A DNA stretch of 64,000 bases from Bradyrhizobium sp. CCGB12 (GTDB lineage Bacteria > Pseudomonadota > Alphaproteobacteria > Rhizobiales > Xanthobacteraceae), in the NCBI RefSeq assembly GCF_024199845.1, contig NZ_JANADO010000001.1, forward strand, positions 4,588,001 to 4,652,000, read 5' to 3'. This document shows positions 1 to 64,000 of the stretch, in pieces (position 1 is the stretch's first letter; each line of letters opens with the position of its first letter). The notes below the pieces were generated by a model. That model did not search any database, was not told the DNA's origin, and saw nothing but the letters and a program-made list of their open reading frames with translations. Position numbers and translations under genes: made by a program.

Positions 1-1625
1 TCACGCCCTTCGCCAATGTCCGCGCAATGCCGACGCACTGGTCGTACGTTGTTCCCGACAGGATCGCGATCAGCCTCAACGATCGCGACGAACGATGGCA
101 CGATACCTACCTGCTCGATCTCGCAACCGGCCAGCGCACGCTAGTTTGGGAAAATCGCCAGGAATTCCATTTTGTCGGGCTCGACTGGCAGCTCAAGCCG
201 CGCCATGCCCACAGCAATGCGTCCGACGGAGGCACACGACTTTGGCGCATCGACGAGGAGAAGGTCACGCATTGGCGCGACGTCCCGTACGAAGCCTATA
301 CGAGCACACGGCTCTGGATGTTCGACGCCGGGGGCAACCACCTCCATATGAGCTCGAGCCTGGAGCACGACAAGTCGGCGCTGCTGCAGATCAACTGGTC
401 CAGCGGAGAAGAGCGCCTCCTGTTCAAAAGCGATCGCGCCGACGTGACGGGAGCCATATTCAACGCCCGGACATTCGAGCCGGAGGCAGTCTGCATCGAT
501 CCTGGTCGGCCGGAATGGACGGCCTTGACGCCTGAGGTTGCAGCCGAGCTCGATCTGATAAGAGCGCAGATCCCCCGTCATGCGTTTTACGTCGAGAGTC
601 AGAGCGACGACGATCGTCGCTGGATCGTGACAAGCCACGCGGCAGAGCAACCGGCCACCTATCATCTGTTCGATCGAGACAGGCAGACTCTCACGGAGCT
701 GTTCACGGCGCGCCCCGAGCTGAAACCTTACCGCCTGGCGCCGATGCACGCTGTGCAAGGCAAGTCGCGCGACGGCCTCACCCTGGTCTCATACCTGACC
801 CTGCCGGCGGATATCGATGGTGACCGCCCGTCTCGGCCGCTGCCGATGGTCCTCATCGTCCACGGTGGTCCGTGGGGCCGCGATATCTATGGCTATCGCC
901 GCGATCACCAATGGCTCGCCGATCGTGGCTACGCCGTCCTCTCCGTCAACTATCGCGGCTCGACGGGCTTTGGCAAGGCGTTCGTCGCCGCCAGCGAAAA
1001 AGAGCATGCGCGAAAGATGCATGACGATCTCATCGACATGGTCGATTGGGCGATCGCCGAGGGAATCGCCCAGAAGGACAAGGTCGCGATCTTCGGCGTG
1101 TCCTACGGCGGACTGGCCTCGTTCATCGGCGCGACTTTCACGCCAGAAGTATTCTGTTGCTCGGTGCCGGTCGTCGGCATCTCCAACCTGCAAACGCTCC
1201 TGGAATCGATGCCCCCCTATTGGGCCGGTTTCGCAGAGTTCATGTTTCGCAGCTACGGCGATCCGCGCACTGAAGAGGGCCGCAAGCTGCTCGCCGAACG
1301 TTCACCGATCAACAAGATCGACAATATCAAGAAGCCCATGCTGATCTTTCATGGCGCCAACGACGTTCGGTGCAAGATCGCGGAGAGCGACACCATCGTT
1401 GCCGCCATGCAGGCCAAGAACATTCCGGTGACCTACATCGTCTATCCCGACGAAGGACACGGATTCCAGAAACCGCCCAATCAGCTCTCCTACATCGCAA
1501 TCGCCGAGGCCTTCTTTGCGCGGCATCTGGGCGGTGCCTGCGAGCCCATTGGCGAGGATTTTGAAGGATCGAGTCACGAGGTTCGCGCTGGGGCCGACAT
1601 CCTGTCCGACCTGGGCGTGGCCTGA
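1..1625 (+). CDS. S9 family (prolyl oligopeptidase-type) peptidase, 5' partial
   Basis: Serine peptidase of the prolyl oligopeptidase/acylaminoacyl peptidase clan, expected to cleave short peptides. The reading frame (first full codon at base 3) is open through the window edge, and the residues before the first ATG at 27 (TPFANVRAM) fit the family's conserved beta-propeller sequence. The real start therefore lies upstream and the ATG at 27 is internal. The N-terminal half is propeller-like (LNDRDERWHD). The C-terminal half is an alpha/beta hydrolase with the full triad: Ser in GVSYGG (codon 1101-1103), Asp in GANDVRC (1362-1364) and His in DEGHGF (1458-1460). It ends 8 bases before the convergent isochorismatase gene. 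No signal peptide can be judged because the N terminus is missing. Confidence 0.9.
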   Translation, partial: TPFANVRAMPTHWSYVVPDRIAISLNDRDERWHDTYLLDLATGQRTLVWENRQEFHFVGLDWQLKPRHAHSNASDGGTRLWRIDEEKVTHWRDVPYEAYTSTRLWMFDAGGNHLHMSSSLEHDKSALLQINWSSGEERLLFKSDRADVTGAIFNARTFEPEAVCIDPGRPEWTALTPEVAAELDLIRAQIPRHAFYVESQSDDDRRWIVTSHAAEQPATYHLFDRDRQTLTELFTARPELKPYRLAPMHAVQGKSRDGLTLVSYLTLPADIDGDRPSRPLPMVLIVHGGPWGRDIYGYRRDHQWLADRGYAVLSVNYRGSTGFGKAFVAASEKEHARKMHDDLIDMVDWAIAEGIAQKDKVAIFGVSYGGLASFIGATFTPEVFCCSVPVVGISNLQTLLESMPPYWAGFAEFMFRSYGDPRTEEGRKLLAERSPINKIDNIKKPMLIFHGANDVRCKIAESDTIVAAMQAKNIPVTYIVYPDEGHGFQKPPNQLSYIAIAEAFFARHLGGACEPIGEDFEGSSHEVRAGADILSDLGVA

Positions 1626-1632
1626 TCCCTCG

Positions 1633-2337
1633 TTACCCCTGTGTGGTCGAAGTCTTCATCGCGTCCAGGACTGCGGCGGACTCGGCGACCCAGCCGAAGA
1701 TGCCGCCCTGGGCCTTGATCATCTTGAGGCCCATCTCGTGAAACTCGGGAAAGTAGGATGCGCAGCCGTCCGCGATGACGACGCAGCGATAGCCGCGGTC
1801 GTTTGCCTCGCGCACGGTGGTGTTGACGCAGACCTCCGTGGTGACGCCGCACACGAGCAGGTTCTCGATGCCGTGTTTCGCCAAGACGTCGCCGAGTTCG
1901 GTGGCGTAGAATGCGCCCTTGCCCGGCTTGTCGATGACGATCTCGCTGTCGAGCGGATAGAGTTCGGGAATAATGTCGTGACCGGCCTCGCCGCGGATGA
2001 GAATGCGTCCCATCGGGCCGGGATCGCCGATGCGAAGGCTCGGCGCGCCGCGCTCGATCTTCGCCGGCGGCGCGTCGGAGAGATCGGGCAGATGGCCTTC
2101 CCGGGTGTGGATCACGAGTATGCCGGTCCCGCGCGCAGCCTCCAGTACCGCGCCGATCGGTTTCACCGCGCGCGCGAGCTGGCTGACGTCGTTGCCGAGC
2201 GTCTCACCGAAACCGCCGGGCTCCATGAAGTCGCGCTGCATGTCGATGATGAGAAGCGCCGTGGAGGGCCAGTCGAGCTTGACCGGCTCGGGCTCGGCGC
2301 TGATGACGCCCAGTGTCGGCTTGGTTGAGTTCGACAT
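1633..2337 (-). CDS. Isochorismatase-family cysteine hydrolase (biuret/ureidoacrylate amidohydrolase-like)
   Basis: A 234-aa hydrolase of the isochorismatase superfamily, which cleaves C-N bonds of amides such as biuret, ureidoacrylate or nicotinamide. The usual triad is visible: Asp32 in [10 protein letters not shown], a Lys in DKPGKG (residues 136-141) and Cys170 in CGVTTEVC. The stretch around HTREGH, GDPGP..RIL.RGE and IIPELYP resembles, from memory, biuret hydrolase BiuH and RutB more than nicotinamidase, but the substrate is inferred. The start at 2337 was chosen because a G-rich run (GGGGGG) sits just upstream; the open frame extends 21 codons further without a better site. Convergent with the S9 peptidase. 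Transcribed alone as far as can be seen. Confidence 0.9.
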
Positions 2338-2548
2338 GATGCCCCCCATCGCGAGAACTCGCTTTGCCAGAAGTTCTGCAAGCACCGTGCCATTGTGCAC
2401 AATTGCGGTGGAACGTGAGCCGCGAGCGAATTCGTTGGGCGTTCAGTAGGTTACGCCGGAGATCGAGGGCGGCTTATTCCCTGTGCGACGGCTTTGCGAC
2501 GTGCACTTGCTTAAAGGATGAGCGCTCTCGCGTCGTCATTCCGGGGCG

Positions 2549-3502
2549 CTATCGCCCCGTCCCATACAGCAGCCGATACTCGTCCTCATAGGACGCGTAT
2601 GAATCCTTCAGCGTCGCCATGTTCAGCAGCATGGTCGCGACCATCGTGCCCGCCTTGTCGAACACGCGCGTCTTCACCCAGGCGCTTTCAGTGCGCCGGC
2701 TGCCGGAGAGCGCGACCACCTCGCGTTCGACTTCGTAGTCTTCGTCGACGAAGAGCGGGCCCTTCACCAGCCTGATCTCCTGATCGGCGAACAGGCCGAC
2801 CGCCGGTCCCTTGGCCGGCAGCGGATCGTCCTTGGAGCGATACTGGAACAGCACGCTCAGCATCTCCATCGGGATGATGGGCTTGCGCCAGGGATTGTCG
2901 GCGCCCGAATAATACGGCGAGCTCTCTGTGATGACGGCGAGCTTTTGCCGGAGGGAGAACGGATAGAGGTCGCCCATGGTCTGGTCGAAGGCCATGCGGA
3001 CCGACTGCCGCCTGCTGGTCTGGGCAACTTTCACGTCGCGCAGGATCACGGGATCGGCGAGCGGCTTGAGCTCGGCAAGACGCGCTTCCAGCGCGGTCGC
3101 TACGTGCGGCTCGCCGACCGAGGCCGTGCCGCGCAGCACCTCCGTGCCGTCGCGCTTGACCATCTGGACCTGGCACTGGCTCGTGCCGGGCAGAGGCTTC
3201 GACAGGATCGCCTGCACCTCCTCCCCCTCATAGCAGACGCTGCGGTAATGCGCGGAGAGGCATCCCGTCTCGAACCAGGCCCGTCCCCACAGCCGCGCGC
3301 CGAGCGGTGCGAACTGGCTGAAATGCGTGGGCCCCTCGATCGTGCCGCCCTTGAAGCCGAGCTTCTGCGCGGTGGCGTCGTCGTGGATCGAGGCGTGCGC
3401 ATCGTAGGTCTGCGCCTGCAGCATCTGGCGCGGCTGACGCCACGGTCCGATCAGCGCCTCGGCCGTTTCCGTGATCTCGGTGTCGAATGCGTTCGCAGTC
3501 AT
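2549..3502 (-). CDS. Conserved hypothetical protein, possibly hotdog-type
   Basis: A 317-aa cytosolic protein with no signal peptide or membrane segment. The N-terminal part (Gly-rich GGTIEGPTHFSQFAPLG near residue 50, then a hydrophobic strand region) and the C-terminal part (GPLFVDEDYEVEREVV) look like two hotdog halves, as in MaoC/FAS1-type hydratase-like proteins, but I do not recognise catalytic residues and give no function. The ATG at 3502 has a GGAGAG site 5 bases upstream and is preferred over a GTG 12 bases earlier. It is divergent from the indolepyruvate oxidoreductase gene at 3678, with 175 bases between that must hold both promoters. A short hairpin (2543-2558, 6-bp GC stem) overlaps its stop codon. 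Confidence 0.75.
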   Translation of the reverse strand: MTANAFDTEITETAEALIGPWRQPRQMLQAQTYDAHASIHDDATAQKLGFKGGTIEGPTHFSQFAPLGARLWGRAWFETGCLSAHYRSVCYEGEEVQAILSKPLPGTSQCQVQMVKRDGTEVLRGTASVGEPHVATALEARLAELKPLADPVILRDVKVAQTSRRQSVRMAFDQTMGDLYPFSLRQKLAVITESSPYYSGADNPWRKPIIPMEMLSVLFQYRSKDDPLPAKGPAVGLFADQEIRLVKGPLFVDEDYEVEREVVALSGSRRTESAWVKTRVFDKAGTMVATMLLNMATLKDSYASYEDEYRLLYGTGR

Positions 3503-3677
3503 GGTGCTCTCCACTGGAAGCCATGACTAGCAGGAGCGCCACGGATGCGGCCAGCGATATTGACTTCGTCGTTGCATGCTTTTGACTGTCACAATTCGCG
3601 TCGCGCAGCCGCAAACCCTCCCGCAGCGCAAACCCCAAATAGAATAAACGCCCGAACCAGAGCCGAGGACTTCCGAA

Positions 3678-6600
3678 ATGACGCTGATGCAGGTCGAGCT
3701 GGACGACAAATACCGGCTCGAATCGAAGCGGATCTTCCTGTCCGGAACGCAGGCCCTGGTCCGCTTGCCCATGTTGCAGCGCGAACGCGACCGACTTCAG
3801 GGCCTCAACACCGGCGGTTTCATCTCGGGCTATCGCGGCTCCCCGCTCGGCATGTACGACCACGCGTTGTGGCGTGCCAAATCGCACCTCCAGCAGCACG
3901 ACATCGCCTTCGTCCCCGGCCTGAATGAGGATCTCGCGGCGACAGCCGTCTGGGGCAGCCAGCAGGTCGGCCTGTTTCCCGGTGCCAAGGTCGATGGCGT
4001 GTTCGGCATCTGGTACGGCAAGGGCCCCGGCGTCGACCGCTCGGTGGATGCACTCAAACATGCCAATGCGGCCGGCACCTCGCTCAATGGCGGCGTGCTG
4101 GCGCTCGCGGGTGACGACCACGGCTGCCAGTCCTCGACGCTGGCGCACCAGAGCGAGCAGGTGTTCGCGGCCGCGCTGATCCCCGTGATCAATCCCGCAA
4201 CGCTCCAGGACTATCTCGATCTCGGCCTCTATGGCTTTGCGCTGTCCCGCTTCTCTGGTTGCTGGGTCGGCTTCAAGGCGATCAGCGAGACCGTCGAGAG
4301 CTCGGCCTCGATCTACAGCGATCCCGAACGCATCCAGATCAGGCTCCCCGATGATTTCGAGATGCCGCCCGGCGGCCTCAACATCCGCTGGCCTGACCCG
4401 CCGCTGGAAGCGGAGCGCCGCCTGTTCGGCCCGAAGATGGCGGCCGTGCAGGCTTTTGCCCGCGCCAACCAGCTCGACCGCATCGTGCTCGACTCCAAGC
4501 CGGCGCGGCTCGGCATCGTCGCGACCGGCAAGGCCTATCTCGATCTGCGCCAGGCGCTCGCCGACTTGGGGATCACCGACAAGGACGCGCAGGATCTCGG
4601 CTTGCGCATCTACAAGGTGGCGATGACCTGGCCGCTGGAGGAAAGCGGCGCGAAACGTTTCGCTGAAGGTCTTCAGGATGTGCTTGTCGTCGAGGAGAAG
4701 CGCGGCTTCATCGAAGACCAGCTCATGCGCATCCTCTACAATATCGATGCGTCCAGGCGCCCGACCGTCACGGGCAAGCGCGACGAGCGCGGCGCGCCGC
4801 TGCTGCCGAGCGAGGGCGAGTTGACGCCGACCATCGTCGCGGGCGCATTGGTGGCGCGCTTGCGCAAGCTCGGTCATCACAGCCCGGTGCTGGAGCAGCG
4901 GCTGGCGCGGCTAGAGGCTTTCGACAATCCTCTCACCACCAGCACGCAGATCAAGCTCGCGCGAACGCCGTTTTTCTGCTCGGGCTGCCCGCACAACACC
5001 TCGACGCGCGTGCCCGAGGGCAGCCGCGCCATGGCCGGCATCGGCTGCCACGGCATGGCCCTGAGCATGCCGACCCGGCGCACCGATCTGATCTCGCACA
5101 TGGGTGCCGAGGGTGTGAACTGGATCGGCCAGTCGCCCTTCACCACCGAGACGCATATCTTTCAAAACCTTGGCGACGGCACCTATACCCACTCCGGCCT
5201 TCTGGCGCTGCGCGCCGCGTCCGCCGCCGGCATCAACATCACCTACAAGATCCTCTACAACGACGCCGTCGCGATGACCGGCGGCCAGCCCGCCGAAGGC
5301 GCCTTCAACGTCGCGCAGATCGCGCATCAGGTCTGGGCCGAGGGCGTGAAGCGGCTTGCGATCGTCTCGGACGATCCGAGCAAGTACCCGCAAGGCAACT
5401 ACTTCCCGCAAGGCGCGACCATCCATCATCGCCGCGAGCTCGATGCCGTGCAGCGCGAGCTGCGCGACATCAAGGGCCTCACCGTCGTCATCTACGATCA
5501 GACCTGCGCCGCGGAAAAGCGCCGCCGCCGCAAGCGGGGGCTTTATCCCGATCCCGCAAAGCGCGCCTTCATCAACGAGCTCGTCTGCGAAGGCTGCGGC
5601 GACTGCTCGCAGGCCTCCAACTGCGTCTCGGTGCAACCGCTGGAAACCGAGTTCGGCCGCAAGCGCCAGATCGACCAGTCGAACTGCAACAAGGACTTTT
5701 CCTGCGTCGAGGGTTTTTGCCCGAGTTTTGTGACCGTGCATGGTGGTTCGCTGAAGCGCATGAAGACCTCGGCGGTGGACTCGGGTCAACTGTTCGCCGA
5801 TTTGCCGCTGCCGCCCGCGCGTGAGCTCGACGGCCCCTACAACATCCTCGTCACCGGCATCGGCGGCACCGGCGTCATCACCATCGGTGCCCTGCTCGGC
5901 ATGGCCGCCCATGTCGACGGCCGCGGCTGCTCGGCGCTGGACTTCACCGGCCTGTCGCAGAAGAACGGCGCGGTGATGAGCCATGTCCGCATCGCGCCGA
6001 AGCCGGAAGATATCTCGGCGGTCCGCATCACCACCGGCGGCGCCGACGTCATCCTGGGCTGCGACATGATCGTCTCGGCCGGCCCGACCGCTCTCAGCCG
6101 CGCCGAGCGCGGCGTGACCAGGGCCTACATCAATGCCGACCTGCAGCCGACCGCGAGCTTCGTGCAAAACCCCGATCTCGATTTCGAGATGGGCACGATG
6201 CAGACGGTGCTGCGCGACGCCGTCGGGGACAAGAACCTCGACATCATCGACGCGACCGGTATTGCCGCGGCGCTGATGGGCGACAGCATCGCCACCAATC
6301 CCTTCATGCTCGGCTTTGCCTTCCAGAAGGGCGCGATCCCGCTGTCGCTCGAAGCTCTGCTCCGCGCCATCGAGATCAACGGCGCCGCAATCGAGATGAA
6401 CAAGCTCGCCTTCACCTGGGGTCGCCTCGCCGCCCACGACATGTCGCGGGTGCGCAGCGTGCTGCAGTTCAAGAACAGGGCGACCGCGCCGACCAAGTCG
6501 CTGGACGACATCATCGCGACCCGTGCTGAGTTCCTGACGGGCTATCAGGACAAGGCGTACGCGGATCGCTACCTCGCGGCAATCGCCAAGGTGCGCAAGG

Positions 6601-7154
6601 CGGAGAGCGCGGCTTCGCCCGCATCCACGGAGCTGACCGAGGCCGTCGCGAAAAACCTGTTCAAGCTGATGTCCTACAAGGACGAGTACGAGGTCGCACG
6701 GCTCTACACCGACGGCAGCTTTGCGAAAAAGGTGTCGGAAAAATTCGACGGCGACTTCACGCTGAAGTACCACCTCGCGCCACCGATCTTCGCGAAGCGC
6801 GACAAGACAACGGGCCGGCTCCAGAAGCAGGAATTCGGCGGCTGGATGATCCACGCCTTCCGCGTTCTCGCCAAGCTCAAGTTCCTGCGCGGCAGCGCAT
6901 TCGATCCGTTCGGCCGCACCGAGGAACGCCGGACCGAGCGGAAGCTGGTCGCGGATTATCTCGGCATGATCGACCAGCGGATGGTCAGGCTGAAGGCGGA
7001 GCAGATTCCATTGCTGGCGCGCGTCGCGCGCGTGCCCGAGACCATCCGCGGCTTCGGTCACGTCAAGGAAGCCAACATCAAGCTGGCGGCGGCGGAGAGC
7101 GCGCGGCTCGAAGCGGAGCTGGAGAACAGCCGCTTCGCCGCGGCGGCGGAGTAG
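3678..7154 (+). CDS. Indolepyruvate ferredoxin oxidoreductase family protein (fused alpha, ferredoxin and gamma modules)
   Basis: A 1158-aa 2-oxoacid:ferredoxin oxidoreductase in which IorA- and IorB-like parts are fused. This family oxidatively decarboxylates aryl or branched 2-oxoacids to acyl-CoA with ThDP and iron-sulfur clusters. Order: an N-terminal pyruvate-oxidoreductase-type domain (from GYRGSPLG, about residue 54), a ThDP-binding part with SGCPHNTSTR (about 436) and IGCHGM, a Cys-rich segment CEGCGDCSQASNC plus CNKDFSCVEGFC (about 637-690) for clusters, a Rossmann-like gamma part beginning GIGGTGV (about 727), and a C-terminal conserved tail. The length is typical of the alpha/betaproteobacterial fusion. 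The start at 3678 has GAGG about 11 bases upstream; an internal ATG at 3687 is also possible. Cytosolic. Confidence 0.92.
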   Translation: MTLMQVELDDKYRLESKRIFLSGTQALVRLPMLQRERDRLQGLNTGGFISGYRGSPLGMYDHALWRAKSHLQQHDIAFVPGLNEDLAATAVWGSQQVGLFPGAKVDGVFGIWYGKGPGVDRSVDALKHANAAGTSLNGGVLALAGDDHGCQSSTLAHQSEQVFAAALIPVINPATLQDYLDLGLYGFALSRFSGCWVGFKAISETVESSASIYSDPERIQIRLPDDFEMPPGGLNIRWPDPPLEAERRLFGPKMAAVQAFARANQLDRIVLDSKPARLGIVATGKAYLDLRQALADLGITDKDAQDLGLRIYKVAMTWPLEESGAKRFAEGLQDVLVVEEKRGFIEDQLMRILYNIDASRRPTVTGKRDERGAPLLPSEGELTPTIVAGALVARLRKLGHHSPVLEQRLARLEAFDNPLTTSTQIKLARTPFFCSGCPHNTSTRVPEGSRAMAGIGCHGMALSMPTRRTDLISHMGAEGVNWIGQSPFTTETHIFQNLGDGTYTHSGLLALRAASAAGINITYKILYNDAVAMTGGQPAEGAFNVAQIAHQVWAEGVKRLAIVSDDPSKYPQGNYFPQGATIHHRRELDAVQRELRDIKGLTVVIYDQTCAAEKRRRRKRGLYPDPAKRAFINELVCEGCGDCSQASNCVSVQPLETEFGRKRQIDQSNCNKDFSCVEGFCPSFVTVHGGSLKRMKTSAVDSGQLFADLPLPPARELDGPYNILVTGIGGTGVITIGALLGMAAHVDGRGCSALDFTGLSQKNGAVMSHVRIAPKPEDISAVRITTGGADVILGCDMIVSAGPTALSRAERGVTRAYINADLQPTASFVQNPDLDFEMGTMQTVLRDAVGDKNLDIIDATGIAAALMGDSIATNPFMLGFAFQKGAIPLSLEALLRAIEINGAAIEMNKLAFTWGRLAAHDMSRVRSVLQFKNRATAPTKSLDDIIATRAEFLTGYQDKAYADRYLAAIAKVRKAESAASPASTELTEAVAKNLFKLMSYKDEYEVARLYTDGSFAKKVSEKFDGDFTLKYHLAPPIFAKRDKTTGRLQKQEFGGWMIHAFRVLAKLKFLRGSAFDPFGRTEERRTERKLVADYLGMIDQRMVRLKAEQIPLLARVARVPETIRGFGHVKEANIKLAAAESARLEAELENSRFAAAAE

Positions 7155-7178
7155 CAGTTAGAGACCGCGCTCTATCCA

Positions 7179-7296
7179 CGTCATTGCGAGGAGCTCGCGA
7201 CAAAATTGCGAAGCAATTTTGCGCTGATGCGACGAAGCAATCCAGACTGCCTCCGCGGAGGGATTTCTGGATTGCTTCGCTACGCTCGCAATGACG
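7179..7296. repeat. Intergenic inverted repeat, family C (CGTCATTGCGAG type)
   Basis: The element begins CGTCATTGCGAGG and ends CTCGCAATGACG, so its ends are inverted copies. Inside, GCAATCCAGA and TCTGGATTGC form a second inverted pair, and AAAATTGCGAAGCAATTTT is a third small palindrome. Transcribed RNA would fold into a long cruciform-like structure. It lies between the convergent ends of the oxidoreductase and the flavoprotein genes, where it could act as a bidirectional transcription barrier. Elements with this sequence are known to me as a frequent Bradyrhizobium intergenic repeat. Confidence 0.85.
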
Positions 7297-7317
7297 GGGA
7301 TAGAGCGGGGGCTACAA

Positions 7318-9042
7318 TCAGACAGCCGTCTTCGCGGCGGTTGGCGCCATTGCCGCCCCCTCCGCCAAATGACGCCCCGCGATATAGCCGAACGTCAGCG
7401 CCGGCCCGAGCGTGATGCCCGGCCCCGGATAGTTCCCATTCATGATCGAGGCCATGTCGTTGCCGCAGGCATAGAGGCCCGTGATCGGCGTGCCGTCCTC
7501 GCGCAGCACGCGCGCCTGTGCATCGACCTTCATGCCGATCGCCGTGCCGAGATCGGCCGGATGGATGCGCATCGCGAAAAACGGCGCGCGAGTGATCGGC
7601 GCAACGCATGGATTTGGCTTGTGTCCGGCATCGCCGAGGTGGCGCTGGTAGATGGTGCTGCCGCGACCGAATTCGCCATCGCGGCCCTCCTTCGCATCCG
7701 CATTGTAGCGCGCGACCGTCGCCGCGAGCGTCGGCGGCTTGATGCCGATCCTCGCCGCAAGCTGCGCAATGTCTGGCGCCTCGACCAGCTCACCGCTTGT
7801 CACATAGCGCCGATAGCTACGCGTGAAGGGCTTGATGCGGCCAAGGCCATAGCTCCAGAGAAACGGGCGGTCGCAGATCAGGTAGAACGGCCGGTCCCGC
7901 TCGTCATTGCCGTCGCGCAGCATCGCGAGCACGAACTCGTGGTAGGACAGCGCTTCGTTGACGAAGCGCCTGCCTGCTTCATTGACGGCGATCACGCCGG
8001 GCTTGGCGCGATCGGTCACCGTGTGCGGAAACACGCCACGGGTGCCGTCGGCCCGGCGGAACAGCGACGCCGGCACCCAATAGGCCGGGCTCGTCGCGTC
8101 CGTATTGAGCGCTGCCCCAGCCGTCATCGCAAGCCGAAGCCCGTCGCCTGCCCCTGATGTGTTGGTCGCCGAGATCAACCCGGCGCCGGCCGGGAAGAAG
8201 CGTTTGCGCAGGCTCGCATCGTGCGAGAAGCCGCCGGTGGCGAGCACCACGCCGCGCCGCGACGCGATCAGGCGATCGCGGGAACCGTGGCGGATCACCA
8301 CACCGGCGACGCGATCGCCTTGCATCGACAAGTCCTCGACATCGGCGCTGAAGAGGATCTCGACCTGGCGCGCCAATAGCGAGGCATAGAGCCGCGCAGC
8401 GAGCGCATTGCCGAGATGCAGCGTCGTGCCGCGCGGCGCGCGCAAGCGCTGCCACGCATACGCGGAGACGAGACGTGCGGTGCGCAGTGTCGAGCGCAGC
8501 GATTTTCCGGCCCGGCGCAAATGCGGGATGTCGAGGCGGTTGACCATCATCCCGCCGAACAGCGTGAACTCCGGCAGCGGTGCCCGCAAACGCGCGAAAG
8601 CCTTGCCCAGCCGCGTGCCGTTGAAAGCGACCGGCTCCAGCACGCGGCCGCCCGCCGTCGCACCCAGCCGCTCCGGATAATAATCCGGATAGGCTTTCAC
8701 CGGCTGGAGCCGCACCTCGGTGTTGGCTTCGAGATAGGCGATCGCCTCCGGTCCGCGCGCGAGGAAGGCGGCGCGCAGGCTGGCATTGGCAGGCTCGGGC
8801 ACCGTGCTCGACAGATACTGCACGGCATCCGTGATGCTGTCGGACAGTCCCGCCTCTTTCATCCTGGCATTGGCGGGAATCCAGACCATGCCGCCGGACC
8901 ATGCGGTGGTGCCGCCGACGAAGGCGGTCTTCTCGATCACCAGCACGCGCAGGCCTTCGGCCGCGGCCACTGCCGCCGCCGTCATGCCACCGGCACCGGC
9001 GCCGATGACGATGACGTCGTAGGTCTCATGCGCCGGCATCAT
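7318..9042 (-). CDS. FAD-dependent oxidoreductase, 3-ketosteroid dehydrogenase/fumarate reductase flavoprotein-like
   Basis: A 574-aa flavoprotein of the succinate dehydrogenase/fumarate reductase family, in the branch that includes 3-ketosteroid-1-dehydrogenase. The N terminus has the dinucleotide motif VIGAGAGGM followed by IEKTAFVGGTTAWSGG (about residues 37-52), which matches the KstD-type GGxTxxSGG segment. A second FAD contact, TGLYACGNDMASIMNG, lies near the C terminus (about 520-535), followed by GPALTFGYIAGRH. No Tat signal or flavocytochrome domain is present, so it is probably soluble. The substrate is unknown; KstD-like proteins also act on non-steroid cyclic ketones. Two adjacent ATGs (9042 and 9039) are possible starts, with GGAAG about 9 bases upstream of the first. 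Confidence 0.88.
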   Translation of the reverse strand: MMPAHETYDVIVIGAGAGGMTAAAVAAAEGLRVLVIEKTAFVGGTTAWSGGMVWIPANARMKEAGLSDSITDAVQYLSSTVPEPANASLRAAFLARGPEAIAYLEANTEVRLQPVKAYPDYYPERLGATAGGRVLEPVAFNGTRLGKAFARLRAPLPEFTLFGGMMVNRLDIPHLRRAGKSLRSTLRTARLVSAYAWQRLRAPRGTTLHLGNALAARLYASLLARQVEILFSADVEDLSMQGDRVAGVVIRHGSRDRLIASRRGVVLATGGFSHDASLRKRFFPAGAGLISATNTSGAGDGLRLAMTAGAALNTDATSPAYWVPASLFRRADGTRGVFPHTVTDRAKPGVIAVNEAGRRFVNEALSYHEFVLAMLRDGNDERDRPFYLICDRPFLWSYGLGRIKPFTRSYRRYVTSGELVEAPDIAQLAARIGIKPPTLAATVARYNADAKEGRDGEFGRGSTIYQRHLGDAGHKPNPCVAPITRAPFFAMRIHPADLGTAIGMKVDAQARVLREDGTPITGLYACGNDMASIMNGNYPGPGITLGPALTFGYIAGRHLAEGAAMAPTAAKTAV

Positions 9043-9100
9043 GCGGCAGGCTTCCGAAGGCGAGGCATGACACCGTCATACCCCGCCCGCTGGCCCGCAG

Positions 9101-10120
9101 CTAGCGCGCCGGCTTACGCTCGACCGGGTCGATGTCGAAAGCCCGCAGGCGACCGAGCCGGAGCACGTCCATGGCGAGCCGCCGGCCGATCCGGTCGCGG
9201 TCGAGCACCCGGATCAGATCGTCGACGCCGTTGATCTCGACGCCATCAAGCTTGATGACGACGTCGCCGGACAACAGGCCCGCCTTCGCCGCAGGTCCAT
9301 CAGGCTCGATCTGCATCAAGAGCGCGCCCATCTTGTTCTCTACGCCGGCCAGCACCGCGTGCCGCCGCGGGACCGGCGCGGTCTGCCCGGCGACGCCGAT
9401 ATAGGCGCGGCGGACATAGCCGTGGCGGATGATCTCCGACAGCACGAATTGCGCGGTGTTGCTGGCAACGGCGAAGCAGATGCCTTGGGCACCGTTGATG
9501 ATGGCGGTGTTGATGCCGATCACCTCGGCATTCGACGACACCAGCGGGCCGCCGGAATTGCCGGGGTTGAGCGCGGCATCGGTCTGGATCACGTCCTCGA
9601 TGGTGCGCCCGCTCACCGAGCGGATCGAGCGCCCCAGCGCCGAGACCACGCCGGCGGTCACGGTCGACTCGAAACCGAGCGGATTGCCGATCGCGATCAC
9701 GAGCTGGCCGCGCCGCAACGTCTTGGAGTTGCCGAGCGCGGCATAGGGCAAGTCGCGCACGCCATTGGCACGCAGCAGCGCAAGGTCGGTGTCGGGATCG
9801 ACACCAAGCACCCGGGCGTCGCCGACATGGCCCTCGACGTCGCGCAGCCGGATCTCCCTGGAGGAGCCGACCACATGGCTGTTGGTGAGCACGAGTCCGT
9901 CAGGCGAGATCACGATGCCGGAGCCGAGCCCGCCTCGCTCGCGGCCGTTCGGCACCTTTGGCCCGGTCTCGACGCGCACGACCGCAGGGCCGACCCGGTC
10001 GGTTACGTCGATAACGGCATTGGAATAGGCGTCCAGCAGGGCCCGGTCATCGACCGGGGTAGCCGCCGTCGTTCGCGATGACGGTGCGTCATCGGCGATC
10101 TCTGAGGTGAAGTCCAACAT
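9101..10120 (-). CDS. S1C (HtrA/Deg-type) serine protease with PDZ domain, no signal peptide
   Basis: A 339-aa trypsin-fold protease with one C-terminal PDZ domain. The catalytic triad is complete: His82 (TNSHVV), Asp112 (DTDLALL) and Ser189 (LNPGNSGGP). The PDZ domain runs from about residue 245 to 325 (GPAAKAGLLSGDVVIKLDG). The N terminus (MLDFTSEIADD) is acidic and polar, with no signal peptide or membrane anchor, unlike periplasmic DegP/DegS; the protein may be cytosolic. Only one PDZ domain is present, as in DegS. It is transcribed in the same direction as the downstream flavoprotein gene (58 bases) and the upstream small dehydrogenase-subunit gene. No clear heat-shock promoter was recognised. 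Confidence 0.92.
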   Translation of the reverse strand: MLDFTSEIADDAPSSRTTAATPVDDRALLDAYSNAVIDVTDRVGPAVVRVETGPKVPNGRERGGLGSGIVISPDGLVLTNSHVVGSSREIRLRDVEGHVGDARVLGVDPDTDLALLRANGVRDLPYAALGNSKTLRRGQLVIAIGNPLGFESTVTAGVVSALGRSIRSVSGRTIEDVIQTDAALNPGNSGGPLVSSNAEVIGINTAIINGAQGICFAVASNTAQFVLSEIIRHGYVRRAYIGVAGQTAPVPRRHAVLAGVENKMGALLMQIEPDGPAAKAGLLSGDVVIKLDGVEINGVDDLIRVLDRDRIGRRLAMDVLRLGRLRAFDIDPVERKPAR

Positions 10121-10211
10121 GGCAAGAGTCCTTGAGGCTCACACAGATGGTGGCCTGTTCCCCCTGGCGCAAGGTGCCCGCCTGGGGCGCAAGACTGGAC
10201 TGCCCGGGTGG

Positions 10212-10661
10212 CTAGGGCGCCCGTCGCAACGTGCCAGACCTGGCCTTGACCGGATCGAGCAACGACCAATCGCCGTCCGGAAGCACGTGGCCCTTGGGGA
10301 ATGGGGCGCGCAGCTCGATCCCGAGCGAACGCAGCACACGGTCGTCGCGGTAGTAGCATTGCAGCACGACACGGACGAGCGTTGCGGCGGCCGCGCCGCC
10401 GTTCTTGCGAAACTCCTGCGCCACCGCATCGCGCCTGGCAGCATCGAGTTCGGCGAGCGGCAGGCCTGCCAGCCGCGCCAGATGATCCAGCGCGGCCATG
10501 ACCTGCTTCGTATCGCGGCCGAGCGTTGCCAGCATATCGGCCTGGATCGCGGGATCGTCGGCGCCGGGCACACGGTATTCCTCGCTTGCCGGGATGATCA
10601 TGGCCGAAACAGTGCGCAAGTCCTGGCGCTGCCGCGGCGTGAGGGAAACGTAATCAGTCAT
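10212..10661 (-). CDS. Gluconate 2-dehydrogenase subunit 3-like small protein
   Basis: A 149-aa, mostly helical protein beginning MTDYVSLTPRQRQDL. Small proteins of the gluconate-2-dehydrogenase-subunit-3 family sit next to GMC oxidoreductases and act as partner or maturation subunits; that neighbour is present here (10851-12449, same strand, upstream in transcription). The assignment rests on this context, the length, and the TPRQR...VSAMIIPASEE opening typical of the family. No Tat signal is seen, although many family members carry one. A cytochrome c subunit, the usual third component, is not in the window. The gap to the GMC gene holds a family A repeat, so the pair may be transcribed through the repeat or separately. 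Confidence 0.72.
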   Translation of the reverse strand: MTDYVSLTPRQRQDLRTVSAMIIPASEEYRVPGADDPAIQADMLATLGRDTKQVMAALDHLARLAGLPLAELDAARRDAVAQEFRKNGGAAAATLVRVVLQCYYRDDRVLRSLGIELRAPFPKGHVLPDGDWSLLDPVKARSGTLRRAP

Positions 10662-10694
10662 GGCGTCCTCTTCTGGCGCAGCGATGATGGTCTG

Positions 10695-10813
10695 CTCCCT
10701 CCCCCGCTTGCGGGGGAGGGTTGGGGAGAGGGTATCTCCACAGAGGGCCCCCCTGTGGGGAGACAGCCCTCACCCGGCGCGTTGCGCCGACCTCTCCCGC
10801 ACGCGGGAGAGGT
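10695..10813. repeat. Intergenic inverted repeat, family A, copy 1
   Basis: A hairpin-rich element with an outer pair CTCCCTCCCCCGCTTGCGGG...CCCGCACGCGGGAGAGG and an inner part reading AGCCCTCACCCG.GCG. Each end is itself a palindrome (CCCCCGCTTGCGGGGG; CTCCCGCACGCGGGAG). Related copies lie at 20084-20226 and 36421-36541. Here it separates the GMC oxidoreductase gene from its small partner gene. Confidence 0.88.
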
Positions 10814-10850
10814 GCACCGAGCACGCAGCTGCGTTTGAATGAAATCATTC

Positions 10851-12449
10851 TCAGTCGAACAGATTGGCGAGGCGCTGCTTCATCTGGTCGGCGATGTAGA
10901 GCGCGAGGGCCTGGATGGTGGAGGTCGGGTTCACCCCGCCCGAGGTGACGAAGATGCTTCCGTCGACGATGAAGAGATTCTTCACGTCGTGCGTCCGCCC
11001 CCATTCGTTGACCACGGAGCGTTCGGGGTCGGTGCCCATCCGCGCCGTGCCGAGCAGGTGCCAGCCTCCCCAGGGAATCGGCGAGTTGATGCAGATGTCG
11101 GTGGCTCCTGCCGTCTCGAGGATCTCGCGGCCGCGGGCCAGCGCATGCTCCATCATCTTCCGGCTGTTCTCGGAGATCGTGTAGTCGATCTTCGGCGCCG
11201 GAATACCGTGGCCGTCCTTCAGCACAGGATCGAGCGTGACCTGGTTGTGCTCTTCGGGGAGGTCCTCGCAAATGGCGGAGAATCCCAGCCGATGGCCGTT
11301 GAGCTTGCGGAACACGCCGTGATGATCCGCGCCCCAGGGCAGGATGCCCTTCTGCTCGCTGACGACGGCCTCGAACACCGGCCCTGCCCCGCGCACGAAC
11401 TGCACGCCATAGCCGCGCACGAAGCCGCGCGACAGGTCCGTGTCATACCACTCCTTGCTCCACAGGCAGGTCGGCGGCGCGCGATTGGAGTCGGTCGGCT
11501 CCTTCACATAGCCGTAGATCTGCGCATAGGGGTGGAACATCAGGTTCTTGCCGACGAGGCCCGACGAATTGGCAAGGCCCTTCGGAAAGCGCGAGGAGGC
11601 CGAATTCAGCAGCAGCCGCGGCGTGCCGACGCCGTTGCAGGCGATGATGACGACATGCGCGGGCTGAAACTGTTCGACACCGTCCTTGTCGTAATAGACC
11701 ACGCCCGAGGCCATGCCGTTCTCGTCGGTGGTGATCTCGCGCACCCGGCAGTGGGTGCGCAGCTCGACACCGGCGCGCACCGCATGCGGCCAATAGGTGA
11801 TGTCGGTAGAGGACTTTGCGCCTTGCGCGCAGGCCGGCGTGCAATGGCCGAGATTGATGCAGCGCGCCCGGCCCTCATAGTCCATCGTTGCGACCGTGGT
11901 GTCCGACGGCCACCAGTGCCAGCCCAGCTTGTTCATGGCCTTGCCGATGATGGCGCCGGACAGTCCGAGCGGCTGTTGCGGCATCGGCGGATGCGTCAGC
12001 GGCGAGAGCGGATCGCCTGACAGCCCCGACGTCCCCATGATCCGGTCGTTCTCTTCGAAGAACGGGGTCAGCGCGTCGTAGTCGATCGGCCAGTCGTCGG
12101 CGACGCCGTCGAGCGTCTTCACCTTGAAATCGGAGGGATGCAGCCGCGGCCAGTGCGCGGTGTACATCACCGTCGAGCCGCCGACGGCGTTGTAGTTGAC
12201 CACCTTGATCGGTGAATTGTCATCGTTGATCGGGTAGTCCTCGGGACGGCCGCGAACGTTGGGGCTCGACGACCATTCGCCGTAGAACTTGGCCTCCCAG
12301 TCACGCCCCGTGCTGGGATATTCCGCCGGGTTCATCCAGCCGCCCTGCTCCAGGCAGAGAATATGCATCTTGGTCTCGGCCAGCGACCACGCCACCGCCG
12401 CGCCCGAAGCGCCGGCACCGATGATCAGGACGTCCACGGGGTCTTTCAT
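10851..12449 (-). CDS. GMC family oxidoreductase (FAD)
   Basis: A 532-aa glucose-methanol-choline-type oxidoreductase that oxidises an alcohol or sugar with FAD. The FAD-binding motif IIGAGASGAAVAWSLAE is at residues 9-25, followed by CLEQGG. The C-terminal signature is present as WGGWHLLGTARMGTDP, then NLFIVDGSIFVTSGGVNPTSTIQALAL with a Ser-Gly-Gly-x-Asn-Pro active-site segment. The sequence is closest in style to the bacterial gluconate/sorbitol-dehydrogenase-like branch that works with a subunit-3 protein, which lies downstream at 10212-10661. No signal peptide is seen, so any export would depend on the partner. Divergent from the nuclease gene at 12651. Confidence 0.92.
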   Translation of the reverse strand: MKDPVDVLIIGAGASGAAVAWSLAETKMHILCLEQGGWMNPAEYPSTGRDWEAKFYGEWSSSPNVRGRPEDYPINDDNSPIKVVNYNAVGGSTVMYTAHWPRLHPSDFKVKTLDGVADDWPIDYDALTPFFEENDRIMGTSGLSGDPLSPLTHPPMPQQPLGLSGAIIGKAMNKLGWHWWPSDTTVATMDYEGRARCINLGHCTPACAQGAKSSTDITYWPHAVRAGVELRTHCRVREITTDENGMASGVVYYDKDGVEQFQPAHVVIIACNGVGTPRLLLNSASSRFPKGLANSSGLVGKNLMFHPYAQIYGYVKEPTDSNRAPPTCLWSKEWYDTDLSRGFVRGYGVQFVRGAGPVFEAVVSEQKGILPWGADHHGVFRKLNGHRLGFSAICEDLPEEHNQVTLDPVLKDGHGIPAPKIDYTISENSRKMMEHALARGREILETAGATDICINSPIPWGGWHLLGTARMGTDPERSVVNEWGRTHDVKNLFIVDGSIFVTSGGVNPTSTIQALALYIADQMKQRLANLFD

Positions 12450-12650
12450 CGCAACCTTTTCCTCCCCCTCGCCGCTTTCCGGGCGATTCGACCTTTCGCT
12501 CTCCGCGAGGCTCGCGAACGATAGGATCAGAGCAACGGCCGAGTAAAGCCGCGAGGCCGGAATGTCACACTTCGCAGAGCGCAGACCATTGGTATCGCCC
12601 CCATCCGGATGCTAGGAACAGGGCGCACGCGCCATCGATAGCGAGACCGT

Positions 12651-13439
12651 ATGTCCTTCCAGAAATTCTTTGCCACCGCCCGCGCTTTTGCGCTCGTTTC
12701 GCTTTTCGCCGTGTCCGGATTTCTGGCCTGTTCCGGGCCAGTCTCAGCGCTGACTGGCGCCGCGACGGTCCGTGACGGCAACTCCATCCAGGTTGGCGAC
12801 GTCACCTATCGGCTCGACGGCGTCGACGCGCCCGAACTGGACCAAGTCTGCATCGACGATCACGCCGATTCCTGGACCTGTGGCATCGAGGCCCGCGACC
12901 AGCTGGCGAAGCTGATCGGCAAACGAACGGTGCGCTGCGACGATGTCGGGCCGGAAAAGAGCTTTGGCAAGCGCCACCGCGCCATCTGCACGGCCGACGG
13001 CGACAAGACCAGCTTGAACGAGCAGCTGATCAAGCTCGGCTTCGCCATCGCGCGCGAGCCGATCAAGGCCAACGTCAAGCCGGCCGCGACTGAAGCCAAG
13101 ACGGCGGCGGCTGGGATCTGGAAAGGTTGCTTTGTTGCACCGCAAGATTTTCGCACCGGCAAGAAGGACGGCGCGCTCCTCGGCAACGCCTGCCGCCCGG
13201 ACCGCGACAAGGAAATCCGTGCCGTGCTGTTCCCGGAGGAGCTGACGATGCCGCCGAGTTGCAGCATCAAGGGCAAGCTCGCGGTGCGCGCGCGCGTCAC
13301 TGGCAATATCGGCATCTATCATCTGCGGGGGTGCCCGAGCTATCCGGCGACCACCAAGCCGGACCGCTGGTTCTGCTCGGAGGACGACGCCCAGGCGGCC
13401 GGCTTCCGCAAGGCCTATAATTGCCGCCGGCCAAAGTGA
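12651..13439 (+). CDS. Secreted thermonuclease-like (SNase) protein with C-terminal Cys/His segment
   Basis: A 262-aa protein with an N-terminal signal peptide (basic start, hydrophobic run [16 protein letters not shown]; a lipobox-like Cys is possible). Residues about 35-150 form a staphylococcal-nuclease-like domain: [26 protein letters not shown], then GKRTVRC and [13 protein letters not shown]. The catalytic Arg/Glu pattern is only partly conserved, so activity is not certain. The C terminus ([21 protein letters not shown]...[10 protein letters not shown]) matches the Cys/His segment often attached to such nucleases and to Ada-type metal-binding modules. The ribosome site is weak (GCGAG). 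It stands alone, with 370 bases downstream before the cyo operon. Confidence 0.88.
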
Positions 13440-13523
13440 AAAGTTCGATCACACAGCTGTGAGTAGTATTCCGAGACCGTATTGATCCGGAATTGAACCG
13501 AATCGAGAGTTGCTGCACCTAAT

Positions 13524-13650
13524 GAACATACGCAAGCGCCTTGCGCGAGCGTGTTCCTTGGCAGCAATCCGGCTTCGGCCCGATTGCCTTGCTCGGGCGT
13601 TTCCTCCCTAGACTTGGGCCGCTTGTCATCACAAGCGGCTCTTCTTTTTT
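13524..13650 (+). ncRNA. Candidate trans-acting small RNA (three hairpins; AbcR/alpha-r15-like anti-SD segment)
   Basis: Three successive hairpins can be drawn. Hairpin 1 (13524-13556) pairs GAACA..CGC..GCGC with GCGC..GCG.TGTTC. Hairpin 2 (13564-13587) pairs GCAATC with GATTGC, continues with three inner pairs and closes on a C(UUCG)G tetraloop. Hairpin 3 (13618-13639) is a perfect 9-bp terminator stem followed by a T-rich run. Between hairpins 2 and 3 lies an unpaired TTTCCTCCC (13600-13608), complementary to Shine-Dalgarno sequences. Three stem-loops with an exposed CCUCCC segment are the layout of the rhizobial AbcR/alpha-r15 and alpha-r14 sRNAs, which repress ABC-transporter mRNAs. Identity with that family is inference from architecture. 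A possible -35 TTGAAC lies at 13493; the -10 is unclear. It could instead be the structured 3' UTR of the nuclease mRNA. Confidence 0.5.
13618..13650 (+). terminator. Rho-independent terminator
   Basis: GCCGCTTGT and ACAAGCGGC pair perfectly (9 bp) around a 4-base loop CATC, followed directly by TCTTCTTTTTT. This is the strongest intrinsic terminator in the window. It ends the candidate small RNA, or the nuclease transcript 180 bases downstream of its stop codon. Confidence 0.88.
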
Positions 13651-13672
13651 GTGCATCAATACTAATCGAGAC

Positions 13673-13758
13673 CGTCATGCCCGGACTTGTCCCGGGCATC
13701 CAAGTTCTTCGCGCCGAAGAGCAAGACGTGGATGGCCGGGTCAAGCCCGGCCATGACG
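13673..13758. repeat. Intergenic inverted repeat, family B, copy 1
   Basis: Begins CGTCATGCCCGGACTTGTCC and ends with the near-inverse (GGTCAAGCCCGGCCATGACG). CCGGGCATCC and GGATGGCCGG form the inner arms. A second copy is at 59745-59830. It lies between the terminator at 13650 and the convergent end of the cyo operon. Confidence 0.88.
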
Positions 13759-13809
13759 ACGTGGAAACGTCAGCACATCAAAACGTTTTGTTCTATCGCC
13801 ATCAATGAC

Positions 13810-14196
13810 CTACTGCCGCATCATGATGCGGTCCATCGGCGGCATGTTGGCGTTGAGATGCGCCATGATCCAGACGGTTCCTCCGACCACCAGGAAGACG
13901 ACGAGAAGCCCGAAGGCGAGCGCCAGCACGTTGTTGGTGTTGTCGGGGCCGGTGGTGATGTGCAGGAAGAACACCAAATGCACGCCCATCTGCGCGATCG
14001 CGAGCACGATCAGCGCGACGGGAATGGAAGGTTGCCAGACCAGATCGGTTCCAGCGATGAAGAACGACGTCGCCGTGAGCAGCAGCGCCAGGACAAGGCC
14101 GACGACGTAACCGAGGATGCGGGTGCCGAGACTGTGTTGCTCTTCCTCGCCGGGCGCGAGGTCATGGTCGGTCCGCGCATGCGTCTGATCGCTCAT
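13810..14196 (-). CDS. cyoD: Cytochrome o ubiquinol oxidase subunit IV
   Basis: A 128-aa small membrane subunit of the bo3-type quinol oxidase, thought to help assemble the copper/haem centre of subunit I. Three hydrophobic helices are visible: ILGYVVGLVLALLLTATSF, SIPVALIVLAIAQMGVHLVF and VLALAFGLLVVFLVVGGTVW; the motif QMGVHLVFFLHI is typical of CyoD. The start at 14196 has GGGAG 7 bases upstream, and its ATG overlaps the cyoC stop (ATGA), showing translational coupling. The frame is open for 50 codons further upstream, but that part is cyoC in another frame. Last gene of cyoABCD. Confidence 0.93.
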   Translation of the reverse strand: MSDQTHARTDHDLAPGEEEQHSLGTRILGYVVGLVLALLLTATSFFIAGTDLVWQPSIPVALIVLAIAQMGVHLVFFLHITTGPDNTNNVLALAFGLLVVFLVVGGTVWIMAHLNANMPPMDRIMMRQ

Positions 14197-14834
14197 ACCG
14201 CACTCCCAAGCAGGTAGACGACGGAGAAGACCCCGACCCAGATGATGTCGAGCGCATGCCAGAACAGCGCAAAGCACATCATCCGGCGCAAGACGTCGGC
14301 GCGAAAGCCCTTTGCGAACACCTGGGCCATCATGGTGAGGAGCCATAGCACGCCGGCCGAGACGTGCAGACCGTGGCAGCCGACCAGCGAGAAGAACGCG
14401 GTCAGGAACGCGCTGCGCGACGGGCCGTAGCCGCGCGCGACGAGATCGGCGAATTCGCGGAACTCGATGACGAGGAATATGAGCCCGAGCACGCAGGTCA
14501 CGGTCATGCCGAGATAGAACCAGAACCGGTTGCGCACATCGGCCGCGATGCTGGCCATGCCGCAGGTGAAGCTCGACAGCAACAGGCAGACTGTCTCGAT
14601 CGCGACGTTCTTCTGCTCGAAGATCTCCGCGCCCTTCGGGCCGCCGGCGGTCTGGCCGACCAGCACCGCATAGGCTGCAAAGAAGCAGGAGAACATCACG
14701 ATGTCCGAGAGCAGGAAGACCCAGAAGCCGTAGGCGGTCACGATCCGCTTCGACGCGGGTCCGGGATGCTCGATGATGACGCCGATGTGATGGGGATCGG
14801 CGTGCGCGTGGCCGGCGGTTGCGGTCATCGCCAT
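14193..14834 (-). CDS. cyoC: Cytochrome o ubiquinol oxidase subunit III
   Basis: A 213-aa five-helix membrane subunit of haem-copper oxidases. The motifs FWVFLLSDIVMFSCFFAAYAVL, GCHGLHVSAGVLWLL and the final FWHALDIIWVGVFSVVYLLG are diagnostic of subunit III, and the short five-helix form is that of quinol oxidases. The N terminus carries several His residues (HAHADPHH). The ATG at 14834 shares a base with the cyoB stop (TGATG), and a second ATG two codons on is an alternative start. Encoded in the inner membrane complex with CyoA, B and D. Confidence 0.95.
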   Translation of the reverse strand: MAMTATAGHAHADPHHIGVIIEHPGPASKRIVTAYGFWVFLLSDIVMFSCFFAAYAVLVGQTAGGPKGAEIFEQKNVAIETVCLLLSSFTCGMASIAADVRNRFWFYLGMTVTCVLGLIFLVIEFREFADLVARGYGPSRSAFLTAFFSLVGCHGLHVSAGVLWLLTMMAQVFAKGFRADVLRRMMCFALFWHALDIIWVGVFSVVYLLGSAV

Positions 14835-16834
14835 CAGGCTGCTCCCGCCATGCTGACGAGCTTGCGCCGTTCCTCGAGATTGATGCGGTCTATCGCTGCG
14901 ACCTCGTCGGCCGGAATGACGTACTCATCATGGTCGCGCCAGGCGAACACGACGAAGGTCGCGAAGGCGCCGAGGCCGCCCAGGATCACCATCCACCAGA
15001 TGTGCCAGATCAGCGCAAAGCCCATGACGGTGGCGAAGAACGCGCAGACAAAGCCGGTCGGCGAGTTCCGGGGCATCTCGATATCATGATATTCGGGCTC
15101 CTCACGCTCCAGCGATTGCTGCTGGGCACGGGCCTTCATGTCCCAATAGGCATCCTCGCCGCGCACGTCAGGATTGAACGCGAAATTGAACGCCGGCGGC
15201 GGCGACGAGGTCGCCCATTCCAGCGAGCGCCCGTCCCAGGGATCGCCGGTGCGGTCGCGCAAGGCCTCGCGGTTGCGGATGCTGACGACGAGTTGCACGA
15301 TCTGGCAGATCACACCGATCGTCAGCACCGCCATGCCGATCGCTGCAACGATCATCCAGGGCCGCCACGCCGCGACGTCATAATGTTGCATGCGCCGCGT
15401 CATGCCGAGCATGCCAGCGATATAGAGCGGGACGAAGGTGATGAAGAAGCCGAGGAAGGTGAACCAGAACCCGGCCTTGCCCCAGCGTTCGTCGAGGCGG
15501 AAACCGAACGCCTTCGGAAACCAGTATTCGAAGCCGGCGAAGGCGCCGAACAGCACGCCGCCGATGATGACGTTGTGGAAGTGCGCCACCAGGAACATGC
15601 TGTTGTGGAGCATGAAGTCGGCCGGCGGCACCGCGAGCAGGACGCCCGTCAATCCGCCGACGATGAAGGTCACCATGAAGCCGACCGCCCACAGCATCGG
15701 CGTCGCGAAGCGGATGCGGCCGCCATACATCGTGAACAGCCAGTTGTAGATCTTCACCCCCGTCGGCACCGCGATGATCATGCTGGCGATGCCGAAGATG
15801 GCGTTGACGTCGGGCCCTGCTCCCATCGTGAAGAAATGATGCAGCCAGACCATGAAGGAGATGACGCAGATCGCCATGGTGGCGAGCACCATCGAGCGGT
15901 AGCCGAACAGCGCCTTGCCGGAAAAGGTCGAGACCACCTCGGAGAAGATGCCGAAGGCCGGCAGCACCAGGATGTAAACCTCCGGATGGCCCCAGGCCCA
16001 GATCAAATTCATGAACATCATGACGTTGCCGCCGGCCTCGTTGGTGAAGAAGTGGAAGCCGAGGTAGCGGTCGAGCAAGAGCATCGCGAGCGTGGCGGTG
16101 AGGATCGGAAAGGCTGCGACGATGAGGAGATTTGAGGCCAGCGTGGTCCAGCAGAACATCGGCATGCGCAGATAGTTCATGCCCCGGGTGCGCAGCTTCA
16201 GCACCGTGGTGACGAGATTGATGCCGGCCACCAGCGTCCCGACGCCCGAGATCTGGAGTGACCAGGCATAGTAATCGACGCCGACGCCTGGCGAGTAGGA
16301 CAATTCCGACAGCGGTGGAAAGGCGAGCCAGCCGGTGCGGGCGAATTCGCCGACCACGAGCGAAATATTGACCAGCAGCGCGCCGGTCGCGGTCAGCCAG
16401 AAGCCGACCGAATTCAGCGTCGGGAAAGCGACATCGCGCACGCCGAGTTGGAGCGGCACGATCAGGTTCATCAGCCCGATCACGAACGGCATCGCCACGA
16501 AGAAGATCATGATGGTGCCGTGCGCCGAAAATATCTGGTTGTAGTGCTCGGGCGGCAGATAACCCTGCGACTGGTAGGCAACCGCCTGCTGGATCCGCAT
16601 CATGATGGCATCGCTGCCGCCGCGCAGCAGCATCACCGAGGCCAGCAGCACGTACATGACGCCGATGCGCTTGTGATCGACGCTGGTGATCCATTCGCTC
16701 CAGAGATAGGGCAGATGTCCCTTCACCACGACCCAGGCCAGCACGGCAAGGATCGCGACCAGCACCACCGCGCCCGCGGCAAGCGGAATCGGCTGATCGA
16801 ATGGAATGGCCGACCAATCGAGCTTACCGAGCAT
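14834..16834 (-). CDS. cyoB: Cytochrome o ubiquinol oxidase subunit I
   Basis: A 666-aa proton-pumping catalytic subunit that reduces oxygen to water with electrons from ubiquinol. Haem and copper ligands are visible: His in FSAHGTIMIF (low-spin haem), the His-Tyr pair of WAWGHPEVYILVLPAFG (CuB), WLHHFFTMG (CuB) and the two His of LVAHFHNVII (haems). About 15 hydrophobic helices are present, as in CyoB of other bacteria. The ATG at 16834 has GGAGG 7 bases upstream and is preferred to one 30 bases earlier; it overlaps the end of cyoA by 11 bases. The operon has no cyoE (haem O synthase) in this window. Confidence 0.96.
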   Translation of the reverse strand: MLGKLDWSAIPFDQPIPLAAGAVVLVAILAVLAWVVVKGHLPYLWSEWITSVDHKRIGVMYVLLASVMLLRGGSDAIMMRIQQAVAYQSQGYLPPEHYNQIFSAHGTIMIFFVAMPFVIGLMNLIVPLQLGVRDVAFPTLNSVGFWLTATGALLVNISLVVGEFARTGWLAFPPLSELSYSPGVGVDYYAWSLQISGVGTLVAGINLVTTVLKLRTRGMNYLRMPMFCWTTLASNLLIVAAFPILTATLAMLLLDRYLGFHFFTNEAGGNVMMFMNLIWAWGHPEVYILVLPAFGIFSEVVSTFSGKALFGYRSMVLATMAICVISFMVWLHHFFTMGAGPDVNAIFGIASMIIAVPTGVKIYNWLFTMYGGRIRFATPMLWAVGFMVTFIVGGLTGVLLAVPPADFMLHNSMFLVAHFHNVIIGGVLFGAFAGFEYWFPKAFGFRLDERWGKAGFWFTFLGFFITFVPLYIAGMLGMTRRMQHYDVAAWRPWMIVAAIGMAVLTIGVICQIVQLVVSIRNREALRDRTGDPWDGRSLEWATSSPPPAFNFAFNPDVRGEDAYWDMKARAQQQSLEREEPEYHDIEMPRNSPTGFVCAFFATVMGFALIWHIWWMVILGGLGAFATFVVFAWRDHDEYVIPADEVAAIDRINLEERRKLVSMAGAA

Positions 16835-17657
16835 CGTGGCCTCCACTGTGCGGACGGCCGGCATCGGAGAGCAGCTCCGGCCCGGGCCCCGGCGGAATGT
16901 GCTGGGTCGCGATCAGGTCGAACAAGCGCGGGTCTTCGAGGCGGTAGACCGGCCGGCCCTTCTCGATGCCCTGCTGCATCAGCTTCTTGTAGCTGTCCGC
17001 ATTCAGCACGGCATCGGTCTTTGCGGTGGTCGCCACCCAGTCCGGAAAGGCGAGCGGCGAGACCACGTTGACGTCGAACATCATGTCGGGGAATCCGTCG
17101 CCGGAGAAATGCGCGGACAGGCCCTGGAGCTTGCCTTCATTGTCGGCGCGCAGGTTCAGCTTCGTCACCATGCCGTTCATGGTGTAGATCATGCTGCCGA
17201 GCTGGGGGATGAAGAACGTGTTCATCACGCTCGACGATGTCAGCTGGAAATTCAGCTCGGCCCCGGCCGGTACCGTCAACGTGTTGACGGTGGCGATGCC
17301 CTGGTCCGGATAGATGAACAGCCATTTCCAGTCGAGCGAGACGGCCTGGATGCGCACCGGGCTGCCGGTGCCCGGCACGGGCGCCGCGGGATCGAGCTGG
17401 TGCGAGCCGATCCAGGCGACGCCGCCGAGCAGGATGACGGTAAGCGCCGGGATCGCCCACACCACCATCTCGACGCGCCCGGAATAGACGAAGTCGGGCT
17501 GGAAGCGCGCCTTCGGATTCGACGCGCGAAACCAGAACGCGAAGCCCAGGATCGCGATGATGGTCGGCACCACGATCACGAGCATGATGAAGACGGAATC
17601 GACCAGGATGGTGCTGTTGGCCGCAGCCACAGGTCCTTGCGGATCGAGCAGATTCAT
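16824..17657 (-). CDS. cyoA: Cytochrome o ubiquinol oxidase subunit II
   Basis: Subunit II of the bo3 quinol oxidase, about 277 aa. Two N-terminal membrane helices (STILVDSVFIMLVIVVPTII and VEMVVWAIPALTVILLGGVA) precede a cupredoxin-like domain (LDWKWLFIYPDQGIATVN) that lacks the CuA ligands, as expected for a quinol enzyme. The sequence from MNLLDPQGPV aligns with E. coli CyoA just after its lipoprotein Cys. Here no lipobox Cys is present, and the frame upstream only reaches a TTG (17723) without a signal-peptide-like stretch. The ATG at 17657 is therefore my choice, with a weak ribosome site; the true start may differ. First gene of the operon. Confidence 0.88.
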   Translation of the reverse strand: MNLLDPQGPVAAANSTILVDSVFIMLVIVVPTIIAILGFAFWFRASNPKARFQPDFVYSGRVEMVVWAIPALTVILLGGVAWIGSHQLDPAAPVPGTGSPVRIQAVSLDWKWLFIYPDQGIATVNTLTVPAGAELNFQLTSSSVMNTFFIPQLGSMIYTMNGMVTKLNLRADNEGKLQGLSAHFSGDGFPDMMFDVNVVSPLAFPDWVATTAKTDAVLNADSYKKLMQQGIEKGRPVYRLEDPRLFDLIATQHIPPGPGPELLSDAGRPHSGGHDAR

Positions 17658-17889
17658 CGGCAAGCCACTGGCGGTTGGAAAGCCCCGAGCGGAAGCGTAG
17701 CGCGAAACACGCCCCCGCACCAAATGCAGTTGTATGACGGCGGTTCCGAAAGCCGTCTTTCAGAACCGCCCGATCTCGCGTGACGGCATGCAATTCCATG
17801 CGATGTCAATGACATGAGCGCGGGGCGGCCGGCCTTCTCACTGCCGTGCCCCGTTGCTATCGTCGGCAAAAGCAGCGGGATGGAACGAG

Positions 17890-18702
17890 ATGCAGGGCCC
17901 CGAGGATGATGCTGGCCTCGCCGGCAAGGTGGCGCTTATCAGCGGCGGTGGCGCTGCGGGGGACGGCATCGGCAACGGCCGCGCTGCAGCAATCCTGCTC
18001 GCCCGCGCCGGCGTGAAAGTGCTGGTGGCCGATCGCGACCTTGAGCTCGCCGAGCGCACCGTGGAGATGATCACCGCCGAGGGCGGCACCGCTGCGGCCC
18101 ATGGCGGCGACGTCACCAGCGAAGCCGATTGCAAGGCGCTCGTCGAAGCCGCGCTCGACCTCTGGGGCCGGCTTGATTTCCTCGACAACAATGTCGGCAT
18201 CGGCAGCCGCGGCAATGTGGTCGACGAGGCGCCTGAACAATATCGCCGCGTCATGCAGGTCAATGTCGAGACCATGTTCCTGCTCTCGAAGCACGCGATC
18301 CCGGCCATGATCAAGACCGCCAAGGGCGGTGCGATCGTCAACATCTCATCGATCTCGGCGCTCAGACCGCGCGGGCTCACGACCTACACGACCTCGAAGG
18401 CCGCGATCATTGGCCTCACGCGCGCGATGGCGGTCGATCACGGCCGCGACAACATCCGCGTCAACTGCATCTGCCCGGGTCCGATGTACACGCCGATGGT
18501 CTATGCCCGCGGCATGAGCGAACAGGCCCGCGCACAGCGGGCCAAGGCCTCGGTGCTGAAGACCGAAGGCACTGGCTGGGACGTCGGCCATGCCGTCAAA
18601 TTCCTGCTCAGCAATTTTGCACGCTACATCACCGGCCAGGTGCTGGTGGTCGACGGCGGCGTGACGCTGCAAGCACCCGAACGCGAGTCACAAGACCACT
18701 GA
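17890..18702 (+). CDS. SDR family oxidoreductase
   Basis: A 270-aa classical short-chain dehydrogenase/reductase. The NAD(P) motif appears as SGGGAAGDGIGNGRA (residues about 19-33), followed by NNVG, the active-site Ser in ISSIS, YTTSK (Tyr-x-x-x-Lys) and CPGPMYTP. ATG 17890 was chosen because GGATGGAACGAG precedes it. The next gene (CMD family) starts 16 bases after its stop, and a paralogous SDR follows, so the three form one operon, probably for oxidation and processing of an alcohol or carboxylate in catabolism. The specific substrate is not visible. Confidence 0.92.
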   Translation: MQGPEDDAGLAGKVALISGGGAAGDGIGNGRAAAILLARAGVKVLVADRDLELAERTVEMITAEGGTAAAHGGDVTSEADCKALVEAALDLWGRLDFLDNNVGIGSRGNVVDEAPEQYRRVMQVNVETMFLLSKHAIPAMIKTAKGGAIVNISSISALRPRGLTTYTTSKAAIIGLTRAMAVDHGRDNIRVNCICPGPMYTPMVYARGMSEQARAQRAKASVLKTEGTGWDVGHAVKFLLSNFARYITGQVLVVDGGVTLQAPERESQDH

Positions 18703-18718
18703 CAAGGGGAACACAGCG

Positions 18719-19273
18719 ATGGCACGCCTGCCCTATCTCGAGGCCGACCAGGTCGCGCCCGAATATCGCGACATGCTCAAGCGCAACACCAACCTGCACA
18801 AGCTCCTGGTCAACTCGCCAGAGATGGCGCGCGCCTTCAACGGCATCGGCGGCTATATCCGCTTCAAGAGCAAGCTCGACCCGCGCCTGCGCGAGCTTGC
18901 GATCCTCCAGGTCGGCTGGATGGAGAAGTCGGAATACGAGTTCACCCATCATGTGAAGATCGGCAAGGAGTTCGGCGTCATCGACGCGGACATCGCCGGC
19001 CTGATGGCGGAAACCGAGGGCAAGTCGTCCACGCTCGAACCGCTCGCAAGAGCGATCCTGAAGGGCACCCGCGAGATGGTGCGCGAGCTCGCGATGTCGG
19101 ATGCCACCTTCGCCGAGATCAAGCAGCATCTCTCCGACGAGCACATGGTCGATCTCGTGCTCACCATCGCCTTCTATTGCGGCGTGGTGCGCGTGCTCGC
19201 GACGATGAAGATCGATAACGAGCCCTATTACAAAGAGGTACTCCAGCAGTACCCGATCCCGGGAGTGAATTGA
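18719..19273 (+). CDS. Carboxymuconolactone decarboxylase (AhpD-like) family protein
   Basis: A 184-aa helical protein of the CMD/AhpD family. The core ELAILQVGWMEKSEYEFTHHVKIGKEFGV is typical, but the redox Cys-x-x-Cys of AhpD is absent (Ser and Glu at that place), so peroxidase partner activity is unlikely and a lyase or binding role is more probable. GGGGA lies 10 bases before the ATG. It sits between two related SDR genes (16 bases after the first, 1 base before the second), which suggests a common pathway. Many such CMD-SDR pairs occur in aromatic and terpenoid degradation clusters, but the pathway here is not established. Confidence 0.88.
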   Translation: MARLPYLEADQVAPEYRDMLKRNTNLHKLLVNSPEMARAFNGIGGYIRFKSKLDPRLRELAILQVGWMEKSEYEFTHHVKIGKEFGVIDADIAGLMAETEGKSSTLEPLARAILKGTREMVRELAMSDATFAEIKQHLSDEHMVDLVLTIAFYCGVVRVLATMKIDNEPYYKEVLQQYPIPGVN

Positions 19274-19274
19274 C

Positions 19275-20078
19275 ATGCGCTTGAAGGACAAGGTTGCGAT
19301 CGTGGTCGGGGCCGGGCAAAGTCCCGGCGAAGGCATGGGCAACGGCCGCGCCACTGCGCTCACCTTCGCGCGCGAGGGTGCAAAGGTTCTGTGTGTCGAT
19401 CATCATCTGGAATCGGCTCAGGAAACGGTTGCGATGATCACCGCCGCGAAGCAGGGCAGCGCCGCAGCCTTCAAGGCCGATGTCACGAAATCCGCCGACA
19501 TCAAGGCGATGGTGGCGGACGCGCAGTCACGCTGGGGCCGGATCGACGTGCTGCACAACAATGTCGGCGTCAGCCTGTCGGGCGGCGATGCCGAATTGCT
19601 GCAACTGACCGAAGAGGCATTCGACCGCGTCGTCGCCATCAATCTCAAGAGCTGCATCCTCGCCGCGAAAGAGGTGATCCCGATCATGCGCGCGCAACGA
19701 AGCGGCGCCATCATCAACATCTCCTCGATGGCCGCGATCACGACCTATCCTTACGTCGCCTACAAGGCGACGAAGTCGGCGATGATCGCCTTCACCGAAC
19801 AGCTCGCCTACCAGAACGCCGAATACGGCATCCGCGCCAACGTCATCCTGCCCGGCCTGATGAACACGCCGATGGCAGTCGACACCCGCGCCCGCGAATG
19901 GCACAAGACCCGCGCCGAGGTCGAAGCCGAGCGCGACAGCAAGGTGCCACTGCGCAGGAAGATGGGCACCGGATGGGACGTCGCCAACGCCGCGCTGTTT
20001 CTGGCCTCGGACGAGGCGAACTTCATCACCGGCGTGACGCTGCCGGTGGATGGCGGGGCGAGCGTGAGGCGGGGCTGA
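19275..20078 (+). CDS. SDR family oxidoreductase (paralogue of the 17890 gene)
   Basis: A 267-aa short-chain dehydrogenase. VGAGQSPGEGMGNGRA (about 11-26) is the same unusual Gly-rich nucleotide loop as in the upstream SDR, supporting a tandem duplication around the CMD gene. NNVG, ISSMAAI, AYKATK (Tyr-x-x-x-Lys) and LPGLMNTPM are present, so it should be active. GGGAGTGA provides the ribosome site at the end of the CMD gene. The C terminus TGVTLPVDGGASVRRG is standard for the family. Last gene of the operon; a family A repeat follows. Confidence 0.92.
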   Translation: MRLKDKVAIVVGAGQSPGEGMGNGRATALTFAREGAKVLCVDHHLESAQETVAMITAAKQGSAAAFKADVTKSADIKAMVADAQSRWGRIDVLHNNVGVSLSGGDAELLQLTEEAFDRVVAINLKSCILAAKEVIPIMRAQRSGAIINISSMAAITTYPYVAYKATKSAMIAFTEQLAYQNAEYGIRANVILPGLMNTPMAVDTRAREWHKTRAEVEAERDSKVPLRRKMGTGWDVANAALFLASDEANFITGVTLPVDGGASVRRG

Positions 20079-20083
20079 TTCTT

Positions 20084-20226
20084 CTCCCTCTCCCCGTTCT
20101 TACGGGGAGAGGGTCGGGGTGAGGGGCTGCTTCCACGAAAACGCTGAGAGTTGGACTCGTGGAGAGTCCCCCTCACCCGGAATTTGCTCTCGCAAATTCC
20201 GGCCTCTCCCCGCACGCGGGGAGAGG
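20084..20226. repeat. Intergenic inverted repeat, family A, copy 2
   Basis: Begins CTCCCTCTCCCCGTTCTTACGG and ends CCTCTCCCCGCACGCGGGGAGAGG. An internal arm pair GAATTTGC/GCAAATTC is unique to this copy. It lies between convergent genes (SDR and sorbosone-dehydrogenase-like) and may stop transcription in both directions. Confidence 0.88.
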
Positions 20227-20240
20227 CGAAGAGAGCTCGC

Positions 20241-21581
20241 TCACCGCGGCGCGCTTGTCACTCGCCAGATCGTGCCGTTGCCATCTTCCGACACCAGCAA
20301 CGATCCGTCCCTTGCCACGGCCACTCCCACCGGCCTGCCCCACACCTCGGTGTCGCTCACGACGAACCCGGTGACGAAATCCTCATATTCGCCGGTCGCC
20401 TTGCCGTCCTTCATCTTGATGCGGATCACCTTGTAGCCAGTGCGCTTCGACCGGTTCCAGGAGCCGTGTTCGGCGGCGAAGGCGTCTCCCTGATACTCGG
20501 ATGGAAACTGCGTGCCCTGGTAGAAGGTCATGCCGAGCGAGGCCGAATGCGGCTGGACCAGCACGTCCGGCACCGTCACCTTGTCTTTGAGGTCCGGACG
20601 CGCGCCGGTGTGTCGCGGGTCTTCGTTGTTGCCGATATAGAACCAGGGCCAGCCATAGAAGCCGCCCTCCTTCACGCTGGTCACGTAGTCGGGCACGAGG
20701 TCGTCACCGAGGCCGTCGCGTTCGTTGGTGGAGCACCAGGGCATGCCGGTCTGCGGCTGGACCGCGAGGCCGACGCAATTGCGGATGCCGGTGGCGTAGA
20801 TCTTTCGCTCCTTGCCATCGGGATTGAAGGCCAGCACGGTCGCGCGCTCCGTCTCGCTCGCCCAGGCAGCACCAAGCGGTTGCGCTTTTGACCAGGCCTC
20901 CAATCCGCCCGGCGGCGTGCCCATCCCCTCGGCGACGTTGCTGAGCGAGCCGACCGACACCAGCATGCGCTTGTTGTCAGGCGTGAAGACGATGTCGCGG
21001 GTGGAATGGCCACCGTCATGCGGCAGGCTTGCCACGATCGTCTCCGCCTTGCCGCGCGCCTTGAGATCGCCGGCCTGGTAGGGAAAGCGAACGACGCTGT
21101 CGGTATTGGCGACATAGACCCATTGCGGATTGTCGCCGTTCGGGAAGAACGCGATGCCGAAGGGTTGCCTCAGTCCGCCGGCGAACACCTCGTTGGTCGC
21201 GACCTTGCCGCCCTCTCCCGCGCGAAGCACGCGGATGTTGCCGGCCCGCGTCTCCGCGACGAAGACATCACCGTTCGGCGCAACCCGCACGATACGCGGC
21301 GCGCGCAAGCCTTCGGCGAACAGCTCGATCTTGAAACCCGAGGGCACCTGGAGGGCCGCCTCTGACGGTCGCGGCACCACGCGCGAGAAGCTTGCAACCG
21401 ACCGCGAGGCGCCGGGCCTGACGAGATCCTGCGGCCGGATCAGCCTGATTGTGCCGGGCTTGTCGGCCTGCCAATCGCCATAGGCGTCCTTGCCCTGCAG
21501 CACCGGCTCAGCCTGCACGCCAGCTGCAACAGCGACCAGCAGCCCCGCGGATATCGCCGCGGACGAAATCCTGTTCTTCAC
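20241..21581 (-). CDS. PQQ-type sugar dehydrogenase, L-sorbosone/glucose dehydrogenase-like, secreted
   Basis: A 446-aa beta-propeller protein of the soluble glucose/sorbosone dehydrogenase family. These enzymes oxidise sugars in the periplasm with PQQ, though many members have no proven activity. The signal peptide is MKNRISSAAISAGLLVAVAAGVQA. Blade motifs follow: RIVRVAPNGDVFVAETRAGNI, HSTRDIVFTPDNKRMLVSVGS, GIRNCVGLAVQPQTG, GGFYGWPWFYIG and a final DGSLLVSEDGNGTIWRV. GTG 21581 is the start, because GGGGAGGAAG lies just upstream; the much longer open frame before it lacks such support. No PQQ biosynthesis genes are in the window. Divergent from puuD. Confidence 0.88.
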   Translation of the reverse strand: MKNRISSAAISAGLLVAVAAGVQAEPVLQGKDAYGDWQADKPGTIRLIRPQDLVRPGASRSVASFSRVVPRPSEAALQVPSGFKIELFAEGLRAPRIVRVAPNGDVFVAETRAGNIRVLRAGEGGKVATNEVFAGGLRQPFGIAFFPNGDNPQWVYVANTDSVVRFPYQAGDLKARGKAETIVASLPHDGGHSTRDIVFTPDNKRMLVSVGSLSNVAEGMGTPPGGLEAWSKAQPLGAAWASETERATVLAFNPDGKERKIYATGIRNCVGLAVQPQTGMPWCSTNERDGLGDDLVPDYVTSVKEGGFYGWPWFYIGNNEDPRHTGARPDLKDKVTVPDVLVQPHSASLGMTFYQGTQFPSEYQGDAFAAEHGSWNRSKRTGYKVIRIKMKDGKATGEYEDFVTGFVVSDTEVWGRPVGVAVARDGSLLVSEDGNGTIWRVTSAPR

Positions 21582-21806
21582 GTCTGCTTCCTCCCCACCT
21601 GTGTCCGGCGTCAACGCCGAACATCCGCAAACGTTCTGCGGCAGGTCAAACACCTGCCGCATCCAACGTCCGCTCATGCCTGCACGATGTGCATCAGGTG
21701 CAACCCATCGTACTGGAAAACGCCGCGGATAGGTGCGACACATTGTAAGAGCGGGGGTTGCAGGCATCAAAGCTGCGGCATCGCCGTCGCAATTGATGGG
21801 GTGATC

Positions 21807-22997
21807 ATGTGGGGATCCGTCGTATCGGAATGGGCGAGCCTGCTGCTCCGCTGGCTGCACGTGGTTGCTGCCATCGCGTGGATCGGCAGTTCCTTCTATT
21901 TCATCGCCCTCGATCTCGGCCTCAGGTCGAGGCGCGACCTGCCTGATGGCGTGCAGGGCGAAGCCTGGCAGGTCCACGGCGGCGGCTTCTACCGGATCAT
22001 GAAATATCTGGTGGCCCCGCACCAGATGCCGGACGAGCTGACCTGGTTCAAATGGGAGGCCTACACCACCTGGCTGTCCGGCTTCGCGTTGATGGTGGTG
22101 GTGTATTATCTCGAGGCCGATCTGTTCCTGGTCGACAAGTCCATCCTCGACCTCACGCCATTCCAGGCCGGGTTGTTCAGCTTCTTCAGCCTCGCTCTGG
22201 CGTGGCTGCTTTATGAAACCGCCTGCCGCACCGGGCTTGCGCAGCGCGAGCTGCCCTTTGCCATCGGCGGCTATCTGTTCCTGGTCGCACTGACCTACGC
22301 CTTCACCCATGTGCTGAGCGGCCGTGGCGCCTTCAACCAGATCGGCGCGATCATCGGCACCATCATGGTCGCCAACGTCTTCGCCCTGATCATCCCGAAC
22401 CAGAAGAAGATCGTGGCGGCGCTAATTGCGGGACAGGCGCCCGATCCAAAACTCGGCAAGGCCAGCAAGGAGCGCTCGGTCCACAACAACTACCTGACGC
22501 TTCCCGTGGTCGTGCTGATGATCAGCAATCACTATCCCCTGCTCTATGCCACGCGCTTCAATTGGATCATCGTCGCCATCATCCTGGCGCTCGGCCCCGT
22601 GATCCGCCACTTCTTCAACGAGCGACACGCGGGGCGCAAATCGCCGTGGTGGGTGTGGGGCGTGGCAGCGATCGGCGTGATCGCGATCCTCTTCCTCTCC
22701 GCAGCCGGGCCGCGCGCCGTCAAGACGGGCACGCTCGCGGCGCAGCCGACGCTCGCCAATGTCGAGGAGATCGTGATGTCCCGCTGTAGCATGTGCCACG
22801 CGGCCGAGCCGGTCTGGGCCGGCATCGTCACCGCGCCGAAAGGCATCCTGCTCGATGCCCCCGAACACATCCATCGCAATATCCGCCTGATCGGTCGCGT
22901 CGCAGCCTGGTCGAATGCGATGCCGCCGGGCAACATCACCGAGATGACCAGCGAGGAGCGCGCCATCCTTGCAGCCTATCTCGAGCGGGTGCGCTGA
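21807..22997 (+). CDS. puuD: Urate hydroxylase PuuD-type membrane protein with cytochrome c domain
   Basis: A 396-aa inner-membrane protein. Eight or so hydrophobic segments starting LLLRWLHVVAAIAWIGSSFYF and containing LVAPHQMPDELTWFKWEAYTTW, together with a C-terminal CSMCH haem c motif (about residue 327) and the RNIRLIGRVAAWSNAMPPGNITEMT tail, match PuuD. PuuD oxidises urate to 5-hydroxyisourate and passes electrons to the respiratory chain. ATG 21807 follows GGGGTGA; the GTG at 21801 is an alternative. No other purine-catabolism gene is nearby, so it appears as a single gene. Confidence 0.9.
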   Translation: MWGSVVSEWASLLLRWLHVVAAIAWIGSSFYFIALDLGLRSRRDLPDGVQGEAWQVHGGGFYRIMKYLVAPHQMPDELTWFKWEAYTTWLSGFALMVVVYYLEADLFLVDKSILDLTPFQAGLFSFFSLALAWLLYETACRTGLAQRELPFAIGGYLFLVALTYAFTHVLSGRGAFNQIGAIIGTIMVANVFALIIPNQKKIVAALIAGQAPDPKLGKASKERSVHNNYLTLPVVVLMISNHYPLLYATRFNWIIVAIILALGPVIRHFFNERHAGRKSPWWVWGVAAIGVIAILFLSAAGPRAVKTGTLAAQPTLANVEEIVMSRCSMCHAAEPVWAGIVTAPKGILLDAPEHIHRNIRLIGRVAAWSNAMPPGNITEMTSEERAILAAYLERVR

Positions 22998-23142
22998 CGC
23001 GCGTCGCACGAAGGCGCGTTGCGCGGAATGAAATTCCGCATCTTGCCCTGAATTGAAAATGACTTGGCCGCCTATCCGGCGTAGACATGACCGGCGGCCG
23101 CCGGCGCGGTCCCAAAGTCAGTTTGCAATCGGGGAAAGAACA

Positions 23143-24000
23143 GTGGCCCTCAAGAACATCATCGGTATCGACCACGCCGTGGTCATGGTGAAGGACCTCG
23201 ACAAGGCCGCGGAGAACTACCGGCAGCTCGGGTTCACCGTTTCCCCGCGCGGCACCCACAGCGCGCATATGGGCACCGGCAACTACACCATCATGTTCGA
23301 CCCCGACTATATGGAGCTGCTCGGCGTGCTCGTGGCGACCGAGCAGAATGCGCCGGCGCGCACCTTCCTCGACAAGCAGGGCGAGGGCATTGAGCGCATT
23401 GCCTTCACCGCAGTCGATTCCGCGGCCGGCGCGGAGGAGATCCGCGCGCGGGGCCTGACACCGATCGGCCCGACCGATTTCGAGCGGCCGGTGACTCTGC
23501 CTGACGGCACGGTCTCGGCGGCAAGGTTTCGCACCTTCATGTGGCCGACCGCGGAAGCGCCGGGCGGCGTGCGCATCTTCGCCTGCCAGCACAAGACTCG
23601 CGAGACCGTGTGGATCCCTGACTTGATGAAGCATGCCAATGCGGCCAGGCGGATCAAGCAGACGCTGATCGCAACGCCTGAGCCCGCGAAGGAAGCCGCG
23701 CATCTCGGCCGGCTGATCGACCGCGAGCCGAAGGCAGAGGCGGACGGCGCGGTCACCGTGCCCTCCGGCGGCGATCGCGCCGACTTCGTCTATCTGACGC
23801 TGGACCAGCTCCGCGAACGCTTCCCCGGCGTGCCACTCGCAGGCCTCTCCGAACGTGGCGGCGCGGCGCTGGTGCTCGTGAGCGGCGATCTCGCGGCCAC
23901 CGAGAAAGCGCTGGGATCGGTCGCAGTGCGCAGCGGAGCTGCGATCTGCGTGCCGCCGGCCAAGGCCAACGGCACCCTGCTCGCCTTCGTTGCCGGCTGA
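23143..24000 (+). CDS. VOC family (glyoxalase-like) protein
   Basis: A 285-aa protein of the vicinal-oxygen-chelate superfamily. The first module reads GIDHAVVMVKDLDKAAENYRQLGFTVSPRG and continues to PDYMELLGVL, giving a metal-binding His and Glu; a second, more degenerate module follows (HTIDREPKAEAD-like region, then FVYLTLDQLRERFPGV). This two-module layout is that of the glyoxalase-like-domain proteins that act on lactones or aromatic compounds. GTG 23143 was chosen because GGGGAAAG precedes it; the frame reaches further upstream only through a repeat-rich, Arg-rich stretch. The substrate cannot be deduced. Confidence 0.85.
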   Translation: MALKNIIGIDHAVVMVKDLDKAAENYRQLGFTVSPRGTHSAHMGTGNYTIMFDPDYMELLGVLVATEQNAPARTFLDKQGEGIERIAFTAVDSAAGAEEIRARGLTPIGPTDFERPVTLPDGTVSAARFRTFMWPTAEAPGGVRIFACQHKTRETVWIPDLMKHANAARRIKQTLIATPEPAKEAAHLGRLIDREPKAEADGAVTVPSGGDRADFVYLTLDQLRERFPGVPLAGLSERGGAALVLVSGDLAATEKALGSVAVRSGAAICVPPAKANGTLLAFVAG

Positions 24001-24079
24001 TTTTAACTAATTCTTTAACAAGCGTTTACCCGGCAGGCCTAGGATTCCCAGGCATTTCACGCTGCCCGGGGTCAAGCGC

Positions 24080-24355
24080 ATGTTCAAAGAGGGATCGCCG
24101 ATCGCCTATGACGCGCCGGCCGAGCTGAAGAAATGGCCGTCGCTGAAGGGCGAGAGGCAGAAGGACCGAGGTCCGCCCTATCTCGTCTACAACGGCACGC
24201 TCGCCGACTGCGTGCGCGAGCTCATGGGCAAGCCGATCAAGGGCATCTCGCTCTACGACATCATGACGAGGCCGCAGGCCGCCTTCGATCAGACCGTGCT
24301 ATCGCCCGGCGATGCCGCCGAGATCGCGATGCGCAAGGATTTCCCCCAGGACTGA
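24080..24355 (+). CDS. Small conserved hypothetical protein
   Basis: A 91-aa cytosolic protein starting MFKEGSPIAYDAPAEL and ending AEIAMRKDFPQD. It has no membrane segment, Cys pair or recognised domain. The composition (balanced charged residues, codon use like its neighbours) supports a real gene, and CCGGGG lies about 10 bases before the ATG. The 79-base gap after the VOC gene is AT-rich (TTTTAACTAATTCTTTAAC) and could contain its promoter. Convergent with the L,D-transpeptidase gene. I do not recognise its function. Confidence 0.7.
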   Translation: MFKEGSPIAYDAPAELKKWPSLKGERQKDRGPPYLVYNGTLADCVRELMGKPIKGISLYDIMTRPQAAFDQTVLSPGDAAEIAMRKDFPQD

Positions 24356-24375
24356 TACAAGGCCGAATTCAAGAA

Positions 24376-25413
24376 CTATTTCAAGGCTCGCCTGCCGGGC
24401 GTCTTGCCCTGTTGCTTCGAGGAGGATTCCGTCGGCGCATCGAGGAAGACCACGGGTGTACCGCGCTTGACGTTCTCGCCGATCGCACGAACGTCCCAGT
24501 TGGTGAGCCTGACGCAGCCGTGAGAGGCGGACTTGCTGACCCTGTCGGGCTCGGCCGTTCCATGAATGCCGTAGCCCTGCGCCGACAGGCCGATCCAGTA
24601 TGACCCCACCGGATTGTTCGGACCCGGCTTGACCTCGAACGGCTGCCGCGATTTGACACTGTCGAACCTGTACTCGGGATTGTAGTGATAGGTCGGCTTG
24701 TCGTTGGTCGAGGTGACCTTGAGCGTTCCTTGCGGCGTTGGACGGTCCGGGCTGCCGATGGATGCGGGATAGAACGCGACCAGACGATCGGTCGCGTCGA
24801 AGGCCCGCAGCGTTTCATTCTTCTTGTCGACCTCGAGCCGCGCAATGCGCGGCAGCTCTCGCCGTGCAGCAACGTTTGCAACGACGATCGTCTCCTCCGC
24901 CTTGTCGAAGGACTTTGCCGGATTGAGCGTGCGTAGCAGATCCGCGCTCATGTGGAATTTCTCGGCGAGCTCTTCGAGCGGGCTGGTGTAGCTCAGCGCC
25001 TTCAACGATTTCATGTCTTCCAGCTTCGCCGGCAATTCCTTGAGGAACGGCCCCTTCACGTCAGCGTCGGTGATTCTGTAATCGACGACGACAGGCCCCT
25101 CGCTCGCTGCGTTCAGCTTGTCCCAGAGCTCCGGCGTAATGGTCTTGTCTGAGACAATTCCGTTCTGCTCGGCGAACGCCTTGACCGCCTTCTGCGCGTT
25201 CTCGCCGAGCTTGCCGTCGATTTCGCCGGGCGAGAACTGCGCGCGATCGAGCAGGACCTGAAGCTTCACGACCGAGGCGTTGAGCTTGTCGGAGGGTGGG
25301 GACTTTGCGGGACGCGCCGCATCATTCACAGCGGATGCATCGAGATTGCCCGCGAGCGCCGGGCAGATGAACCACAGCGACATCACCGCGCCAAGCATCC
25401 ATCGCATCATCAT
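24376..25413 (-). CDS. L,D-transpeptidase (YkuD) with peptidoglycan-binding domain
   Basis: A 345-aa periplasmic enzyme that makes 3-3 cross-links or attaches proteins to peptidoglycan. The signal peptide is the hydrophobic run after MMMRW. A peptidoglycan-binding-type helix bundle follows (LQVLLDRAQFSPGEIDGKLGENAQKAVKAF, about residues 50-80), then a LysM-like region (LEELAEKFHMSADLLRTLNP). The YkuD domain has YGIHGT and the catalytic SHGCVRL with Cys300. The start at 25413 has GGAACGAG upstream. It is divergent from the lytic transglycosylase gene at 25596, so synthesis and cleavage of the wall share a 182-base control region. Confidence 0.92.
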   Translation of the reverse strand: MMMRWMLGAVMSLWFICPALAGNLDASAVNDAARPAKSPPSDKLNASVVKLQVLLDRAQFSPGEIDGKLGENAQKAVKAFAEQNGIVSDKTITPELWDKLNAASEGPVVVDYRITDADVKGPFLKELPAKLEDMKSLKALSYTSPLEELAEKFHMSADLLRTLNPAKSFDKAEETIVVANVAARRELPRIARLEVDKKNETLRAFDATDRLVAFYPASIGSPDRPTPQGTLKVTSTNDKPTYHYNPEYRFDSVKSRQPFEVKPGPNNPVGSYWIGLSAQGYGIHGTAEPDRVSKSASHGCVRLTNWDVRAIGENVKRGTPVVFLDAPTESSSKQQGKTPGRRALK

Positions 25414-25595
25414 CGCTCGTTCCAATTCGCAAATCATGATCCCGCAGAACCGCGGGGAGTTCTGTTCGGGAACACCGTAGTAACACCGGAGGAACCGACG
25501 AGATCGCAGCTTTGCCGCAATCGGAAGGTTAAGAACTTCCTATCGCCGGTGCATCGCTGGCCGTTCATCCCACAGTTCGAAGGTTGTCCACGCAA

Positions 25596-26555
25596 ATGCG
25601 ATTTGTCGTCGCGGCTTGCGCCGCGTTTCTGATTCTGATGTGCGACCTCGATCCGTCGGCGTCTCGGCAAACATCCCTTGTCGACCACACCGTTCCTCAG
25701 AACAATCAAGCCTCCCCACTTGTTCCAGTGGTTGAGCTCTTCCTGACCAGCGTGCAGGCCATCGAGCTCGCCAACGCACGCGCGGCGTATGAGGAGATGC
25801 CGGATCCGTCGCGAGCGATCGAACCTGTCGTGCCGGCGCCGCCTTCGCCGACTGAGCGATTCTGTCACGCGCTTCGGGAGGCGGCCGAGGCCAGCGGCAT
25901 CCCGGTGCCCTTCTTCGCCCGCCTGATTTGGCAGGAGAGCCGCTTCAAGTCCAACGAGGTCAGCCAGGCCGGCGCACAGGGCGTGGCGCAATTCATGCCG
26001 GGGACGGCCGCCGAGGTCGGGCTCGATGATCCCTTCAATCCGATGAAGGCGCTGCCGGCATCGGCCAAATTCCTGCGCAAGCTGCGCGACGATTTCGGCA
26101 ATCTCGGCCTCGCCGCGGCCGCCTACAACGCAGGGCCCGGCCGGATCCAGAAGTGGCTTGCCAAGGAGAGCGAGCTGCCGCGCGAGACGCGCGACTATGT
26201 CCGCATCATCACCGGCACCAGGGCCGAGGACTGGACCGAACGCGCGGAGGCCCTCGCGATCCGGATCGACCTGCCGCGCGAAGCGCCCTGCGAAGGCATC
26301 GGCAGCCTGTCGAAGGCGAAGGACGTCGCCTGGGTTCCGGTGAACCTGACGCCATCGGTCACGACCATCATTCGCAAGGCCGAACAGCTTGCCGCGCGGC
26401 TGACGAATCGCGCCCGCAAGCGGTTTGCAAGCTTGCCCCAGAAGAACGCTTCGGCTCACGGCAAGGCACGCAGCATGATTGCAGCACGCGCGGCCGGAAA
26501 GAGTGCGAAGGCCCGCGCCGTTCGCCTGGCTTCACGCGAACGACCGTCCGGTTAG
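25596..26555 (+). CDS. Lytic transglycosylase (SLT domain)
   Basis: A 319-aa exported protein that cleaves the glycan strands of peptidoglycan. A signal peptide (MRFVVAACAAFLILMC, perhaps a lipoprotein Cys) precedes an SLT domain: catalytic Glu114 in LIWQESRFKSNEVS, then GAQGVAQFMPGTAAEVGL and AAAAYNAGPGRIQKWL. The C terminus is Lys/Ala/Arg-rich (RARKRFASLPQKNASAHGKARSM), perhaps binding wall polymers. ATG 25596 was chosen; a TTG 12 bases earlier is possible but lies immediately against the GAAGG site. Divergent from the L,D-transpeptidase. Confidence 0.92.
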   Translation: MRFVVAACAAFLILMCDLDPSASRQTSLVDHTVPQNNQASPLVPVVELFLTSVQAIELANARAAYEEMPDPSRAIEPVVPAPPSPTERFCHALREAAEASGIPVPFFARLIWQESRFKSNEVSQAGAQGVAQFMPGTAAEVGLDDPFNPMKALPASAKFLRKLRDDFGNLGLAAAAYNAGPGRIQKWLAKESELPRETRDYVRIITGTRAEDWTERAEALAIRIDLPREAPCEGIGSLSKAKDVAWVPVNLTPSVTTIIRKAEQLAARLTNRARKRFASLPQKNASAHGKARSMIAARAAGKSAKARAVRLASRERPSG

Positions 26556-26885
26556 TTCGTTCGGAGCCGCCCGCCCGAGCGGCTCCGACATCCATCGTGC
26601 CAGTCGATCTCCTCGATCACGCGACGTTCGCCCGGTTCGATGACATAGGTCCTGGTGTCGCGGTGGATATAGCGATATTCCCGCAGAATCCGGCGCGTCC
26701 CGATAGACCGTGGTCGGGAATTCCTCCACCTCGACGCTGTCGGGGAGCCGGTCACCGACGCGGATGTCCGTGCGTGCGGTGCTCCCGGTGGTCCGCTTCT
26801 CGCTCCGCGCTTCGGTGCGGGTTTTCGCATGCTTGCGGATCGCCTCGCGGTCGCGATCCGAAAACTTGCTAGACGTGCCGGCCGC
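26552..26885 (-). pseudogene. Broken DUF1236-family gene (no start, frameshift)
   Basis: Read on the minus strand, one frame gives SSKFSDRDREAIRKHAKTRT, then DIRVGDRLPDSVEVEEFPTTVYRD. The next frame continues ILREYRYIHRDTRTYVIEPG, then ERRVIEEID. Together these form the layout of exported DUF1236 proteins (charged linker, then the V.VEEFP.TVYR..PxxR.YRYI.RD...VIEP.RRVIEEI module). The join near 26690 needs a one-base shift. Upstream, an in-frame TGA (26886-26888) replaces the signal peptide and start codon. Two independent lesions make this a pseudogene. It fills most of the 435-base gap between the transglycosylase and Nudix genes. Confidence 0.7.
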
Positions 26886-26990
26886 TCACTCCCTTTCGTG
26901 CTGTTTGGCGTTGGTTACCAACCTGAGCTAAGACGCCGAGTTCCAGTTTTTTCCCGAACGAACCTCCGCCGCGCCTGCACGGAACCTGCA

Positions 26991-27452
26991 ATGCCATCGA
27001 AGAGCGCCGGGATCATTGCCTATCGGAAGCGCCGGAGGCTCGAGGTTCTCCTCGTTCATCCCGGAGGCCCGTTCTGGCGCAACAAGGATCTCGGCGCATG
27101 GTCGATCCCGAAGGGCGAGTATGCGGACGAGGAAGATGCGGAAATCGCCGCACGGCGGGAGTTTGCCGAAGAGCTTGGGCTCGAGCTGTCCGTGCCGCTG
27201 ATCGCGCTTGGTCAGGTCAAGCAGCGCGGGGGCAAGCTCGTCACTGCGTTCGCAGCCGAGCTCGATCTCGACGTGCGCGACATTCGCAGCAACAATTTCG
27301 AGATCGAATGGCCGCCACGCAGCGGCAAACGGCAGACCTTCCCGGAGGTCGACCGCGCCGAATGGTTCACGCTCGAAGAGGCGCAGGAGAGGATCAACGC
27401 AGGACAACGCCCATTGCTTGATCGGCTGGAGCAATTGGCCGGCGGCGAATAG
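26991..27452 (+). CDS. NUDIX hydrolase
   Basis: A 153-aa pyrophosphohydrolase. The Nudix box is complete: Gly42, Glu48, then RE.x.EE.x.G ending at Gly63 (GEYADEEDAEIAARREFAEE, then LGL). These enzymes cleave nucleoside diphosphates linked to another group (for example diadenosine polyphosphates or 8-oxo-dGTP). The N-terminal SAGIIAYRKRRRLEVLLVHPGG and SGKRQTFPEVDRAEWF match the ApaH/MutT-like group found in Rhizobiales. ATG 26991 follows GGAAC. Convergent with the cupin gene; a perfect 18-base palindrome separates them. Confidence 0.9.
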   Translation: MPSKSAGIIAYRKRRRLEVLLVHPGGPFWRNKDLGAWSIPKGEYADEEDAEIAARREFAEELGLELSVPLIALGQVKQRGGKLVTAFAAELDLDVRDIRSNNFEIEWPPRSGKRQTFPEVDRAEWFTLEEAQERINAGQRPLLDRLEQLAGGE

Positions 27453-27469
27453 GCGCGTCGCGACGCGCC
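27452..27469. other. Perfect 18-base palindrome between convergent genes
   Basis: GGCGCGTCGCGACGCGCC is fully self-complementary and lies directly between the stop codons of the Nudix and cupin genes. With no T-run it is a weak terminator at best, but it may still block read-through in both directions. Its role is an inference from position. Confidence 0.4.
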
Positions 27470-27471
27470 GC

Positions 27472-27855
27472 TCACACCGGCTGCTCGTCGTCCGTCACCG
27501 GCGACGTCACCACGAGGAACACGAGATCGGTGAGGCCCGAATTCGAGATCGCGTGCTCGACGCCGGGCGGCAGGAAGATCACGTCGTGCTTGCGCACGAC
27601 ATGGTTCTTGCCTGATATCTCCATCAGTCCCTCGCCGTCGAGCACGTGATAGACCTGCTCCTGCACCTTGTGATGATGCCGCGCGACATAGGCCATCGGC
27701 TGGTACATCGAGATGCGGTAGTCGATGCGGCGCGAGCCCGCGGTCTCCGGCATCACCAGCGGCTTCGACAGCGCGCCGCCGAAATGATTGGGAAATTCGC
27801 GCCAGGGCACCTCGGCAATGTTGCGGATGAAGGCGCCGTTGCTGTCATCGGCCAT
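27472..27855 (-). CDS. Cupin domain protein
   Basis: A 127-aa single-domain cupin. The metal-binding motif is visible as ARHHHKVQEQVYHVLDGEG (His residues and Glu) with the second motif FLPPGVEHAISNSG. Such proteins bind a metal and act as sugar isomerases, dioxygenases or ligand sensors. It is the last gene of a run with an SDR-like protein (17 bases upstream) and a ThDP enzyme, divergent from an IclR regulator, so it probably belongs to that catabolic unit. GAGGGAG precedes the ATG. The ligand is unknown. Confidence 0.88.
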   Translation of the reverse strand: MADDSNGAFIRNIAEVPWREFPNHFGGALSKPLVMPETAGSRRIDYRISMYQPMAYVARHHHKVQEQVYHVLDGEGLMEISGKNHVVRKHDVIFLPPGVEHAISNSGLTDLVFLVVTSPVTDDEQPV

Positions 27856-27872
27856 GATCGTGCTCCCTCGTC

Positions 27873-28577
27873 TCAGTTCACCAGCGCGCCGCCATCGAGA
27901 TAGACGATCGAGCCCGTGGCAAAGCCGTTGGCCATCAAGCTCGATATCTGCTGCGCGATGTCCTCGGCCATGCCGACGCGGCCGACCGGCAGCGTCGCGG
28001 CGGTCTTGGTCAGCATCTCCCTTCGCGCCGCTTCCGGCATCGCAGCCCTGATCGGCGTATCGATCACGCCGGGCGAGACCGCGTTGACACGCACAGGCGC
28101 AAGCTCCAGTGCGAGCGCGCGGGCGAGCGATTCCAGCGCACCGTTCGCCGCGCTGATGATCGCCGAATTCGGCCGCGGCCGGACGCTGAGGAAACCCGTG
28201 ACCAGCGTCAGCGAACCGCCGGGCCGGATCTCGGCCGCGCGCGCGACGCGCCAGGCGCCCCAGAATTTGCCTTCCATGGTGGCGCGGACGTCCTCCATCG
28301 CAACCGTCTTGAACGGCCCGGTGCGAAGCTGCGCCGCGGTGAGCACGACATGATCGACGGGACCTGTGCGTCGAAATAGTTCAGCGACGCTCTGGTCGCT
28401 GGTGACGTCGGCGGAAATCGCCGTCACCTTGAGCCGTTCGGCGACGGGATCGAGCTTCGCCGCGCTACGCGAGGCGATGACGACCTCCGCGCCCTGGCTC
28501 TTGGCGAGCTCCGCCGTGGCGAGACCAATGCCTGAGGAGCCCCCGACCACAACGACCTTCTTGCCTGCGAGCGTCAT
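27873..28577 (-). CDS. Short-chain dehydrogenase-like protein lacking the catalytic Tyr-x-x-x-Lys
   Basis: A 234-aa SDR fold protein with an intact nucleotide loop VVGGSSGIGLA (residues 10-20) and the ADVTS segment. Where classical SDRs have Tyr-x-x-x-Lys, this one reads I141-S-A-A-N145 (IISAANGALESLARALALELAP). The NAG motif is also altered (TAAQ). The rest, including VNAVSPGVIDTP and the end TGSIVYLDGG, is normal, so the gene is not decaying. I recall similar SAANGA-type sequences in other alphaproteobacterial SDRs, suggesting a conserved non-classical subgroup. It lies 43 bases after the ThDP enzyme gene and 17 before the cupin gene. Confidence 0.88.
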   Translation of the reverse strand: MTLAGKKVVVVGGSSGIGLATAELAKSQGAEVVIASRSAAKLDPVAERLKVTAISADVTSDQSVAELFRRTGPVDHVVLTAAQLRTGPFKTVAMEDVRATMEGKFWGAWRVARAAEIRPGGSLTLVTGFLSVRPRPNSAIISAANGALESLARALALELAPVRVNAVSPGVIDTPIRAAMPEAARREMLTKTAATLPVGRVGMAEDIAQQISSLMANGFATGSIVYLDGGALVN

Positions 28578-28620
28578 TCCCGATCTCCCGATAGTCTCGT
28601 TGATTGGTGAGGCCGCACGA

Positions 28621-30420
28621 TCAGCCCGGCTGGAAGCGCGTGCCGATGCCCGCCTTGCTCTGGCCGAGGCCCGGCAATTCCCAGACGCCGGCGCCGGCCG
28701 GATTGACGTCGGCGGCGATGTCGACGTCGATCAGATAGGGCCGGTTGGCGGCAATCCCCTTGCGGATTGCCTCGCCGAGGTCCGCGGCGCGATCGACCCG
28801 CACGCCCTCGACCCCACAGGCGCGCGCCATCGCCGCGAAATCCGGATTGTAGCGTTCTCCCGTCTCGGGGTGCTTGAAGTCGGTGGCAAGCTCGCGGCCG
28901 CCGAGATAGCCGCGCTGCAGCCCGCGGATCGAGGCATAGGCGTAATTGTTCCAGACCACCCAGACCACCGGCAGATTGTATTCGACCGCCGTGCCCAACA
29001 CGTTGGCGTGCATGAAGAACGCGCCGTCGCCGCACACCGACACGCACGGACGATCGGGCGCGGCGAACTTCGCACCCATCACGCCGGCGACGCCAAAGCC
29101 CATCGGGCCGAAGCCCATCGAACCGATCAGCGAGTCCGGCCGCTTCGGCTTACAGAATCCGAGAAGCCAGTTGTGATGCACGCCGATGTCCGAGACGAGG
29201 ATCGCATCCTCGGGCAGTGCCTTGTCGATCTCGGCGGCCGCGCGCTGCGGATTGATCGGCGTCGAATCGTCGGAAAAGCCGGGCGCGACGAACTTGTCCC
29301 ATTCTTTGCGATAGCCGTCGATCTGCGCCAGCCATTTCTTGCGCGCATCGGACTTCTTGAACAAATTGTCGCGGCGATCGAGCTCGGCATGGACCTGGCG
29401 CAGGAAGGTGCGGACGTCGGCCATCAATCCGAGCGCGACGGGATAGTTGCGGCCGATCTCCTCGGGGTCGATGTCGACGTGGATCAGCTTCGTCGGTGGG
29501 ATCGTGAAGGAGTAGCCGGGGATCCACGAGCTCGAGGTGCGATCGTCGAAGCGGACGCCGAGCGCGAGCAGCACGTCGGCCTGACGCGCGGCGTGATTGG
29601 CCTGGTAGTGCCCGGCGCGCGCGACGAGGCCGAGAGCCAGCGGATGATTGACGTCGAGCGCACCGAGGCCGCTCGCGGACGCCGCCACGGGAATCTGAAG
29701 CCGTTCGGCAAGCTTGCGCAACTCATCGGCGGCCCCGCCATAACGCACGCCCTGCCCGACCAGCATCACCGGCCGCTCGGCCGACAGCAGCATGTCGACC
29801 GCCTTCTCAACTCCATCGGGATCGGCGCCGCAGCGGCTGGAGATATTCGCATTCCACTCGATCGCCTTCGGCGCCTCTTCAGCCGCCGATTCCATGAAGA
29901 CGTCGAAGGGCACGTCGACCACCACGGGCCCCGTCCGTCCCGTGATCATGGTTTTCCAGGCTTGCCGCACCGCGAGCGGCACCATCTCGCCACGCGTGGG
30001 CTGGAACACCTTCTTGCAGATCGTGCGCACCGTGGACGGAAAGTCGGCCTGATGGTGTCGGTACATTTCCTGGAACGCACCGCGGTTGAACTGGCTGGTC
30101 GGTACGTTGCCGGTGATCGCCATGAACGGCACGGAATCGAGAAAGGCATTGGCGAGCGAGATCGGCAGATTGGCCGAGCCCGGCCCGCACGAGGTGAAGG
30201 TCGCCGTCGGCCTGCCCGAGACGCGGTAATAGACGTCGGCCATGAAGCCGGCGACGCTCTCGTGATGCACGGAGATCGTCTTGATCTCGGATGAGCGCTC
30301 ATACAACGCGTCGATGAACTGGATGTTGCCGTGGCCGCACAGGCCGAACACCTGCGGCACCTTCTCCTGGATCAGGTAATCGACGATGACCTGGGCGCCA
30401 TTGAGCATGTTCTTCGACAT
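28621..30420 (-). CDS. Thiamine-diphosphate-dependent enzyme, acetolactate synthase large-subunit-like
   Basis: A 599-aa ThDP enzyme with three domains: an N-terminal pyrimidine-binding domain with the catalytic Glu54 (SVHHESVAGFMADVYYRV), a middle domain, and a C-terminal pyrophosphate domain with CGDGAFFMHANVLGTAVEYN (about 463-482) and the Mg2+ ligands. The family includes acetolactate synthase, glyoxylate carboligase, oxalyl-CoA decarboxylase and sulfoacetaldehyde acetyltransferase; I cannot choose among them. GAGGGAGACGG precedes the ATG. First gene of the minus-strand operon, divergent from iclR. A promoter (TTGACG) and the motif TCACAATAT lie upstream. Confidence 0.9.
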   Translation of the reverse strand: MSKNMLNGAQVIVDYLIQEKVPQVFGLCGHGNIQFIDALYERSSEIKTISVHHESVAGFMADVYYRVSGRPTATFTSCGPGSANLPISLANAFLDSVPFMAITGNVPTSQFNRGAFQEMYRHHQADFPSTVRTICKKVFQPTRGEMVPLAVRQAWKTMITGRTGPVVVDVPFDVFMESAAEEAPKAIEWNANISSRCGADPDGVEKAVDMLLSAERPVMLVGQGVRYGGAADELRKLAERLQIPVAASASGLGALDVNHPLALGLVARAGHYQANHAARQADVLLALGVRFDDRTSSSWIPGYSFTIPPTKLIHVDIDPEEIGRNYPVALGLMADVRTFLRQVHAELDRRDNLFKKSDARKKWLAQIDGYRKEWDKFVAPGFSDDSTPINPQRAAAEIDKALPEDAILVSDIGVHHNWLLGFCKPKRPDSLIGSMGFGPMGFGVAGVMGAKFAAPDRPCVSVCGDGAFFMHANVLGTAVEYNLPVVWVVWNNYAYASIRGLQRGYLGGRELATDFKHPETGERYNPDFAAMARACGVEGVRVDRAADLGEAIRKGIAANRPYLIDVDIAADVNPAGAGVWELPGLGQSKAGIGTRFQPG

Positions 30421-30496
30421 CGACCGTCTCCCTCAGCCCGCGACTTCTTGTGGACCGGCGCGGAGAACACGGCACGGTCGTCGTTAGGCCGCAGGC

Positions 30497-30537
30497 ACCC
30501 TATTTCTCATAATGCTGTACGTCAATTTATATTGTGA
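30497..30537 (-). promoter_or_regulatory. Putative promoter of the ThDP enzyme operon with TCACAATAT motif
   Basis: On the minus strand a -35 TTGACG (30525-30520) and a weak -10 TAGGGT (30502-30497) are spaced by 17 bases. Directly upstream is TCACAATAT (30537-30529). The same nine bases, in the same orientation relative to the gene, occur in the leader of the ABC binding-protein gene (31637-31645), which suggests a shared regulator, probably the IclR protein encoded between them. Confidence 0.5.
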
Positions 30538-30613
30538 TAGGCTGTTTGCAGCGAAAATGCGGGCTCGACTCCGACGGCCGCAACGTTGCGTGCTACTGTC
30601 GCGGCATCGAGTC

Positions 30614-31555
30614 ATGACGGATCTGCCAGAGGGGGCCTTGTCCTTGAGATCGCGCACCAAGCCCAGCACAAGCGAAAAGCCCGCGAGCCCGCGCAAGGCC
30701 GCAATTGCCAAGCTAGTCCCTGTCCCCAAAGCCGATGGCAACGATGAATCCGACGACAAGCAGCGCGGCGGCGGCGTCCAGTCGCTGGGGCGCGCCTTCT
30801 CGATCCTCGAACAAGTCGCGCGCCATCGCGAGGGCATTGGGCTTGCGGAACTGAGCAAGCTGGTCGGCCTGCACAACTCGACCACCTTTCATCTGGCCAA
30901 GACGCTGGTCTCGCTCGGCTACCTCCGCCAGGAGAAAGACAACAAGCGCTACCGCATCGGCCGTCCCCTGTTCGCCCTTGCAGCGAGCGCGCTCGACGAG
31001 ATCGAGATGGTCAATGTCGCTACCCCTGTGCTGGAAGAGCTGTCGCGCCAGACCAGCGAAAGCAGCCATTTTGCCGTGCGGATGGGCGATGCCGTGATCG
31101 TCATCGCCCGCACCAGCGGACCCGGCGCGTTCCAGCTGACCGACCGCGTCGGCGTGGTGCGTCCGGCCCATTGCACTGCGCTCGGCAAGATCATTCTGGC
31201 GTCGCTGCGGCCCGATCAGCTCAAGCGGTTCCTCGATCGCGCGGAGCTGAAACCGTCGACGCCGAAATCCATCACCGATGCCGGCGTGCTGATGCGCGAG
31301 ATTGCCGAGGTGCAGCGCACCGGCGTCGCCTTCGACGACGGCGAGTTCAATCCGGAAGTGCGCTGCGTCGCCGTCCCCGTGACCGATTTCACCGGACAGG
31401 TGATCGGCGCGCTCGGCATTTCCGGGCCGATCTGGCGGCTGTCCAACCAGGCGCTGCATGCCGGCGCGCAAATCGTGCAGGCCGCCGCCGACGGCCTCTC
31501 GGCCGAATTCGGCGCCAAGGACCGGGCGCACAAGGCGTTCCAGCAGAAAGTCTAG
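30614..31555 (+). CDS. IclR family transcriptional regulator
   Basis: A 313-aa regulator. A winged-helix domain (GRAFSILEQVARHREGIGLAELSKLVGLHNSTTFHLAKTLVSLGYL) is followed by the IclR ligand-binding domain (VNVATPVLEELSRQTSESSHFAVRMGD, PAHCTALGKIILA, GDFxGQVIGALGISGP-like end). The N-terminal about 50 residues are Lys/Ser/Pro-rich and probably flexible. Start choice is uncertain: ATG 30614 has a poor ribosome site, while a TTG at 30638 has AGAGGGGG just upstream. It sits between the divergent ThDP operon and the ABC importer operon and most likely controls both. Confidence 0.9.
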   Translation: MTDLPEGALSLRSRTKPSTSEKPASPRKAAIAKLVPVPKADGNDESDDKQRGGGVQSLGRAFSILEQVARHREGIGLAELSKLVGLHNSTTFHLAKTLVSLGYLRQEKDNKRYRIGRPLFALAASALDEIEMVNVATPVLEELSRQTSESSHFAVRMGDAVIVIARTSGPGAFQLTDRVGVVRPAHCTALGKIILASLRPDQLKRFLDRAELKPSTPKSITDAGVLMREIAEVQRTGVAFDDGEFNPEVRCVAVPVTDFTGQVIGALGISGPIWRLSNQALHAGAQIVQAAADGLSAEFGAKDRAHKAFQQKV

Positions 31556-31583
31556 GGACGCGCATGAGCGTCGAATTTGCCGG

Positions 31584-31612
31584 TTGACACCGGCAATGGC
31601 GTTCGGGATTAT
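31584..31612 (+). promoter_or_regulatory. Sigma-70-type promoter of the ABC importer operon
   Basis: TTGACA at 31584-31589 and GATTAT at 31607-31612, 17 bases apart. The expected transcription start is about 31619. The motif TCACAATAT (31637-31645) and a palindrome (31644-31657) follow downstream, in a position suited to repression. Confidence 0.65.
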
Positions 31613-31643
31613 CCTCCCGCATTAAAAAAACATCTCTCACAAT

Positions 31644-31657
31644 ATCGGATGTCCGAT
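31644..31657. promoter_or_regulatory. Palindromic operator candidate (ATCGGA-TG-TCCGAT)
   Basis: A perfect 6-2-6 inverted repeat about 25 bases downstream of the predicted transcription start, overlapping by two bases the TCACAATAT motif shared with the divergent operon. Its place fits a repressor roadblock. The neighbouring IclR protein is the natural candidate; this is inference. Confidence 0.5.
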
Positions 31658-31694
31658 TTGGAAGAGGGACACGATGCACCGGGAGGAGACAGAC

Positions 31695-32939
31695 ATGATC
31701 CGCTACCCGCGACGGACGGTGTTACGGGCGGGCGCAGCCTTGGTCGGCGCGTCCGCATTGGGATTTCCCGCAATTGTGAGAGCGCAGGCCGAGAAGATCC
31801 GGATCGGCCATCTAACGCCGCTGACCGGCTTTCTCGGCGTGATCGGCGGCTACGCGCAGTTGGGCGTGAAGCTCGCGGCGGAGGAGATCAACGCATCCGG
31901 CGGCATCGTGGGCAAGCAGATCGACCTCATCTCGGAGGACTCGATCAACCCGGCAACCGCATCGACCAAGGCGCAGCGCATGCTGGAGCAGGATGGTGCC
32001 GTGGTGCTGCTCGGCGAAATCTCCTCGGCCTCCTCGCTCACCATCATGCAGGTTGCCGAGCGCAACAAGAAGGTGTTCTTCTCGACCGGCGCGCGCTCGG
32101 ACGCGCTGCGCGGCAAGAACTGCAACAAATACTCCTTCCATTGCGACATCCCCAACACCGTGATGGTGAACGCGGTCGGCACCGCGCTGTCGCAGAAGGG
32201 CATGGTGAAGGGCAAGAAGTTCTTCACGCTGACGGCCGACTACATTTTTGGTCATGACCTCCTGAAGGCGGCCAAGGGCTTCTTCGGCACGCATGAGGCC
32301 AATCTGATCGGCGACGAGTTGATCGCAACCGATGTCACCGACTTCAGCCCGTACCTGCTCAAGGTGCGGCAGGCAAAACCCGACGTCGTCTGCTGCAACC
32401 TCGCCGGCAACCAGGTGACCAACCTCGTCAAGCAATATGCCGAGTTCGGCCTGCCCTATCCGCTGGTCGGGTTCAATCTCAACACCGGCGATGCCTGGGC
32501 CGCCGGCGCCGGCAATCTCAGCGGCACCTGGCCGACGGTCTGGTATCACACGCTGAACAACCCGGCCTCGCAGGCCTTCGTCGCGGCATTCACCAAGAAA
32601 TACGGCAAGCCGCCGGAAAACCACGCCTGGATCGAATATGTGACGCTCAAGCTGCTGGCGGAGGCGGTCAACACCACGAAGTCGACCGACAGCGGCGAGC
32701 TGATCGCCTATTTCGAGAAGCAGACCCAGTTTGACATCATGAAAGCGCGCAAGGCCTATTTCCGCAGCTGGGATCACCAGCTGGTGCAGGAGGCCTATCC
32801 GTTCACCGTCAAGCCCAAGGACCAAATGAAGGATCAATGGGACATGCTGGTGCTGGGCGATGCGGTGCCGGCGGCGAACGATCAGCTGGAGACGATCTAT
32901 CCGACCAGGGAACAGAATCCCTGCGAGATGAAGGCTTGA
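31695..32939 (+). CDS. ABC transporter substrate-binding protein (branched-chain amino acid/amide type), Tat-exported
   Basis: A 414-aa periplasmic binding protein of the LivJ-like class. The N terminus RYPRRTVLRAGAALVG is a twin-arginine signal, followed by GFPAIVRAQA and cleavage near residue 33. The family core IRIGHLTPLTGFLGVIGGYAQLGVKLAAEEINASGGIVGK is clear. GGGAGGAG gives the start at 31695. It leads an operon with a LivH permease and a fused LivM-LivG-LivF protein. The ligand is unknown; with the IclR regulator and the divergent ThDP enzyme it may be an organic acid or amino-acid derivative rather than a standard branched-chain amino acid. Confidence 0.92.
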   Translation: MIRYPRRTVLRAGAALVGASALGFPAIVRAQAEKIRIGHLTPLTGFLGVIGGYAQLGVKLAAEEINASGGIVGKQIDLISEDSINPATASTKAQRMLEQDGAVVLLGEISSASSLTIMQVAERNKKVFFSTGARSDALRGKNCNKYSFHCDIPNTVMVNAVGTALSQKGMVKGKKFFTLTADYIFGHDLLKAAKGFFGTHEANLIGDELIATDVTDFSPYLLKVRQAKPDVVCCNLAGNQVTNLVKQYAEFGLPYPLVGFNLNTGDAWAAGAGNLSGTWPTVWYHTLNNPASQAFVAAFTKKYGKPPENHAWIEYVTLKLLAEAVNTTKSTDSGELIAYFEKQTQFDIMKARKAYFRSWDHQLVQEAYPFTVKPKDQMKDQWDMLVLGDAVPAANDQLETIYPTREQNPCEMKA

Positions 32940-32967
32940 AGCGTCCCACGCGCTGCAAGGACGCAAC

Positions 32968-33843
32968 ATGCAGTTCGAGTTCTTGCTGGAACAGGTGGTG
33001 AATGGCCTCGTGCTCGGAGGCTATTACCTTCTCATCGCGCTCGGCCTGTCGCTGATCTTCTCCGTCGGCGGCATCGTCAATCTCGCGCACGGCGCCTTCT
33101 ACGCGCTCGGCGCCTATGTCTGCGTCGAGCTGACGAAACGCCTCGGCTTCGGCGCTTCCGTAGTCGTCTCGCCGTTTGCGGTCGCCCTGCTCGGAATCCT
33201 CTTCGAACGCTTCATCCTGCGGCGCTTCTACACCGCCGATCCGATCCTGAGCCTGCTCGTGACCTTCGGGCTTGCGATGGTCGCGGAACAAGCGATCCGC
33301 ATGATCTGGGGTGCAGCGCCTGTCTCGACCGAGATCCCGCAAAGCTTCCGTGGCTCGGTGATCGTCGGCGACTTCCTGTTCTCGCGCTATCGTCTGCTCA
33401 TCCTCGCCGTCGTGGCGGCGATCCTGCTCGGCATCTGGATGCTGCTGCAAAAGACCTCGTTCGGTCGCGTGGTGCGCGCCGGCATCCAGCGCCCGGACAT
33501 GGTCGCGGCGCTCGGCATCCGCCTGCAGCCCTACATGACCGCGATCGTGATGCTCGGCGTCGGCATGGCCGCACTCGGCGGCGCCTTCTTCGCGCCGATC
33601 ACGACCGTGCATCCCGCAATGGGCGCCGAGATCATGACGGTCGCCTTCGTCGTGGTCGTGATCGGCGGCCTCGGCAGTTTCTGGGGCGTCGTCATCGCCG
33701 CCCTGCTCGTCGGCGTGGTGCGCGGCATCGCCATTCACTTTGCGCCTGCCGCAGGTGAGGCCTCGATCTACATCCTGATGTTCCTGGTGCTGCTGGTGCG
33801 GCCGCGCGGCCTGCTCGGCGAACGCATCGAGAAGTTCGAATGA
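32968..33843 (+). CDS. ABC transporter permease, LivH type
   Basis: A 291-aa inner-membrane permease with about eight helices. The start FLLEQVVNGLVLGGYYLLIALGLSLIFSVGGIVNLAHGAFYALGAY is the classic LivH N terminus, and the cytoplasmic loop GIQRPDMVAALGI contains the EAA-like ATPase contact. It ends ...FEM-type overlap: its stop lies inside the start of the next gene (ATGA, 33840-33843), so translation is coupled. Together with the next protein it forms the importer channel. Confidence 0.93.
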   Translation: MQFEFLLEQVVNGLVLGGYYLLIALGLSLIFSVGGIVNLAHGAFYALGAYVCVELTKRLGFGASVVVSPFAVALLGILFERFILRRFYTADPILSLLVTFGLAMVAEQAIRMIWGAAPVSTEIPQSFRGSVIVGDFLFSRYRLLILAVVAAILLGIWMLLQKTSFGRVVRAGIQRPDMVAALGIRLQPYMTAIVMLGVGMAALGGAFFAPITTVHPAMGAEIMTVAFVVVVIGGLGSFWGVVIAALLVGVVRGIAIHFAPAAGEASIYILMFLVLLVRPRGLLGERIEKFE

Positions 33844-36380
33844 GCCGCATGTCTGCCATCGACAGGCTGAGGCCGCTGCTGATCGCGACTGTTGCGGTCG
33901 TCGCGCTGCCTTTCCTGCTCAGGGCCTTCGGCCTGTCGCTGAACACCGGCACCTGGATCGTCGCCCTCGCGATCGCGACCATGGGGCTCAACCTCTGCAT
34001 CGGCTATACCGGCCTCGTCTCGTTCGGCCACAGCGCCTGGTTCGGCATCGGCGCCTATGCCGCCGGGCTGATCCAGCTCCGCCTCGCCTCCAGCGAGATT
34101 TGGCTGCCGCTGCTCGGATCGATGGGGGTCGTCGCGATTGCCTCCACTGGCATCGGCATGCTGATCCTGCGCCGGCGCGGCGTGTACTTCTCGCTGCTGA
34201 CACTGGCGCTCGCCGCCCTCACCTACACCACCGCCTTCCGCTGGACGAGCCTCACCGGCGGCGAGGACGGGCTCGGCGGACTGAAGCGCGGCGCTATCGG
34301 ACCAGTCGATCTCGACAACGCGCTCAATTATTATGTGGTGGTCGCGATGATCGGGCTCGCCACACTCTATGTGCTGATGCGCCTGGTACGCTCGCCGTTC
34401 GGGCATGTGCTGGTCGCGATCCGCGAGAACCAGCTGCGCGCCAGCTTTCAGGGCTATCCGGTCGAGCGCTACAAGCTCGCGGTGTTCGTGATCTCCGCCG
34501 TCGTCACCGGCCTTGCCGGTGCGCTGATCGGCTTCCTGAACTATCTCGTCTCCGCCGAGGCCGTCTCGGTGCCGTTCGCCGGAGAGCTCCTGGCGATGGT
34601 CGTCATCGGCGGCATGCACAGCCTGCTCGGCCCCGCGCTCGGCGCGCTGTTCTTCATCCTGTTCCGCGAGCTGTTCTCGATCTGGACATCGGACTGGCTG
34701 TTCTGGTTCGGCCTCACCTTCGTGGCCTTCGTGATGTATTCCCCCGGCGGCCTCGTCGGCATCGGCGCGCTGATCATGCGGCGCTTGCGGCCGCCCGCGG
34801 AAGAGTCGGCCGCGATGAGCCGGCGCAAGATCTATGAGGGCCTGCCGCTGCCCGATTTCCTCCGGCCCGAAGCGCTGACGGGCACGGTATTGGAGGTCAA
34901 TGGCGTCTCCCGGAAGTTCGGCGGCATCCGCGCGGTCGAGAATGCCAGCATCACCGTCGCCGCCGGCGACATCCACGCGCTGATCGGACCGAACGGCGCC
35001 GGCAAGACCACGCTGTTCAACCTCGTCTCCGGCCTTTACGCGCCCGACCAGGGCACGATCCGTCTCCAGGGCCGCGACATCGCCGGCGTGCCGGCGAACG
35101 CGATCTGCCACCAGGGGCTGGCGCGCTCGTTCCAGATCACCAATCTGTTTCGCGGGCTGACGATCTACGAGAACCTCCGCCTCTCGCTGCAGGCGCGGCG
35201 GCCGATGCGCTTCAACATCTGGAACGACATCGACGCTTACCCGCAGATTCACGCCGAGACTGCCGCATTGACGAAATTTCTCGGCCTCGAAGGCATCGAG
35301 GAGATCGAAGGCGGCGAGCTCTCCTATGGCGGGCAGCGGCTGGTCGATCTCGGCATCGCACTCGGCAGTAAGCCGCAGGTGCTGCTGCTCGACGAGCCGC
35401 TCGCAGGGCTCGCCGCGACTGAGCGCGAACGAGTCTCCAACCTCGTCAAGAACATCGCGGCGAACATTCCCGTGCTGATCGTCGAGCACGACATCGACCG
35501 CGTACTCGGCTTCTCCCAGGTCGTGACCGTCATGAACCAGGGCGAGGTCCTGATGTCCGACTGCCCCAGGGCGGTGCGGGCCGACCTGCGCGTGCAGGAG
35601 ATCTACACCGGCAAGGGCATTCCCGCCGTCGAGCACCGACGCAGCATCGAGGTTTCAGGCGAGACCAGGACAGTGCTGCGTCTCGACGGCGTCAATACGT
35701 TCTACGGCAAGAGCCATATCCTCAATGACGCCGCGCTCGACGTGCGCGAGGGTGAGATCGTTGCGCTGCTGGGCCGCAACGGCGCCGGCAAGTCGACGCT
35801 ACTCAAATCCATCGCCGGCCTGGTGCCGGCGGCGTCAGGAACCATCGAATATCTCGGCACCGATCTGGCACGCCTCCCCGCGCCCGACATCGCCCGCCGC
35901 GGCGTCGGCTATGTGCCGCAGGGGCGCGGCCTGTTCGCCGGCATGACCGTGCGCGAGAACCTCGCGCTCGGGCGCCTCGCGCGCAAGACCGACGGCAGCG
36001 ACGGCGTGGTCTGGGACGAGGAGCAGATCCTGCACTATTTTCCACGCCTGAAGGAGCGCATGAACATCGCCGCCGACTATCTCTCCGGCGGCGAGCAGCA
36101 GATGGTCGCGGTTGCCCGCGCGATGTCGGGCAATGTCCGCCTCTTGCTGCTCGACGAGCCGTTCGAAGGCCTCGCACCGGCGGTGACGCTGGAGCTGTTT
36201 GGGGTGTTCGACCAGCTCCGCGAAAAAATGTCGATCGTGATCGTCGAGCACAATCTCGACCTCGTGCTGGCGCTGGCCGACCGCGTCTTCGCGCTCGAGC
36301 GCGGCGCCGTGTTCCACCAGGGACCGGCGGCGCCGCTGCTCGACGATCTCGGCTATCGCAAGCAGATCCTGTGGCTGTGA
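33840..36380 (+). CDS. Fused LivM permease - LivG ATPase - LivF ATPase
   Basis: An 846-aa protein that joins three normally separate subunits. Residues about 1-320 are a LivM-type permease (LCIGYTGLVSFGHSAWFGIGAYAAG; final helices before a Met/Arg-rich linker). Residues about 340-590 are a LivG-type ATPase: Walker A from Gly383 (GPNGAGKTT), signature LSYGGQ from Leu494, Walker B Asp518-Glu519. Residues about 605-846 are a LivF-type ATPase: Walker A from Gly645 (GRNGAGKST), signature LSGGEQ from Leu748, Walker B Asp772-Glu773, and a final switch His in VEHNLDL. All catalytic motifs are intact. There are no stop codons or frameshifts at the joins, so the fusion is real in this sequence. Confidence 0.93.
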   Translation: MSRMSAIDRLRPLLIATVAVVALPFLLRAFGLSLNTGTWIVALAIATMGLNLCIGYTGLVSFGHSAWFGIGAYAAGLIQLRLASSEIWLPLLGSMGVVAIASTGIGMLILRRRGVYFSLLTLALAALTYTTAFRWTSLTGGEDGLGGLKRGAIGPVDLDNALNYYVVVAMIGLATLYVLMRLVRSPFGHVLVAIRENQLRASFQGYPVERYKLAVFVISAVVTGLAGALIGFLNYLVSAEAVSVPFAGELLAMVVIGGMHSLLGPALGALFFILFRELFSIWTSDWLFWFGLTFVAFVMYSPGGLVGIGALIMRRLRPPAEESAAMSRRKIYEGLPLPDFLRPEALTGTVLEVNGVSRKFGGIRAVENASITVAAGDIHALIGPNGAGKTTLFNLVSGLYAPDQGTIRLQGRDIAGVPANAICHQGLARSFQITNLFRGLTIYENLRLSLQARRPMRFNIWNDIDAYPQIHAETAALTKFLGLEGIEEIEGGELSYGGQRLVDLGIALGSKPQVLLLDEPLAGLAATERERVSNLVKNIAANIPVLIVEHDIDRVLGFSQVVTVMNQGEVLMSDCPRAVRADLRVQEIYTGKGIPAVEHRRSIEVSGETRTVLRLDGVNTFYGKSHILNDAALDVREGEIVALLGRNGAGKSTLLKSIAGLVPAASGTIEYLGTDLARLPAPDIARRGVGYVPQGRGLFAGMTVRENLALGRLARKTDGSDGVVWDEEQILHYFPRLKERMNIAADYLSGGEQQMVAVARAMSGNVRLLLLDEPFEGLAPAVTLELFGVFDQLREKMSIVIVEHNLDLVLALADRVFALERGAVFHQGPAAPLLDDLGYRKQILWL

Positions 36381-36420
36381 TGGCTTGATGGATTCAGAGG
36401 GCCGCCGCAGCGGAAGTGAG

Positions 36421-36541
36421 CTCCCTCTCCCGCTTGCGGGAGAGGGTTGGCGAGAGGGTGTCTCCACAATGGGACAATCACCTAGCGGACAGAGCCCTCA
36501 CCCGCGCCTTTGGCGCGACCTCTCCCGCAAGCGGGAGAGGT
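36421..36541. repeat. Intergenic inverted repeat, family A, copy 3
   Basis: Begins CTCCCTCTCCCGCTTGCGGG and ends CTCTCCCGCAAGCGGGAGAGG, with the middle AGCCCTCACCCG.GC shared with copies 1 and 2. It separates the end of the ABC importer from the convergent Bug-family gene. Confidence 0.9.
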
Positions 36542-36584
36542 TAGAGAGCCCGCGGCACGATCGTGCGCAAAAACAAGCGCCGCC

Positions 36585-37559
36585 TTATTCCGCCTTGATG
36601 TTCGCGGCGGCCACGACCTCGGCAAGCTCCCTGGTCTCCTTGGCGATCTTCGCGGCGTAGTCGGCCGGCCTGAGCACGCTGACCACGCCCTGCGAGCCGA
36701 GCTTCTCCTCAATTGCCGGATCCTTGGCGGCGGCGACGATCTCCCGGTGCAGCGTCTCCAGGATCGGCGCCGGCGTCGCCTTCGGCATGAAGAAGCCGAC
36801 CCAGAACGAGATGTCGAAGCCGGGATAGCCGGCTTCCGCGACGGTGGGCACGTCAGGCAGCATCGGCAACCGCTCGGCCGACGACACCGCGAGCGCGCGC
36901 AGCTTGCCGGCCTTCACCAGCGGCACGGCCGAGAGCGGATCGAACACCGCCAGCACCTCCTGGGCGAGGATGCCGACTTCAGCCGCCGAACCGCCGCGAT
37001 AGGGCACGTGGATCATCTTGATGCCGGCCTTCTGGCTGAGCAGCTCCATGGCGAGATGGGCGAGGTTGCCATTGCCGCCCGAGCCGTAAGCGAGCGCGCC
37101 GGGCGCGGCCTTCGCCACAGCCACGAGATCGGCCACCGATTTGATGTTCGCCGTCCTGGGATTCTCGGGATTGACCACGAGGACGAGCGGCGCCGACACG
37201 ACGGTGGTGAGCGGCGCAAAGTCTTTTTCCGGATCGTAGCGGATATCCTTGAACAGCGTCTTGTTCAGCGTGATCGTGGACGAGTTGCAGGCGAGTATGG
37301 TGTAGCCGTCCGCATCCGCACGGGCGACGCCCTCGGCGACGATCATGCCGTTGGCGCCGGCGCGGTTCTCGACCACGAAGGGCTGGCCGAGCTTGTTGCT
37401 GAGCCGATCGCCGATGATGCGCGCGACGACGTCGACCGGGCCGCCCGCGCTGAAGCCGACCATGATCTTGACCGGCCGCGCCGGATATTTCTGCGCGAGG
37501 GCCTGCGTCGTCACGCACAATCCGGCGACAATCGCCAGCAGGCGAAGCGTTCGTTGCAT
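36585..37559 (-). CDS. Tripartite tricarboxylate transporter (Bug family) substrate-binding protein
   Basis: A 324-aa periplasmic binding protein of the TctC/Bug family. The signal peptide is MQRTLRLLAIVAGLCVTTQALAQ, followed by the family hallmark YPARPVKIMVGFSAGGPVDVVARIIGDRLS and VVENRAGANGMI. The TctA/TctB membrane partners are not in the window, which is common: Bug proteins are often encoded alone and in great number. AAAGGAGGGAACG before the ATG at 37559 is the best Shine-Dalgarno in the region and fixes the start. The ligand is probably a carboxylate. Confidence 0.93.
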   Translation of the reverse strand: MQRTLRLLAIVAGLCVTTQALAQKYPARPVKIMVGFSAGGPVDVVARIIGDRLSNKLGQPFVVENRAGANGMIVAEGVARADADGYTILACNSSTITLNKTLFKDIRYDPEKDFAPLTTVVSAPLVLVVNPENPRTANIKSVADLVAVAKAAPGALAYGSGGNGNLAHLAMELLSQKAGIKMIHVPYRGGSAAEVGILAQEVLAVFDPLSAVPLVKAGKLRALAVSSAERLPMLPDVPTVAEAGYPGFDISFWVGFFMPKATPAPILETLHREIVAAAKDPAIEEKLGSQGVVSVLRPADYAAKIAKETRELAEVVAAANIKAE

Positions 37560-37797
37560 TCGTTCCCTCCTTTCATCGCGCCGCTTGTGCATGCTTGTTG
37601 ATGCGACGCGTCCTCGATCATGAATAGCGGTCGCGCCCAAATTCGCAATCGCGTTTACGCGCCGGCATTCCGCCGCGCGGCACGAGAGAGCTGCTTCGCA
37701 ACAAAAAAGGCGAAAACAACCCCATGCACAGTAGCCGGCCGCCGTAGGAACAAGGACTTGTGCGGGACGCGCGGTTTTCGGATAGAACGAATCCTAT

Positions 37798-37827
37798 TTG
37801 ACACGTCGGGCAACACACCTGCATAAT
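37798..37827 (+). promoter_or_regulatory. Sigma-70-type promoter upstream of the HGG gene pair
   Basis: TTGACA (37798-37803) and CATAAT (37822-37827) with an 18-base spacer, a near-consensus match. The start of transcription would be about 37834, leaving a leader of about 165 bases before the ATG at 37999. The rest of the gap 37560-37998 shows no gene I can support. Confidence 0.55.
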
Positions 37828-37998
37828 GGCATCATTGCGATCACCGTGAGTGTCCAGGCCATTCCAGCCTTGGAAGCCTCGGCCTGGTTGCGCGTAAGCC
37901 CTTCATCGACATCCAGAAATCGCAACCGCCGCGCAGCACGCGCGACCGGATTCGCGCGGGCAACCGCTCGCGCCTGTTACGCTAGAGGACCCCAGGAC

Positions 37999-38649
37999 AT
38001 GACGGCATCTCCCCATCGCACCAGCACGGCCCCGATCGCGGCATACGATCGCAGCAGATCCACGCCGCGAATCAAGCTCACCCGACGGCGCATGCTGATC
38101 CAGCATCCCGACGTGCAAGCCGGCGAACGGCTGCTGGCCGAGGCGCTCGGCGCCGCCGATCGCGACGCGCTGCATGGCATCCTCAAGCAATTGATGAAGG
38201 CCAGCGTGATCAACCAAAAGCCTGATGAGGCCAATCTCGCCTTCATGATCTCGATGATGAAGAGTATCGCGCCCCGGGATTCTATAGAAGCCATGCTGGC
38301 GGCACAGATGGTGTCCGTCCACGTCGCCGCGATGCGCTCCGCCTTTCGCCTCAGCCTCACCGAGAATCTTCAGCAACAGGAAGGCATCACCCGCGCATTG
38401 ACTCGCCTCGCCCGCACCTTCGCGGCCCAGACCGAGGCCCTCAGCCGCCACCGCAACAATGGCGAGCGCGCGATCACGGTGCAGAACGTGTCGGTGCAGG
38501 ACGGCGGCAGCGCGATCGTGGGCAACGTCACCCAGCATGCGAGCGTGATCGTGGCGGAGGCGGGCGCGGCGACAGATGCAGGACCGCTCTCGACGCGCGA
38601 GTCCGGAGAGTACAAACAGGCCGAAGCCAGCCAAGGCGCCTTCCCATGA
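37999..38649 (+). CDS. Hypothetical protein, partner of the HGG-motif gene
   Basis: A 216-aa soluble protein. Residues about 30-140 are helical (LIQHPDVQAGERLLAEALGAAD, FMISMMKSIAPRDSIEAMLAAQMVSVHVAAMRSAFR). The C-terminal third has a Gly/Val repeat-like strand segment, ITVQNVSVQDGGSAIVGNVT, then a polar tail. No enzyme motif is visible. ATG 37999 follows AGAGGACCCCAGG. The next gene starts on its stop codon (ATGA), so both are translated together. From memory, proteins with this QNV.V..GG.AIVGNV segment occur beside HGG-motif proteins in other rhizobia, in variable genome regions; function unknown. Confidence 0.8.
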   Translation: MTASPHRTSTAPIAAYDRSRSTPRIKLTRRRMLIQHPDVQAGERLLAEALGAADRDALHGILKQLMKASVINQKPDEANLAFMISMMKSIAPRDSIEAMLAAQMVSVHVAAMRSAFRLSLTENLQQQEGITRALTRLARTFAAQTEALSRHRNNGERAITVQNVSVQDGGSAIVGNVTQHASVIVAEAGAATDAGPLSTRESGEYKQAEASQGAFP

Positions 38650-38915
38650 GGGGCGATCACGTCCGCAACACGGATGCGATGTCGACGAGCCCGCGCTGCG
38701 GCGCCAGGACGCGAAGCGGCGCTGTCTGCCGCGCGCCGGCGGTGCACGGCAAAGCCCGCTGTCGCATGCACGGCGGCGCGAGGAGATCGGGCGCGCCGAG
38801 AGGAAATCGGAATGCCAGGAAACACGGACTGTTCACTGGGGATGCGGCCTCTGAGCGAAAGCAAGTTCGGGACCTCTTGGATGAGGCCCGCAAAATGCTG
38901 CGGGACTTGTCCTGA
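38646..38915 (+). CDS. HGG-motif small protein (Cys/His cluster)
   Basis: An 89-aa protein with the compact pattern CGARTRSGAVCRAPAVHGKA, then RCRMHGGARRSGAPRGNRNA and RKHGLFTG. The Cys and His spacing (C-x7/8-C-x10-C-x2-HGG) suggests a small metal-binding knuckle, and the basic Gly/Arg/Asn part suggests nucleic-acid contact. This signature is seen in phage-related and accessory regions. The ATG at 38646 overlaps the stop of the 216-aa gene; the internal ATG at 38679 gives a product closer to the length I expect. A perfect hairpin 17 bases downstream is the likely terminator. Confidence 0.8.
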   Translation: MRGDHVRNTDAMSTSPRCGARTRSGAVCRAPAVHGKARCRMHGGARRSGAPRGNRNARKHGLFTGDAASERKQVRDLLDEARKMLRDLS

Positions 38916-38931
38916 TGTTCCGCAGATACCA

Positions 38932-38955
38932 CCGCGGCCACGCTCCTGGCCGCGG
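38932..38955. terminator. Bidirectional hairpin terminator candidate
   Basis: CCGCGGCCA and TGGCCGCGG pair perfectly (9 bp) around a 6-base loop. It lies between the convergent HGG and DUF3303 genes, with only a short T-rich run (TTGATTTT) on the plus side. Confidence 0.6.
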
Positions 38956-38978
38956 CGGAATTGATTTTGGATCGAAGG

Positions 38979-39254
38979 TCAACGCCTGGGTAGCGACGCC
39001 ATGACCTCGCCGGCGTCTGCGTCCTCCAGGCAGGGAGTGACCGTCAATGGGAGCAAGTCAGCCCATTGAGCGACCCAACGATACATCGCCTTTGGATCGT
39101 TCGATTCCGAGATCGCAAATCCCGTACCGTCCATCCCATGCCAACGCCCCAACATTTTGACACCCTCGGGCGGTGCTCCACCAGTTTCCAGGAAACGCGC
39201 GACTGCTGCATTGAAAGTGCCTTGAGGTACAGACCAGCTGACGATGAACTTCAT
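38979..39254 (-). CDS. DUF3303-family protein
   Basis: A 91-aa protein beginning MKFIVSWSVPQGTFNAAVARFLETGG, with GRWHGMDGTGFAISESNDPKAMYRWVAQWADLL in the middle. This matches the DUF3303 layout (single small alpha/beta barrel-like fold, WHG and W...W.D motifs), for which no activity is known to me. GGGAGAC 7 bases before the ATG at 39254 sets the start; six more codons upstream lack a site. It is a single gene, convergent with the HGG gene. Confidence 0.85.
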   Translation of the reverse strand: MKFIVSWSVPQGTFNAAVARFLETGGAPPEGVKMLGRWHGMDGTGFAISESNDPKAMYRWVAQWADLLPLTVTPCLEDADAGEVMASLPRR

Positions 39255-39715
39255 GCGAGTCTCCCTTTGCAATCAATTGATAGCTACCGCGGCTTCGCCG
39301 CTCGCGCACGATAGCGCCGACCGCATCAATGACAATGGCCAGAAAACGGGTTTGCTTGGTCATGAGAGTCCAGCGCGCAACTCGCTCGACACTATTATAC
39401 CGGCACTGACACCTGAACTTTCCCCATCGCATGGGAACTCATATTTGCGTCCCGGCTTCGCGCCTTGGGGTACAGAGAGCTACAGCCGGCGAGCGGGTGC
39501 TCGAGTGCAAGCTCGTCACGAAGCCGCTCGACCTCAAGGTCATTGAGGCGACATAAGGCTCGTCGTCAAAACCTCCGGGTCATGACGGCGCAATGGTCAC
39601 AGGGTCCTGCACGAAGGACGTTGATCCCTTGCGTGGCGTATCGGCCCGGCTGGCGGCGCATGGCCGGCCGGGCGACCCGCTGAAGGAGGACTGAGATGCC
39701 GCGTCGACCCGAGCG
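39255..39715. other. 461-base stretch without a supported gene
   Basis: No repeat of families A-D and no RNA structure was seen. A 41-codon plus-strand frame (39431-39556, ending LVTKPLDLKVIEAT) reads like protein but has no ribosome site. Another plus-strand tail (about 39590-39694) ends AAHGRPGDPLKED with a purine-rich AAGGAGGA at its stop. Both may be remnants of lost genes. Confidence 0.4.
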
Positions 39716-39892
39716 TTACGGCGACCATCTCTCGTGCTCCTCGCGGTAGGCGTGCTCGTTGAGACGCTCGGCAATCTCTTCCGCCACAGGCTCGCTTTCA
39801 GCGTCTGCAAGCGGCTTGCCCTTGTTGGTCTTGACGGTCGTCTTGCTGGTTTCGACCGGAAAGTCGTCTGGATGAATCGCGGGTTTTGTCAT
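39716..39892 (-). CDS. Very small conserved-looking protein (58 aa)
   Basis: A 58-aa frame reading MTKPAIHPDDFPVETSKTTV, then KTNKGKPLADAES, and EIAERLNEHAYREEHERWSP at the end. GGAGG lies 8 bases before the ATG at 39892. The sequence is acidic, with a Thr/Lys-rich middle and an amphipathic Glu/Arg helix at the end, and no membrane segment. The third-base GC bias is like real genes nearby, and from memory such DDFPVETSKTTVKT-type small proteins recur in Bradyrhizobium. Function unknown. It is a single gene, below the usual length cut-off of gene finders. Confidence 0.7.
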   Translation of the reverse strand: MTKPAIHPDDFPVETSKTTVKTNKGKPLADAESEPVAEEIAERLNEHAYREEHERWSP

Positions 39893-40026
39893 GGCCTGTC
39901 CTCCGGAAACAATGGTTCTTGAACCAACTCAAATAACCGCTCGATATCGTCTTTCACCTGCCTCTATACGCTGGCTGCACGTTGCCAGTCGGGTCCCGCC
40001 GCTGTCGACAAGATTGGCATGCCAGG

Positions 40027-40164
40027 TCAATCCAATGCCGTCCTCGCTGAATCCGCCCGGCTGCTGCGGCTTCCCTCGCCGGTATCCAAACGGTAGAGCG
40101 CGGCAGCACCGCTGACGAGGACAAGGACGATAACAGGGATCGCAATTGCATTCGTTCGGCTCAA
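40027..40164 (-). CDS. Small single-pass membrane protein (45 aa), TTG start
   Basis: A 45-aa frame with one strong hydrophobic helix, AIAIPVIVLVLVSGAAALY (about residues 6-24), after a short basic start and before a polar tail rich in Ser and Arg. TTG 40164 follows GAGGAGGCTCCG, a near-perfect Shine-Dalgarno at the right distance, whereas the longer open frame upstream has none. The function is unknown. It is divergent from the CYTH-CHAD gene (171 bases). The call rests on the ribosome site plus the helix, so it is moderate. Confidence 0.5.
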   Translation of the reverse strand: MSRTNAIAIPVIVLVLVSGAAALYRLDTGEGSRSSRADSARTALD

Positions 40165-40335
40165 CGGAGCCTCCTCAGGTTCAAGACGTTGCTTCTCAAT
40201 CGACCATGCACGCACCTGTTCCGTGAAATATCTACGACCTTGCGCTTCGCAGTGGCCGGTTGAATTGAAATGCGCGCAGCAGCGGAACTTCCCGCGCGAG
40301 CGCCACTTGAATTTCGGCAACGGTGAGATTCAGCC

Positions 40336-41847
40336 ATGAACTCGGAAACGGAACTGAAATTCCGGGTTGCGCCGCGAAAACTATCCTCAGTCCTGCGAAA
40401 TGGCGCAAGCGGACGGCGTTACGACCAGTCCGAACAGACGCTCGTGTCGACCTACTTCGACACAGGCAATCACAAGCTCAGGCGCCACGGCCTGACGCTG
40501 CGCATCCGCAAGATCGAGGATCGTTACGTGCAGACCGTGAAAGCGGGCGGCACGGGCGGCGTGACCCGCGGCGAATGGGAGCACGAGGTTTCCGGCACCA
40601 AACCTGACCTGAACAAGACGAGACACACGCCGCTCCGGAGCCTTGCGACCGGAAAGCTCCCCCGCAAGCTGAAGCCGGTGTTCCAGACCGACATCCACCG
40701 CATGGCGCAGGCGCGACGCGTCCGGAAGAGCCAGATCGAACTCGCAGTCGACCGCGGCCGCATCAGCGCCGGGCGGCGGTCACGCCCAGTTGCCGAGCTG
40801 GAGCTGGAGTTGAAATCCGGACATGTCGCGGACCTGTTTCACCTCGCCCGCGAACTCGAACGCAGAACGGGGGCCGAGCTCGATCTGCGCTCGAAGGCCG
40901 AGCGAGGCTACCAGCTCGTCGCGGGAGGCGGCGGCGGCGCGCAACGCGCCGAGCTGATCGCATTGAAGCCGGAACTCTCGCCGCGCGAGGCGTTCGCCAC
41001 GATCGCGCATTCGACGCTGCGTCAAATCACCGCGAATGCCGATCCGGTGCGCGACATGGACGCCGAGGGGGTTCATCAGATGCGCGTCGGCCTGCGGCGC
41101 CTGCGTGCGGCCATCTCGCTGTTCGCCGATATCCTGCCACGGGCGAGCACGGCGCGGATCAAGGCCGAGCTGAAATGGCTCACGGGCGAACTAGCGCCGG
41201 CGCGTGAAATCGACGTGTTTCTGACGGAGAGCATCCAGCCGATCACCGCGCAGGACGTGCCGCGACGCGGCGCCCGCGCGATGCGCAAGAGGTTCTCCGG
41301 GCAACGGACGACCGCGTTCAGGCATGCGCGCGACGCGGTCATGTCGCCGCGTTACCGCCGCCTGCTGATCGATTTGATCGAATGGATCGAAGCCGCACGG
41401 CCTCACGCCGATGACGACCGCTCGATCGCCGCCTATGCCGCCGAGTTGCTCGACCGGCGCACCAGGAAGGCGCGCAAGCAGGGCAAGCGCCTGACCGATC
41501 TCGAGCCGATGCAGCGCCACAAGCTGCGGATCAAGATCAAGAAGATTCGCTATGCCGTCGATTTCTTCGAAAGCCTCTACGACGATCGCGACCGGAAGGA
41601 GCTTGCAGCTCTGTCCGACCGGCTCAAGCAGATTCAATCCGCGCTGGGATCGCTCAACGACTTCATGGCGCACCGCGAGCTGGCAACGGAGGCCGCGCTG
41701 ACGGCACCGCTTGCGCACCGCCGCGCCCAGGCTTTCGCATCGGGCGTCATCGTCGGCCAGGAACGAAAGGCGGCTGATGGCCTGATGAAGGACGCAGCAA
41801 AGGAATTGCATCGGTTGCATCGGCTGCGCGCGGTGCCAAGCGATTGA
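40336..41847 (+). CDS. CYTH and CHAD domain protein
   Basis: A 503-aa protein. The N-terminal CYTH domain (about 1-200) opens with the ETELKFRV signature (residues 4-11) and holds the alternating charged strands of triphosphate tunnel enzymes (STYFDTGNHKLRRHGLTLRIRK). The C-terminal CHAD domain (about 215-495) is a His-rich helical domain (VHQMRVGLRRLRAAISLF; HKLRIKIKKIRYAVDFFESLY) that binds polyphosphate. CYTH-CHAD proteins are linked to inorganic triphosphatase or adenylate cyclase activity and to polyphosphate granules. GGTGAG lies 10 bases before the ATG. Single gene. Confidence 0.93.
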   Translation: MNSETELKFRVAPRKLSSVLRNGASGRRYDQSEQTLVSTYFDTGNHKLRRHGLTLRIRKIEDRYVQTVKAGGTGGVTRGEWEHEVSGTKPDLNKTRHTPLRSLATGKLPRKLKPVFQTDIHRMAQARRVRKSQIELAVDRGRISAGRRSRPVAELELELKSGHVADLFHLARELERRTGAELDLRSKAERGYQLVAGGGGGAQRAELIALKPELSPREAFATIAHSTLRQITANADPVRDMDAEGVHQMRVGLRRLRAAISLFADILPRASTARIKAELKWLTGELAPAREIDVFLTESIQPITAQDVPRRGARAMRKRFSGQRTTAFRHARDAVMSPRYRRLLIDLIEWIEAARPHADDDRSIAAYAAELLDRRTRKARKQGKRLTDLEPMQRHKLRIKIKKIRYAVDFFESLYDDRDRKELAALSDRLKQIQSALGSLNDFMAHRELATEAALTAPLAHRRAQAFASGVIVGQERKAADGLMKDAAKELHRLHRLRAVPSD

Positions 41848-42048
41848 AAGGGACACGAGGTCCTCCGGCCGGTGCTTGCTGAGCGAGGCTGGGGAGTTGC
41901 TCGTCGGACCATGCGCGTCTATCGCCACCGCTCCAGCTGCCGGACAGTGATATCGATCAGTGGGGGTCATTCGCTGGGGCGCGGCCGCCCGGCCTTTGCA
42001 GATTGCGGGGCGCAACCAGCAATGAAATCCACGCAATATCGCCGACCA

Positions 42049-42243
42049 TCAGCTCGGCCTTCGTCGCCAGATGAAGACAGAATAGAGCAGGACCGGAATG
42101 CCCAGTGCCGTCCACGACATCGTATCCCACCAACCGTCGCCAACAAGCGCGGAGACGAGCCCCACGACGCTGAGGACCGCGACCAGGAGCGGTACACAAA
42201 AAATCTGCACCAGGTTGCGGCGTGCGGCCTTGGGGGAGTTCAT
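42049..42243 (-). CDS. Small membrane protein of the PepSY cassette (64 aa)
   Basis: A 64-aa protein with two hydrophobic helices: FCVPLLVAVLSVVGLVSALVG and the TALGIPVLLYSVFIW stretch, separated by GDGWWDTMSW. Its ATG overlaps the stop of the PepSY gene (ATGA). A homologous 63-aa gene follows the second PepSY gene at 55694, with the same G(D/E)G.WW..(M/L)SW centre. The conserved order receptor-PepSY-small protein suggests a third subunit of the ferrisiderophore reductase. No annotated function is known to me. The 201 bases between it and the CYTH-CHAD gene hold nothing I can support. Confidence 0.85.
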   Translation of the reverse strand: MNSPKAARRNLVQIFCVPLLVAVLSVVGLVSALVGDGWWDTMSWTALGIPVLLYSVFIWRRRPS

Positions 42244-43445
42244 GACGGCTTCAATGCGGCGTTCTCGACGGCCGAGGCGTTTGCGATGCTCCGTTCCACG
42301 GACACACCGGATTTGCGTCGGCGGAGCCAGAGATAGAGGCCCGTCCAGAGAATGACGATGGTGAGCACGTCAAGAACGGCCCAGATGACCTTGAGCGGCA
42401 TGCCGCCATAGTCGCCGAAATGCAACGGCTGCGAAATGAAGAGCGTAGAGACATACCAGGGCATGTCGCGGGTGTCCGTCAGCTTGCCAGTTTCGGCGTC
42501 GATCAGGGCAGGCTTGAGCAGGCGCGAAGTCAAGGGCGTTTCACCGCGCAGGAAAACTGCGTAGTGGCTCTTGCTGCTGAAGACCGTGCCGGGGAATGCG
42601 ACGAAGCTCACCGTCATGCCAGGGACGGCTTTCGCGGCGACATCCACGGCCGCATCAAGGGAGGTCAACTTTTCAGGGATCGGCCGGTCGCGGTACTGGG
42701 ACGTCATCTCGGCGAGCTGTCCGAATTGCCACATCTTCAGCACGAGATCGGCCCAGGTATTGATGACCCCGGTGAAACCGACGACCAGCGTCCAGGCCAC
42801 CAGCAGGATGCCGGCGAGATTGTGGATGTCGAGCCAACGCACGACGCGGGTTCGCCGTGCACGGTAGGTGCCAAAATTTAGCTTTCGCATCGAAGGGGCA
42901 TAGACCACGATCCCGGAGATGACCGCAGTGCAGAACAGGATGCCCATTAGACCGAGAAAGAGCTTGCCCGGAAGCCCAGCGAACATGTCCGTGTGCAGCT
43001 TCAGCATGATATAGGTGAAGCGTGCCGTGACATCGGGTGCATCGAGGAACGCCCCGGTGTGCAGATCCATCCGGATCAAGGTGTTCTTCGACGGATCTGA
43101 CGTGATCGTGGGACCGACGCTGACGAACATGGCATTGGGATCGTCGCGATCCCAGATCAGGAAATGCGGGACCCTGCCGGCGGCATTTGCTAGCGCATTG
43201 GCAAGCAGACGGTCGAGATCGGCCGGCGGCGTGCCCGGCGGCACCTCCGCGGCCTTCACGCTGCTGTGCAGGACATCGTCGATCTCCTCATGGAAGATCA
43301 ACGGCAGGCCCGTGATGCACAGGAGCAGCATGAATACGGTGCAGATGAGACTCGTCCATTTGTGGACGATGCCCCATCGCCGAAGAGATCGTGTTGCTGC
43401 CGTCAATGGACTCTTCCTCCGTCCCAACACGGCGCCGGGGGCCAT
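42240..43445 (-). CDS. PepSY-associated transmembrane protein (ferrisiderophore reductase-like), cassette 1
   Basis: A 401-aa inner-membrane protein of the FoxB/FiuB-like PepSY_TM family, thought to reduce iron in imported ferrisiderophores. Four main helices: SLICTVFMLLLCITGLPLIFHEE, LFLGLMGILFCTAVISGIVVY, NLAGILLVAWTLVVGFTGVINTW and VIWAVLDVLTIVILWTGLYLW. Conserved His (LKLHTDMFAGLPGK, DIHN, QPLHFGDYGG) could bind haem. A PepSY-type periplasmic part lies between. It follows the TonB receptor gene by 32 bases and overlaps the small membrane gene by 4, so the three form one operon, likely iron-controlled from the Irr-box-like site at 46045. Confidence 0.92.
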   Translation of the reverse strand: MAPGAVLGRRKSPLTAATRSLRRWGIVHKWTSLICTVFMLLLCITGLPLIFHEEIDDVLHSSVKAAEVPPGTPPADLDRLLANALANAAGRVPHFLIWDRDDPNAMFVSVGPTITSDPSKNTLIRMDLHTGAFLDAPDVTARFTYIMLKLHTDMFAGLPGKLFLGLMGILFCTAVISGIVVYAPSMRKLNFGTYRARRTRVVRWLDIHNLAGILLVAWTLVVGFTGVINTWADLVLKMWQFGQLAEMTSQYRDRPIPEKLTSLDAAVDVAAKAVPGMTVSFVAFPGTVFSSKSHYAVFLRGETPLTSRLLKPALIDAETGKLTDTRDMPWYVSTLFISQPLHFGDYGGMPLKVIWAVLDVLTIVILWTGLYLWLRRRKSGVSVERSIANASAVENAALKPS

Positions 43446-43477
43446 TCACCCATTGGGCACCTCGGCGCCTGAGCCCG

Positions 43478-45883
43478 CTACTTCGTCACGAGCACTGGCG
43501 GCTTTGGCGCTTCTCCCCAGCGATAGCTCAGCGTCGCCAGGATGGTGCGGGGCTGGCCCAGCGCACAGAAGGCAAGGCCGGTGAAGCAGTTCGTCACGTG
43601 ATAGGTGTTGCCGATGTTCATTGCGTTGATGCGCAGGTTGAGACCGCGCCAATCACGATTCAAATAGCTGAAGTCGTAAGTGAGCACGGCATCGAACAGG
43701 GTATAGCCAGGGACCCGGATCAGGTTGGCGTCATCGCCCCATAAACCGCCGGTGTAGCGAACGCCGCCGCCGAGACCGAGGCCTGCGACCGGTCCTCCCG
43801 TAAACTTGTAGAAGCCCCAGAGGAATGCGCTGTCGCGGTTCACGCTCGCGACATCCTTGCCAACGATGGCAGGATTGATGTGCTCCTCGACAACCGGGAT
43901 GATATGTGAGCCGCCGGCGATGATGTCGAAATTATCCGTGATGCTCGCGCGGAAGTCGGTCTCCACCCCCTTCACCCGGATTGCACCGACCTGGAAGGGG
44001 ACAAACGTCGGCGTGTTCACCACGACGTTCTTCTGCGTCATGTCGAACACCGCAGCGGTGAACAGCATCCGCATGCCGGGCGGGGCGTATTTGATGCCTG
44101 CCTCGACTCCCTCTCCCGTCGTAGGCTTGAACGGTTGCCCCGTGGCCGACGTCAGCGATAGTCCTGCGACCGGCTCGAACGACGTTGAATAGCTGATGTA
44201 GGGTGCCAGTCCGAAGTCGAACACGTAGTTTAGGCCAACCCTGCCGGTGAACGCGGAATCGTCCTGGGGGACGATCACGTTTGCCAGCCTGTTAGCTGTC
44301 TCGGCGGACGCTTGATCATGACGCCCGGTCAGGACGAGATTCCAGCGATCCAGCTTGATCTGGTCCTGAAGGTAGACGCCCAACTGATCCTTGTCCGTCG
44401 ACGTATTGATGAACGGTATCAGCGTGGCTTTTGTCGGCAGCGGCGTCGCGCCGTAGACCGGATTGTAGACATCGATCGGGAAGCCAGGGAAAGTCCCGCG
44501 GTAGTCCGTATCGACCGTGGTCTTCTGGTAGTCGAGCCCGGCCAATACCGTGTGGTGCACCCAGCCAGTGTTGAAATCTGCCTGCAGCTGGTTGTCGATG
44601 GCGAAGTTCTTCGTGCTGCCACCAACGAAATTTGCATCGCGCAGGGTTATGCGCTGCGCAGGATCAACCGGAGGCACGACACCCGGGAGATAGCAGGCGA
44701 CATTGCCGCCCGCGATCGGGCACAGCGTCCCGGCATTGCGCATCGAATACATGTCGATGTCGACCGACGCAACGCGGAGGTTCTGGCGGAACTCGACGAC
44801 ATCGTTGAAGCGATGCCTGAATTCGTAGCCGATCATGGCCTGGTCGTATCCGATCCGGTCGAACGACGGCTCGCCGGTGTAGGTGCCGACCGGAATGCGA
44901 CCGTTCGGGTTCGGGAAGAGCGTGCCGTAGGCCGGCAGATATTGGTGGACCTGACCATCGAGGCGGTCGCGTTGAGCGCTGGCCAATACCGTCAGGCTGG
45001 TGTCTGTGGTGGGCTGCCAAGTGAAGCTCGGCGCGATAAAGTAGCGCTGCTCCTTGTTCCTGTCGACAAACGTGTCGCTATCGCGCGCAAGGCCGACGAT
45101 GCGATAGAGAAACTCGCGATTCTGGTCGATCGGGCCGGAGACATCGAAGGCGCCCTGAATGCGGTCGAAGCTGCCTGTCTGGACCTCGACCTCTCCGCGC
45201 TGTTCGGTGGTCGGACGCTTGCTTACCATATTGAGAATGCCGCCAGGGGACGCCTGGCCGTAGATTCCCGACGCAGGTCCCTTGAGGATTTCGATCCGTT
45301 CAAGCCCATAGGGCTCCGTCCGCGGTTGAGCGAACTGGATCGTCGTGTCGTAAGGCAAGCGCAGGCCATCAAGATAACGCGGTGCGATGAAGCCGCGAAC
45401 CCTGACCTCGGTGTCGAACACCGATGCTGCGCCGTATAACTGACCTTGCGTGCCCGATGTATAGCGAATGGCCTCGGCGATCGTCTGTGCGCCCTGTAGC
45501 TCAATCTGCTGTCGGGGCACGACTGCGATGGATTGCGGCGTATCGAGAATCGCCGTGTCGGTCTTGGTTCCGGTCGCACTCTGCCGCGCGACGATCCCGT
45601 TGACCGGGCCGTTGGCACGTTCGATGCCGACACCACTACGCTCTGCCGCTTCCGGAGTTGCAACTTGCCTTGGGGCCGCGGTTCGGCGTGTTGGCCCCGC
45701 GGTGCGTGCGGCCCGACGAGCCGGCTGCACGGGACGAGCAGACGGCTTCGGCGCTTCAACGGTTACGGGAGGCAGCGCCTGTTGTTGCGCGAATGCCTCG
45801 CTCGGAATTTCGGAGAGAAGGATGACCGAACTCGTAGCGCCTACCAAAACGGCGCGAGATGCCATTGTCTTAAATAAACGCAT
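43478..45883 (-). CDS. TonB-dependent siderophore receptor, cassette 1
   Basis: An 801-aa outer-membrane receptor. A signal peptide (MRLFKTMASRAVLVGATSSV..., cut after AFA) is followed by a TonB-box-like PPVTVEAP, then a basic Pro/Arg/Ala linker (about 40-80). The plug domain starts near LDTPQSIAVVPRQQIELQ and has VRVRGF, LDGLRLPYDT and ERIEILKGPASGIYGQASPGGILNMVSKRP. The barrel follows and ends LSYRWGEAPKPPVLVTK, an extension beyond the usual final Phe/Trp. It belongs to the ferrichrome/ferrioxamine/pyoverdine receptor group; the siderophore is unknown. An Irr-box-like palindrome lies about 160 bases upstream. Confidence 0.94.
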   Translation of the reverse strand: MRLFKTMASRAVLVGATSSVILLSEIPSEAFAQQQALPPVTVEAPKPSARPVQPARRAARTAGPTRRTAAPRQVATPEAAERSGVGIERANGPVNGIVARQSATGTKTDTAILDTPQSIAVVPRQQIELQGAQTIAEAIRYTSGTQGQLYGAASVFDTEVRVRGFIAPRYLDGLRLPYDTTIQFAQPRTEPYGLERIEILKGPASGIYGQASPGGILNMVSKRPTTEQRGEVEVQTGSFDRIQGAFDVSGPIDQNREFLYRIVGLARDSDTFVDRNKEQRYFIAPSFTWQPTTDTSLTVLASAQRDRLDGQVHQYLPAYGTLFPNPNGRIPVGTYTGEPSFDRIGYDQAMIGYEFRHRFNDVVEFRQNLRVASVDIDMYSMRNAGTLCPIAGGNVACYLPGVVPPVDPAQRITLRDANFVGGSTKNFAIDNQLQADFNTGWVHHTVLAGLDYQKTTVDTDYRGTFPGFPIDVYNPVYGATPLPTKATLIPFINTSTDKDQLGVYLQDQIKLDRWNLVLTGRHDQASAETANRLANVIVPQDDSAFTGRVGLNYVFDFGLAPYISYSTSFEPVAGLSLTSATGQPFKPTTGEGVEAGIKYAPPGMRMLFTAAVFDMTQKNVVVNTPTFVPFQVGAIRVKGVETDFRASITDNFDIIAGGSHIIPVVEEHINPAIVGKDVASVNRDSAFLWGFYKFTGGPVAGLGLGGGVRYTGGLWGDDANLIRVPGYTLFDAVLTYDFSYLNRDWRGLNLRINAMNIGNTYHVTNCFTGLAFCALGQPRTILATLSYRWGEAPKPPVLVTK

Positions 45884-46044
45884 TTTGATACACCCAGAAA
45901 TATGACCTTTGCTGCCATATCCGAGTGACCGAAGGGGCGCACTGCCGTGGCATCTAGAATAGATTTAAGAAGGCGCCGCTGACCACGCCCTGTGATATTT
46001 TTGGCACGACAGCTGCGACAAGCTGTCCCTGCTGCGCCAGAAAA

Positions 46045-46061
46045 ATAAGAACAGTTCTAAT
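46045..46061. promoter_or_regulatory. Irr box (ICE-like) upstream of TonB receptor 1
   Basis: ATAAGAACAGTTCTAAT matches the iron control element consensus TTTAGAANNNTTCTAAA at 11 of 14 defined positions. ICE is bound by Irr, the iron/haem-responsive regulator of Rhizobiales. It lies 162 bases before the ATG of the receptor gene in the otherwise gene-free region 45884-46353. Confidence 0.6.
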
Positions 46062-46148
46062 GTTGTGTCCTCGACGTAGTGACTCTCGATCCGACTTCGG
46101 TTGCCTCAGCAGGGGGAAATCGATCATCACTGAAGGCGGGTCATTGGT

Positions 46149-46314
46149 GCGACTGGGACGCTCTGGATTATCCCGGCGCCACTGGCGCTTGTGACACTGT
46201 TCGGCCTGCTGGCAACGCCGATCGGCAAAGGCGGTGTCTGATGGGCGCTGTCGTGGACGAAGCTGGCCGCGCCTTGCGTATGCAGTTTCTATTGCCTCGT
46301 TCGAGGCCTGAGGG
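46149..46314 (+). pseudogene. Decayed copy of the small PepSY-cassette membrane gene
   Basis: The DNA aligns closely with 55700-55865: ACGCTCTGGATTATCCCGGC here against ACGCTGTGGGCGATCCCGGC there, then CTGGCGCTTGTGACA and GGCCTGCTGG, and again TCTATTGCCTCGTTCGAGGC against TCTATTACCTCGCTCGGGGC. In the matching frame it reads TLWIIPAPLALVTLFGLLAT, but the Trp codon is now TGA and the frame is lost soon after. There is no PepSY or receptor remnant immediately before it. It marks a lost third cassette or a duplication event. Confidence 0.8.
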
Positions 46315-46353
46315 CGCCGCGCACGCCACCAGTTCCGGGCCGATCTTGAACAG

Positions 46354-49300
46354 CTACTGGGCTGCGAGAACCTTGGATGTCTTCCGGGGAATCCTGTCGA
46401 CGATGTCCAAGTCGTCGCTATCGACAACATCCTCGTCCTGACGATCGCCTTCCGCATGTGGCTTGGGATTGAGCCATTGCGAGACACGGTCGAGATAAAG
46501 ATAGACCACCGGTGTGGTGAAGAGCGTCAGGACCTGGCTGACCAGGAGACCGCCGACCATGGCGTAGCCGAGCGGTTGGCGGAGCTCCGAGCCGGTCCCG
46601 TGGCCCAGCATCAGCGGCACGCCGCCCAGCACGGCCGCCATCGTGGTCATCAGAATCGGACGGAAGCGCAGCAGGCATGCCCGGCGAATGGCCTCAACCG
46701 GCGACAGGCCCTGATCCCGCTCCGCCACGATCGCGAAGTCGACCAGCATGATGCCGTTCTTCTTGACGATGCCGATCAGCAGGACGAGGCCGATCAGCGC
46801 GATCAGGCTGAAGTCGAAATGGAAGATGAGGAGCGTCGCCAGGGCGCCGACGCCGGCCGACGGCAGGGTCGACAGAATCGTCAGAGGGTGAATGTAGCTT
46901 TCATAGAGCACGCCGAGAATGAGATAGACCACGATCAGCGCCGCCACGATCAACAAGGGCACCGAGGAGAGCGACTCCTGGAATGCCTTCGCCGTGCCCG
47001 CGAACGTGGAAGTGATGGCGGCCGGCACGTTCATCTGCCGTTCTACTGCATCGATCGCCTGCGTCGCCTGCCCGAGCGCGATGTTGGGAGCGAGGTTGAA
47101 GGAGATCGTCACCGCCGGAAACTGGCCCTGATGGTTGATGGCCAGTGGACGCACTGGAACCGTTGTCCACTTGGTGAACGCCGACAGCGGCACTTCGCCC
47201 CCCGTCGTCGGCGAACGCAGGTAGATCTGCTCCAGCGTGGACGGATTCTTCTGCAGCGAGGGCAGCACCTCGAGGACGACATAATAGGTGGACAATTGGG
47301 TGAAATAGGTCGCGATTTCCCGCTGCCCGAATGCGTCGTACAGCGTCGCATCGATGACGTCGGGGGTGATCCCGAAACGGGCCGCCTGATTGCGGTCGAT
47401 CGACAGCGTCAGCGTGGTGCCCGACGTCTGCTGATCTGAAGCGACGTCGCGCAGCTCGGGCATCTCCTTCATCTTGGCGAGCAGCCGCGGAGCCCATGCG
47501 TTGAGCTGATCGATGTCGGTCGACTGCAGGGTGAACTGGAATTGCGTCCGCGAGGCCCGGCCGCCGACACGAACGTCCTGCGCCGACTGGAGGTAGAGAC
47601 GCGCGCCCTGAACCTTCGCCGTCTGGGCCTGCAGGCGCCGGATGACCTGATCGGCCGAGGCGGTGCGCTCATCGCGCGGCTTCAACGTGATGTACATCGT
47701 GCCGTCGTTGAGCGTATTGCCGCTTCCGCCCATCCGCATCGCCATGTGGTCGATCGCGGGATCCTTCAGCACGATCGTGCCGATCTCCTGCATGTGCTTC
47801 GCCATGTCGGCGATAGACACATCCTGCGACGTCTCGACGATGCCAGTGATCAACCCGGTATCCTGCTGCGGAAAGAACCCTTTTGGGATGATCACGAAGA
47901 GGTAGACCGTCAACGCGATGGTCGCAAAGAATACCATCAAGGTGGCGAAGCGGAAGCGCAGCACGAGATCGAGGCCGCGCTCATAGCCGTTCACGAGCCC
48001 TTGGAACATCCGCTCGCTGAGCATGTAGAGCCTGCCGTGATGCTCCTCGTCGTGCGATTTCAGGAAGCGCGAGGCCATCATCGGCGTCAACGTCAGCGAC
48101 ACCAGGGCCGACACGGCGATCGTCATCGCCAGCGTCACCGAAAATTCGCGGAACAGGCGGCCGATGATGCCGCTCATCAGCAGCAACGGAATCAGGACCG
48201 CGATCAGCGAGACTGAGATCGAGATGATCGTAAACCCGATCTCGCCGGCGCCCTTGATCGCGGCGGCCATCGGGCTCTCGCCTTCCTCGATGTAGCGGGT
48301 GATGTTCTCCAGCATCACGATGGCGTCGTCGACCACGAAGCCGACCGCGATGGTGAGGGCCATCAGCGACAGATTGTCGAGGCTATAGCCGGCCATCCAC
48401 ATCAGCGCGCAGGCGCCCAGCAGCGCGAGCGGCACGGTGATCGACGGAATGATGGTGGCCCAGACGCTGCGCAGGAAGACGAAGATCACCATCACGACGA
48501 GGCCGATCGTCAGCAGCAGCGTGAACTGCACGTCCTTCACGGCCGCGCGGATCGTCTGCGTTCGGTCCGACAGCACCGAGACCTTGATGGCGGGCGAGAT
48601 GCCCGCCTGCAGGTGCGGCAGCTGCTTCATGACGTTGTCGACGGTGTCGATGACATTGGCGCCGGGCTGCTTGAAGATGACCAGGAAGACGCCGGGCTTG
48701 CCGTCAACCCAGCCGTACTGGGTGTTGTCCAGCGGTGCGCTCACGGCATGACCGATGTCGCCGACACGGACGGGACTGCCATTTCGATAGGCGATGACGA
48801 TATCGTTCCACGCCTCCGCCTTGGTGAACTGGTCGTTGGCATAGACCGTATAGGTGCGGGTATCCCCGTTGAGCGTTCCCTTGGGATTGTTGACTGATAT
48901 CACCGAGAGCGGGGCGCGCACGTCCTCCAGCGACAGGCCCTTGGCGACCAGCTTGGCGGGGTCGATCTGGACACGGATCGACGGCGCCTGCTGTCCGCCG
49001 ACGCTGACCTGGCCGACGCCGCTGATATGGCTGATCGCCTGCGCGAGCTTGGTGTAGGTCTCGTCGGACACCTGCGTCATCGGCAGCGTCGTCGACGTGG
49101 CGCCGAGCGTGAGAATGGGCGAGTCCGCCGGATTGACCTTTCTGTAGGTCGGCGGGGTCGGCATGTTCTTGGGCAATTGCCCGCTCGCCGCATTGATGGC
49201 GGCGAGCACGTCGGATCCGGCACCGTCGATGTTGCGCGACAGATCGAACTGCAGAACGATCTGGGTGGAGCTGGTCTGGCTCTGCGACGTCATCTCCGAG

Positions 49301-49536
49301 ACGCCGGGAATGAGCGCAAATTGCGATTCGAGCGGCTGCGCCACCGAGGACGCCATCGTCTCAGGATCAGCCCCGGGAAGATTGGCGGAGACCTGGATGG
49401 TGGGGAAGTCCACTTCCGGCAGCGGCGCCACCGGCAATTGCGGATAGGCGATGATCCCGACAAAGACGATGCCGACCATCAACAGCGATGTCGCGATGGG
49501 GAGGCGAATGAAGGGAGCCGAGATGCCGCCAGCCAT
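46354..49536 (-). CDS. RND efflux pump inner-membrane transporter (MdtB/MdtC-like)
   Basis: A 1060-aa proton-driven exporter of the AcrB/MdtB type with 12 helices in two homologous halves and large periplasmic loops. Starts MAGGISAPFIRLPIATSLLMVGIVFVGII; NLPGADPETMASSVAQPLE, the helix-4 AVGFVVDDAIVMLENITRY (charged Asp pair), GVPLMLGHGTGSELRQPLG and the final LYLDR segment are typical. The ATG at 49536 lies one base after the adaptor stop. The adaptor gene is upstream in the same operon; the outer-membrane factor is missing from the window and would be supplied from elsewhere. Its place between two siderophore cassettes makes siderophore export one possible role. Confidence 0.93.
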   Translation of the reverse strand: MAGGISAPFIRLPIATSLLMVGIVFVGIIAYPQLPVAPLPEVDFPTIQVSANLPGADPETMASSVAQPLESQFALIPGVSEMTSQSQTSSTQIVLQFDLSRNIDGAGSDVLAAINAASGQLPKNMPTPPTYRKVNPADSPILTLGATSTTLPMTQVSDETYTKLAQAISHISGVGQVSVGGQQAPSIRVQIDPAKLVAKGLSLEDVRAPLSVISVNNPKGTLNGDTRTYTVYANDQFTKAEAWNDIVIAYRNGSPVRVGDIGHAVSAPLDNTQYGWVDGKPGVFLVIFKQPGANVIDTVDNVMKQLPHLQAGISPAIKVSVLSDRTQTIRAAVKDVQFTLLLTIGLVVMVIFVFLRSVWATIIPSITVPLALLGACALMWMAGYSLDNLSLMALTIAVGFVVDDAIVMLENITRYIEEGESPMAAAIKGAGEIGFTIISISVSLIAVLIPLLLMSGIIGRLFREFSVTLAMTIAVSALVSLTLTPMMASRFLKSHDEEHHGRLYMLSERMFQGLVNGYERGLDLVLRFRFATLMVFFATIALTVYLFVIIPKGFFPQQDTGLITGIVETSQDVSIADMAKHMQEIGTIVLKDPAIDHMAMRMGGSGNTLNDGTMYITLKPRDERTASADQVIRRLQAQTAKVQGARLYLQSAQDVRVGGRASRTQFQFTLQSTDIDQLNAWAPRLLAKMKEMPELRDVASDQQTSGTTLTLSIDRNQAARFGITPDVIDATLYDAFGQREIATYFTQLSTYYVVLEVLPSLQKNPSTLEQIYLRSPTTGGEVPLSAFTKWTTVPVRPLAINHQGQFPAVTISFNLAPNIALGQATQAIDAVERQMNVPAAITSTFAGTAKAFQESLSSVPLLIVAALIVVYLILGVLYESYIHPLTILSTLPSAGVGALATLLIFHFDFSLIALIGLVLLIGIVKKNGIMLVDFAIVAERDQGLSPVEAIRRACLLRFRPILMTTMAAVLGGVPLMLGHGTGSELRQPLGYAMVGGLLVSQVLTLFTTPVVYLYLDRVSQWLNPKPHAEGDRQDEDVVDSDDLDIVDRIPRKTSKVLAAQ

Positions 49537-49537
49537 G

Positions 49538-50779
49538 TCAGTCAGCCGATCCGGTCTTGCTGCCGCTCTTGGTCTGCGCGACGGAGGCGCTCGCATCCGT
49601 CGTCGGCGCGGCGCTAGCGACCAGCGGCTTCTCGTCGACCAGCGCACCGTCGAACAAGCGCGACTGCCCGGCGACCACGATCCTGTCCCCGACGTTCAGG
49701 CCTTCGGAGACCACGGCATTCGCATCGCCGCTCTGGCTGACCTTGATCGGCCTCGCGCTGACCTTGCCATTGTCGCCGATCACATAAGCGAACAATCCCG
49801 ACGGCCCGTGCTGCACGCCATCCTGCGGCACGACGATAACGTCCTTGCGCGTGTCAATCAGCATCCGCGTGGTGACTGAAAGACCCGGCCACAGCGCGTT
49901 GTCCTTGTTGTCGAAGCGCGCCTTCAGACTGATGGTTCCGGTGGCCTGGTTCACGGAATTGTCGATGATCACGAGCTTGCCTTGCGACAGCGTCCTGGTT
50001 CCGTCCGAGGTCAACGCTTCCACTGGCACCTCGCCGGAATCATAGGCCTTGTCGATCGCCTGCAATTGCTCTTCGGGCTCCGTGAACTGCACGGCAATCG
50101 GCTGCAGCTGGGCGATGGTGACGATCCCCGTCGTATCGGCGGCATGCACGATGTTGCCGGGGTCTACCAGGCGGAAACCGGTTCGCCCGCTGATCGGCGC
50201 CTTGATCGAGGTATAGCCGAGATTGGTCTGCGCATTGTCGATGGCGGCCTGATCGCCCTTTATCTGCGCGGTCATCTGATCGACCAGTGCCTGCTGGGCG
50301 TCGAGATTTTGCTGCGTCTCGAATTGTTGTTTCGCGAGCTTCTGGAAGCGCTCCAGGTTCAACTGGTCGTTCTTCAGATTGGCCTCGTCCTGGGCCTTCT
50401 TCGCCACCGCCTGCTCCAGGGCCGCGGTAAAGGGACGTTGATCGATCTGAAGAAGCGGATCGCCCTCCTTCACCATCTGACCCTGCTTGAAGAACACCTT
50501 CGTGATCTGACCGTCGACACGGCTCTTGACCGTCACCGTCCTGAACGGTGAGACGACACCGAGACCGTAGATGTGCACGGGAAAGTCGGTCTTCTTCACC
50601 TCGAACGAGGTCACCGGGATCTTCGCCGCTGCCTGGTTTGACGTGCCTTGGGCGGCCGCTTCGACGGGCTTGACGCTCCCGAGAAGCTCATACCACAAGC
50701 CGTAGGCCACCGCGGCCAGTGCAAGGATTCCGAACAGTGCTGCACTGAGCTTCGGTCGCCGTGTCAGATTGATCGCCAT
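49538..50779 (-). CDS. RND efflux periplasmic adaptor (MdtA-like membrane fusion protein)
   Basis: A 413-aa adaptor anchored by one N-terminal helix (LSAALFGILALAAVAYGLW). The biotinyl-lipoyl half-motifs are VKSRVDGQITKVFFKQGQMVKEGDPLLQID and LGYTSIKAPISGRTGF, flanking a helical hairpin (AKKAQDEANLKNDQLNLERF...), followed by a beta-barrel (NVGDRIVVAGQSRLFDGALV at the end). It links the pump to an outer-membrane channel. AAGAG precedes the ATG. A promoter candidate lies at 50874-50847. The TetR gene at 51449-52126 is the likely regulator. Confidence 0.93.
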   Translation of the reverse strand: MAINLTRRPKLSAALFGILALAAVAYGLWYELLGSVKPVEAAAQGTSNQAAAKIPVTSFEVKKTDFPVHIYGLGVVSPFRTVTVKSRVDGQITKVFFKQGQMVKEGDPLLQIDQRPFTAALEQAVAKKAQDEANLKNDQLNLERFQKLAKQQFETQQNLDAQQALVDQMTAQIKGDQAAIDNAQTNLGYTSIKAPISGRTGFRLVDPGNIVHAADTTGIVTIAQLQPIAVQFTEPEEQLQAIDKAYDSGEVPVEALTSDGTRTLSQGKLVIIDNSVNQATGTISLKARFDNKDNALWPGLSVTTRMLIDTRKDVIVVPQDGVQHGPSGLFAYVIGDNGKVSARPIKVSQSGDANAVVSEGLNVGDRIVVAGQSRLFDGALVDEKPLVASAAPTTDASASVAQTKSGSKTGSAD

Positions 50780-51128
50780 CTAACTCTTCGTACCTGCCTT
50801 CGCGTGAACCGACTGCTTGCAGGTGAACCTGCTGCTTTGAACTGAAAGTATTGCGAACAAAATCCCGACGTCAAAATAACGATTGCGTGCGACATTCTGT
50901 ACAAACCGTCATGTTCGCCCGTCGCGACGACGCAGTTACCCGAGGCGAAAAAATCCAACGAAGGAAAAGCAGAAACAGACAGAAACGATATGTATACAGG
51001 CGCGAGAGATTGCCCGTAGCATCACGCTGAATTGCACCAGCGATCGGGGAATTTAAGGAGCGCTCGTCCTACGTCAGGCTCTATCATTGAAATTCAGCGA
51101 GCGCTGCTTGATGGGAACGAGGCGCAAG
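50780..51128. promoter_or_regulatory. 349-base control region with a promoter for the RND operon
   Basis: On the minus strand TTGACG (50874-50869) and AATACT (50852-50847) are 16 bases apart, giving a start near 50840 and a 60-base leader to the adaptor gene. The rest is AT-rich for this genome (GAACAAAATC, GATATGTATAC) and could hold operator sites, but no clear long palindrome was found. No gene seen. Confidence 0.45.
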
Positions 51129-51413
51129 ATGAAGGCAGAACAGCCGAGCCGTCGGGGAAATGTCATACCGTTCCGAACGCGATCAGGAGACGGCAGCGGT
51201 CCGATCGACGATGTGCGGTCCGACAACATCCTTCGCCTGCTCGACCTCACGAAGTTCGAGCAACATCGCCGCGCCGCAGAGCACGGCGCCAGCATGCGCT
51301 CCAACATCGCAGCGATGGTCCTGCTCGGGCTTCTCGTCTTCGTTGCGACCGAGGACTTTTCCAAGCTCGAGCAATCGAACTTGTGCCCGCACAATTTGGA
51401 GTGCAGGAACTAG
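51129..51413 (+). CDS. Small membrane-anchored hypothetical protein
   Basis: A 94-aa protein: a basic start (MKAEQPSRRGNVIPFRTRSG), a helical middle (DNILRLLDLTKFEQHRRAAE) and one hydrophobic helix near the C terminus (IAAMVLLGLLVFVATEDF), ending with two Cys (NLCPHNLECRN). ATG 51129 is preferred because ACGAGG precedes it; the frame continues upstream to 51087. I do not recognise it. It lies between the divergent RND operon and the TetR gene with no clear partner. Confidence 0.65.
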   Translation: MKAEQPSRRGNVIPFRTRSGDGSGPIDDVRSDNILRLLDLTKFEQHRRAAEHGASMRSNIAAMVLLGLLVFVATEDFSKLEQSNLCPHNLECRN

Positions 51414-51448
51414 GCAGCGTCCGTCGAAGCGGAAGACGGCATGCGCAT

Positions 51449-52126
51449 CTATCCTCGCCCGGCAGAAGCCCCGCCGAGAAACAGCTTCCAGGCCTTCTCG
51501 AAGTACAGCTTGCGCTCCTTGGGCGAGGCGAGCGGCTTGTATCCGAACATTGCGAGCGTGGTCGGACCGACGATGATGCTGTTGATGAGAAAGTCGGTCA
51601 GGAAATTGACGTCACCCGCAACGATATGCCGGTCGGCCTGGGCTTTCGTGACGGACGTCCGCAGCAGCGACATGATCGCGTCCGGCTCTGGTTCGGCGTC
51701 GCTTCCGGGGGCAAACAGGCTCTCGCTCGCGGCGATCCTCTTGAAGGCCACCAGCTCCGGATCGAGGTTGATGTCGAGCAGAAGGCTCGCGAGCTCCTTG
51801 AGCTGCGCGAGGCTGTGCTGGCTCGACTGCCTGACCTGGAGATCGGCAAGACGCATCATGATCCGCCGGCGGCTTCGCTCGAGGACAGCACCGAAGATCG
51901 CGCGTTTCGACGGATAGCGCCGGTAGATGGTGTCCTTGCCGGCACCGCATTCCGAGACGACTCGCTCCATGGAGGTCGCGGCGTAGCCGTCGCGCGCGAA
52001 CAACTCCGCGGCAACCGCAAGAATCCGGTCTTCGATCGCCTGCGCCTCCGCCTTGGTCGGCCGCCCGCCACGGCTTTCCCCGATGCGCCTCTTCGCGCGC
52101 TTGCCGGTCTTGACTGCCTGCTTCAT
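51449..52126 (-). CDS. TetR/AcrR family transcriptional regulator
   Basis: A 225-aa repressor-type regulator. After a basic leader (MKQAVKTGKRAKRRIGESRGGRPTKAE) the HTH reads ILAVAAELFARDGYAATSMERVVSECGAGKDTIYRRYPSKRAIFGAVL, followed by an all-helical ligand domain. GGGGAAGG before the ATG sets the start at 52126. On its own strand a promoter TTGGCA-N18-TATTAA (52200-52169) overlaps the Irr-box-like site, so this gene may be iron-controlled together with the divergent TonB receptor. It may regulate the RND pump, which lies next to it. Confidence 0.9.
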   Translation of the reverse strand: MKQAVKTGKRAKRRIGESRGGRPTKAEAQAIEDRILAVAAELFARDGYAATSMERVVSECGAGKDTIYRRYPSKRAIFGAVLERSRRRIMMRLADLQVRQSSQHSLAQLKELASLLLDINLDPELVAFKRIAASESLFAPGSDAEPEPDAIMSLLRTSVTKAQADRHIVAGDVNFLTDFLINSIIVGPTTLAMFGYKPLASPKERKLYFEKAWKLFLGGASAGRG

Positions 52127-52163
52127 GCCTTCCCCTGCGCGATCCCGGAATCGCCCTGCTCGA

Positions 52164-52180
52164 CTTTTAATAGTTCTAAA
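52164..52180. promoter_or_regulatory. Irr box (ICE-like) between TetR and TonB receptor 2
   Basis: CTTTTAATAGTTCTAAA: the right half TTCTAAA is a perfect ICE half-site and the left half matches at 4 of 7, again 11 of 14 against TTTAGAANNNTTCTAAA. It lies 86 bases before the receptor start and overlaps the -10 of the TetR promoter. Confidence 0.6.
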
Positions 52181-52265
52181 TACTCGAAAATGCCAACCGC
52201 ATAACTGGACAGTTCCGTCCCGTTTTGTTTTAACCCCGTTCATCAGCTTTGGGTGGGGTTTTGAA

Positions 52266-54557
52266 ATGGAAATGATCGGGGGATCGCAGCGAGTTCTGCG
52301 AGGTGCGGCGTTTTTGCTTGGATCGGCTGCCTTTCTTGCGGTGGACGCGCCGGCGTTGGCGCAGAACTCGACGCTGCCTCCGGTGACCGTGGACGCGCCG
52401 CAAGGCCGGCGCGCGGCAACCAATGTGACGTCGCAGCGTCAGCAGAGCGCGACGCGGCGCAGTGCCCGGGCGCGCACGAATTCCAACGCACCGGCGCAGG
52501 CCAGGCCCGGCGCAGCGTCATCGCCGGCGGTCCGGCAAGACACCCGCGATCAGATGGTCGCGACCAACCAGTCGACGGCGACGAAGACATCCACGCCCGT
52601 GCTGGAGACGCCGCAATCGGTCAGCACGGTGACGCGCAGGCAGATCGACGTGCAGAACCCGCAGACCGTCGGCAATGCCCTGCAATACACCGCAGGTGTC
52701 CTCTCCGAACGCGACGCAACGACCCGCTATGACAGCGTGTTCCTGCGTGGCATCGGCGGCTTCGGCACCTCGACCAATTTCGTCAGCTTCCTCGACGGGT
52801 TGAAGCTGCCGCGCGGCCAGGCTTTTGCGGTGACCTCGATCGACGCATTCCTTCTCGACCGCATCGAGGTCATCAAGGGTCCTTCGGCCGTCCTGTACGG
52901 ACAGATCAACCCCGGCGGTCTCGTCAACCTGGTCAGCCGCCAGCCGAGCGATATTCCCTACAACGAGGCGCGCATCGAGGGCGGCAGCTACGGCCGCGTC
53001 CAGGGTGGCATCACCAGCCAGGGCGCATTGGACGCCGCGCATCAATGGCTCTACAGTATCAGCGCGATCGGCCGGATGTCCGGCACGCGCTACGACGGTG
53101 TGGACGAGCAGCGCTTCGGTGTGGCGCCGGCGATCACCTGGCGGCCGGATGCCGACACGCAGCTCACGGTGTCGGGCTTCTACCAGCGCGACCCGAAGGG
53201 CGGCTATTTCAACTCGCTCTATCCGCAATCGCTGGCTCCGGCAGCGTATCGGCCGTATCTCAATCGCAATCTGAACATCGGCGATCCCGGCTTCGATCGT
53301 TTCGACCGCGAGCAATCGGGCGTCGGATACGTGTTCGACCGCCGGCTGAACGACGTCGTCAGCTTCCATTCGGCGCTGCGCTATTCGAAGGTCGACACCG
53401 ACTTCCAGTCGCTGCAAATGGCCGGCCCGCTGACCGCGGCCGGCACGATCCCCCGCGCGGCGATCCGGTCGATCGAGAGCGCCGACGGCATCGCCGCCGA
53501 CAACCGCCTGCGCTTCGACTTCAGGACCTCCGCCGTCGAGCACACCGTGCTCGCCGGCTGGGACCAGCAGAACGCGCACAGCTCGTGGCTCTATCAATTC
53601 GGCGGTGCGACCTCGCTCGACGTCGTGAATCCCGTCTACTATCAGCCGGTCGGAACGCTGTTCCCGTTCATCAACAACGACCAGTCGCTGTCGCAAACCG
53701 GAATCTACGTCCAGGACCAGATGAAATTCGGCGGCTTCCGCCTGACGCTGGGCACAAGGCACGACTGGACCGAGCAGAACAACGACAACCGCATCTCGCT
53801 GACCAAGACGTCGCAGGAGAGCGACAAGCAGACCTATCGCGCCGGTCTCCTTTATCTCTTCGACAACGGCCTCGCGCCCTATGTCAGCTATTCGACGTCG
53901 TTCGAGCCGACCATTGGCGTCGGCAGCAATGGCCAGCCCTTCGTGCCCACGACCGGCGAGCAGTACGAAGGCGGTCTGAAATACAAGCCTGCCTTTGTCG
54001 ACATGCTGCTCACGGCGGCCGTGTTCGACCTGCGCCAGCAGAATACGCTGACGCCGTCGGCAGTGCCGGGCTTCAGCGTGCAGCAGGGCGAGATCCGCTC
54101 GCGCGGCATCGAGCTGGAAGCGCGCGGAAAATTGACCGAAAACATCGAGATCATCGCGGCCTCGACCTTCCTCGACACCAAGGTGACTCGCTCGACCGAC
54201 CTCACCGCGATCGGCAAACGCCCGCAGGCGGTGCCGACGCATTTCGAATCGCTCTGGGCCAATTACAGCTTCCTGACCGGCGGCCTCGCAGGTTTGACGA
54301 TCGGCGGCGGTGTCCGCTCGGTCGGTCCCTCCTATGGAGACGACATCAACAGCCTGGTTTCGCCGGGATATGTCGTGTTCGACGCCGCGGTCCGGTACGA
54401 GCTCGTCAATCTCGTGCGGGCCTGGAAGGGCGCGGAACTGACGCTGAACGTCACCAACCTGTTCGACAAGAGCTACTACACGAGCTGCAGCTCGAACTTC
54501 TATTGCCAGTTTGGAAACGGCCGCCTCGCGCTCGCCGGCCTGCGCTATCGATGGTGA
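52266..54557 (+). CDS. TonB-dependent siderophore receptor, cassette 2
   Basis: A 763-aa outer-membrane receptor. The signal peptide (MEMIGGSQRVLRGAAFLLGSAAFLAVDAPALA) is followed by a TonB-box-like LPPVTVDAP and a long basic Ala/Arg/Ser linker. The plug begins PVLETPQSVSTVTRRQID and includes DSVFLRGIGGFG, LDGLKLPRG and DRIEVIKGPSAVLYGQINPGGLVNLVSRQP. The barrel ends canonically with LALAGLRYRW. It is a paralogue of cassette 1 but diverged, so the two probably take up different siderophores. GGGTGGGG gives the start at 52266; the frame upstream overlaps the TetR gene. Confidence 0.94.
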   Translation: MEMIGGSQRVLRGAAFLLGSAAFLAVDAPALAQNSTLPPVTVDAPQGRRAATNVTSQRQQSATRRSARARTNSNAPAQARPGAASSPAVRQDTRDQMVATNQSTATKTSTPVLETPQSVSTVTRRQIDVQNPQTVGNALQYTAGVLSERDATTRYDSVFLRGIGGFGTSTNFVSFLDGLKLPRGQAFAVTSIDAFLLDRIEVIKGPSAVLYGQINPGGLVNLVSRQPSDIPYNEARIEGGSYGRVQGGITSQGALDAAHQWLYSISAIGRMSGTRYDGVDEQRFGVAPAITWRPDADTQLTVSGFYQRDPKGGYFNSLYPQSLAPAAYRPYLNRNLNIGDPGFDRFDREQSGVGYVFDRRLNDVVSFHSALRYSKVDTDFQSLQMAGPLTAAGTIPRAAIRSIESADGIAADNRLRFDFRTSAVEHTVLAGWDQQNAHSSWLYQFGGATSLDVVNPVYYQPVGTLFPFINNDQSLSQTGIYVQDQMKFGGFRLTLGTRHDWTEQNNDNRISLTKTSQESDKQTYRAGLLYLFDNGLAPYVSYSTSFEPTIGVGSNGQPFVPTTGEQYEGGLKYKPAFVDMLLTAAVFDLRQQNTLTPSAVPGFSVQQGEIRSRGIELEARGKLTENIEIIAASTFLDTKVTRSTDLTAIGKRPQAVPTHFESLWANYSFLTGGLAGLTIGGGVRSVGPSYGDDINSLVSPGYVVFDAAVRYELVNLVRAWKGAELTLNVTNLFDKSYYTSCSSNFYCQFGNGRLALAGLRYRW

Positions 54558-54578
54558 TCGCATGATGTTGTCCTCATC

Positions 54579-55697
54579 ATGAGAGCGAGACGGCTGCGAC
54601 GGTGGTCGTGGGTTCACAAATGGAGCAGCCTGATCTGCACGATCTTTGCGCTGCTGCTGTGTCTCACCGGCCTGCCCCTCATTTTCCATGAGGAGCTGGG
54701 ACCTAATCCCACGCTCGATAGGGTCGCAGATCCCGACGTCCGCGCGTCCGTCGACACGATGATCGCCCAGGCGCTCGCCGAGCGCCCGGGCGAGATCGTG
54801 CCGTACCTGTTCTACGATCGCGAGAAACCGATCGTGAAGATACCGACCGCCGCCAGCGTGACGGCTGCGCCCGATACTTTCTTCTACAAGGTGTTCGACA
54901 TCCGGACCGGCAAGGCGTTGACGATCGACCAGCCCAACGAGGGCTTCATCTACGTCATGCTGCGGCTTCATGCCGATTTGTTCGCCGGCATCAAGGGCAT
55001 GCTGTTCCTCGGCGGGATGGGGCTGTTGCTGGTCGCATCAATCGTCTCCGGCATGGTGCTCTACGGCCCGTTCGCGCGGCGCCGCGGATTCGGCGAGGTG
55101 CGCCGGCAACACGGCAACCGCCTCCGTTGGCTGGACCTGCACAATCTGCTCGGCATCATCACCCTCGTCTGGTTCGGCATCGTCTCGCTGACCGGCGTGA
55201 TCAACACCTTGGCCGCGCCGATCGAGCTGATGTGGCAGTCGAACCAGTTGATGGAGATGGCGGCGCAAAGCCAGGGACGGCCGCCGAGCGATCGCAAGGC
55301 GCCGGTCGACCTGGTGCTAGCCAGGATTCGCGCGGCCGTGCCCGATATGACGGTGACGACCCTCGCCTTTCCAGGAAGCCCGTTTTCCACGCCCAACCAT
55401 TACGCAGCGTTCCTGACTGGAGATACGCCGCTGACGAGCCGCATTCTCAAGCCCGCCATCATCGACGCGGCGAGCGGCGAGGTCGTCGCCGTGCGCGACA
55501 TGCCCTGGTACGCAACGGCGCTGTTCGTCTCGCAGCCGCTGCATTTCGGCGATTACGGCGGCCTGCCGCTGAAGATCATCTGGGCGGTGCTCGATATCGT
55601 CACCATCATCATCCTGATCAGCGGTCTTTATCTCTGGCTCGCCAAGCGGCGCATCGGTGCCGGGATGAGGACGGCGACGGCGGAGCTCGCTCGATGA
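54579..55697 (+). CDS. PepSY-associated transmembrane protein, cassette 2
   Basis: A 372-aa paralogue of the cassette 1 protein (VHKWSSLICTIFALLLCLTGLPLIFHEE against VHKWTSLICTVFMLLLCITGLPLIFHEE). It keeps the His-containing LRLHADLFAGIKG, DLHN and QPLHFGDYGG segments and the same four helices. It probably reduces iron from the siderophore of receptor 2 in the inner membrane. It starts 21 bases after the receptor stop and overlaps the next small gene by 4 bases (ATGA). Confidence 0.92.
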   Translation: MRARRLRRWSWVHKWSSLICTIFALLLCLTGLPLIFHEELGPNPTLDRVADPDVRASVDTMIAQALAERPGEIVPYLFYDREKPIVKIPTAASVTAAPDTFFYKVFDIRTGKALTIDQPNEGFIYVMLRLHADLFAGIKGMLFLGGMGLLLVASIVSGMVLYGPFARRRGFGEVRRQHGNRLRWLDLHNLLGIITLVWFGIVSLTGVINTLAAPIELMWQSNQLMEMAAQSQGRPPSDRKAPVDLVLARIRAAVPDMTVTTLAFPGSPFSTPNHYAAFLTGDTPLTSRILKPAIIDAASGEVVAVRDMPWYATALFVSQPLHFGDYGGLPLKIIWAVLDIVTIIILISGLYLWLAKRRIGAGMRTATAELAR

Positions 55698-55885
55698 CGC
55701 CCGGCCCGACGCTGTGGGCGATCCCGGCGCTGCTGGCGCTTGTGACCTTGCTCGGCCTGCTGGCCGCGCTGATCGGCGAAGGCGGCATCTGGTGGGCGCT
55801 GTCGTGGGGAATGCTGATTGTTCCCGGCGCTCTCAGCCTCTATTACCTCGCTCGGGGCCTGATGCCACCGCGTGCGGACCCCTGA
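55694..55885 (+). CDS. Small membrane protein of the PepSY cassette (63 aa), copy 2
   Basis: A 63-aa protein with two helices (TLWAIPALLALVTLLGLLAALIG and LSWGMLIVPGALSLYYLARG) joined by GEGGIWWA. Its ATG overlaps the PepSY stop. Homologous to the 64-aa protein at 42049 and to the broken copy at 46149. The conserved linkage is the evidence that it is a real gene despite its length. Confidence 0.85.
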   Translation: MTPGPTLWAIPALLALVTLLGLLAALIGEGGIWWALSWGMLIVPGALSLYYLARGLMPPRADP

Positions 55886-55988
55886 CATCCCGTCTGGTCG
55901 GCCCTGCGCGCGCAGGGCCTCTCCCGCCATTGGCACCCCTCTCCCAATCGTGTAACCCGGCCAAAATCCTTGCCGGGACGGGACGCTG

Positions 55989-57236
55989 ATGAGTGCGGTT
56001 GCCACGGAAGAAGCGGGAGATGCCACCCGCGCGCTGATCCTTGCGCTGCTTGCGCTGGCCTGCGGGCACATGCTCTCGACCTTGCTGCGCACCATTCCCG
56101 CGGTCAGCCTCGATCTCATGGCGGCGGATTTCCACATGGAGCCGCAGGCCCTCGCCAGCCTCACCTCCGTCTATCCCTTCGCCTTTGCCGCCGCGCAGAT
56201 CCCGGTCGGCGCGGCGATGGATCGCTTCGGCGTGCGCCCCGTTTCGCTCAGCCTGCTCGGGGGCACCGTGATCGGCGCCATCGCGTCGGGATTTGCGACC
56301 GGCCCTGCCAGCTTTGCGGTCGGACAGGTGCTGCTCGGCGTCGCCACCTCGGGCATGCTGATGTGCCCGATGACGCTTGCCGCCAAGCAATTGTCGGCCG
56401 CGCGGTTCGGCCTGTGGTCGGGCGCGATCCTCTCGATCGGCAATATCGGCATGCTGCTGTCGTCGAGCCCGCTCGCCTTCGTGGTCGACGCCTGGGGTTG
56501 GCGCGCCGGATTCTTCATCTCGGCGCTCGCAGGCGTCGCGGTGGCGCTCGCCGTGTTCGCGCTGGTGCCGCACCAGGCGGCCGAGCACAAGGACGAGTCG
56601 TCGCCGCTGTCGCAGATGATCGAGGTGCTCCGGCTCGGCCTGTCGCGGCCGTTGCGCGGCCTGATCGCGCTCGCGCTGGTGTCGCTGGCGACCTCGCTGG
56701 TGCTGCGCGGCCTGTGGGGCGGACCTTGGCTGATGGAGATCAAGGGATTGTCGCGGGTCGAGGCCGGCAACCAGCTCGGTGCATTCACGCTGGCGATGAT
56801 CGCCGGTCCGCTGTGCATCGGCATGATAGACCGCAAGATCGGCCGCCGCCGTGCGCTGGTGGCGGGCACGCATATGGCCGGGGCGCTGTTGGTGGCGCTG
56901 ATGGCGCTCGGCGCGCCGCACTATGCAGTCTCCGTGCTGTTTGGCCTGCCCGTGATGCCGCCGCAATACGACCTCGTGCTGTTCGTGCTCATTGGCCTTG
57001 CGACCTCTGCGCAGCCGCTGCTGTTCGGCATGTCGCGGCAGCTGGTCGATGCCCAGACTGCGGGCAAGGCGCTTGCGGCGGTCAACCTCGCCTTCTTCCT
57101 CGGCGCGGCCTTGATGCAGTCGGTCACCGGCGCGGTGGCGGCGCTCGCGGGATTGCCGGCGGTGCTGCTGTTCATGGCTGCCATGCTGGCAGTCGGCGTG
57201 CTGATCTTCTTGGCTTACACCTCGCCAAGCCCCTAG
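55989..57236 (+). CDS. MFS transporter
   Basis: A 415-aa major facilitator with 12 predicted helices in two sixes. The helix 2-3 loop reads AMDRFGVRPVSL and the equivalent in the second half DRKIGRRRALVAG, both variants of the MFS signature. Helix 1 is LILALLALACGHMLSTLLRTIPAV. It lies 103 bases after the siderophore cassette on the same strand and could be its last member (for example a siderophore or ferrisiderophore transporter), but no sequence feature proves this; other substrates are possible. Confidence 0.9.
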   Translation: MSAVATEEAGDATRALILALLALACGHMLSTLLRTIPAVSLDLMAADFHMEPQALASLTSVYPFAFAAAQIPVGAAMDRFGVRPVSLSLLGGTVIGAIASGFATGPASFAVGQVLLGVATSGMLMCPMTLAAKQLSAARFGLWSGAILSIGNIGMLLSSSPLAFVVDAWGWRAGFFISALAGVAVALAVFALVPHQAAEHKDESSPLSQMIEVLRLGLSRPLRGLIALALVSLATSLVLRGLWGGPWLMEIKGLSRVEAGNQLGAFTLAMIAGPLCIGMIDRKIGRRRALVAGTHMAGALLVALMALGAPHYAVSVLFGLPVMPPQYDLVLFVLIGLATSAQPLLFGMSRQLVDAQTAGKALAAVNLAFFLGAALMQSVTGAVAALAGLPAVLLFMAAMLAVGVLIFLAYTSPSP

Positions 57237-57269
57237 GATGACGCGCCCCGCTCGCCAAAGGAATCACTC

Positions 57270-58463
57270 ATGCCCGTCGACACCAAAGCCGCCACCGACC
57301 GCCTCATGCGCTTCCTCGCCGTCGAGGGCGTGACCGGACAGGAGGCGGCAATCGGGCGTGAGCTCACCGCTGCTCTAAAGGAGAGCGGCGTGCCGGCGAA
57401 GGCGATCCGCCTCGATGACGCCAACAGCCGCATTCCGGTGCCGACCGAGACCGGCAACCTCATCGTCGACCTGCCCGGCCGCGGCGCGTTGCACAACCAG
57501 CCGCGCATCATGTTCATGACCCACATGGACACCGTGCCGCTCTGCGCCGGCGCCAAGCCGAAGAAGTCGGGCCGCAAGATCGTCAACGAGGCCAAGACCG
57601 CGCTCGGCGGCGACAATCGCTGCGGCTGCGGCGTGCTGGTGACGCTGGCCGCGGAGCTTGCCAAGCAGAAGCTCGACCATCCGCCGATCACGCTTCTGTT
57701 CTGCGTGCGCGAGGAGAGCGGGCTCTATGGCGCGCGCCACGTCAAGCTCGACGATCTCGGCGCGCCGGTGATGGCGTTCAACTATGACGGCGGCTCGGCC
57801 TCCAACGTCATCGTCGGCGCCGTCGGCGCCGATCGCTGGACCGTCGAGATCATGGGCCGCGCCTCGCATGCCGGCGTCGCGCCGGAACGCGGCATCTCCT
57901 CGACCATGATCATGGCGCTCGCGCTGGCCGAAGTGAAGGCCGGCGGCTGGTTCGGCAAGGTGGTGAAGGGCAAGAAGCAAGGCACCAGCAATGTCGGCCC
58001 CGTCACTGGCGGCGAGGGCCGCCCCGCGGGCGATGCCACCAATGTCGTCACCGATTACGTCCATGTGCGCGGCGAAAGCCGCAGCCATGACGGAAAATTC
58101 TTCAAGGAGATCACCAAGGCCTACAAGGCCGCGTTCGAGAAGGCGGCCAAGAAGGTCACCAACACGCAAGGCAAGTCCGGCAAGGTCAAGTTCAAGGCGG
58201 AGACCGATTATTATCCGTTCCGCATGAAGGAGAGCCTGCCCGTCGTCAAACGCGCGATCGAGGCAGTGTCCGCGGTCGGCGGAACTCCGAACGTGCGCGC
58301 CGCCAATGGCGGGCTGGACGCCAACTGGATGGTTCGCCACGGCATTCCGACCGTGACCTTCGGCGCAGGGCAGAACGAGGCGCACACGATCGACGAATGG
58401 ATCAATCTCGACGAATACGATCGCGCCTGCGCGCTGGCCGTGCAGCTCGCGATGATGCGGTGA
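57270..58463 (+). CDS. M20-family peptidase (PepT-like)
   Basis: A 397-aa zinc aminopeptidase-type protein. Metal ligands appear in MTHMDTVPLC (His and Asp), ALGGDNRCGCGVLV (bridging Asp), CVREESGLYGARH (catalytic Glu pair) and the final FGAGQNEAHTIDEWI (His). The dimerisation (lid) domain lies between (ASHAGVAPERGISS). Closest in style to tripeptidase-T-like proteins. GGGxG-type site is not obvious; it starts 33 bases after the MFS gene. Cytosolic. Confidence 0.9.
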   Translation: MPVDTKAATDRLMRFLAVEGVTGQEAAIGRELTAALKESGVPAKAIRLDDANSRIPVPTETGNLIVDLPGRGALHNQPRIMFMTHMDTVPLCAGAKPKKSGRKIVNEAKTALGGDNRCGCGVLVTLAAELAKQKLDHPPITLLFCVREESGLYGARHVKLDDLGAPVMAFNYDGGSASNVIVGAVGADRWTVEIMGRASHAGVAPERGISSTMIMALALAEVKAGGWFGKVVKGKKQGTSNVGPVTGGEGRPAGDATNVVTDYVHVRGESRSHDGKFFKEITKAYKAAFEKAAKKVTNTQGKSGKVKFKAETDYYPFRMKESLPVVKRAIEAVSAVGGTPNVRAANGGLDANWMVRHGIPTVTFGAGQNEAHTIDEWINLDEYDRACALAVQLAMMR

Positions 58464-58475
58464 GCATGTTGCTCT

Positions 58476-58618
58476 CGTAGGGTGGGTTAGCCCCGCGACT
58501 GTGCAAAGCGCAGTTCGCGCGGCGTAACCCACCAACTTCGTTCGGCAAACGCGGAAGCATGGTGGGTTACGCCAGCGGACTGCACTTTCGCGCAGCCGCG
58601 GGCTAACCCACCCTACGA
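58476..58618. repeat. Intergenic inverted repeat, family D
   Basis: Outer arms CGTAGGGTGGGTTAG (58476-58490) and CTAACCCACCCTACG (58604-58618) are perfect inverses. Inner arms GCGTAACCCACCA (58522-58534) and TGGTGGGTTACGC (58561-58573) are perfect inverses too. The RNA would fold into nested stems. Placed between the peptidase and the enolase-superfamily gene. Confidence 0.9.
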
Positions 58619-58650
58619 ACACGAACCAAAATGAAAAATAGGGAGGCCAC

Positions 58651-59739
58651 ATGCCGCGCATCGCGAATATCGAATCCGCCCTCTACCGGATCCCCCTCCC
58701 CGTCCTGCTCTCGGACTCGACCCATGGCGAGATCGCGGCGTTCGAGCTGATCACCTGCCGCGTCCGCGATGCCGATGGCGCCGAGGGTGTTGGCTACACC
58801 TACACCGTGGGCCGCAATGGCGGCGCCGTCGCCGATATCCTCAAGCGCGAGATTCCGCCGTTGGTCGAGGGACGCGAGGCCGACGACACCGAGGCGATCT
58901 GGCATCATGTCTGGTGGGGCCTGCATTATGGCGGCCGCGGCGGGCCGGCGGTGCTGGCGCTGTCCGCGCTCGACATCGCGCTGTGGGATCTGAAGGCGCG
59001 ACGCGCGAAATTGCCGCTGTATCAATTGCTCGGCGGCTTCGATGCACACGTGCCCTGCTATGCCGGCGGCATCGACCTCGATCTCTCGGTCGAGGCGCTG
59101 CTCAAGCAGACCGATGGCAATCTCGCAAAAGGGTTTCGCGCCATCAAGATGAAGGTCGGCCGGCCCGATCTCAAATCGGATGTCGCGCGAGTTGCGGCGA
59201 TGCGACAGCATCTCGGCGACGGCTTTCCGCTGATGGCGGACGCCAACATGAAATGGACGGTGGAAGAAGCTATCCGCGCCGCCCGCGCCTTCGTCCCTTA
59301 TGACCTTACCTGGCTGGAGGAGCCCGTTATCCCCGACGACGTCGCCGGCCACGCGCGCATCATGCAGGCCGGCGGCGTGCCGATCGCGGCGGGCGAGAAT
59401 CTGCGCTCGCTGTGGGAATTCAAGAACTACATCGCCAGTGGCGCGGTATCCTATCCCGAGCCTGACGTCACCAATTGCGGCGGCGTCACTGCCTTCATGA
59501 AGATCGCGCGGCTGGCGGAGGCCTTCAACCTGCCCGTCACCAGCCACGGCGCGCACGACATCACCGTGCACCTGCTCGCGGCCTGCCCGAACCGCTCCTA
59601 TCTCGAGGCGCACGGTTTCGGGCTGGACAAATATATCGAGCATCCGCTGGTGCTGAAGGACGGCATGGCGCGCGCGCCTGATAGGCCCGGCCACGGCATC
59701 GGTTTTGACTGGAAGGGGCTGGCGAAGCTGGCACCGTAG
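58651..59739 (+). CDS. Enolase-superfamily enzyme, mandelate racemase/muconate lactonizing type
   Basis: A 362-aa barrel enzyme that abstracts an alpha proton of a carboxylate. Catalytic groups: Lys166-x-Lys168 (IKMKVG), metal ligands Asp197 (ADANMKW), Glu223 (LEEP) and Glu249 (AGENLR), and His299 (SHGAHD). The Lys-x-Lys plus His pair is that of the mandelate racemase/sugar acid dehydratase groups. The N-terminal capping domain is present. AGGGAGG 6 bases before the ATG sets the start. The substrate (a sugar acid or dipeptide) is not determined. Confidence 0.9.
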   Translation: MPRIANIESALYRIPLPVLLSDSTHGEIAAFELITCRVRDADGAEGVGYTYTVGRNGGAVADILKREIPPLVEGREADDTEAIWHHVWWGLHYGGRGGPAVLALSALDIALWDLKARRAKLPLYQLLGGFDAHVPCYAGGIDLDLSVEALLKQTDGNLAKGFRAIKMKVGRPDLKSDVARVAAMRQHLGDGFPLMADANMKWTVEEAIRAARAFVPYDLTWLEEPVIPDDVAGHARIMQAGGVPIAAGENLRSLWEFKNYIASGAVSYPEPDVTNCGGVTAFMKIARLAEAFNLPVTSHGAHDITVHLLAACPNRSYLEAHGFGLDKYIEHPLVLKDGMARAPDRPGHGIGFDWKGLAKLAP

Positions 59740-59744
59740 GGCTC

Positions 59745-59830
59745 CGTCATGCCCCGGGCTCGTCCCGGGCATCCACGTTCTCCGTGCGGCAAGCAAGGCG
59801 TGGATGGCCGGGTCAAGCCCGGCCATGACG
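59745..59830. repeat. Intergenic inverted repeat, family B, copy 2
   Basis: Begins CGTCATGCCCCGGGCTCGTC and ends GGTCAAGCCCGGCCATGACG, nearly identical to 13673-13758, with an inner CGGGCATCCACG / GCGTGGATGGCCGG pair. Confidence 0.9.
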
Positions 59831-59925
59831 ACGGAGCTGCACGCGAGGCATTCGCCGGTGACTGGATGCAATGGCACGAGATTTGTCTATTGTAGGCCAG
59901 TCGACACTTGTGAAAGACGCCCATC

Positions 59926-61074
59926 TTGACCCCCGAGCTGCACCAGAAACTGACCGCGTGGCGCCAGCACCTGCACGCGCATCCTGAATTGTCGCTCCAG
60001 GAAAAAGCCACCGCGGCCTTCGTGCAGGACAGGCTCACCGAGCTCGGCATTCCCTTCGTGGCGGATTTCGGCGGGCACGGCATCGTCGCAACATTGACGC
60101 GCGGGCATGCGCGGAGCCGGGTCGGCCTGCGCGCCGACATGGATGCGCTGCCGATCAGCGAGGACACCGGCCTGCGCTACGCTTCGACAACACCAGGCGT
60201 GATGCATGCCTGCGGCCATGACGGACACACCGCCTCACTGCTGGGCGCAGCAGCCCTGCTCTCCGCCGACACCGATTGGAGCGGCACGGTCGATTTCATC
60301 TTCCAGCCGGCCGAGGAAGGTTTTGGTGGCTCGCGCGCGATGGTCGGGGCCGGGCTGTTCGATCGTTTTCCAATGGAGCGGGTGTTCGGTTTCCACAACT
60401 GGCCGGGCCTTGCCGCCGGCACCATCGCGGTGCATGACGGCGTCGTCATGGCCTCCGGCGGGCGCATCACCATCACCATCGACGGTCATGCCGGACACGC
60501 CGGCATGCCGCATCTGACGCGCGATCCGGTGATGGCGGCCGGCCATTTAATCGTGGCACTGCAATCGATCACCTCGCGCTGTGTCGATCCGCTCGACACT
60601 GCCGTGCTGTCGCTGTGCACGATCGAAGGCGGCACCGCGCCGAACCAGATCGCCGGACGCGTCGTGATCCGCGGCACGCTGCGATACCATCGCGACGCGG
60701 TCAAAGGCACCATCCTCGACGGGATCGAGCGTACATGCGCGGGGATTGCGACGAGCTTTGGCCTCAAGGTCACGCCCGAGATCGTCATGGGTGTGGGTGT
60801 AGTGGTCAACACGCCGGCGGAAGCGGCCCTCGCCCGCATCGCCGCGGAAAAGGTGCAGGCTCCGGTGCGGCGCGACCTTGCGCCGAGCATGGCCGGCGAG
60901 GATTTTGCTTTCTATCTGCAGCAGCGGCCGGGCGCCTTCGTCTGGATCGGCAACGGGCCCTTGCGCGACGGCGCGGAGCTGCACGGCCCGCGCTATGATT
61001 TCAACGATGCGATCCTCCCAGTGGCCTCGGGCTGGATGGCCGAGGTCGCCAAGACGGCGCTGGCGTCGAACTAG
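59926..61074 (+). CDS. M20-family amidohydrolase (hippurate hydrolase/IAA-amino acid hydrolase type)
   Basis: A 382-aa metal amidohydrolase that removes an acyl or amino acid from N-acylated compounds. Metal ligands: MHACGHDGHTASLLGAA (Cys and His), QPAEEGFGGSRAM (Glu), and GEDFAFYLQQRPGAFVWIG near the C terminus. The N terminus HQKLTAWRQHLHAHPELSLQEKATAAF is the family standard, and the dimerisation domain holds HAGHAGMPHLTRDPVM. The start is a TTG at 59926, the only one that leaves the conserved N terminus complete; the ribosome site is weak. Confidence 0.9.
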   Translation: MTPELHQKLTAWRQHLHAHPELSLQEKATAAFVQDRLTELGIPFVADFGGHGIVATLTRGHARSRVGLRADMDALPISEDTGLRYASTTPGVMHACGHDGHTASLLGAAALLSADTDWSGTVDFIFQPAEEGFGGSRAMVGAGLFDRFPMERVFGFHNWPGLAAGTIAVHDGVVMASGGRITITIDGHAGHAGMPHLTRDPVMAAGHLIVALQSITSRCVDPLDTAVLSLCTIEGGTAPNQIAGRVVIRGTLRYHRDAVKGTILDGIERTCAGIATSFGLKVTPEIVMGVGVVVNTPAEAALARIAAEKVQAPVRRDLAPSMAGEDFAFYLQQRPGAFVWIGNGPLRDGAELHGPRYDFNDAILPVASGWMAEVAKTALASN

Positions 61075-61084
61075 GCGCGCCTAT

Positions 61085-61294
61085 TCAGGAGATCTCGCGC
61101 GGCAGCTTCCAGCCCGGCCGCGGCTCGAACGCCTCGTCGATGCGCTCGACGTGATATCCGGCAGGCACAAGCCGGCCCTCATCCGCGACGGGAACGTCGG
61201 ACACCAATCCCTCGATCAAGGCGGCTTCCCACACCTCTTTCTCGGTGGGAAAGGGATCGCCGATCTGCTTGTTGCCTTCGAACAGCGCGTACAT
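61085..61294 (-). CDS. Small conserved hypothetical protein (69 aa)
   Basis: A 69-aa protein starting MYALFEGNKQIGDPFPTEKE and ending FEPRPGWKLPREIS. It is soluble, with no Cys and no known domain. GGACCGGAACCG precedes the ATG at 61294; the frame extends 25 codons more upstream without a site. The proline- and tryptophan-rich C terminus (HVERIDEAFEPRPGWKLP) looks conserved rather than random. It is convergent with the amidohydrolase gene and divergent from the DUF72 gene. Function unknown. Confidence 0.7.
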   Translation of the reverse strand: MYALFEGNKQIGDPFPTEKEVWEAALIEGLVSDVPVADEGRLVPAGYHVERIDEAFEPRPGWKLPREIS

Positions 61295-61386
61295 CGGTTC
61301 CGGTCCTGGGTTGATCAAGCTCACGAGCAACGTATCGGTCGCACGGACGTTCCTTCCGGCAAATGGCAACGGATGGCACGTGAAAC

Positions 61387-62109
61387 ATGGCGCGCATTTT
61401 GATCGGCACCTCCGGCTGGCACTACGATTCCTGGCGGGGGCCGTTCTTTCCCGAGGGCCTGCCGCTGAAAGAGCAGTTGCGCTACTACGCCGGACAGTTT
61501 GACACCACCGAGCTGAACGGCGTGTTCTATCGCACGCCGACGCCGGATGCAGTGAAGGGATGGCGTGAGCAGACCGGCCGCGGTTTCGTCTTCGCCTGGA
61601 AGGCGTCGAAATTCATCACGCATTGGAAGCGCCTGTCGGACAGTTCCGTCAACAGCCTCGAACTGCTGGAGGATCGCATCTCGCGACTCGGCGGCAAGCT
61701 AGGCCCGATCCTGTTCCAGCTGCCGCCGCAATTCGAGGCCAATGCGGACCGCCTCGCATCCTTCTTCAAACTGTTGTCGAGGAAACGACGTTACAGCTTC
61801 GAATTCCGTCATCCGAGCTGGTATCAGCCGCGCATCCTGCGCATGCTGGCCGACGAAAACATCTCGCTGTGTCTGTCCGACCATCACAATGCGCCGGCGC
61901 CATGGAAGCGCACGGCGGATTTCGTCTACGTGCGCGGACACGGGCCGAGCGGCCATTATCACGGGCACTATAGCAAGGTCACGCTCGCGCAATGGGCACG
62001 GCGCATCAAGTCCTGGAAGCGGCAGGGCTGTGACGTCTATGTCTATTTCGACAACGACCAGAAGAGCGCGGCGCCGGCCGATGCACAGACGCTGAAGCAA
62101 TTGCTGTAG
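61387..62109 (+). CDS. DUF72-family protein
   Basis: A 240-aa protein of the DUF72 (YecE-like) barrel family. The N terminus ARILIGTSGWHYDSWRGPFFPEGLP and FDTTELNGVFYRTP, plus GPILFQLPPQFEANADRL, AFEFRHPSW-type SFEFRHPSWY and DVYVYFDNDQKSAAPADAQTLKQLL, are diagnostic. The biochemical role is unknown; a TIM-barrel with an endonuclease-IV-like look has been proposed for relatives. It begins 93 bases from the divergent 69-aa gene. Confidence 0.9.
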   Translation: MARILIGTSGWHYDSWRGPFFPEGLPLKEQLRYYAGQFDTTELNGVFYRTPTPDAVKGWREQTGRGFVFAWKASKFITHWKRLSDSSVNSLELLEDRISRLGGKLGPILFQLPPQFEANADRLASFFKLLSRKRRYSFEFRHPSWYQPRILRMLADENISLCLSDHHNAPAPWKRTADFVYVRGHGPSGHYHGHYSKVTLAQWARRIKSWKRQGCDVYVYFDNDQKSAAPADAQTLKQLL

Positions 62110-62218
62110 CAAGACGACGCCGGCTCGCCGCAATCCACCGCTCCCTCGATACCACCGTCGACGAAGTGGAACAGACGCCGCCGACCGCGCACGTTCCGCC
62201 GGCCGCGCGCCCGTGCGC

Positions 62219-62247
62219 TTGACGGAAAGCGTTCTAAGGGCTCTAAT
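62219..62247 (+). promoter_or_regulatory. Sigma-70-type promoter of the symporter operon
   Basis: TTGACG (62219-62224), a 17-base spacer and TCTAAT (62242-62247, 5 of 6 to TATAAT). Transcription would start near 62254, leaving a 90-base leader to the ATG at 62344. Confidence 0.7.
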
Positions 62248-62263
62248 GGAATTTAACAACAAT

Positions 62264-62280
62264 TGTTCGCATTCCGAACA
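62264..62280. promoter_or_regulatory. Operator candidate TGTTCG-N5-CGAACA
   Basis: A perfect inverted repeat with 6-base arms and a 5-base spacer, at about +10 to +27 from the predicted start, where a bound repressor would block transcription. The regulator is not in the window. Confidence 0.55.
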
Positions 62281-62343
62281 TTGCTTTACCGGACAGAGCG
62301 GGCTCACAACACCGCGTCCGGGTCACCAGAGGAAACCTCAACG

Positions 62344-63780
62344 ATGCGAGCCATCCTCACGGGCGAGAGCACGCTTATCGTCACGATGATCGTCGCCTAC
62401 ATCGCATTCACGTCCTGGCTTACGCTCAAGCTGCGCAGCCGGACGAGCGAGCAGTTCATGACCGGCGCGCGCGCGATGCCGGCCGTCGTCGTCGGTGTGC
62501 TGATGATGTCCGAGTTCGTCGGCGCCAAGTCGACCGTCGGCACCGCGCAGGAGGCGTTTCAATCAGGCATGGCGGCCGGATGGGCCGTTCTCGGCGCCTC
62601 GATCGGCTTCCTGCTGTTCGGGTTCTTGATGGTGAAAAAGCTGTACAATTCCGGCGAATACACCATCTCGGCCGCGATCGCGCAGACATACGGCAAGTCG
62701 ACCATGCTCACGGTCTCCGTGATCATGATCTATGCGCTCTTGCTGGTGAACGTCGGCAATTACATCAGCGGCGCGGCCGCGATCGCCACCGCGCTGCATG
62801 TCAGCCTGCCGGTTGCGATGTGCATCATCGCCGTGGTCAGCACCTTCTACTACGTGTTCGGTGGATTGAAGGGTGTCGCCTGGGTGACGATCCTGCACAG
62901 CGCCATCAAGGTCGTGGGCATCGTCATCATCTTCGCGGTCGCGATGTCGCTGACCGGCGGCGTTGCGCCGATGCAGGCCAAGCTGCCCGCATACTACTTC
63001 TCCTGGGACGGCAAGATCGGTTTTGCGACCATCTTCGCCTGGACCTTCGGAACGGTGGGCGCGATCTTCTCGACCCAATTCATCGTCCAGGCGATCTCCT
63101 CGACGCCGAGCGCCGACGACGCCCGCAAGGCGACCTTCTACGCCGCCGCGTTCTGCCTGCCGCTCGGCTTCCTGCTCGCCCTGATCGGCGTCGCCGCGAA
63201 ACACCTCTATCCTGACATGAACAGCCTCTACGCGCTGCCGGTGTTCCTGGAGAAGATGCCGCCGCTCGCCTCCGCCTTCGTGACGACCTCGCTGGTCGCC
63301 TCGATCTTCGTCAGCGTGTGCACCGTCGCGCTCGCGATCGCCTCGCTCGTGGTGCGCGACTTTTACGTCCCCTACTGGAAGCCGACGCCGGAGCGGGAAT
63401 TGAAGATGACGCGCCTGTTCTCTGTGGCGATCGGCATCGCGCCGCTGGTCTTCGTCTTCTTCGTACCGGAGATCCTAAAGCTGTCGTTCTTCACGCGCGC
63501 GCTGCGCCTGTCGATCACCATCATAGCGATGATGGGATTCTATCTGCCGCTGTTCGCGAGCAATCGTGGCGCGACCGCGGGCCTGATCGGCGCCGCGCTT
63601 TCGACCACGGTCTGGTACATGCTCGGCAACCCCTTCGGCATCGACAACATGTATGTGGCCGCGGCGACACCGCTGATCGTGATGGCGATCGAGCGCCTCG
63701 TGCTTGGCCGCGCCGGCGCCGCGACCGCGACGCCGCAGGCGGTGCAACCGAACGGATTCGTTGAAAGGACCTCGACATGA
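62344..63780 (+). CDS. Sodium:solute symporter (SSS) family transporter
   Basis: A 478-aa membrane protein with about 13 helices, in the family of proline, pantothenate and sialic-acid sodium symporters. It starts LIVTMIVAYIAFTSWLTLKLRSRTSEQFMTGARAMPAVVVGVLMMSEFVGAKSTVGTAQEAFQSGMAAGW, matching helices 1-2 with the substrate and sodium region, and GGLKGVAWVTILHSAIKVVGI is the usual helix 5 area. AGAGGAAAC gives the start. Its stop overlaps the start of the sialidase-like gene (ATGA), so both are co-translated and are likely functionally linked. Confidence 0.9.
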   Translation: MRAILTGESTLIVTMIVAYIAFTSWLTLKLRSRTSEQFMTGARAMPAVVVGVLMMSEFVGAKSTVGTAQEAFQSGMAAGWAVLGASIGFLLFGFLMVKKLYNSGEYTISAAIAQTYGKSTMLTVSVIMIYALLLVNVGNYISGAAAIATALHVSLPVAMCIIAVVSTFYYVFGGLKGVAWVTILHSAIKVVGIVIIFAVAMSLTGGVAPMQAKLPAYYFSWDGKIGFATIFAWTFGTVGAIFSTQFIVQAISSTPSADDARKATFYAAAFCLPLGFLLALIGVAAKHLYPDMNSLYALPVFLEKMPPLASAFVTTSLVASIFVSVCTVALAIASLVVRDFYVPYWKPTPERELKMTRLFSVAIGIAPLVFVFFVPEILKLSFFTRALRLSITIIAMMGFYLPLFASNRGATAGLIGAALSTTVWYMLGNPFGIDNMYVAAATPLIVMAIERLVLGRAGAATATPQAVQPNGFVERTST

Positions 63781-64000
63781 TCATCGAGACCGAGATCGCG
63801 ATCAGCGACATCGAGATCGCGGCCGACGGCATCGTTCGCCCGGCCGCCGGCGATTCCGACCGGTTCGAGGCCTTCATTCCCTCGCCCTGCGTGCAGAATC
63901 ACGCCGCCAACCTGATGCCGCTCGCCAATGGCGATCTCGCCTGCGTCTGGTTCGGCGGCACGCAGGAGGGCATGTCGGACATCTCGGTTTATTTCTCACG
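63777..64000 (+). CDS. Sialidase-like (BNR-repeat) protein, 3' partial
   Basis: The first 74 codons of a gene cut by the window end. The start overlaps the symporter stop (ATGA), preceded by GAAAGGA. After a polar acidic N terminus the sequence reads FIPSPCVQNHAANLMPLANG, then DLACVWFGGTQEGMSDISVY. The HAANLMPLxNGDLxCVWFGGTxEGxSDIS pattern is the first blade of sialidase/neuraminidase-like propellers of the exo-alpha-sialidase-annotated family. No signal peptide is seen, so it is likely cytosolic. True sialidase activity cannot be judged from this fragment. Confidence 0.75.
   Translation, partial: MIIETEIAISDIEIAADGIVRPAAGDSDRFEAFIPSPCVQNHAANLMPLANGDLACVWFGGTQEGMSDISVYFS

Follow-up and report, generated by a model that had tools for sequence, protein, structure and literature searches.

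The locus between the nuclease gene and the cyo operon

The DNA analysed here is a stretch of 64,000 nucleotides from Bradyrhizobium (the window). The segment under study, 13524-13650, lies behind a nuclease gene and in front of a convergent cyo operon, as the first-pass annotation had it. The features of the region are listed below in window coordinates.

12651-13439, plus strand: upstream nuclease gene (SNase, PF00565; from Pfam)
13449-13462, no strand: TCAC-N6-GTGA palindrome lying before the promoter-like block, which may be bound by a regulator (from conservation)
13479-13521, plus strand: putative promoter with the conserved block GTATTGATCCGGAATTGAAC (13479-13498), a -35-like TTGAAC (13493-13498), 17 nt, and a -10-like CACCTA (13516-13521) (from conservation)
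13528-13650, plus strand: small RNA (sRNA), 5' end placed at about 13527-13530 by the promoter-like spacing, 3' end by the terminator
13528-13554, plus strand: hairpin 1 (from the fold; two-sided changes at four of eight core pairs)
13556-13597, plus strand: enlarged hairpin 2 of 42 nt with a UUCG loop, where the standard copies have a small hairpin (from the fold)
13579-13656, plus strand: match to RF00519 (suhB/MmgR/alpha-R8), 58.4 bits, E 1.9e-9
13600-13608, plus strand: 9-nt motif TTTCCTCCC, unpaired in the predicted fold
13600-13615, plus strand: predicted pairing segment TTTCCTCCCT-AGACTT, i.e. the alpha-R8 10-mer plus flank (from conservation; the 10-mer is common to Caulobacter)
13616-13650, plus strand: intrinsic terminator, an 11-pair stem followed by a T-run
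13810-17723, minus strand: cyo operon for a terminal oxidase, convergent, with cyoD as the closest gene (open reading frames named by eye)

Two hairpins, an exposed UUUCCUCCC and the terminator follow each other in this order on the plus strand, and all the structural elements read from the letters in the first-pass annotation, including the UUCG loop, the unpaired motif and the 9-bp terminator with its T-run, were recovered in place. CCUCCUU is the anti-Shine-Dalgarno (anti-SD) end of 16S rRNA. The terminator stem has nine perfect base pairs (13618-13626/13631-13639) and a total of 11 pairs spanning 13616 to 13641, after which comes TTCTTTTTT. The fold energy of 13524-13650 is -54.2 kcal/mol (z -4.06), and none of 200 shuffles was equally stable. 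The terminator scan alone was not above chance, with three sites in 2.2 kb as compared to 1.7 (sd 1.4) in shuffles. The mean unpaired probability of the 9-nt motif is 0.67 in G000 and 0.78 across 46 orthologues (minimum 0.49); in full-length folds of these 46 the mean probability was 0.94 for the long helix 2 and about 0 for the short helix that Rfam models. We infer a length of about 123 nt for the sRNA.

Positions 13480-13499 exhibit a mean identity of 98% among 54 orthologues, above that of the DNA on either side, and TTGAAC or a close variant, followed after 17 nt by CAYYTN, is present in 49 of the 54. This block may be the promoter and would then set the 5' end. A sigma-70 scan of the region gave no promoter match, and the -10-like box is poor, since RpoD promoters of B. 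japonicum are described as TTG-N16-18-TATA (PMC4842269) and the box is far from TATA. In the palindrome further upstream the arms are 96-98% conserved per position and the centre 46-94% (54 orthologues). When 13481-13497 was used as a regulon motif, 20 sites were found at three or fewer mismatches versus three for the reversed control; besides the window site, none had fewer than two mismatches.

Between the sRNA terminator and cyoD there is also a large, REP-like inverted repeat (GTCATGCCCGGACTTGTCCCGGGC ... GCCGGGTCAAGCCCGGCCATGAC, 13674-13757); REP elements have been described for Bradyrhizobium (PMC5082802). The frame 16824-17723, the only cyo frame scanned, had no Pfam match. No description of this locus was found in the literature searched.

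Family and conservation of the sRNA

The only Rfam family above its cut-off across the 64-kb window was RF00519, suhB/MmgR or alpha-R8, with 58.4 bits against a cut-off of 41, and the part matched is the 3' half of the sRNA. Alpha-R8 is the family of Sinorhizobium MmgR and Caulobacter SisA-D (PMC12559287). As in that family, the 10-mer UUUCCUCCCU lies in a stretch that is single-stranded in the predicted folds, and a Rho-independent terminator is formed by the 11-pair stem and T-run; upstream of the 10-mer, where alpha-R8 has a weak hairpin, there is a hairpin that is longer and different. The first-pass annotation had instead assigned the layout to the AbcR/alpha-r15 and alpha-r14 classes, and this assignment did not hold. 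In a permissive Rfam scan of 13200-14200 the eight other matches were not close to their own cut-offs, and the nine matches with an E of at most 10 did not include alpha-r14 (only the best of overlapping same-clan matches being kept). The alpha-r15 model (RF02345) was above its cut-off of 40 bits nowhere in the genome, with 150 of 247 first-look candidates scored; its best scores, 15.0 and 14.8 bits, came from two weak sites outside the sRNA segment. As a control, the same model passed in five of 150 order genomes, with scores as high as 127 bits in a different family; none of the five came from the family of the window, where the one weak match scored 29.3 bits.

The sRNA is conserved. The 10-mer is identical in all 54 aligned orthologues, and of the six positions that follow, five are 100% and one is 98% identical. 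The alignment of Bradyrhizobium sequences that the first-pass annotation had proposed turned up compensatory changes in hairpin 1, where 98.9% of the cells are paired and four of eight pairs have two-sided changes (46 distinct orthologues). The hairpin 2 lower stem and the terminator are paired to 99.4% and 99.8%, respectively, in the same 46; covariation says little for these two, given a single two-sided change in the terminator and none in the lower stem. Overall, 99.4% of the structure is paired, compared to 30-59% when the partners are slid by one to three columns. Four of five covariation measures were above nearly all shuffles, with the caveat that related sequences can beat shuffles without any structure; the measure "further pair types" was not, its observed value being reached by 316 of 500 shuffles. 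The upper part of hairpin 2 occurs in two alternatives, exemplified by CAATCCGGCTTCGGCCCGATTG and ACGATCCTCATCGGATTGT, and when the two sets were aligned separately helix 2 was paired to 99.2% (31 sequences) and 100% (14 sequences); L080, one of the 46 orthologues, belongs to neither set.

The long form was found in 92 of 190 sampled Bradyrhizobium genomes. Among the matches listed from a family-level search of 198 genomes, only those in members of the genus took in the 5' part, and all others started no earlier than query position 56. A degenerate pattern run against a named collection returned 64 records: 62 labelled Bradyrhizobium, with B. diazoefficiens SZCCT0449 and B. barranii subsp. apii 1S5 among them, one labelled 'Frankia sp. 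RB7' and one Bradyrhizobiaceae MAG. The Frankia-labelled record (L394) carries a Bradyrhizobium-type locus and its label is probably wrong. The gene order is conserved: the nuclease gene is the next gene on the same strand in 50 of 50 loci, and in the named collection it lies on that strand within 300 bases in 62 of 64. In the latter set the promoter-like block lies upstream of the sRNA in 58 loci (two loci having less than 85 nt of upstream DNA), and 57 have a convergent cyoD no more than 1.5 kb away (some stretches end early).

This conserved order, with hairpin 1 on the same strand about 90 nt past the nuclease stop codon (13439), could also mean that the segment is just the tail of the nuclease mRNA (3' untranslated region plus terminator), with no start of its own, and another alpha-R8 copy (L004) does lie directly behind an alanine dehydrogenase gene. 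On the other hand, the DNA that separates the stop codon from hairpin 1 contains the promoter-like block, whose conservation exceeds that of its flanks, and the standard copies L001 and L002 start with a comparable hairpin 1, for which reasons we regard a mere mRNA tail as unlikely. A translated short open reading frame spanning the segment is vanishingly improbable. Mechanically called frames exist, e.g. 13551-13808 on the plus strand (85 aa) and 13415-13744 on the minus strand (109 aa), but the single-base indels among the orthologues and the exchanged upper part of hairpin 2 preserve pairing and not frame, which is unfit for a coding sequence, and this candidate was rejected. Most likely the segment is a genuine small regulatory RNA gene of the alpha-R8/MmgR family and not an AbcR gene; the trans-type sRNA with an exposed anti-SD segment suggested by the first-pass annotation is borne out as an RNA that is conserved and covarying in Bradyrhizobium.

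Sister copies and the divergent hairpin 2

The genome holds four RF00519 sites, with 74.6, 71.6, 58.4 (the window copy) and 52.6 bits. The best one lies between an N-formylglutamate amidohydrolase (FGase) gene and an inositol-monophosphatase gene; in most species a single copy adjoins FGase (PMC12559287), and the window copy differs from the FGase-linked copy. A match to RF00519 was found in 194 of 195 genomes of the genus, with up to 12 per genome. Five suhB copies were counted in B. japonicum by Corbino et al. 2005 (PMC1273637), and these may include the window copy. The fourth copy, L004 at about 1501-1574 (G000:C1:5954014-5954087), starts directly after the alanine dehydrogenase stop codon, and similar copies (L226, L229, L230) lie behind similar-looking upstream sequence. 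L004 may be an sRNA derived from the 3' end of an mRNA.

For comparison, 54 standard copies were taken as the best-scoring matches from Bradyrhizobium and other genera of the family, L004 being left out. At the position of hairpin 2 all 54 of these top-scoring copies have GCCCUCCUUGGGCG, and in all 54 GCCCTCCTTGGGCG directly precedes TTTCCTCCC, folded as a small hairpin in 50. In contrast, only one of 54 aligned long forms has CCTCC within 75 nt before the 10-mer. The CCUCC loop is also absent from L004 and from the further divergent copies L226-L232, which came up via a pattern favouring CAT at that place. Judged from these sequences, the window copy is not alone in lacking the CCUCC loop; its long hairpin is unique among the copies seen. 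Hairpin 1 of the divergent long forms L067, L073 and L074 closely resembles that of L001 and L002, and hairpin 1 therefore looks ancestral and hairpin 2 exchanged.

It is possible, though on balance doubtful, that the window copy is a subfunctionalised alpha-R8 paralogue, which after duplication would have acquired its own promoter region beside cyo and swapped the CCUCC-loop hairpin for a long closed one, so that two anti-SD-like motifs became one and the target set narrower, possibly including a MaoC-like gene (see below). This reading was weakened by the other divergent copies that also lack the CCUCC loop.

Candidate targets and proposed mode of action

In Caulobacter the SisA 10-mer pairs with the leader of a TonB-receptor mRNA and represses it, as proven by compensating mutations (PMC12559287); direct targets of MmgR are described as not known (PMC7143759, PMC12559287). 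Because the sister copies share the 10-mer, no target can be assigned to the window copy alone. The arrangement GGGAGGAAA-N4-9-ATG occurs at eight sites in the genome versus one for the reversed control. Among the eight are a MaoC-like gene, a GMC oxidoreductase gene, a binding protein (L138, PF13407) and a short-chain-dehydrogenase-like gene (by eye). The two candidates in the window are:

10851-12449, minus strand: GMC oxidoreductase gene with leader GGGGGAGGAAAAGG, candidate local target (Pfam; predicted duplex -19.1 kcal/mol)
31695-32939, plus strand: binding protein of a Liv-type ABC importer (PF13458) with leader CGGGAGGAGACAGACATG, candidate target (Pfam; predicted duplex -19.7 kcal/mol)

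The GMC oxidoreductase gene lies 1.1 kb from the sRNA. It was rejected as a conserved target, GGGAGGAAA being present in only 24 of 49 orthologues and most others keeping a variant of the SD core. The MaoC/mesaconyl-CoA hydratase-like gene (L117 1051-1503, G000:C1:135863-136312) lies beside CoA-transferase-like and CitE-type-lyase-like genes (by eye), and its leader AGGGAGGAAAC is perfectly complementary to the sRNA over 11 nt. AGGGAGGAAA precedes this gene in 24 of 31 genomes with the long form versus none of 18 without it (p 5e-8), in a count that covers 49 of 80 sampled genomes. For the long-form genomes G018, G061, G063, G066, G071 and G078 no close full-length homologue was listed, and the count excludes a second G043 gene, 83% identical, that lacks the site. 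The association is confounded by descent: of the 18 genomes lacking the long form, 15 have a gene that is only 74-77% identical, and further alpha-R8 copies sharing this 10-mer occur as well. Descent explains much of it, and the MaoC-like gene is kept as a lead only, possibly a target. In several genomes leader GGGAGGAAACAA also precedes a gene for a small protein (55-70 aa, MRWKIS...SVHW or SVRW; L139, L233, L234 and L242), a possible conserved target; the L233 protein had no Pfam match.

An ABC importer operon in the window had been put forward as a possible target in the first-pass annotation, and its binding-protein gene does qualify as a candidate. The predicted duplex with the Liv-type binding-protein gene ranks fourth among 48 window genes (best start per gene). 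In a motif test on 40 genomes, leaders with AGGGAGGAAA preceded solute-binding proteins in 11 of 44 clusters. The control leader AAAGGAGAAA did so in none of 53 (p 8e-5), but its SD is weaker (-8.6 vs -10.4). The AGGGAGGAAA set comprised 98 of 99 sites, L118 being omitted since it lies inside a reading frame, and two duplicate sites were merged by clustering; frames of at least 60 aa were obtained from 70 of 100 entries, and L226-L232, which are the opposite strand of alpha-R8-like sequences and not leaders, were not counted in any of the seven cases. For the control, 88 of 100 sites were used, 65 with a frame of at least 60 aa, and binding proteins were sought by Pfam (25 of 51 families, plus single scans) and otherwise by reading the N-terminus.

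In an unsorted test, 653 called genes from the window plus 40 stretches (864 kb) were compared. The SD score decided which start was used, and similarity to 12 seeds, the importer protein of the window among them, identified 11 binding-protein genes (two from the window) but overlooked at least one further probable one (L461:6922). The seed duplex was stronger for binding-protein genes than for the other genes (-15.4 vs -12.0 kcal/mol, p 0.0016), and so was the SD (p 0.0004). Once SD was accounted for, the residual preference gave p 0.30; comparison with SD-matched genes gave p 0.33 by energy and p 0.05 by runs of at least seven contiguous pairs. This test weakened the enrichment of the motif test, which is not claimed to be specific. 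A preference for binding proteins does exist in these sequences and need not stem from the sRNA; ABC-transporter targeting is plausible.

The binding-protein leaders, together with hairpins accompanied by an anti-SD segment, are what an AbcR (alpha-r15) sRNA repressing ABC-transporter mRNAs would give, and since alpha-r15 and alpha-R8 are related, alpha-r15 being in part homologous to suhB according to a review (PMC7143759), the resemblance seen in the first-pass annotation was a reasonable one. Nevertheless, an AbcR identity is very unlikely, with the alpha-r15 model reaching its low genome maximum elsewhere and passing in no sampled genome of the family, with the motif control being handicapped by a weaker SD, and with the preference gone once SDs were matched.

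The explanation we favour, and hold with considerable confidence, is an extra alpha-R8 copy with SisA-like action. The locus would be a stand-alone gene for an MmgR-type sRNA, seen only in Bradyrhizobium among the genomes sampled and apparently fixed between the nuclease gene and cyo. Hfq association is reported for MmgR and SisA (PMC12559287); in a similar mode the unpaired UUUCCUCCCU(AGACUU) would, with Hfq, pair with G/A-rich ribosome-binding sites and repress translation. Its own upstream region and the enlarged, closed hairpin 2 without the CCUCC loop set this copy apart from the standard ones. Alpha-R8 RNAs are widespread in Alphaproteobacteria, with few members studied, and Bradyrhizobium species are legume symbionts that keep several copies. 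Comparing sister copies that differ in hairpin 2 is a natural way to ask what role the part before the 10-mer plays and why copies are retained, and the adjacency to cyo raises the question of oxygen- or carbon-dependent expression.

Among known systems, MmgR/alpha-r8 (RF00519) of Sinorhizobium meliloti shares the core sequence, the exposed 10-mer and the terminator with the window copy, which differs in being an extra copy at another locus, in its enlarged hairpin 2, and in its inferred length as compared to the 77 nt of MmgR (PMC7143759). SisA-SisD of Caulobacter crescentus are likewise four alpha-R8 copies in one genome with the same 10-mer, but the hairpin before their 10-mer is described as weak (PMC12559287) whereas that of the window copy is long. 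AbcR1 and AbcR2 (alpha-r15), 114-120 nt in length (PMC7143759), resemble it in combining hairpins with anti-SD segments, and differ in that the alpha-r15 model does not match the sRNA of the window.
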